Of a stretch of DNA of 24,180 nt, positions 1 to 24,180 are shown in pieces. Positions within the stretch are counted from its first letter, which is position 1. Each line of letters opens with the position of its first letter. Both the position numbers and the translations under genes were made by a program. The notes below the pieces were generated by a model. The model was given only the letters and a program-made list of their open reading frames with translations, did not search any database and was not told the DNA's origin. This DNA is from a virus, in the IMG/VR virus record IMGVR_UViG_3300046777_002767, positions 1 to 24,180 of that record. One strand, 5' to 3'.

Positions 1-1
1 T

Positions 2-307
2 AAAGATATACAAATTATTTTTATTGATGAATGGGTAAAGGATGAAAACTACATTTCCGTTGATGCCATCATTTTTAAAGTTGATATAGAAGATCCGTCA
101 ATGATGGATCATTTTATGGATATAAAAATGGGATACGATGGAGGATATACTTTTTATGAAAAAATAAAAATAGATACTTATGGTGAATATTTAGTCAAAA
201 TAATTGCAAATTACGAAAATGGCACTAGAAAAATTCTAGATCAACAAGAGTTTGTTGTTTTTAAAGAAATTGATTCGGAGGTGCATGATTTTGACTTTGG
301 AATATAA
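2..307 (+). CDS. 3' end of a beta-rich phage protein (5'-truncated)
   Basis: The frame is open from the window edge to TAA at 305-307, so only the last 101 residues are visible. I do not recognise the family. The visible part alternates hydrophobic and charged residues, with a Tyr/Gly-rich stretch (MGYDGGYTFYEKIKI) followed by YGEYLVKIIANYENG. That pattern resembles the closing strands of an immunoglobulin-like or other beta-sandwich domain. The tail is acidic (EVHDFDFGI). The next gene starts inside this one in another frame, with its ribosome site at 277-281, so the two are probably co-transcribed. It could be a virion or adsorption protein or part of the modification cassette. Certain as a coding end, uncertain in function. 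Confidence 0.6.
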   Translation, partial: KDIQIIFIDEWVKDENYISVDAIIFKVDIEDPSMMDHFMDIKMGYDGGYTFYEKIKIDTYGEYLVKIIANYENGTRKILDQQEFVVFKEIDSEVHDFDFGI

Positions 308-938
308 TGTAAGCAAGTTATTCCCAGGACAGGTAGTGTTTTCAAAACATTGCGAGGTTGATAAAGAAGATATTGATTTATTCTATAAATGTAAAGATTT
401 ATTGACAGAAAAAAAATCAGACATTAGAAATTCTATCTGGCAAGTTTTTAATGATTTAGATAAAAAAATAGTGATTAATAAATATCAAAAGTATATCTTA
501 GAGTGCTTGGCTATTTACTGTGATATATACCCAGAATCTATTCATTCTATTCAATGGCAGGAGAAGATAAATATTATAGTTAATAAACCTGGGGAGAATG
601 AAAAAACGTTTAATCCATCTAGATCCTTTGTTGAAAGCGACGGGTATATTAATAATGCCCCGTTTAATAGACAACTTGTAGTAGAACTATATTTAGATAC
701 AGACTATGAGGGGGGTCACCACTCGTTTGAATATATTGACTTAAATAATTATAAACCAGAGTCTGGTGATATTGTTATATACCCAGCATCCTTCTTGTGG
801 TCTAGAAAAGAAAAGAGTATAATAAAGGGTCGTAGAATGTATTTGAGAACATTCTTTAATGGTGGCAAAGACTTCTTTAATGAAGATAAAGATTTAGATT
901 TACCAGGAACAGAGTTGTTCTTTTCTTATATGAGATAG
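291..938 (+). CDS. degenerate prolyl-4-hydroxylase-like 2OG-Fe(II) oxygenase homologue
   Basis: A 215-residue protein (217 from the ATG at 285). The C-terminal half looks like the double-stranded beta-helix of 2-oxoglutarate/Fe(II) dioxygenases of the P4H type: the strand LVVELYLDTDYEGG, then SGDIVIYPASF, then GRRMYLRTFF with an Arg that could hold 2OG. Aligned by eye with the next gene, the proximal H-x-D is E-S-D (about 115-117) and the distal His is replaced around Trp170. The iron site therefore looks lost, which suggests a pseudoenzyme or partner subunit. Start: GGAGG at 277-281 is only 3 nt from ATG285 but 9 nt from TTG291. The same GGAGGTGC-N6-TTGAC layout precedes the gene at 6675, so TTG291 is preferred. 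The family call rests on overall pattern only. Confidence 0.6.
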   Translation: MTLEYNVSKLFPGQVVFSKHCEVDKEDIDLFYKCKDLLTEKKSDIRNSIWQVFNDLDKKIVINKYQKYILECLAIYCDIYPESIHSIQWQEKINIIVNKPGENEKTFNPSRSFVESDGYINNAPFNRQLVVELYLDTDYEGGHHSFEYIDLNNYKPESGDIVIYPASFLWSRKEKSIIKGRRMYLRTFFNGGKDFFNEDKDLDLPGTELFFSYMR

Positions 939-945
939 GATAAAA

Positions 946-1617
946 ATGTTATCAGATGAAGATAACCCAATAGTTCTTCCAGAAGGTATTACTAGAAGGA
1001 CAGAGGCTGGCTGCATAGAAATATTTGAAAACATAATGTCTGATGACATTGCTAAAAAACTTATATCCGTCTTTGAAGATTCACACATTAATGAAGAATG
1101 TCCCGCAGAGTATCAAGAGGCAAGAATTGGTGGAGAAAACATTGTCGGAGGCGAGTATAGGTCTAATTCAGTAATGTCAATTCAAGGCCACACGGATATC
1201 TCTGGGTTTAATGTATGTTCCTGTAAAATGGATGAAGCGGAGAACTTTTTAAGAAGTATTTTTATCCCGTGTGTTAATTTTTATCAATTGAAGTATGACA
1301 TAGAGGTGGCCTTTGATGAAGGACTTCAGTTATTAAAATATGGGCCTGGGAAAGAATATAAGCCTCATGCAGACGCTGGACCTGGGGTAAGCGGTAGGGT
1401 TCTTTCAGGAATAATATTTTTAAATCCATCGGACTATGAAGGTGGCTCAACATATTTTATTAATTTTAATTATAACTTAAAAACTAGTGGTCCATCCATA
1501 GCATTATTTCCTTCAAATTATGCGTATACGCATAGAGCAAAAGCAGTATTTTCTGGAACAAAGTATGCAATAGTAACGTGGATGTGGGCACCATGGTCAG
1601 GACAACCAGATGGGTGA
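946..1617 (+). CDS. 2OG-Fe(II) oxygenase, prolyl-4-hydroxylase-like
   Basis: A 223-residue protein with a complete non-haem iron dioxygenase signature. The motif YKPHADAGPG gives His141 and Asp143 of the H-x-D pair. GRVLSGIIFLN and DYEGGSTYF follow as core strands (151-171). FPSNYAYTHRAKAV gives the distal His196, and SGTKYAIVTW supplies Lys206 as the probable 2-oxoglutarate ligand. Family knowledge: such enzymes hydroxylate an unactivated carbon, often proline C4 in a protein, using O2 and 2OG. No signal peptide is seen, so it should act in the host cytoplasm. ATG946 has AGGA six bases upstream and lies just after the previous stop. Its 3' end overlaps the next oxygenase by 8 nt. The substrate cannot be read from the sequence. 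Confidence 0.85.
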   Translation: MLSDEDNPIVLPEGITRRTEAGCIEIFENIMSDDIAKKLISVFEDSHINEECPAEYQEARIGGENIVGGEYRSNSVMSIQGHTDISGFNVCSCKMDEAENFLRSIFIPCVNFYQLKYDIEVAFDEGLQLLKYGPGKEYKPHADAGPGVSGRVLSGIIFLNPSDYEGGSTYFINFNYNLKTSGPSIALFPSNYAYTHRAKAVFSGTKYAIVTWMWAPWSGQPDG

Positions 1618-2122
1618 TAAAAATCCAATAGTAATAGATAATTACTTTAGTAATGATAGATTGAATAAAATAGTAAACTCAATAAATTCTATGCCAAAGA
1701 GTGAATGGACGTATGATCACCTCTACCGAAGATATAGGATGAGTAGCCCATATGTCACTAAACTGTCAATGTTTGAGTTAGATCGGGCAAGAGAAATATT
1801 TAATAACGATAGTTTATTATATACATACTCTTTATTTTGTCTATACAATCAAAAAGATTCATTTTTAGCAAAACATAAAGATGATAATGCCTGTACATAT
1901 ACATTAGACATATGTCTTTATGCTAAAAATCCCTGGGACATGTATATAGAAGGGGTCCCGTATCAGTCAAAAACTAATAACGCTATATGTTTTTATGGAG
2001 AAGATCAATTACATTGGAGAGAAGAAATGGGTGAGGATAACAGCGTGCTAATGATGTTTATTCATTTTGCAGATAGAGATCATTGGTGGTTTCAGGCAAA
2101 TAATACGGAGTGTATAGCATGA
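1610..2122 (+). CDS. small 2OG-Fe(II) oxygenase (P4H-like)
   Basis: A 170-residue protein, short for the family. The catalytic triad is readable: FLAKHKDDNACTYTLDICLY gives His89 and Asp91, and CFYGEDQLHWREEM gives the distal His135. An obvious basic 2OG ligand about ten residues later is not clear, so cofactor binding is less certain than in the preceding gene. The N-terminal half (PIVIDNYFSNDRLNKIVNSI) matches the usual opening helix of P4H-like enzymes. ATG1610 has AGGA at 1599-1602 with a 7-nt gap, inside the end of the upstream gene. Its TGA overlaps the next ATG (ATGA). It is diverged from the other two oxygenases, so they are not recent copies. Likely a hydroxylase in the same pathway. 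Confidence 0.75.
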   Translation: MGDKNPIVIDNYFSNDRLNKIVNSINSMPKSEWTYDHLYRRYRMSSPYVTKLSMFELDRAREIFNNDSLLYTYSLFCLYNQKDSFLAKHKDDNACTYTLDICLYAKNPWDMYIEGVPYQSKTNNAICFYGEDQLHWREEMGEDNSVLMMFIHFADRDHWWFQANNTECIA

Positions 2123-3366
2123 ATAGAGTAACGCCGTTTGAAAATTATTCAAATACCATTTTTGATAAGAATTTTGAGCAGAGGAATAATAAGACTATTT
2201 TTGTTTCTATACCTTGCTATAGAGATAAAAATGTTATTAATACTATTAAATCTATGATTCTAAACGCAAAACGTCCTGAAAATATTTATATCTCTGTAGC
2301 GTTCTCTCTAATATTAAATCATGAAAAGTGGATTTCAGAAATAAATCAATTAGCCTCATCAAGCAACATAAATTTAAAAGTAAAAGTGCATGAGGTATTT
2401 GAAGTAAATAAGATAGGTGAACTAAGATCTATAGCAGACGCAGAGTACAATAAAGAAGACTACTATATGCAAATATCACCATCTACCGAGTTTGATCCTA
2501 TGTGGGATGATATTTTAATTAAGCAATATGAAGATATTATTAATAATAGACCCAATGAAAAAGTCATTTTTACCTGTGAGCCAAGAGGATATCTTCCGCA
2601 CGATGATGTAGTTGAAGGATATACATTTTTTACTAATCATAAAACAAAAATTTCTATGCAAAGACAAGAGTCTGATTATTGCAGAGTTCCTATTGTTGGT
2701 TTCAATGAATTTGTTTTGCAGGAACATATAGATAGTAACTATACCGATCAAGATGATAGTCAAGGACTATCTCAAATATTACAGGATGAAATAGTTGAAT
2801 CCTTAAAGGCTGAAAAATTCTTAGAAAAAAACGGCTTTCCTATTTTTACCAGTAGATCTTTTAGAAAAGATGAATATATTGCTTCAGCGCTAGGAGTTTC
2901 TTCAAAATTTATTTTTGCAAAAGCAAAAGATTATTTAAAGAATAATCCTGCCGATAGAGATTGCATAGATTTTGAGGAGGCAAATTTTATATCCTTTGTT
3001 AATTTACTTAACTCTGGGTATAGCATTTTTTCATTAAGGTTTACTCCGCTGTATCATCTTTATGAAGGAAAGGATCTTTTTTCTCCAATAAGAAAGTCTC
3101 CTAAAGATTTTTATGAAGATACTGATATGTCAGATACTTCATCGTATAAAAAATGTAAGAAAATAATTGAAGATTTCAATCTTCTAGATATGGATAAAAA
3201 AGCAAGAATGGGTTATTTATTTTCTATAGACTGGGACGCAAATAAGTTTAAAGTTAGATCAAAACAACTAGATGATGTTTTGGTCAAGTGTATAAATTCA
3301 TCAGTATCCTTATACAATTTTTCTATAAATGAAAACACCCTTCATTGGAATAAGACTGGACTATGA
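2119..3366 (+). CDS. GlcNAc-transferase-like protein (PF11397-like), diverged active site
   Basis: A 415-residue protein. The opening strand IFVSIPCYRD (27-36), followed by NVINTIKSMILNAKRPENIYISV, is very typical of the family of Skp1 hydroxyproline GlcNAc-transferase (PF11397). The later block NLLNSGYSIFSL...PLYHLY (about 295-315) matches the family's C-terminal motif. The metal and sugar-nucleotide motif, normally D-S-H after a YY-L strand, reads YYMQISPSTEF (115-125). The usual G-E-E reads F-E-E. Catalysis may therefore be altered or lost. ATG2119 is preferred over GTG2110: it overlaps the previous TGA as ATGA and has GGAG at 2107-2110, 8 nt upstream. It sits between the hydroxylases and the tandem unknown family. 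Confidence 0.72.
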   Translation: MNRVTPFENYSNTIFDKNFEQRNNKTIFVSIPCYRDKNVINTIKSMILNAKRPENIYISVAFSLILNHEKWISEINQLASSSNINLKVKVHEVFEVNKIGELRSIADAEYNKEDYYMQISPSTEFDPMWDDILIKQYEDIINNRPNEKVIFTCEPRGYLPHDDVVEGYTFFTNHKTKISMQRQESDYCRVPIVGFNEFVLQEHIDSNYTDQDDSQGLSQILQDEIVESLKAEKFLEKNGFPIFTSRSFRKDEYIASALGVSSKFIFAKAKDYLKNNPADRDCIDFEEANFISFVNLLNSGYSIFSLRFTPLYHLYEGKDLFSPIRKSPKDFYEDTDMSDTSSYKKCKKIIEDFNLLDMDKKARMGYLFSIDWDANKFKVRSKQLDDVLVKCINSSVSLYNFSINENTLHWNKTGL

Positions 3367-4067
3367 AAAAAATAATATTTACTAATACAGTTTCAGAATT
3401 AGATGATGCTGCTATTATGCCATCACCATCTCTAAAAAGTTTGCCTGGGTGGTATAAAAAAACAGAGTCATTTGTCGGAGGCAAGTTTACCCCCGCTGAA
3501 GGTATGCCTAATCTAACCGTAAAAAAATGTGTCCCAGTACTAGATAGCATTGGTCTCGGGTATATAATAACTCTATGGACAGACGTATATGTTGAGAGGG
3601 AGGGTAATCAAACATCATTTCAGCCCAGCATTGTTAGAACTGAAACAAAACCAGTAGATGGACACCCTATAGAGCAGCAGGCTCCGCTCTATCCAGTACC
3701 ACCAGGATTTGATAGACAAATTTTAAAATGGATAAATCCATGGCATATAAAAACTCCTAGGGGTTATAGTTGTTTTTTTACCACTCCAATACATAGAGAT
3801 TTACCTTTCCAAATTATGGAGGGGGTAGTGGACACAGATACATTCCCATTGTCAGTCAACTTCCCATTCTTTTTAAGATCAGACTTTTCTGGAACAATTC
3901 CTCACGGAACTCCTATAGCACAAGTAATACCCTTTAAGAGAGATAATTTTGTATCAGAAAAAGGGGAGTTTGATTCTAAAAAATATTCTTCAATACATAA
4001 TTATCACGACACAACATTTTTTAATAGATATAAAAATAAATGGTGGTCTAGGAAGGTCTTCAAATGA
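3363..4067 (+). CDS. uncharacterised tandem paralogue 1 (DUF6065-like?)
   Basis: A 234-residue protein, first of three adjacent paralogues. Blocks shared with the two downstream genes: LPGWYKK near the N terminus (27-33), KKCVPVLDSIGLGYII (54-69), KTPRGYSCFFTTPIHRDLPF (130-149), GVVDTDTF (154-161), and GTIPHGTPIAQVIPFKRD (177-194), ending in a W-x-RK tail. The last block, in which a strand after G-T-P carries I/V-P-F-K-R, hints at an all-beta fold. From memory the pattern resembles DUF6065, which has no known function; this was not checked. This copy is the most diverged, with C-P for C-M-P and an extra Pro-rich loop (about 95-114). ATG3363 overlaps the previous TGA (ATGA). Its place among hydroxylases and transferases suggests a role in the same modification, as inference only. 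Confidence 0.6.
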   Translation: MKKIIFTNTVSELDDAAIMPSPSLKSLPGWYKKTESFVGGKFTPAEGMPNLTVKKCVPVLDSIGLGYIITLWTDVYVEREGNQTSFQPSIVRTETKPVDGHPIEQQAPLYPVPPGFDRQILKWINPWHIKTPRGYSCFFTTPIHRDLPFQIMEGVVDTDTFPLSVNFPFFLRSDFSGTIPHGTPIAQVIPFKRDNFVSEKGEFDSKKYSSIHNYHDTTFFNRYKNKWWSRKVFK

Positions 4068-4819
4068 TTTTTAAAAGTTTGTTTAATAAAAAAAATAATG
4101 TAGAGAATGAATATGAAAACATAGAGTTTATAGCCAGAGATGATTTTATAAACGCTGCCTCATCCCCACCTATTCCAGCAAAAAATATGATGCCAGAATG
4201 GTATAAAAATATTCCTCCACATCATACTAGAAGCCCAGATTTTGATGAAAGGCATGGAAACAATAACTCAACTATGAAACAATGTATGCCCTTCTTTGAC
4301 AGTCTTACTGCTGGGTATCTAATGCTTACCCCATGCGACATAGTTGTAGAAAAATCCTTTGATGGTAAGACTGCTAAAATTTTTTGCAATGAAATGTTTT
4401 CAGTAGTTGGTGAAAGGGGCGCTCCAGGAAAACACTCTATGCCAATACCAGATGACTATTATCGAATAGAATATACTTGGAAAACTCATTGGGAAGCAAA
4501 AACTCCTAAAGGATATAGTTGTCTATACACTCATCCAATAAATAGGCCCGACCTACCATTTTATACAATTTCTGGTGTTATGGATACAGACAATTGGTAT
4601 CTTACAGGAAACCATCCATTTTTTATAAAAAAGGGTTTTGAGGGAGTAATTCCTCTTGGTACTCCAATGATGAGTATCATGCCGTTTAAAAGAAACTCTT
4701 GGAGATCTTCAAGTAGAGCGGTAGATGTAATGGAAAGAGATCTTTTGCAGGCTAAGGTTAGAAGACATGCTAGCGGAGGATATAAAAAAGAAATATGGGG
4801 TAGAAAGGATTATTCATGA
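4064..4819 (+). CDS. uncharacterised tandem paralogue 2 (DUF6065-like?)
   Basis: A 251-residue protein and the longest of the triplet, with an extra ~25 residues at the N terminus. It carries the full shared pattern: PAKNMMPEWYKNIPP (38-52), KQCMPFFDSLTAGY (72-85), CD at 91-92, W...HWEAKTPKGYS (139-152), YTHPINRPDLPFY (155-167), GVMDTDNW (171-178), PFFIKKGFEGVIPLGTPM (185-202) and a GGYKKEIWGRKDY-type C terminus. The invariant Cys, Trp, Asp-Thr-Asp and His positions could form a ligand or metal site, but no catalytic motif is recognised. ATG4064 overlaps the previous TGA, with AGGAAGG at 4050-4056 and a 7-nt gap. It resembles the following copy more than the preceding one. Confidence 0.6.
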   Translation: MIFKSLFNKKNNVENEYENIEFIARDDFINAASSPPIPAKNMMPEWYKNIPPHHTRSPDFDERHGNNNSTMKQCMPFFDSLTAGYLMLTPCDIVVEKSFDGKTAKIFCNEMFSVVGERGAPGKHSMPIPDDYYRIEYTWKTHWEAKTPKGYSCLYTHPINRPDLPFYTISGVMDTDNWYLTGNHPFFIKKGFEGVIPLGTPMMSIMPFKRNSWRSSSRAVDVMERDLLQAKVRRHASGGYKKEIWGRKDYS

Positions 4820-5514
4820 TAGTAGAATGGGTTCCACAGAATGAATATGCTGAAAAACATATTCCACCTCCTTTGCCTGCTAAAAATTTTATTCCAGATT
4901 GGTATAAAACAATGCCGCCCTTCCAGTCAGGACATACCCCAAAAGTTATAGGAACTAAGGCAGACGCTACTGCTAAAATGTGTATGCCGCTTATGGATTC
5001 TTTTTCAATAGGTTATATACAAAGCACATGGTGCGATATTTTTGTTCAAAAAGATCACCAGGGAACAAAATTATTTCAGGCAAACGACTCACAACCTATT
5101 TTTAGAGTAGGTGAGCCTAGCAAGCCAGAGAAAATAATATGCCCACCAGGATACATAGATGTATCTTCATCTTGGTGGACTCAATGGGAGCCAAAAACTC
5201 CTAAGGGATGGTCTACAATATACACACATACTTTAAATAATTACTCTCAACCATTTTATACAATGTCTGGTGTTGTAGATACAGATCAATGGTGGCTTGG
5301 CGGTTCTATCCCATTTTTTATTCAGGAGGGTTTTGAAGGACTTATTCCTGCCGGAACCCCCATGTATCAAATAATTTTTATTAAAAGAGAAAATTGGCGG
5401 TCAAAGACGTTAGAGTATTCTCAAGACTCTATTAAAACATTGTATGATTCAGTATTCAATAGTTTTTATGGTGGATACAGAAAGTTAAAGTGGAGCAAGA
5501 AACAGTATGAATGA
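4816..5514 (+). CDS. uncharacterised tandem paralogue 3 (DUF6065-like?)
   Basis: A 232-residue protein, third of the triplet. It begins almost at the conserved region: PLPAKNFIPDWYKTMPP (19-35), then AKMCMPLMDSFSIGY (53-67), CDIF (73-76), WWTQWEPKTPKGWS (120-133), YTHTLNNYSQPFY (136-148), GVVDTDQWW (152-160) and PFFIQEGFEGLIPAGTPM (166-183). It is unusually rich in Trp and Pro and has no signal peptide or membrane segment. ATG4816 overlaps the previous TGA (ATGA), with AAAGGA at 4803-4808. It overlaps the next gene by 8 nt, so expression of the run is probably translationally coupled. Function unknown. Confidence 0.6.
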   Translation: MIVEWVPQNEYAEKHIPPPLPAKNFIPDWYKTMPPFQSGHTPKVIGTKADATAKMCMPLMDSFSIGYIQSTWCDIFVQKDHQGTKLFQANDSQPIFRVGEPSKPEKIICPPGYIDVSSSWWTQWEPKTPKGWSTIYTHTLNNYSQPFYTMSGVVDTDQWWLGGSIPFFIQEGFEGLIPAGTPMYQIIFIKRENWRSKTLEYSQDSIKTLYDSVFNSFYGGYRKLKWSKKQYE

Positions 5515-6694
5515 AAAAATATTTGTCTCCATTCCCACTATGAATGATTCTGAATATCTTCCAACAATAGAAAGGTTACTATCGTCGGCTCAATTTCCAG
5601 AAAGAGTTCATATTGGTACTACTATTTTTTGGAAAAAAGATGATCTTCCCATATATGGTGCGCCATTTTTCTATAAATTTATAAAAGAACTAGAATCTAA
5701 ATACTCATCTAATGTGAGTTTTGATGTATTGCCTTGGGAAAAATATAAAGGCGTTGGTAATGGCAGAATAGAGCCACTAAAACATTATAATAATGAGAAA
5801 TACTATTTATCATTAGACTCTCATACGGTATGTATAAAAAATTGGGACAGAGTATTAATAGAGAGATACGAGAATGCAAAAAAATATTTTGGAAGAATGA
5901 TTTGCTTAACCACATATTTGCCAAACTATTACTCCGAAGACGATAAAAAAAATCTATCAGACGTTGCTGATGATATTACAGATTCACATTATGGCCTAGA
6001 TATTGATCTAGGCATGAATGTAGTCTTTCCAAAAGGAGATAGCATATCTAGATGGCAGTTCTTTGACTACAATCATCATCTACCCAGAAAGTACTTTCAT
6101 GAAGATTATATCTTTCCATTTCCAAATGATTGTAGGCTATCAAGTGATAGTAAAGTCCTAGATAATATAATTGAAGATCAATATCTTCCTGCTAAAAAAA
6201 TATCAGCGCATTTTACTTTTACAGAAGCAAATCCATGGCTTACAGGACACCGTATAAACTTACATCCAGATATTCTTTTTTGGGGTGAAGAATTTTATCA
6301 ATCCTGCCTAGCATATGCTAGAGGTTATAATTTAGTCTGGATAAAAGATCCAATATTTTTTCACCACTATGTTCCACTTACGGCAAAAAAGGTAACAATT
6401 AGCAACTATGAAAATAATAATTCTCTAAGAAGAATAGAAGAGATAATTGAGTATGATTCATTCTCTGATAAAAATAATATATTCAATCAATATATTAATA
6501 GTAATGATGAATTAAACAATAAAATACGGTTAGAAGAAAATATAGCAATAAAAAATTTATTAGAAAATAAAGATTTTTTTGGACATATGCCAAGAAGTAC
6601 TATGGCTTTTTGTAGATACGCAAAAATAAATGTACTAAAAAGAACAACTGCTCCCTGGTGGGAGGTGCCAAAAATTGACATTATTTTCAAATGA
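5507..6694 (+). CDS. GlcNAc-transferase family protein (PF11397-like), intact motifs
   Basis: A 395-residue GT-A-type glycosyltransferase. It opens with KIFVSIPTMNDSEYLPTIE (4-22), the family's first strand and helix. KYYLSLDSHTVCIKNWD (98-114) holds the D-S-H metal and sugar-nucleotide motif (Asp104, His106). WGEEFYQSCLAYARGYNLV (259-277) holds the G-E-E block with the catalytic-region acidic pair, and PIFFHHY (282-288) is the usual closing motif. Eukaryotic members transfer GlcNAc from UDP-GlcNAc to hydroxyproline of Skp1; bacterial and phage members are mostly uncharacterised. The start overlaps the previous gene by 8 nt, with GGAG upstream. With three P4H-like genes close by, this is the best candidate for the transferase step of the proposed pathway. 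The acceptor is unknown. Confidence 0.8.
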   Translation: MNEKIFVSIPTMNDSEYLPTIERLLSSAQFPERVHIGTTIFWKKDDLPIYGAPFFYKFIKELESKYSSNVSFDVLPWEKYKGVGNGRIEPLKHYNNEKYYLSLDSHTVCIKNWDRVLIERYENAKKYFGRMICLTTYLPNYYSEDDKKNLSDVADDITDSHYGLDIDLGMNVVFPKGDSISRWQFFDYNHHLPRKYFHEDYIFPFPNDCRLSSDSKVLDNIIEDQYLPAKKISAHFTFTEANPWLTGHRINLHPDILFWGEEFYQSCLAYARGYNLVWIKDPIFFHHYVPLTAKKVTISNYENNNSLRRIEEIIEYDSFSDKNNIFNQYINSNDELNNKIRLEENIAIKNLLENKDFFGHMPRSTMAFCRYAKINVLKRTTAPWWEVPKIDIIFK

Positions 6695-7439
6695 AAAAGT
6701 ATTTATGCCATTTAGAGAGGATAGCGCTGGACAGAGAAACCCTATGTTAGAGTTATCAAAAGAATACTACGAAAAAATTGGGCTGTCCGTAGAAATAGTA
6801 GATTCTGATTCAGATGACTTTAATAGATTCCAATGCTATAACGACGTTTTTAAAAAGTACGACGTTGAATATGCATTAATAATAAATGCAGATACAATTC
6901 TTCCTCCAGTATCAATATATAAATCATTTGAAATAATAAAAAATGAAGATGTTGTAGTTAAACCATCTTTTAAAACTGTTCGTATAAAAAATATGGAAAA
7001 AGAATTTATAGAAAAATTAATTAATAATGATATATTGGATAATTTTGTTTCCTTAGGATCTACACCATCCTTTCATCTAGGAACCTCTTGGGCAATTAAT
7101 AGAAAAACATGGGAAAAGGTTGGTGGATTTAATGAAACCTATTTAGACTCTATATTTTGTAATTTAGACTTTGCAATTAGATCATCAATATGTGCAAAAC
7201 TTATTTTTTTAAATTATGATTCATACGCATTTTCACATGCCCTACCATTTCCAAGATATGACATATTAGATCATAAGAATAGAATAAACTTATTAAATAA
7301 ATTTTTCTTAGATGAAAATAGAAATGTCTCTTATTTTATAAATAATGAAGTAAATAAATTAGAATCAGACGATATAGATCAAATTTTAGACGTAGATAAT
7401 TTTATTAAAAACTATTGTTTAGATAAGTTTATTTGTTAA
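6675..7439 (+). CDS. GT-A glycosyltransferase (GT2/GT27-like), TTG start
   Basis: A 254-residue protein. EYALIINADTILPP (65-78) carries the D-x-D-like N-A-D at 71-73. GTSWAINRKTWEKVGGFNE (136-154) is the classic acceptor-side block of GT-A transferases, and FCNLDFAIRS (161-170) supplies the following acidic residue. His188 fits the late metal-binding His. This suggests transfer from a nucleotide-sugar, possibly extending the sugar placed by the preceding enzyme. The TTG at 6675 is chosen because GGAGG (6661-6665) sits 9 nt upstream, and no other start fits before the conserved start region. It overlaps the previous gene by 20 nt. Its 3' end overlaps the minus-strand acetyltransferase by 11 nt. 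Confidence 0.75.
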   Translation: MTLFSNEKVFMPFREDSAGQRNPMLELSKEYYEKIGLSVEIVDSDSDDFNRFQCYNDVFKKYDVEYALIINADTILPPVSIYKSFEIIKNEDVVVKPSFKTVRIKNMEKEFIEKLINNDILDNFVSLGSTPSFHLGTSWAINRKTWEKVGGFNETYLDSIFCNLDFAIRSSICAKLIFLNYDSYAFSHALPFPRYDILDHKNRINLLNKFFLDENRNVSYFINNEVNKLESDDIDQILDVDNFIKNYCLDKFIC

Positions 7440-7938
7440 ATTTTTCATACCATTCAGAGTACACATAATAATTTCCGTCTTCTGCTAAGAATTCGTCTAT
7501 ATCATCTTGGTATTTAATACACCATTTAGATATTATATTCTCTATGTATGGATTCTGCCGCTGATCTGGAAGAGGCGGAGGAGCCTGAAACTTGATTCCC
7601 TGAACAGCAAAAAAACTTCTAATAGATCCACCTAGAAAATATCCCACTCCACAGTTCTGGTAATCATCAGAAATAAATAAACCCGCTATGTAATATATAT
7701 CAGATCCCTCTGGTTCATACCACATAATTTTACCAATTATGTCATTTTCCTGGAGAGTCATGCCAGATATAACAAACTCTTTATCATCGTAGTCGTCTGT
7801 TTGGACCAAGTAGGCACTTCTAAATCTATTTTCAGATAATGACTCCTCCATACAAACCCAAGCGGAGATATCAATATCGGGCCACTCATTATTATAGAAG
7901 TCTGGGTCATGAACTATATCTTTGAAGGTTTCTCTCAT
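7429..7938 (-). CDS. GNAT-family N-acetyltransferase-like protein
   Basis: A 169-residue protein and the only convincing minus-strand gene here. YIAGLFISDDYQNCGVGYFL fits GNAT motif A: a strand, then the Q-x-x-G-x-G pyrophosphate loop of acetyl-CoA (QNCGVG at 94-99), then a helix. An upstream strand (ENDIIGKIMWYEP) fits the preceding core sheet. The Pro-rich loop after the helix (APPPLPDQRQNPY) is unusual. ATG7938 is preferred over the TTG at 7968 because a perfect TATAAT lies 6 nt before the ATG, inside the longer reading; the message would be leaderless. It overlaps the cassette tail to tail. It may acetylate an amino sugar or a protein, but nothing shows which. It looks like an independently regulated moron. 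Confidence 0.65.
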   Translation of the reverse strand: MRETFKDIVHDPDFYNNEWPDIDISAWVCMEESLSENRFRSAYLVQTDDYDDKEFVISGMTLQENDIIGKIMWYEPEGSDIYYIAGLFISDDYQNCGVGYFLGGSIRSFFAVQGIKFQAPPPLPDQRQNPYIENIISKWCIKYQDDIDEFLAEDGNYYVYSEWYEKFNK

Positions 7939-7944
7939 AAATAT

Positions 7945-7950
7945 ATTATA
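7945..7950 (-). promoter_or_regulatory. -10 box of a putative leaderless promoter for the acetyltransferase
   Basis: Read on the minus strand, TGG-TATAAT is followed by six bases and then the ATG at 7938. This is an extended -10 (TGn) that would start transcription at or next to the first base of the start codon. No Shine-Dalgarno site is present and no good -35 box is seen. Confidence 0.6.
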
Positions 7951-7979
7951 CCAAGTGAAATAAAACAATACTTATAGGC

Positions 7980-7985
7980 TACAAT
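7980..7985 (+). promoter_or_regulatory. -10 box of a putative leaderless promoter for the LamG-like gene
   Basis: TACAAT lies seven bases before ATG7993, and there is no Shine-Dalgarno sequence between them. It stands back to back with the minus-strand -10 box at 7945-7950, with 29 nt between the two. The two promoters would therefore share their upstream contact region. Confidence 0.5.
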
Positions 7986-7992
7986 ATGATAT

Positions 7993-8841
7993 ATGATTAA
8001 ATACCTTGGTGCAGTTGGGGCTTTCATACGTTTAAATGATAACGAAAATAAAACCTATACTCTTTTAAATGTATATTCTTCATCAGCGGCACAACTATCA
8101 CTATTCTCTGCAAGTGTCAACAATCTATCTGGCGCTGTGACATTTGATTCTGCCTCAACTTCTTTATATGTAAATGGAGTATCTGGGTCAGTTATTCCAA
8201 GCAAACAATGGGCACACGTTACGTTTTCTTTTAATGATAAGTTGAGTACTTATGACTCTAATAATTTTCTAATTAGATTTGGACACGCTGCCTCAAGCAA
8301 TTTCAATATACAAAACCTTTACATATTAGAAAATTCCTTTACTGATTCAGAGGTTGGTTATCTTCATCAAGAATTTACAGGTGGAACGACAAATAAATTA
8401 ACCGTTCCACCATCGGCTTCATACTCTATCAATATTATTGATTACCCAGAAACTAATTTCACCTCTGCCTCTACAAATGTAATCTATCAACCATCATTTG
8501 GACAAAACAAATATCTAATGGATATAAGTGCCGTGGCGGAAGATAGCCTTAGTAAATTTGTTTCTGCATCAGTAATGACAAACGATAACTTGTACATAGA
8601 CTCAGTAAATGTAAGTATTGGAGATAATATTTTATCTCTGGCAGATAATCAAATATATCAGTTAACCTCATCCTCACAACTTATTACGGTATCAAGTTCT
8701 GTAGGAGATGTTGTTAAAGTTCTATACGGTCAATATTTCAACCGAATTTCTTTCATAAAGACTGCTAGTGGGTTCAGCGTTGAGCCAATAGTGGTAAAAA
8801 TTAACTCATACCTGAACACCATACAGTCAAATAATGCCTAA
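7993..8841 (+). CDS. LamG/concanavalin-like beta-sandwich protein, probable virion or host-contact protein
   Basis: A 282-residue protein very rich in Ser, Asn and Thr. The first ~130 residues have the pattern of a laminin-G-like jelly roll: SLYVNGVSGS, then KQWAHVTFSF, then NFLIRFGHA, NIQNLYILENSFTDSEV and a final LHQEF. This matches the usual 'ligand strand, W-x-H-V strand, identification of the element' order of LamG domains. The second half is also beta-rich and Ser-rich and is not recognised. Phages use such domains in adsorption or decoration proteins that touch glycans. ATG7993 follows a -10 box by 7 nt and lacks a ribosome site. Its position just before the head genes, beside the modification cassette, makes it a possible target of that modification (speculative). 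Confidence 0.55.
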   Translation: MIKYLGAVGAFIRLNDNENKTYTLLNVYSSSAAQLSLFSASVNNLSGAVTFDSASTSLYVNGVSGSVIPSKQWAHVTFSFNDKLSTYDSNNFLIRFGHAASSNFNIQNLYILENSFTDSEVGYLHQEFTGGTTNKLTVPPSASYSINIIDYPETNFTSASTNVIYQPSFGQNKYLMDISAVAEDSLSKFVSASVMTNDNLYIDSVNVSIGDNILSLADNQIYQLTSSSQLITVSSSVGDVVKVLYGQYFNRISFIKTASGFSVEPIVVKINSYLNTIQSNNA

Positions 8842-8846
8842 TGTGG

Positions 8847-8852
8847 TATTAT
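8847..8852 (+). promoter_or_regulatory. -10 box of a putative leaderless promoter at the start of the head module
   Basis: TGG-TATTAT (extended -10) is followed by seven bases and then ATG8860. No ribosome site lies between. It stands in the 18-nt gap after the LamG-like gene, so it could drive the small pre-portal gene, portal and downstream genes. Confidence 0.55.
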
Positions 8853-8859
8853 TTGGTAC

Positions 8860-9186
8860 ATGGGACTTGAAGTAGTAAGAGATAAAAGTAATTTTGGCAT
8901 CTATGTATGGCTCCTACCAGAAGGTGGAGTCTTCAAAGATGATGACGATAATGTTCTTAATATCCCATCTGAGCGTGGTGACATTACAAAGATGGCTGAA
9001 CTTCGTAAAGCAGCAGCACATTATGGTCAACCAGACGGTCAAGCAGTATTCATTCCTGGTATTGGGCGGGTAACAGAAGAAGAGTACCAGGAAGATAAGT
9101 ATCGCATGGAAAACGGTTTATTAAGTTATGGCGACACAGGAGCGTGGAGAGATGCAGCAAGAACCAGAAGAGACCTGGATAGATAA
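8860..9186 (+). CDS. small conserved pre-portal phage protein
   Basis: A 108-residue soluble protein. A short beta-rich opening (MGLEVVRDKSNFGIYVWLLP) with an acidic KDDDDN loop is followed by AAHYGQPDGQAVFIPGIGR and by VTEEEYQEDKYRMENGLLSYG. I recognise the G-Q-P-D-G-Q...P-G-x-x-x-x-x-E-E-Y pattern as one found in small proteins just upstream of portal genes in actinobacterial and related phages; no function is known. It starts 7 nt after a -10 box. Its last 35 nt overlap the portal start. Possible roles include portal assembly or DNA packaging. The call is by context. Confidence 0.6.
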   Translation: MGLEVVRDKSNFGIYVWLLPEGGVFKDDDDNVLNIPSERGDITKMAELRKAAAHYGQPDGQAVFIPGIGRVTEEEYQEDKYRMENGLLSYGDTGAWRDAARTRRDLDR

Positions 9187-10753
9187 CGTTGGCCTGAGTA
9201 AGGCCATGAATCCAGAATCATTTATCCCTGTAGATAAAGATGATTTTAATCAGGATGCCGATACAATTCTTAATCTTAATGGTCTGTCACAAAATTTCAA
9301 AAGATCTGTTAGGCGTAAATTAAATAAAAGCCTTATAACTGCAGGCGGAGAAATTGTAACAGCAGAAGACAATATGTACGCTGGAGATGATGCTACCTCT
9401 AAGCAAATTATTCCAGATAAGTATGGATACGGTATCTTTGATGTTGTAGAGCCTCTTTATAATCCTTATGCATTGGCTAAAATCTATGAACTATCTGCTC
9501 CCAACTATTCAGCAATTAATGCTAAGGTAGCAAATATTGTTGGCCTGGGGTACGACTTACTGCCCACTCTTAATATTATGGAAAAACTTGAGTCTATCTC
9601 AAACACAGAAGAACTTGGCAGGGTAAGAAGAAATCTCGCCCGTCAAAAATCTCGCGTTATTGATTGGTTAGAAACAAGAAACGACGATGATACGTTTACC
9701 ATGACATTGATGAAAGCCTATATTGATGCAGAATCGACAGGAAATGGCTATATTGAGATAGGAAGAAAAACAACTGGAGAAATTGGCTATATTGGACATA
9801 TTCCTGCTCCAACTATGAGGGTACGACGTTTAAGAGATGGATTTGTTCAGATTGTTAATGGAAAGGCTGTATTCTTCCGTAACTTCCAGGGTGAAGAAAA
9901 GAATCCTATCACTACCGATCCTCGTCCTAATGAGATAATTCATATTAAGAATTACACTCCTACAAATACTTATTATGGCCTTCCTGCAATTGTTGCTGCT
10001 AAAAATGCTATGGCAGGAAATGAATTTGCCTCCCGATTTAACCTAGAGTACTTTGAGAATAAGGCTGTGCCACGTTATATTTTCTGGCTTAAGGGCGCAA
10101 AAATGTCACGGGCGGCAGAGGAAAGACTGTTTGAATTCTTCCAAGGAAACTTGCGCGGACAGTCTCATAGAACAGCCATTATTCCTATTCCTGGCGACAC
10201 TCCAGATCATAAGGTAGAAATGAAGATGGAGCCCATTGAGACTAATATCCAAGATTCATCATTCAACAACTATAAGAAGATGAACAAGGATGAAATTCTT
10301 ATGGCTCACCGTGTACCTGCCTCCAAAGTAGGGTCTACAGAAGGAATTGGTTTGGCGGCGGCAAGAGAAGCAGATAGAACCTTTAAAGAACAAGTTTGTC
10401 GTCCAGCCCAGGATGCATTAGAAAAGAAGATAAATAAAATCATTTCTGAGAAAACAGATTCTTTCAAGTTTGAATTCAATGAACTGACACTTACTGATGA
10501 AGAGACAAGATCAAAGATTGATGAACGGTATCTTAGAATGCAAGTTATTGTTCCTAATGAAGTAAGAGAGAGACTTGGAATGTCAACGCTTCCTAGCGGA
10601 GATACTCCAGTTGTTCTTAATGCTCAGGCTCAAGCAGAACAAACTGCACAGTCAACTAGAAATAGAGTAAGAGACCAACAGCGTGCTTCAAATGCTCCAG
10701 ACAGCGATGAGTTGGGAAGAGCAACACAAGGAGAAGGTAGGCAGCAAAATTAA
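9152..10753 (+). CDS. portal protein (HK97/PBSX-type, Phage_portal family)
   Basis: A 533-residue protein that would form the dodecameric channel at the capsid vertex for DNA entry and exit. Family marks in order: YNPYALAKIYELSAPNYSAI near the N terminus; a stem region with GNGYIEIGR and GYIGHIPAPTMRVRR; EIIHIKNYTPTNTYYGLPAI; the conserved GLAAAREADRTFKEQVCRPA; and FEFNELTLTDEETRS before a Gln/Ala-rich disordered tail. ATG9152 is chosen because AGGAG (9138-9142) lies 9 nt upstream; the ATG at 9128 has no ribosome site. It overlaps the preceding gene. No terminase gene is in the window, so packaging genes must lie elsewhere, probably upstream. Confidence 0.92.
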   Translation: MQQEPEETWIDNVGLSKAMNPESFIPVDKDDFNQDADTILNLNGLSQNFKRSVRRKLNKSLITAGGEIVTAEDNMYAGDDATSKQIIPDKYGYGIFDVVEPLYNPYALAKIYELSAPNYSAINAKVANIVGLGYDLLPTLNIMEKLESISNTEELGRVRRNLARQKSRVIDWLETRNDDDTFTMTLMKAYIDAESTGNGYIEIGRKTTGEIGYIGHIPAPTMRVRRLRDGFVQIVNGKAVFFRNFQGEEKNPITTDPRPNEIIHIKNYTPTNTYYGLPAIVAAKNAMAGNEFASRFNLEYFENKAVPRYIFWLKGAKMSRAAEERLFEFFQGNLRGQSHRTAIIPIPGDTPDHKVEMKMEPIETNIQDSSFNNYKKMNKDEILMAHRVPASKVGSTEGIGLAAAREADRTFKEQVCRPAQDALEKKINKIISEKTDSFKFEFNELTLTDEETRSKIDERYLRMQVIVPNEVRERLGMSTLPSGDTPVVLNAQAQAEQTAQSTRNRVRDQQRASNAPDSDELGRATQGEGRQQN

Positions 10754-10768
10754 TAAAGTTAGATATAA

Positions 10769-10774
10769 TATAAT
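10769..10774 (+). promoter_or_regulatory. putative -10 box before the protease gene
   Basis: Two overlapping TATAAT copies (10764-10769 and 10769-10774) stand in the 30-nt gap after the portal gene, 9 nt before ATG10784. There is no ribosome site in front of that ATG, so a leaderless or very short-leader transcript is likely. The tract is all A/T, which lowers certainty. Confidence 0.45.
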
Positions 10775-10783
10775 TTAATTGTT

Positions 10784-13015
10784 ATGATTATTAATAAAGC
10801 ACACTTCGATGTAGATGGAGATAGTCTCCGTCTTACTATGCCTATTGCTAAAGTAGATGAAGAGCGCAGAGTAGTTAGCGGATTTGCCACCCTTGACAAT
10901 ATAGACCGTCAAGGGGATATTCTTTTATCAGAGGCATCAAGAAAAGCATTTGAGAATTTTAGAGGAAACGTCCGCTTGATGCATCAGCCAATTCCTGCCG
11001 GAAAAGTTATTTCTTTCCGCGAAAACTCTTTCTATGATCAAGAAACTGGAAAAACGTACAGCGGTATATTCGTTGACGCATACATCTCTAAAGGTGCAGA
11101 AAATATTTGGCAAATGGTTCTAGATGGCACTCTTACAGGTTTTTCAATCGGTGGCAGGATTGTAGATTTTGAGAATAAGATGGACGATCAAGATGCTGAT
11201 CGTGGCGCAGTAAGGGTTGTAAAAGAATATGAACTCATGGAACTCTCTCTAGTTGATAGCCCAGCCAATCAATTTGCTAACATTTTCTCTATTCAAAAAT
11301 TAGGTGATGAAATTGTTACATCTGGAATTGCAACAGAATTTTCTACAGAAAATGTTTTTTGGTGTGCTTCAGACAAGATCGCCCTGACTGAAAAGTCTGA
11401 CTCTGCAGATTGTCCAGTTTGCCAAAACTCTATGAATGAAATCGGCTGGGTGGAATCAACAGACTTAAACAAGAATGAAGAGGTTGGAAGACTTGTGGAT
11501 GGCTTTATTTCAAAGGCAGACTCAGTAAGAGTAGGAGATTTTGTATCATGGGGTTCAAGCGGTGGAACGGCTAGAGGAAAGGTCGAAAGAGTTGTACGAT
11601 CTGGATCTATAAATGTTCCTGGCTCAGATTTTACCATTAACGCAGAAGAGGGAAATCCTGCTGTTTTAATTAGAGTTTATCGTAAGGGTGCCGATGGATG
11701 GGCTCCTTCAGATATAAGGGTTGGTCACAAGATGAGTACTCTTAGAAGAATTTCCGCTCTAAGCACTAAGATGCACGATGAAGATATGGAGGGAGAGGAT
11801 CTAGAAAAAGAAACAGTAACTAGTGAAAATACTCCTGCTCGTAATGCACAGCAAGGTTTGCCTGGAGGAATTCCAAAGGCTCCACGAAAGAAAAAGCGTA
11901 TGTACCGCAAAGATGAAGGTATGGTTAAGTCTGGAGACTATGTAGTATTTTCAGACAATGCAAAACTTTCTAAGGGCCGTGTGGATGTTATTGATACAGA
12001 GAAAGCAGCGGTTAGAATTTACAAAGAGGTGGCAGATAACAAGTTCCAGCCAACAAATAACATCGTAACTAAAAATATTACAGACTTAACAAAAATTAAG
12101 GTTGCAAGTAAAAAAGCATTAGAGAAGTCATTATCAAATGAAGATATTGATCATCTAAATACCTTAATTTCTCAGCATAATGAAAAATATGGTAATGTTG
12201 ATTCTAAGAATGTCTCATTCGATATGCTGCGTAAGGTTTTTGAGCGCGGCATAGCAGCATTTAAGGCTAACCCAGAGATGCAAAAATCAGATGAGTATTC
12301 TCCTGAGCAATGGGCGTATGCAAGAGTTAATGGATTCTTGCAGGCGGTAAGATCAGGAAAGTTCAACAACAGACCATATGACACAGATTTGTTGCCAAAG
12401 GGTCACCCATTGTCAACGAAAAAGTCAGATAATTCAGAGGAAAATGAACTGGCTTTACAAAAACGAGAAGGAGGTGTTGAAATGGCTGACAATAATACAA
12501 GCCATGAAGAACTTGACACCGCCGAGGCAACAGACGAGACTTCTGAGGAAGTAACGTTTGAAGTAGAAGAAACTGTAGAGGACGTAGTTACGGAAGCCCT
12601 TGCTATGGCTAAGTCCGATGGTGTTGAGGCTGAAGTTGCCGATGATACCACCTCTGAAGTTTTTGACATGGAAAAGGCCCTTGGCGAAGTTAAGTCTTTC
12701 GTAGAAGAGACAATTACTAAGTCCATTGAAACTAATACCGAATCACTTGAAAAGTTCTCCAATGCAGTAGTCGAACTTGCTAAGGCAGTTGACGAAAAGA
12801 TTGGTCAACTTCAATCAAAGTATGAAGAGGTTACCAAAAGTTTAGCCGATCTTAATTCTGCTGCTGTAGAAATCGCTAATCGCGTGGAATCAGTAGAAGA
12901 AGAAACGGCAATTAAGAAGTCTGGCGAACTGGAATCCAGTATCCCAGAGCAACCCATAATGAAGAAATCAGTATGGGGCGGACGCTTCCTCAGTTCCGCA
13001 GAAGTATTTAACTAA
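10784..13015 (+). CDS. prohead (capsid maturation) protease with Zn-ribbon, Tudor-like and C-terminal scaffold regions
   Basis: A 743-residue protein, several times the length of a bare phage protease. Residues ~1-170 form an S78/XkdF-like serine protease: VSGFATLDNIDRQGDIL, NVRLMHQP with His67, and ELMELSLVDSPAN with the nucleophile Ser155. A Cys cluster follows (Cys194, CPVC 210-213), like a small zinc ribbon. SVRVGDFVSWGSSGGTARGK (247-266) opens a Tudor/KOW-like barrel, and a second diverged one begins at MVKSGDYVVFS (380-390). Residues ~450-545 form a helical module ending DTDLLPKGHPLS. From 567 on, the acidic, coiled-coil-rich tail looks like a scaffold and has its own internal start. 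It should digest scaffold during head maturation. Confidence 0.85.
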   Translation: MIINKAHFDVDGDSLRLTMPIAKVDEERRVVSGFATLDNIDRQGDILLSEASRKAFENFRGNVRLMHQPIPAGKVISFRENSFYDQETGKTYSGIFVDAYISKGAENIWQMVLDGTLTGFSIGGRIVDFENKMDDQDADRGAVRVVKEYELMELSLVDSPANQFANIFSIQKLGDEIVTSGIATEFSTENVFWCASDKIALTEKSDSADCPVCQNSMNEIGWVESTDLNKNEEVGRLVDGFISKADSVRVGDFVSWGSSGGTARGKVERVVRSGSINVPGSDFTINAEEGNPAVLIRVYRKGADGWAPSDIRVGHKMSTLRRISALSTKMHDEDMEGEDLEKETVTSENTPARNAQQGLPGGIPKAPRKKKRMYRKDEGMVKSGDYVVFSDNAKLSKGRVDVIDTEKAAVRIYKEVADNKFQPTNNIVTKNITDLTKIKVASKKALEKSLSNEDIDHLNTLISQHNEKYGNVDSKNVSFDMLRKVFERGIAAFKANPEMQKSDEYSPEQWAYARVNGFLQAVRSGKFNNRPYDTDLLPKGHPLSTKKSDNSEENELALQKREGGVEMADNNTSHEELDTAEATDETSEEVTFEVEETVEDVVTEALAMAKSDGVEAEVADDTTSEVFDMEKALGEVKSFVEETITKSIETNTESLEKFSNAVVELAKAVDEKIGQLQSKYEEVTKSLADLNSAAVEIANRVESVEEETAIKKSGELESSIPEQPIMKKSVWGGRFLSSAEVFN
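12468..12476 (+). promoter_or_regulatory. strong internal Shine-Dalgarno site inside the protease gene
   Basis: AAGGAGGTG is a near-perfect complement to the 16S rRNA tail. It lies 7 nt (counted from GGAGG) before an in-frame ATG at 12482. It is among the strongest ribosome sites in the window, comparable to that of the major tail protein, yet it sits within a reading frame. Confidence 0.8.
12482..13015 (+). CDS. nested in-frame capsid scaffold protein
   Basis: A 177-residue product that would share its frame and stop with the protease gene, starting at protease residue 567 (MADNNTSHEELD). The first ~65 residues are highly acidic. The middle (MEKALGEVKSFVEETITK... to ...VEEETAIKK) has long predicted coiled-coil heptads, and the end is basic and short (KKSVWGGRFLSS). 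Length, charge and coiled coil fit a phage scaffold, and the major capsid gene follows at once. The arrangement matches lambda C/Nu3, in which scaffold is made from an internal start in the protease gene. The strong internal ribosome site supports it; the protein itself is inferred. Confidence 0.7.
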   Translation: MADNNTSHEELDTAEATDETSEEVTFEVEETVEDVVTEALAMAKSDGVEAEVADDTTSEVFDMEKALGEVKSFVEETITKSIETNTESLEKFSNAVVELAKAVDEKIGQLQSKYEEVTKSLADLNSAAVEIANRVESVEEETAIKKSGELESSIPEQPIMKKSVWGGRFLSSAEVFN

Positions 13016-13047
13016 TTAATTAAAGAAAGAGAGGTGCAAAGAAAAGC

Positions 13048-14166
13048 ATGAGTGACGCAATTAATAAAGCCGCTGCCGCAGTAAATGTTGGTACAGGTGC
13101 AATCATCTCAGATCTCGCTTCAAGCGGTGATATGGAGAACTTGACCACCAATCCACTAACACAAAACGGCGGTGTGCTACTTCCAGAACAATCCCGTCGA
13201 TTCCTTGACTATGTGTTTGATCAGATGGTCTTGGGTAACGATGGGCGTAGACAAGTCATGCGTTCAAATACCGCTGAATTCGATAAGATTCAGGTTGGTA
13301 CACGCTTGATCCGCAAAGCATCACAGGCAAGTGAAAACATCTTTGATGCTGGTGCAGGCGAAACAGGTTTCGCAAACCGTGGCGCACAATTCACCAAGGT
13401 TGAAATTGTCACTACTAAGTTCCGCTTGGACTACGAACTCTCAACTGAGGCACTTGAGGATAACATTGAAGGCTCCGCTCTTGAAGATCACATTGTCCGC
13501 CTAATGGCTGGCCAATTCGGTAATGATCTTGAAGATATCGCCATCAATGGTCTTGCTGCTCAGGGTACTGCATCATACGCTGGTACGACTTACCCATACA
13601 CAATCGATGGGTTCGTCAAACTTGCTGATGGCGCTGCTGGTGGTACTCACTTCGGTACCGCTGCAACCCTTACCACAGCATCAACATTCTTCACCGCTGC
13701 TACCACCGCAGGTCAACTAAAGAGTGGTTCAGCAATCGCCTTCTTTGAGCAACTTTACAACGCATTGCCCCGTAAGTTCAAGGCTCGTCGTCAAGAGTTG
13801 AAGTTCTATGCTTCAACAAAGAACGTACAAACCCTTCTTACAGATCTCCGCGCAATTGGTTCAGGTGGTGTTCCTGAGGATATCGCTTCTGGTATCCTTC
13901 GTGGCGCACAACCTCGCGTTGGCGGTCCTGCTGGTATGACAACCTCCATCTTCGGTATCCCCGTGATGGAAGTTCCACTATACCCAGACCACTACGTTGA
14001 CCTTACGTTCCCACAGAACAGAATCTGGGGCTTCCAGAGAGATGTTACTGTACATCGTGAGTTCAAGCCAAAGAAAGACACCGTAGAGTACACAGTTTAC
14101 GTCCGCATGGGTCTTAACATTGAGGAACTTTCCGCAATGGCTAAGGCTAACGCCGTAACTGGCTGA
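13048..14166 (+). CDS. major capsid protein (HK97 fold)
   Basis: A 372-residue protein, probably the main shell protein. The order of elements fits HK97-type capsid proteins of actinobacterial and similar phages: a mobile N-arm; GGVLLPEQSRRFLDYVFDQM; then RSNTAEFDKIQVGTRLIRKA and FTKVEIVTTKFRLDYELSTE, the strand and spine-helix region; AINGLAAQGT; a domain around LPRKFKARRQELKFYAS; and a C-terminal FGIPVMEVPLYP...NRIWGFQRDVTVHREFKPKKD. There is no long delta domain, in line with a separate scaffold. Codon use is distinctive: Arg is mostly CGT/CGC and Phe/Thr prefer C-ending codons, whereas neighbours favour AGA, TTT and ACT. GAGAGGTG lies upstream at an unusually long spacing (~13 nt). A terminator follows. 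Confidence 0.9.
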   Translation: MSDAINKAAAAVNVGTGAIISDLASSGDMENLTTNPLTQNGGVLLPEQSRRFLDYVFDQMVLGNDGRRQVMRSNTAEFDKIQVGTRLIRKASQASENIFDAGAGETGFANRGAQFTKVEIVTTKFRLDYELSTEALEDNIEGSALEDHIVRLMAGQFGNDLEDIAINGLAAQGTASYAGTTYPYTIDGFVKLADGAAGGTHFGTAATLTTASTFFTAATTAGQLKSGSAIAFFEQLYNALPRKFKARRQELKFYASTKNVQTLLTDLRAIGSGGVPEDIASGILRGAQPRVGGPAGMTTSIFGIPVMEVPLYPDHYVDLTFPQNRIWGFQRDVTVHREFKPKKDTVEYTVYVRMGLNIEELSAMAKANAVTG

Positions 14167-14186
14167 TAACTTAATAGTTCTTGGTT

Positions 14187-14213
14187 AGGGGGTCGCGTAG
14201 GCGGCCCCCTTTC
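14187..14213 (+). terminator. intrinsic terminator after the major capsid gene
   Basis: AGGGGGTCGC and GCGGCCCCCT form a 10-bp stem with one G-U pair around a GTAG loop, followed by a short T-rich run. It lies 21 nt past the capsid stop, which suits a gene needing a separate abundant transcript. The T tract is short, so termination may be partial. Confidence 0.8.
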
Positions 14214-14264
14214 CATATTCCAAAATATAGTAAAATATAAATAATTAAATCATGGCGGTGCTGA

Positions 14265-15170
14265 ATGCTTGAATATTTGAGAACAGATAACTCTCCGTTA
14301 ACAATATCATATACGGCGAGTTCATACGCTACTAATGTGTATTTTGAAGCCTATGACTTGGATACAGAAGAGTTTATCCAGAGTGGGGCGGCAACAACTA
14401 GTGGGTCATATATTTATTCAATTACCTTTACAGCAGATTCAACAGCGTATGATAGAAATATAAAGTTAGAAATTATTACAACAAGTTCTGCTGGTGCCTA
14501 TAATGAAATACAAAATATTTCCTTAATAAGACCTTATGCATCAGTAAGTAGAATAGAATCTCTTGCGACCATTCCTGCTAATACAGCATCATCTACATTA
14601 CTTAAATTAGAACGTAGGGCACGACTTAGCCTTAATGCATTTATTGGTCATAGTTTTTATAAACTTAAAAAAGATATAACCGTATATGGTAATAACACAG
14701 ACGTTCTCACACTTCCAGAAAATCTTTATAGAATAGATAAAATTTATGAAGATGATTTGCTGGTATATGAAAGAGATAATTCAGATGTTCAACTAGACTA
14801 TCCAATAGAAATTGCTGATTCAAAAAATAGAATTAAAATTGTTAATACTGCGTCTAAGAGTAAAGACACAGCAGAGTCACCTATATTTTCAGTCTTCTAC
14901 TATGAAGGTGTATTTAAAAAAGATCATTCCTACAGAATTGATGGGATCTGGGGCTGGGACTATGTTCCATCGGATATTGAGCAAGCAACAGCATTATTAG
15001 TAGAAGACTACTTATGTAATGATTTCAATATCAGGAATAAAAATATTGCAGAACTATCCAACGATTCATATGATATTAAATATGGCTCAGATTTCGCCAC
15101 AGGAACAGGAAACCTTGCTGTAGATAACCTTATTGCTCACTATAAAGAGCCTAGATATTTGGTGATTTAA
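14265..15170 (+). CDS. head-tail connector (adaptor) with an N-terminal beta-sandwich domain
   Basis: A 301-residue protein. The C-terminal two thirds fits phage adaptors of the gp6/gp15 kind, which ring the portal: ASSTLLKLERRARLSLNAFIG, a beta core (TDVLTLPENLYRIDKIYEDD), then IWGWDYVPSDIEQATALLVEDYL with the characteristic W-G-W...P-x-D-I-x-x-A. The first ~95 residues (from LTISYTASSYATNVYFEAYD to EIQNISLIRPY) look like an added Ig-like beta-sandwich, which adaptors usually lack. ATG14265 has a weak GGCGGTG site at 14255-14261. A possible -10 box (TATAGT 14226-14231) follows the upstream terminator, so a new transcript may begin here. Its TAA shares a base with the next ATG. Confidence 0.7.
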   Translation: MLEYLRTDNSPLTISYTASSYATNVYFEAYDLDTEEFIQSGAATTSGSYIYSITFTADSTAYDRNIKLEIITTSSAGAYNEIQNISLIRPYASVSRIESLATIPANTASSTLLKLERRARLSLNAFIGHSFYKLKKDITVYGNNTDVLTLPENLYRIDKIYEDDLLVYERDNSDVQLDYPIEIADSKNRIKIVNTASKSKDTAESPIFSVFYYEGVFKKDHSYRIDGIWGWDYVPSDIEQATALLVEDYLCNDFNIRNKNIAELSNDSYDIKYGSDFATGTGNLAVDNLIAHYKEPRYLVI

Positions 15171-15613
15171 TGTCTGGGTGCATTAGTTCAACAGCCTATA
15201 CAATGAAAGCCGATATTTACTCTGCCTCCGTTACTCAGGGTGCAGCGGGTGAAGTAATAAGAACTTGGGTCAAGGAAGAAACTATAGATTGTTATGCTAG
15301 AGGTATTCTTCGTAAAGGCGTTGGTGAAAACTCAACAGCATTTGAAATTAATAATTATGTAAATATTCTTAACTCTATGGTTAAAGTAAGAACTAATAAA
15401 ATTATTCCAGCAGATAGAAGAGTGGCAAATATTAGAAATAACTATGAGGTTATCTATAAGGAAGGTCAAGATCCTTCAACTGCTGGAGGTATAGGTGGGT
15501 CAACCATCTTTGAACCTAGGGGAAGTACACCTATAACTAATTTTGATGGATCAATCATAGAGTATGAGACTGTTCTTATGCGTCAAGAAATTCAAAAACT
15601 GGACATTTTTTAA
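15170..15613 (+). CDS. head-closure (stopper) protein, putative
   Basis: A 147-residue beta-rich protein in the usual place of the stopper that closes the connector. The pattern MKADIYSASVTQGAAGEVIRTW, followed by ETIDCYARGIL, is typical of head-closure proteins: a strand, a loop that mentions T/Q-G-x-x-G-E, then the W-x-x-x-x-T-I-x-C-x-A strand. FDGSIIEYETVLMRQEIQKL forms the C-terminal strands. It is joined to both neighbours by TAATG overlaps. The family is called from pattern and position rather than a clear signature. Confidence 0.62.
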   Translation: MSGCISSTAYTMKADIYSASVTQGAAGEVIRTWVKEETIDCYARGILRKGVGENSTAFEINNYVNILNSMVKVRTNKIIPADRRVANIRNNYEVIYKEGQDPSTAGGIGGSTIFEPRGSTPITNFDGSIIEYETVLMRQEIQKLDIF

Positions 15614-16317
15614 TGGCATTAAAAGTTTTCAATACAGGTAAATTTGCTGAAAAAGTTATAGCCTTGTCATTGTATGACAGTACAGTTTTAACAGATCTAT
15701 ATCTAAATCCTATTAATGCTCAAAAAATTAATCGTGGTGCCGCCATTCTCATAAAGAACTACTTTGAAGAATATATGGATGCAAGATCCAAGCAAAGTCC
15801 AAAGTCATACCATCACGTTTATGAGTTCGATAACATAGGGAATAGATCTTCTAGATTATTTAAAGCAGATATTAATAGTACTCCAGATGGTAGCGCCACA
15901 ATAACTTACTCATTTACTAGTGCTAAAACTCCTAATAGAGAAGGATATCCATTTCCTAATAAAGCAGAGGTTATGGAGGCCGGAAACCCAATTACTATTA
16001 CCCCTAAAAAATCGGAGTACTTGCAATTCATGCTTGAAGATGGAAAGTTTGTTAAAAGCAAGCAAATTGTTGTTAATAATCCAGGCGGACCAGATGTAGC
16101 AAATAGTTTTACAACAACTTTGAACAGATTTATGGCATCTCAAGCATATGCAGTATTAACTAAGTCAAGATATTTTCAAAGAATTGAGGGAGCAATGATT
16201 GCCAAAAGAAGGCTCATGATTCCTAGAATAAATTCTGGGTTAGTTTCAGAGGCAGTACGTCGTGCTAAAATAGATGCAGATCAAATAACTGGAGGCTTGG
16301 GAGCATTCTATGCCTAG
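15613..16317 (+). CDS. neck/tail-completion protein (HK97 gp10-like position), putative
   Basis: A 234-residue protein between stopper and tail terminator, where HK97 gp10-type proteins occur. An N-terminal helical part (KINRGAAILIKNYFEEYMDAR) is followed by SYHHVYEFDNIGNRSSRLFKADI and a beta-rich core that includes NREGYPFPNKAEVMEAGNPI. The centre (KKSEYLQFMLEDGKFVKSKQ) and NPGGPDVANSF also resemble gp10-like proteins. It is longer than typical gp10 (~110-150 aa). Its 3' end overlaps the next gene by 8 nt. Location and motifs fit a connector component; the exact role is not proved. Confidence 0.58.
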   Translation: MALKVFNTGKFAEKVIALSLYDSTVLTDLYLNPINAQKINRGAAILIKNYFEEYMDARSKQSPKSYHHVYEFDNIGNRSSRLFKADINSTPDGSATITYSFTSAKTPNREGYPFPNKAEVMEAGNPITITPKKSEYLQFMLEDGKFVKSKQIVVNNPGGPDVANSFTTTLNRFMASQAYAVLTKSRYFQRIEGAMIAKRRLMIPRINSGLVSEAVRRAKIDADQITGGLGAFYA

Positions 16318-16804
16318 TTACACAGAACTACCGATAGTTCTTATTAATAATTATTTATGGGACCTAGCCAGAGGCAATGTCGTAGGCCAACCTGCAATAG
16401 CAAGTGCTGTATGGAACACCAGCCTTTATACATTCACCCCATTTTATCCAGTAAGTGAAAATCTAGCCCCCGACTCTGAACCCATTCCATATGTACTTTA
16501 TGATTATATATTTCTTCCAAAACCAGGAACCTTCTGGCCAATGGAAAAAGAAGAGGCAGACTATATCATTGTTGGGGACCTACCTCAAATATATTACATA
16601 AAAAACTATATAACTGAGGCCCTGCAAAAATTTGATGAAAGTGCGCGGGAAGTAAATAACTACCTTATGACTGCTTCTGTATCAACTAATTTTAAATATA
16701 TAACAATTGATCAAGAAAATTATATTGCAGAAGAAAAAAGAATTGATAGTTTTGCCCCCAAGTTCATTACATGTCTTAAACTAACTTACGAATATACCAA
16801 ATAA
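16310..16804 (+). CDS. tail terminator protein, putative
   Basis: A 164-residue protein directly before the major tail protein, the usual place for the terminator that caps the tube and joins it to the head. IPYVLYDYIFLP and the later EADYIIVGDLPQIYYIKNYITEALQKFDESAREVN (spread over ~64-120) fit the alpha/beta pattern of this family, in which a Y-x-x-Y-D strand precedes a long helix. FITCLKLTYEY is a plausible last strand. GGGAG (16299-16303) sits 6 nt before ATG16310. The family was not confirmed by any residue-level signature. Confidence 0.6.
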   Translation: MPSYTELPIVLINNYLWDLARGNVVGQPAIASAVWNTSLYTFTPFYPVSENLAPDSEPIPYVLYDYIFLPKPGTFWPMEKEEADYIIVGDLPQIYYIKNYITEALQKFDESAREVNNYLMTASVSTNFKYITIDQENYIAEEKRIDSFAPKFITCLKLTYEYTK

Positions 16805-16831
16805 ACCTAGATATGATAACATATCTATGAG

Positions 16832-16854
16832 GAAGCGTAATACAATATCGCTTC
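16832..16854 (+). promoter_or_regulatory. hairpin in the leader of the major tail gene
   Basis: GAAGCG and CGCTTC form a 6-bp perfect stem around an 11-nt A/T loop. The stem ends at the base before the strong AAGGAGGTG ribosome site (16855-16863), which lies 11 nt from ATG16873. The loop contains TACAAT (16841-16846), which could instead be a -10 box. A stem at this place could protect the message or tune ribosome access. Confidence 0.45.
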
Positions 16855-16872
16855 AAGGAGGTGAAAAAATAA

Positions 16873-17640
16873 ATGGCCAGAGACTTTAATGCAAAGAATA
16901 TTATTACAGGCGCAGCAACCGTATATGTCGGCAAGAACGGTGTAGAGAATAACAGAATCAATGTTTCATCTGCTACTGCAACCGCACAAGACCCAGGTAA
17001 TGTTACTACAGTTACTGACGGTGAATGGTACCACCTAGGTTACACAATGGAGGGCGTTACGCTCAACATTGAACCAACCTTCAATGACGTTATGGTTGAC
17101 CAGTTGCTTGACACAGCAAGACTGTTCAAGACTCAGCAAAGAGTTACTGTCGCTACATCACTTACAGAGGCTACTCTAGAAAACCTTTATGTTGCTATTG
17201 GTGGTGCTGGTGGTGCAACTGGTGACTTCCAGACTGCATCAGCAGGTGCTTCATACAACCAAATCACCGCAGCAGACAGTTCTGCAAGCGCCCTAGGTGC
17301 AGCAGGTGCTAGTGCAATTTTTGTTAGTGGTTCCGCTACAGCACAGGTTCAGAATCTACTTCATCTTAACGGTGGTTCACTTGGTATTGCTCCCGTGGAG
17401 CGCTCCATGTGTTTCGTTGGTTCTGCTCCAACCTCAGTCGCTGAATCAGGTGGTGCAGGTAAGAAGGCAGAAAGAATCTACACGGTTTACCGCGCTGTTT
17501 CTGTTGAAGCAGTTGGTGTTGGTGTTCGTCGTGACGACGCTACAGTATTCCCTGTTAACTTCCGCGTTCTCCCCTCTACCTCTAACGAGGCCCCTGACGG
17601 CAACGCCGCATACGGCAAGATTGTTGACAGACTGTTCTAA
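16873..17640 (+). CDS. major tail tube protein
   Basis: A 255-residue protein expected to form the stacked hexameric rings of the tail tube. ARDFNAKNIITGAATVYVGK opens the N-terminal strands; GEWYHLGYTMEGVTLNIEP and MVDQLLDTARLFKTQQRVTV are the typical tube-fold core with the D-Q strand; SLTEATLENLYVAIGG follows. The centre is Gly/Ala/Ser-rich and low in complexity (about residues 115-170), probably a surface insertion. SVEAVGVGVRRDDATVFPVNFRVLPS closes the fold. A very strong AAGGAGGTG site, a leader hairpin, C-ending codons and a terminator directly after all fit a highly made structural protein. No tail sheath gene stands beside it, which argues for a non-contractile tail. Confidence 0.85.
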   Translation: MARDFNAKNIITGAATVYVGKNGVENNRINVSSATATAQDPGNVTTVTDGEWYHLGYTMEGVTLNIEPTFNDVMVDQLLDTARLFKTQQRVTVATSLTEATLENLYVAIGGAGGATGDFQTASAGASYNQITAADSSASALGAAGASAIFVSGSATAQVQNLLHLNGGSLGIAPVERSMCFVGSAPTSVAESGGAGKKAERIYTVYRAVSVEAVGVGVRRDDATVFPVNFRVLPSTSNEAPDGNAAYGKIVDRLF

Positions 17641-17656
17641 TAATTCAATACAGTTT

Positions 17657-17693
17657 ATGATAGGGACGCAGCAAAACGCTGCGTCTTTATCAT
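17657..17693. terminator. near-symmetrical intrinsic terminator after the tail tube gene
   Basis: ATGATAGGGACGCAGC and GCTGCGTCTTTATCAT pair as a 16-bp stem with two G-U pairs around AAAAC. The G/C core is flanked by T-rich sequence on the + side. It lies 17 nt after the stop of the major tail gene. The A/T outer arms make it nearly symmetrical, so it may work on both strands, but no minus-strand gene is nearby. Confidence 0.82.
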
Positions 17694-17701
17694 TTATAGG
17701 G

Positions 17702-17707
17702 TATAAT
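17702..17707 (+). promoter_or_regulatory. -10 box for the tail chaperone and tape-measure genes
   Basis: A perfect TATAAT lies 8 nt after the terminator stem. Transcription would start near 17714, giving a leader of ~20 nt that includes the AAAGGA ribosome site (17722-17727), 6 nt before ATG17734. No convincing -35 box is seen, since that area lies in the hairpin. Confidence 0.55.
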
Positions 17708-17733
17708 ATTGCTAAACAACGAAAGGATATCTA

Positions 17734-18069
17734 ATGGCAACCAAAGTATATGAAACAGTAGAACTAGAACTTCTAGACGGCAGAACAATTACTGTCAAGC
17801 CACTTAATCTTAAAAACCTCCGTGAGGTTATGAAGGAATGGCAGAAAGCCTCAGAAGTTCAGAACGAGGATGAATTCCTTGATGTTCTTATTAAATGCAC
17901 ATCAATTGCTTTCCGTCAGTTTGCTCCAGACTTGGCAGAAACTACTGAAGAACTTGAAGAAGCAGTAGACCTTCAAACAATGTACAAAATTCTTGAGGTT
18001 GCCGCCGATATCAAGTTGAATGACCCAAACCTAGTAGCGACGGCTCAGGAACTCGCTGGGAGGATCTAG
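17734..18069 (+). CDS. tail assembly chaperone, short product (lambda gpG-like)
   Basis: A 111-residue acidic protein made when ribosomes read through without shifting. ETVELELLDGRTITVKPLNL is the beta hairpin usual in such chaperones. It is followed by a helical domain (KNLREVMKEWQKASE to LQTMYKILEVAADIK). Position between tube and tape measure, size, acidity and a slippery site near its 3' end together identify the family. It should coat the tape measure during tail assembly and be absent from the finished virion. AAAGGA 6 nt before the ATG fixes the start. Confidence 0.85.
   Translation: MATKVYETVELELLDGRTITVKPLNLKNLREVMKEWQKASEVQNEDEFLDVLIKCTSIAFRQFAPDLAETTEELEEAVDLQTMYKILEVAADIKLNDPNLVATAQELAGRI
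18024..18030 (+). promoter_or_regulatory. -1 programmed frameshift slippery site CCCAAAC
   Basis: In the frame of the upstream gene this reads C-CCA-AAC, an exact X-XXY-YYZ heptamer. Slipping back one base moves the ribosome into the open frame that covers the second chaperone part. A 5-bp stem (AGCGA 18036-18040 with TCGCT 18053-18057) begins 5 nt downstream and could help it pause, although it is weak. Confidence 0.85.
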
Positions 18070-18413
18070 ACCTAGCCTCCATGCTTGGAGAAGTCTTTCT
18101 GTTAGGACATTGGAAAGACTATGAAGAACTTGAATCGTCGCTATCTATGCCAGAACTTGCCGCTACATTAAAAGCAATTTATGAAGCGGAAAGAAGAAGA
18201 CAAAAGTTTATGGCCGCTCTTCAGGGCATAGACATTGACGAAAATTCTGAAGAACCAGAGGAGGAAGCCCGAATTCCTAGTGTAGAAGAAATTCAGGCTA
18301 GAGCAGTCGCTAGGTTGACTGGTGATAAAAGCATGGCTGGAGCAATTGAACAAGGGTTTACCCCAGATATGGGCGTTACATATGCGTTAGCAGAGGGTGT
18401 TGAATTTGGCTAA
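18030..18413 (+). CDS. tail assembly chaperone T extension (made as a G-T frameshift fusion)
   Basis: The -1 frame is open through the slippery site to TAA at 18411-18413. A shift at CCCAAAC would fuse the first 99 residues of the upstream chaperone to 127 residues read from 18030 (226 in total). The extension includes WEDLDLASMLGEVFLLGHW, then ELAATLKAIYEAERRRQKFM and an acidic linker, ending in a helical part. An ATG at 18081 gives a 110-residue reading with no good ribosome site, so independent initiation is unlikely. In lambda the T part binds tail tube subunits while G binds the tape measure. The next gene starts inside its last codons. Confidence 0.82.
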   Translation, partial: PSSDGSGTRWEDLDLASMLGEVFLLGHWKDYEELESSLSMPELAATLKAIYEAERRRQKFMAALQGIDIDENSEEPEEEARIPSVEEIQARAVARLTGDKSMAGAIEQGFTPDMGVTYALAEGVEFG

Positions 18414-21400
18414 TATTCACTCTACTATTACTTATAACGCTAATCTTTCTGCTGCCCAGGCTCAGATCAAGGCTCTCACAACTCAAATTGGTACACTTAC
18501 AGCCGCATTTAATACTTTAGACAAGTCTGCTTTAATGGCTCAAAGGAGCCTAGCAGCAACATTTGCCGCTGGTGTCGGTCAGGCTGGTGGTTTTACTACT
18601 CAAACAGTTAAAGCAACTAGTGCAGTAGAAACATTCGGCAGGCAACTTGCTGCAAACCGCCTTACTATGCGTCAGTATTTCCGCGAGGCAATTACCGGTT
18701 ATACTAGACAAAATAGTTTAATGCGTCAACTTGCTGCACAACAAGTTAGATACCAACAATCAATGGCTGTTCCCATCGGCGGGGGTCAGGCTATGATGGT
18801 TACCCCTCAAAATATTAGTGCTGCAGGTAATGCAGCAGCGTTAGCATCACAAAGATTCTCAGTATTTAATCAACTAGTTAATGGTGGCGCTACTGCTATG
18901 CTTAACTGGGGTAAAAATACCCAATGGGCTGGTCGCCAATTAATGGTTGGCTTCACAGTGCCCCTGATGCTTTTTACTGCTGTTGCATCCAAGCAATTTA
19001 GAGATCTTGATAAAGAGTTAACTAGGTTTCAAAAAGTATACGGATCAGATCTTGGAAATGCAATTAGTGAATCTACTAGTCGTATGCGAGAACAAGTTAA
19101 ACAACTGGCATTTGATATTTCAAGCACTTATGGCATTGCCGCTAAAGAGACTGCTGCCTTAGCAGCAGACATTGCTGCTACTGGAGCAGAGGGTGAAAAA
19201 CTTATTTCTGGAGTACAGCAAACAACTAGACTTGCAGTACTTGGTGAAGTAGATAGACAAGAGGCTATGAAGGCAACCTTGTCCCTACAGTCAGCATTTA
19301 AGATGAATACTAATGAACTTGCTGAATCAATTAACTTCCTAAATGCTGTAGAAAATCAAACGTCCGCAACACTACAAGATCTTTCTACAGCAATTCCTAA
19401 AGTTGGACCAGTTGTTAGAAGTTTAGGTGGCGACATTAAAGATCTTGCAACATTGCTAGTTGCTATGCGTGAGGGCGGTATTCCTGCAGCAGAGGCTGCA
19501 AATGCATTAAAGTCTGGGTTAGCCTCGCTTATTAATCCAACCAAACAAGCCTCAGAGGTTGCAAAACAATTTGGCGTAGATTTGGTTGGCATTGTTGAGG
19601 CAAATCGTGGTCAACTTATGCCAACTATTTATGCTATGCAAGAGGCACTCTCAGGATTAGATAGTTTTTCAAGATCAAGGGTCATTGAGCAGATATTTGG
19701 TAAGTATCAGTTTGCTAGAATAACAGCACTATTTGATAATATTGGACGGGCAGGATCACAGACTCAATCGGTGGTAGAACTAGCATCTAAGTCTTCTACA
19801 GAATTAGCGCGAGTTGCTAATCAGGAACTTAGAATTCTTACAGAATCAACGGCTATTAAATTCCAGAGAACACTAGAAGATTTAAAAAATTCAATCATGC
19901 CAATCGGTCAGGTGCTGACTGAAACGTTAATTCCAATATTTGAATTTATTGGTAGCGGCATGAAAACATTTGCATCCTTCTTCCAGGCCTTACCAGAGCC
20001 AGTTAAGAATTTTGCTAAATATGGTGTTGCTATTGCTGCTCTTGCTGGTCCGATTATTATGTTGGTTGGTCTATTTGGAAACCTTATCGCCAATGGTATT
20101 AAATTTGGCATGATGTTGACTAGGATCGGCGCAAGAATTGCAGGAATTAAAACAGAAAAGTTTGAACTACTTACTGCAGATGTTATGGCTGCAAAACTTG
20201 GTGTAGATAGACTTACAACATCATTTGACACCCAGGAAAAGGCTCTTCTTAGACTTACAGGAGTTCTTTCTTCCTATGAAGCATCTCTTAGAAGATTAAC
20301 TACTGCTAACCCAGCATTATTTGTTCCTGGCGCTATTCCATCGGCTCGCGGAGCAATACCAATTAGAAGGCAGGGTGGGTCAGATAGACCAGAGTTTGTT
20401 CCAGGATCTGGCCGTGGAGATAAGATTCCCGCCATGCTTGAGCCTGGTGAATTTATTGTAAACCGTGCGGCTACAGAAAAATATGCTCCAGTTCTTATGG
20501 AGATGAATCGTGGAACCTTAAAAGGATTTGCTAAAGGGACACAGGAGTATAACCTATCTCATCTAGGAGCCCCAAGAGTTGCTACTGCTGGTCAAGTATT
20601 AATGATGCCTGGTATATCAGAAAGTGCTAGAGCCATGGCATCACTAGTTGCCGCTCTTCATGGAGCAGAAGCACAGATACTCATCTATTCTAATGCTGTA
20701 GTAAATCTAACAAAAGATACAAACTTACAACTAGAACGTGGCAAGGGTGTAAAGGCTAAAATATTAAGACAAGAACTAGCAACGGCAGATGCTTTTATTC
20801 CATTACAAGATCAATTACGAAGACTTATAAGAGAAACTGGAGAATTTGCTGGAGATGTTAATTTAGCAGAACAGGCGGCTGCTGAGTTTGCTACAAAAAT
20901 AAGATCTGAACTTTCTGGGATTAGGGGAACAGTTAGCGCTGCTAGATTAGGAGAAATAACAAGGTCTGCTGTTGGTGGAATGAGCCCGACTACAGCAGCA
21001 CTTATGACTAGGTTGTTAGAAAGAGAAACAACTATGCAGCCTAAGGGCCTAGGCGCTGGAAACCTATCAATGTTTGCTGCAATGACTGGCCAGCCATTAA
21101 GAGGAAAGGGCGATAGTTTAACTGTTGGCATTGGTGGAAAAGATGTAAGAATACGTTCTAGTAGGGGCGGGGAAAGAGTTGGATTATATGAAGATATCAG
21201 GCCATATAAAGGCTCCGCAACATCTATCCTTAGTTCATCGGCAGCATCTCAATATTCTAAAGTTTCCACTTCAACATTACCAAAACCTTATTCATATACA
21301 TCAGAGGGTAGTCGTTTTTATGGAGCCGCCGCTGCCTCGGTCATTGAATCTAATATAAAAGATGCAATTCTAAAAGGAATTATTCTTGGCGCTAGAACAG

Positions 21401-24180
21401 GATCTCCATCTAAAGAAGCCGATGCTAGATTTATGGCGCAAGGAAAAAACATAGCCGATGGCGTTATTGTAGGCCTTGAAAAAGGATTTAAAGCAGGAGC
21501 AAGATCAGTCTATGGTGGAATGGGTCCGCTAGGGTCATTAAGGGCCATAGGTCCAGGAGTAGAATCTCTAGGCCCTGCCACTAGAATAAGAGAAGCCATG
21601 CACCATGAGGCAGCAGCAAGAACAACGCTAGCAAGAGCCCTTCAAAAAGAAGTAATTGTACAAGGCATGATTACAGATAGCCAATTAAGAACAGATGAAC
21701 TTCAAAAGAAAGGCAATATAACGCTTGTGAATTGGACAAAGAGCCTTGAAACAGGGCTATGGGTCCATAAAGATGGAGCAGTCGCTGGTAAGAAAAGAAC
21801 AGAAACATTAGAAGCACTTGCCATAGAAGAGGCAAATAGATTAGCCCTAGAGAAAAAACTTTCTGGGATTGTAACTATAAGACAGCGTGCTGAAGAACGT
21901 GCAGCAGAAACAGCCCGTATTAAGGCAAGTTCAGATGAGGCGCTATCAAGAGCAAATACTGCTCGCGCAGCGGCTTCATTTGGAGTAGGCCCTGGCGGAT
22001 CAATGGGATACCTTATGGGTGGAGTTTCTCCATATGCGGCAGGCGTAGCAAGATCATCCAGATTTGGACATATGACTTTAGAGGAAAGAAAACAACTTGC
22101 TGCTGCTAGGAGAGAGTCTTATCTATTACAAAGAGGTGTTGCCCCAAATACTGGGCCAGCCGTTGGAATAGGAGCCGCAAAAGATTCTGCCCAAGGTGGA
22201 ATGCGTGGCATGGGCGCAATGAATGCAATGTTTGCCCTATCTATGGTTACTTCTAGTCTATCGATGATGAGCGGGGCATCTCAGGAGGCCACCGCTAAAC
22301 TTGGTCTATTTACTACAGCATTAATGACTGCTAGTACATTAATGATGTTAAGAGGTTCAGGCGCTGGGGTTCCTAGAAATTTCCTAGGAATGGGCTCATT
22401 GTCGAATGCTGCTGGTGCTGCTAATTTAAGAAAGACTGGAATGGCTGGGGCTACTGCTGCACAGGCTGGACAACTTAGAGGTTTAGGTTATGGAAAAGAT
22501 CTTGGAAAATTAAGCGGCGCTTTAAGTATGTTAGGTGGTCCAGTAGGAATGGGTGCAGCCGCAGCCATTACTGGCATTGCAGCAGCATATCTACTTGTTG
22601 AAAATGCAGCGGAGCAAGCAAGAAAGCGTTCAGTAGCCGCCTTTGAAGATCCCATTAAATCAGCAGAATATTTTGGTGTAGCGATTACTGATGTAACCCA
22701 ACAGATGAAAGATCTTCAGACAGGAATAGAAGAACCTATCGATCAGGGTATTAGGGATGCTGTAAAACAAGATTATGCCGCCCTAATTGAAAAAATTCGT
22801 TTTAGTGGCGCATCAGCAGGAGCAAGAGAATTATCTCTAGTCTTTAATAAAATGATTGCTTCCGGTTTATCTGCCGAAAGTGCTACAGCAGCAGTAAAAG
22901 CGATTGCAATAGAATCTGGTCAGGCTGGTGGAGAGGCATTTGCTACAGCATATCGTGAAGGTTTAATGCGATCAACAACTCCAAAAGATGTAGCAAATAA
23001 TTTAGTGGCGCAATTCGACCCTGAACTAATGGCTAGAAATGCAGAAGAAATTCGTAAATCAATTGAACAAGTTGATTTAGGCCCAATGATGGATATGGCT
23101 GGAAATAGTGCGGAATTATTAGATAATACTTTTGGAGATATTCTTACTGGAGTTGCTAGTTTTACAAGTAATTTAAATCAAGGCATGAGATTTGCAAGAA
23201 TGGCTATTACTAACATTCTTCCAGAAGATAATATGTTTTCACAATCAATAAATCAGTTATTTGATAAAGATCAGGCGCAAGCAGCAATAGATACAGCCTC
23301 AAACTATTCAAGAACTATGGAGCAACTTGCCGCAAATCTGGCAGAAAATATGGACGTTTCTTCTACACAAATGATAGGAGTAGTTGAAACATTATTTTCT
23401 ACATTTAAAGACGCCCCAACAGAAAGTATGCGAGCATTTGATAAAATTTCAGAAGTAGCCCTATCTTTTAATAATGTTGAATATGATCCAGCACCTATTC
23501 AAGAATTTTTAAATACATTAGATCCAATTGCTTCTATTACACTTAGCCCATTAATTCAAGATAATGAAGAACTTGCTCTTAAAATTCTTAAAGCAACTGC
23601 AGCAGGGATGGATCTACAAGATATTTTAGATGCGATAGCAAACGATAGACTGGATATTGAAATTAATGTAAGGGTAGAAATAGCAGAGGCAGAGCAAGAA
23701 CTTTCTCAATTAAGAAAAGACCTTGCTGAAGGAATTGAAGGAGACCTTGAGGGCGACATAGAAAGATTAGATACAAGAATATTAAATCTTACAGATAGAA
23801 TTAGCAATCTTGGTGAAAAAAGAGAAGAATCTCTTGAAAAATTACAGGAGAATTTTGACGGAGAACAGAAAATTCGTGAGGATTCAGTTGAAGCACTAGA
23901 AGATGAGTTAGAAAATAAAAAAGAAGTATTCGAAGAAGAAATGAAGGCTCTAGATGATAGACAGGATAAAATACAAAAATCCTCAGATGCCTACATAGAA
24001 TCTCTTGAAAAAAATCAAAAAGCAGATTCATTCTATGCTCAACAAAGAAAAACTGCTTTTGGTGCGCTAGAAAAACTTGCTTCTGGCGATGTATTCGGAT
24101 TCCTTCAAGAGCGCGAACAAATGTCTGCTGATGCCCAAAACTTCTCTTATGATCAAATGATTTCTGATATTGAAGAAAGA
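18406..24180 (+). CDS. tape measure protein (TP901-like), 3' end beyond the window
   Basis: At least 1925 residues, open to the window edge. It sets tail length and takes part in DNA ejection. TTG18406 is chosen because GAGGG (18393-18397) lies 8 nt upstream and the start overlaps the chaperone stop. Residues ~165-205 (LMVGFTVPLMLFTAV, then SKQFRDLDKEL) and ~230-520 match the TP901 tail domain. A hydrophobic block is at ~540-565. GRGDKIPAMLEPGEFIVNRA (670-689) is the motif of phage tape measures. ARTGSPSKEA (~996-1005) is another. More hydrophobic segments lie at ~1266-1320 and ~1380-1400. A long acidic coiled coil fills ~1746-1885. By the usual ~1.5 angstrom per residue the tail would exceed ~290 nm (inference). 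Confidence 0.92.
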   Translation, partial: MANIHSTITYNANLSAAQAQIKALTTQIGTLTAAFNTLDKSALMAQRSLAATFAAGVGQAGGFTTQTVKATSAVETFGRQLAANRLTMRQYFREAITGYTRQNSLMRQLAAQQVRYQQSMAVPIGGGQAMMVTPQNISAAGNAAALASQRFSVFNQLVNGGATAMLNWGKNTQWAGRQLMVGFTVPLMLFTAVASKQFRDLDKELTRFQKVYGSDLGNAISESTSRMREQVKQLAFDISSTYGIAAKETAALAADIAATGAEGEKLISGVQQTTRLAVLGEVDRQEAMKATLSLQSAFKMNTNELAESINFLNAVENQTSATLQDLSTAIPKVGPVVRSLGGDIKDLATLLVAMREGGIPAAEAANALKSGLASLINPTKQASEVAKQFGVDLVGIVEANRGQLMPTIYAMQEALSGLDSFSRSRVIEQIFGKYQFARITALFDNIGRAGSQTQSVVELASKSSTELARVANQELRILTESTAIKFQRTLEDLKNSIMPIGQVLTETLIPIFEFIGSGMKTFASFFQALPEPVKNFAKYGVAIAALAGPIIMLVGLFGNLIANGIKFGMMLTRIGARIAGIKTEKFELLTADVMAAKLGVDRLTTSFDTQEKALLRLTGVLSSYEASLRRLTTANPALFVPGAIPSARGAIPIRRQGGSDRPEFVPGSGRGDKIPAMLEPGEFIVNRAATEKYAPVLMEMNRGTLKGFAKGTQEYNLSHLGAPRVATAGQVLMMPGISESARAMASLVAALHGAEAQILIYSNAVVNLTKDTNLQLERGKGVKAKILRQELATADAFIPLQDQLRRLIRETGEFAGDVNLAEQAAAEFATKIRSELSGIRGTVSAARLGEITRSAVGGMSPTTAALMTRLLERETTMQPKGLGAGNLSMFAAMTGQPLRGKGDSLTVGIGGKDVRIRSSRGGERVGLYEDIRPYKGSATSILSSSAASQYSKVSTSTLPKPYSYTSEGSRFYGAAAASVIESNIKDAILKGIILGARTGSPSKEADARFMAQGKNIADGVIVGLEKGFKAGARSVYGGMGPLGSLRAIGPGVESLGPATRIREAMHHEAAARTTLARALQKEVIVQGMITDSQLRTDELQKKGNITLVNWTKSLETGLWVHKDGAVAGKKRTETLEALAIEEANRLALEKKLSGIVTIRQRAEERAAETARIKASSDEALSRANTARAAASFGVGPGGSMGYLMGGVSPYAAGVARSSRFGHMTLEERKQLAAARRESYLLQRGVAPNTGPAVGIGAAKDSAQGGMRGMGAMNAMFALSMVTSSLSMMSGASQEATAKLGLFTTALMTASTLMMLRGSGAGVPRNFLGMGSLSNAAGAANLRKTGMAGATAAQAGQLRGLGYGKDLGKLSGALSMLGGPVGMGAAAAITGIAAAYLLVENAAEQARKRSVAAFEDPIKSAEYFGVAITDVTQQMKDLQTGIEEPIDQGIRDAVKQDYAALIEKIRFSGASAGARELSLVFNKMIASGLSAESATAAVKAIAIESGQAGGEAFATAYREGLMRSTTPKDVANNLVAQFDPELMARNAEEIRKSIEQVDLGPMMDMAGNSAELLDNTFGDILTGVASFTSNLNQGMRFARMAITNILPEDNMFSQSINQLFDKDQAQAAIDTASNYSRTMEQLAANLAENMDVSSTQMIGVVETLFSTFKDAPTESMRAFDKISEVALSFNNVEYDPAPIQEFLNTLDPIASITLSPLIQDNEELALKILKATAAGMDLQDILDAIANDRLDIEINVRVEIAEAEQELSQLRKDLAEGIEGDLEGDIERLDTRILNLTDRISNLGEKREESLEKLQENFDGEQKIREDSVEALEDELENKKEVFEEEMKALDDRQDKIQKSSDAYIESLEKNQKADSFYAQQRKTAFGALEKLASGDVFGFLQEREQMSADAQNFSYDQMISDIEER

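Follow-up and report, generated by a model that had tools for sequence, protein, structure and literature searches.

Why should a virus carry prolyl-4-hydroxylase (P4H)-like oxygenases and homologues of the Skp1 GlcNAc-transferase in a single run of genes beside its virion genes, when Skp1 is a eukaryotic protein? The question is raised by the 24,180 nt of IMGVR_UViG_3300046777_002767 analysed here (the window), for which a preliminary description had proposed a hydroxylation-glycosylation route acting on virion proteins or on a host surface glycan. The best explanation appears to be that a hypervariable module adds hydroxyl groups, and probably sugars as well, to the collagen-like fibre of the phage itself, a reading to which we give somewhat better than even chances. 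Hydroxylation is better supported than glycosylation; both are read from genes, motifs, folds and genomic context.

The genes from P4H1 to a GT-A-like transferase form one overlapping run on the plus strand. The window begins inside a small plus-strand gene, of which only the 3' end is included (2..307) and for which family searches gave no match. In relatives a gene in this place, at 8248-8730 in L004 and 7660-8175 in L005, separates P4H1 from the fibre pair. The run is followed on the minus strand by a GNAT acetyltransferase gene (7429..7968; PF00583, 2.7e-4), whose membership in the module is uncertain: L004 has a homologue in the corresponding position, and none was found in L003. At position 7980, where DNA identity to G002 goes from ~66% to 89%, the hypervariable cassette gives way to conserved virion genes, which encode a portal (7e-37), a prohead protease, a tape measure and a capsid protein (phrog_1623, 7e-65). 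The entire gene set described earlier is thus present, in its overlapping run beside virion genes. When related phages were searched the set recurred in seven loci and, given this recurrence, is not a product of chance.

Three P4H-like proteins are encoded, and, as previously noted, two of them (P4H2 and P4H3) have a readable H-x-D...H. P4H2 (946..1617, plus strand) is a prolyl-4-hydroxylase-type 2OG-Fe(II) oxygenase that matches PF13640 (43.6 bits, cut-off 27; 6e-11), as do all 17 of its relatives. The iron site and the basic 2OG-binding residue are present: H141-x-D143, H196 and K206 are intact, the first three residues being invariant among relatives and K206 nearly so. When the P4H2 profile was compared with the PDB, it found a Bacillus P4H (5e-11) and a Chlamydomonas P4H (7e-6), and among solved structures its nearest relatives are Bacillus P4Hs that carry the annotation procollagen-proline dioxygenase. 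By sequence, P4H2 is closest to peptidyl-prolyl hydroxylases. P4H3 (1610..2122, plus strand) is a second 2OG oxygenase and has no Pfam match. Its H89-x-D91 and H135 are intact, and these residues are invariant in 27 relatives; searches of cultured phages and of prokaryote genomes found no relative of P4H3, so that no host was found by way of it. The P4H3 model (pLDDT 93.4) has a P4H/PHD fold, a double-stranded beta-helix with Z ~15-16 to 2OG oxygenases, and its matches include HIF prolyl hydroxylases, the Pseudomonas putida P4H and a Dictyostelium prolyl hydroxylase. Structure comparison also likens it to free-amino-acid hydroxylases and halogenases. The remaining protein, P4H1 (285..938, plus strand; phrog_3531 4e-7, phrog_61 5e-5), starts at the ATG at 285, not at 291. 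The iron-site H-x-D is absent from it and from all ten homologues, and P4H1 is probably non-catalytic. Its Pfam matches, like those of the GT-A-like protein, are below cut-off.

The transferases GT1 (2110..3366, plus strand; 70.1 bits, 3.2e-19) and GT2 (5507..6694, plus strand; 87.5 bits, 1.5e-24) both score well above the PF11397 cut-off of 21 bits, which places them inside the family to which they had been assigned. The D-x-H of PF11397/GT60, which we take to be a nucleotide/metal motif, is kept as D-S-H by GT2 in the window and in all seven close relatives; in GT1 it is replaced in all window-type relatives and present in the sister group. The GT-A-like transferase (6675..7439, plus strand) matches phrog_1721, galactosyl transferase (4e-11), and some relatives lack its acidic motif. 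PDB sequence searches with the GT, P4H3 and U families returned no relative. The Skp1 enzyme Gnt1 belongs to GT60 and modifies hydroxyproline (PMC6939170); the other known GT60 acceptor, in proteins, is Thr (PMC9472816). Judged by family, transfer of GlcNAc to hydroxyproline is plausible. Here, the comparison with Skp1 drawn in the preliminary description is an analogy only: the family fits, while the loss of D-x-H from GT1 and the possibility of Thr as the acceptor call for caution. PF11397 was not adopted as a marker of Pro-rich substrates, as on its own it is not enriched beside Pro-rich ORFs (linked in 3 of 34 cases where P4H is absent, p=0.24). Distant PF11397 genes are carried by XacN1 and Stenotrophomonas jumbo phages, and the neighbourhood of the XacN1 gene contains no P4H and no Pro-rich fibre.

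Between the two PF11397 genes lie three paralogues of phrog_7084 on the plus strand, U1 (3363..4067), U2 (4064..4819) and U3 (4816..5514), with matches from 1e-43 (U1) to 9e-34 (U3). A dUTPase-like fold is predicted from the model of U2 (pLDDT 92.0; best Foldseek match 6.6e-4) and extended from it to its paralogues. The fold matches listed for U2 are all dUTPases (Z 8.8-9.7); that with 3h6x has a VIA-align Z of 9.7 and an rmsd of 3.6 over 121 residues. At E 0.1 the dUTPase profile PF00692 matched nothing in the window or in G001 and G002, and DUF6065 (PF19541) reached at best 15.4 bits on U1-U3, below its cut-off of 26.6. HF1 has a separate dUTPase. Despite the fitting fold, the U proteins were accordingly not taken for regular dUTPases, given the missing PF00692 match and the separate enzyme of HF1.

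In the seven related phage loci, the gene for a collagen-like tail fibre precedes the cassette by 1-2 kb. The cassette is complete in most of them, at least one gene being missing in L004, L186 and L188. Judging from these relatives, the left edge of the window should fall just after the expected fibre gene, which places the window's own fibre out of view; a search with P4H1 for sequence extending the window leftward found no relative. The collagen-like fibres of the relatives match phage tail fibres. Their alignment has an invariant Gly at every third position, a G-X-Y register of 29-41 triplets per fibre, and the Collagen profile PF01391 scored 16.4 bits on the L004 fibre (cut-off 27.2) and did not match that of L003. 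Y is the position at which collagen P4H acts. The ratio of Pro at Y to Pro at X is 79:3 in the seven fibres, which are homologous and therefore not independent samples, as against 26:260 where phage collagen-like proteins come from loci that have no P4H. There are counter-cases, P4H-linked loci whose collagen-like proteins have Pro only at X (32 at X and 0 at Y in L289, 30 and 0 in L227, 19 and 0 in L300). In the Gly-rich part of fibre homologues, Pro makes up 6.6% of residues where P4H and GT are both present, 4.7% with P4H and 3.1% with neither (p=3e-4).

The association extends beyond these fibres. A Pro-rich ORF is found within 4 kb upstream in 51 of 53 P4H3-family loci, most of the Pro-rich proteins checked match virion families, and the enrichment near P4H holds after clustering and permutation. 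The linked genes are of unrelated repeat types, including (TP)n and (AP)n. P4H genes also occur near collagen-like fibres in the cultured cyanophages P-SSM2 and S-CAM7, the collagen-like proteins of P-SSM2 being PCMG_00023, 24 and 26-28; other phage P4H-like genes are found in sugar or metabolic clusters. A link between phage P4H and fibres was not found in the literature covered, which included few subscription papers.

The cassette is a hypervariable block that varies as fast as surface genes, being 36-64% identical to that of a sister phage, whereas virion genes are 85-98% identical. The LamG-like protein and the capsid, suggested earlier as targets, are 96-97% conserved in this same phage; the collagen-like fibre, which lies upstream in all seven relatives and has Pro at the collagen-P4H position, is a better candidate than either of these or a host glycan. 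The enzyme families of the proposed route stand and its hydroxylation step is backed by the fibre context, but its suggested targets are probably wrong.

We suggest that P4H2 and P4H3, using 2OG, Fe(II) and O2, hydroxylate Pro at the Y position of G-X-Y in the collagen-like fibre encoded upstream. GT2, possibly partnered by the degenerate paralogue GT1, would then add a sugar, probably GlcNAc, to hydroxyproline or to a neighbouring Ser or Thr, and extension of this sugar may fall to the GT-A enzyme. Both P4H1 and GT1 are probably now non-catalytic subunits or substrate-binding partners, and U1-U3 may form a heterotrimer. Hydroxylation would stabilise the fibre, whose surface would receive a variable coat from the sugars. 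More tentatively, and as a possibility that we would not yet call probable, these genes might constitute a dedicated hydroxyproline-glycoprotein pathway of tailed phages, with enzymes encoded beside their substrate and each step served by a catalytic protein paired with a pseudo-enzyme. A heterotrimer derived from dUTPase would act as helper, and the hypervariable block would alter the glycans that coat the fibre without change to the remainder of the virion.

Hydroxylation alone might be directed at the fibre, in which case the transferases and U proteins would be mere neighbours serving a different glycan. A PF11397 gene is present in 14 of 78 P4H3-seeded loci, many P4H pairs adjoin Pro-rich fibres without one, and PF11397 alone is unlinked to Pro-rich genes; but the window-type genes overlap in one run of conserved order, and Pro content is highest where P4H and GT are both present, so that we judge this rather unlikely. 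Alternatively, oxygenases and transferases might together build or decorate a glycan, either a polysaccharide of the host surface or a small molecule, for example as a means of blocking superinfection, the fibre adjoining them by coincidence in a shared hypervariable host-interaction region. S-SCSM2R has several 2OG oxygenases whose neighbours are glycosyltransferases together with an epimerase, a radical SAM protein and an amidinotransferase. In G001 there are gmd, an fcl-like epimerase and a DegT aminotransferase; the P4H3 fold also resembles small-molecule enzymes, and pelagimyophage glycosyltransferases have been interpreted along these lines (PMC7029224). This explanation is nevertheless unlikely, as it leaves unaccounted for the Y-position bias, the Pro content of the fibres and the linkage to Pro-rich genes of unrelated repeat types, and it sits poorly with the affinity of P4H2 to peptidyl-prolyl hydroxylases.

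The P. putida P4H has been reported to act on EF-Tu, and a host protein might similarly be modified here, as in that case or in the Skp1 pathway. Although the P4H3 model matches that enzyme and the HIF and Dictyostelium prolyl hydroxylases, these are single-site enzymes, whereas in many phages the enzymes are encoded next to a virion protein that is Pro-rich and repetitive, and the cassette varies at the pace of surface genes; we consider a host target quite improbable. Pairs of 2OG oxygenase and transferase are also responsible for base J and for certain hypermodified bases of phages. Such precedents and the dUTPase-like fold of the U proteins might point to hydroxylation and then glycosylation of DNA bases. 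This seems very improbable, however, as the oxygenases match P4H-type families, none of the three matches a TET/JBP model, and those GT60 enzymes that have been characterised modify proteins (PMC6939170, PMC9472816).

Hydroxylation of Pro followed by sugar addition is otherwise tied to animal collagen and to the cell walls of plants or algae. According to a 2012 paper on E. coli prophage collagens, prolyl hydroxylase is absent from bacteria and viruses (PMC3368898). In aquatic viruses P4H is nevertheless one of the most abundant auxiliary genes, and a 2022 survey says that its viral use "remains cryptic" (PMC9301287). The linkage to Pro-rich and collagen-like proteins and the switch of Pro from X to Y give viral P4H a specific substrate and site. 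If the fibre reading is true, the fibres that phages make are rich in hydroxyproline, probably glycosylated, and fast-changing in their coat, with implications for host recognition, for the stability of the fibre and for phage-phage competition.

We know of no PF11397 partner for the P4H encoded by Chlorella virus PBCV-1. That enzyme is likewise virus-encoded, and Pro-rich proteins of the virus have been put forward as its substrates (Eriksson 1999, cited in PMC7019647), but PBCV-1 is a eukaryotic virus. The same review cites an analysis in which no hydroxyproline was present in PBCV-1 particles despite the P4H (PMC7019647), a result that counts against the fibre-hydroxylation reading.

Collagen prolyl 4-hydroxylation shares with the phage system the proposed X-Pro-Gly site and, through P4H2, a nearest relationship to Bacillus P4Hs; it differs in that the phage cassette encodes the enzyme beside its substrate, coupled to PF11397 transferases. 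Bacillus P4H acts on collagen-like proteins. Mycobacteriophage structural proteins are glycosylated by phage transferases, with consequences for surface variation, but there the hydroxylation step is absent and other transferase families are used. In algal and plant hydroxyproline-rich glycoproteins, P4H acts on Pro-rich repeats that are then O-glycosylated (PMC11015965), and the phage (TP)n and (AP)n resemble their motifs; the glycosyltransferase families are different, and the phage virion is made without a secretory pathway. The Skp1 pathway of Dictyostelium and Toxoplasma (PhyA and Gnt1, with PgtA and AgtA downstream) has the same sequence of a P4H and a GT60/PF11397 transferase that needs hydroxyproline (PMC6939170). 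It serves oxygen sensing at one site in a cytoplasmic ubiquitin-ligase subunit, whereas the phages combine a repetitive virion fibre with degenerate paralogues of both enzymes.

The window, a virus record of 24,180 bases, carries at 285-7439 a single overlapping run of genes, in the order P4H1, P4H2, P4H3 (P4H-like 2OG oxygenases), GT1 (a transferase), U1, U2, U3 (three paralogues), GT2 and GT-A (a GT-A-like transferase). A GNAT acetyltransferase gene (7429-7968) lies on the opposite strand to this run, and beyond it are genes for a LamG-like protein (a weak match, under the Pfam cut-off), portal, protease, capsid and tail proteins. The enzyme families proposed in the preliminary description were borne out: GT1 and GT2 match PF11397 (70 and 87 bits, a wide margin over the cut-off of 21) and P4H2 matches PF13640 (43.6 bits, cut-off 27). 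All Pfam scores of P4H1 and GT-A were under the cut-off, and P4H3 reached no model in the Pfam search. U1-U3, previously taken as an unknown family, belong to phrog_7084. PHROG families 3531, 2954 and 2297, found at 285-2122, match 2OG oxygenases and carry names like “ferrochelatase” and “DNA endonuclease”, which looks like misannotation. The prohead protease gene (10784-13015) is unusual in combining the protease with a TUDOR-like domain (PF11160) and a weak match to DUF5824.

P4H2 keeps H141-x-D143 and H196 across 17 relatives, and K206 nearly always. Its family profile matches the Bacillus P4H (5e-11) and the Chlamydomonas P4H (7e-6) in the PDB; prolyl 3-hydroxylase and lysyl hydroxylase are also among the matches. 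H89-x-D91 and H135 are kept in P4H3 (27 relatives), whose model (pLDDT 93.4) is a 2OG oxygenase. The matches of this model include HIF prolyl hydroxylases, the P. putida P4H and a Dictyostelium prolyl hydroxylase, and likewise amino-acid hydroxylases and halogenases; the predicted fold does not settle the substrate. P4H1 is devoid of H-x-D in 10 of 10 homologues. The GT1 of the window lineage no longer has D-x-H, which the sister group keeps. Thus, each step would have one degenerate member and one predicted to be catalytic.

For the U2 model (pLDDT 92.0), the Foldseek matches listed are with few exceptions dUTPases or dCTP deaminases (6.6e-4 for the best), and every VIA-align match listed is a dUTPase (the best with Z 9.7 and rmsd 3.6 over 121 residues); the Pfam dUTPase model, tried on the U proteins, gave no match. 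A single U homologue in haloarchaeal tailed viruses (HF1, L008 8857-9741; HSTV-2, L009 8848-9717) adjoins ribonucleotide reductase or thymidylate synthase, which fits a dUTPase-like fold; HF1 encodes a canonical dUTPase elsewhere, besides its U gene. U1-U3 may be read as a diverged trio of this fold, perhaps a heterotrimer.

The cassette is common to seven loci (L003, L004, L186, L188, L268, L269, L273), with P4H3 absent from L004 and L188. In L186 it is interrupted and U copies are fewer; several genes, WhiB-like and IMP-dehydrogenase-like ones among them, lie between U1 and U2 (6830-9991). WhiB is found in two of these phages (2e-13 and 6e-18) and is, to our knowledge, restricted to Actinobacteria and their phages. 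At 1-2 kb upstream of P4H1, all seven loci encode a Gly-rich fibre containing G-X-Y tracts; the one tested, from L004, is related to phage tail fibres (phrog_5073). The window starts inside the small gene that separates this fibre pair from P4H1; any fibre of its own would therefore lie beyond the contig end.

Between the window and its sister phage (G002, carrying L004), virion genes are 85-98% identical and cassette genes 36-64%; the tape measure is 83% identical over its aligned part, and DNA identity rises from about 66% to 89% at base 7980. Fixed gene order with fast-changing content beside constant virion genes would be expected of surface variation. The longest contig among the relatives encodes a GDP-mannose dehydratase, a second, fcl-like, NAD-dependent epimerase and a DegT aminotransferase (L018 2999-4925 and 1840-3036), a possible source of sugar donors.

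Collagen P4H targets Pro at the Y position of the triplet (X-Pro-Gly). Bacteria and viruses were said in 2012 to be without collagen P4H, and the E. coli prophage collagens studied there had more Pro at X as compensation (PMC3368898). Phage collagen-like proteins from loci without P4H have 260 Pro at X and 26 at Y, versus 3 and 79 in the seven window-type fibres. Counted by protein, Y is dominant in 7/7 window-type fibres versus 0/11 without P4H (p=3e-5, which is optimistic because the seven fibres are homologous). Two cultured phages fall between these groups: P-SSM2 (X:Y 131:47), with five collagen-like genes directly upstream of a P4H, and S-CAM7 (51:28), with a fibre containing a 49-triplet collagen run two genes upstream of a P4H. 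Among homologous fibres, Pro makes up 3.1% of the Gly-rich part with no P4H in reach, 4.7% with P4H and 6.6% where GT is present as well (P4H-linked versus none, p=3e-4).

About 240 viral loci came from scans that used GT, P4H3 and U as seeds, picked without regard to proline. For 53 P4H3 loci the upstream DNA extends to at least 2.5 kb, and 51 of these have a Pro-rich ORF at most 4 kb upstream (one of the 51, L108, is window-type). After clustering at 80% P4H identity, 23/434 ORFs within four genes of P4H are Pro-rich versus 3/764 further off, and 0/1000 permutations attained the observed locus count; at 60%, where numbers are small and the permutation test weak, the figures are 6/235 versus 0/475 (p=0.001). 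Repeat types differ, including (TP)n, (TPVAP)n, (TPPA)n, (PPFF)n and (PPHF)n. Nine of ten Pro-rich proteins checked match PHROG families, eight of them virion families, chiefly tail fibre or minor tail. Exceptions are the P4H-like genes of ACG-2014f and S-SCSM2R, located away from Pro-rich or collagen-like proteins. PF11397 without P4H is not significantly linked to Pro-rich ORFs (3/34 GT-only loci, p=0.24).

Cyanophage S-SCSM2R (L343) has several 2OG oxygenases interspersed with glycosyltransferases, an epimerase, a radical SAM protein and an inosamine amidinotransferase; this has the look of a cluster for a glycan or small molecule. TP-repeat ORFs directly precede some of the PF11397 genes that have no P4H (L089, L097-L099). 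A 24 kb phage contig (G003, IMGVR_UViG_3300046804_005163; L027/L028) has two separate P4H gene runs, each adjoining a PPFF-repeat fibre; the two fibres have a Cys-rich C-terminus in common, and one run has at least 7 P4H-like genes around a U gene.

Alongside the observed genes, motifs, folds, linkage, proline position and variability, a mechanism can be proposed. P4H2 and P4H3 would probably hydroxylate fibre Pro at Y, and the chances seem evenly balanced that GT2 adds sugar to the fibre, at hydroxyproline or Thr. With moderate confidence, P4H1 and GT1 would be partners rather than enzymes. Extension of the sugar by GT-A is suggested tentatively, as is a helper role for the U trio. The proposal is testable in cultured phages.

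In the literature searched, which covered a minority of subscription papers, a phage P4H-fibre repeat link was not found, and viral use of P4H was termed cryptic in 2022 (PMC9301287). The closest viral precedent is the chlorella virus P4H (Eriksson 1999); the review that refers to this work (PMC7019647) points as well to an analysis in which no hydroxyproline was detected in PBCV-1 particles. The cassette would work like the Skp1 P4H-Gnt1 pair, where Gnt1 is a GT60 enzyme that needs hydroxyproline (PMC6939170), and like the system of algal hydroxyproline-rich glycoproteins (PMC11015965), but substrate and setting differ from both. The sequences strongly suggest a known kind of protein modification, here in a setting assumed to be without it.
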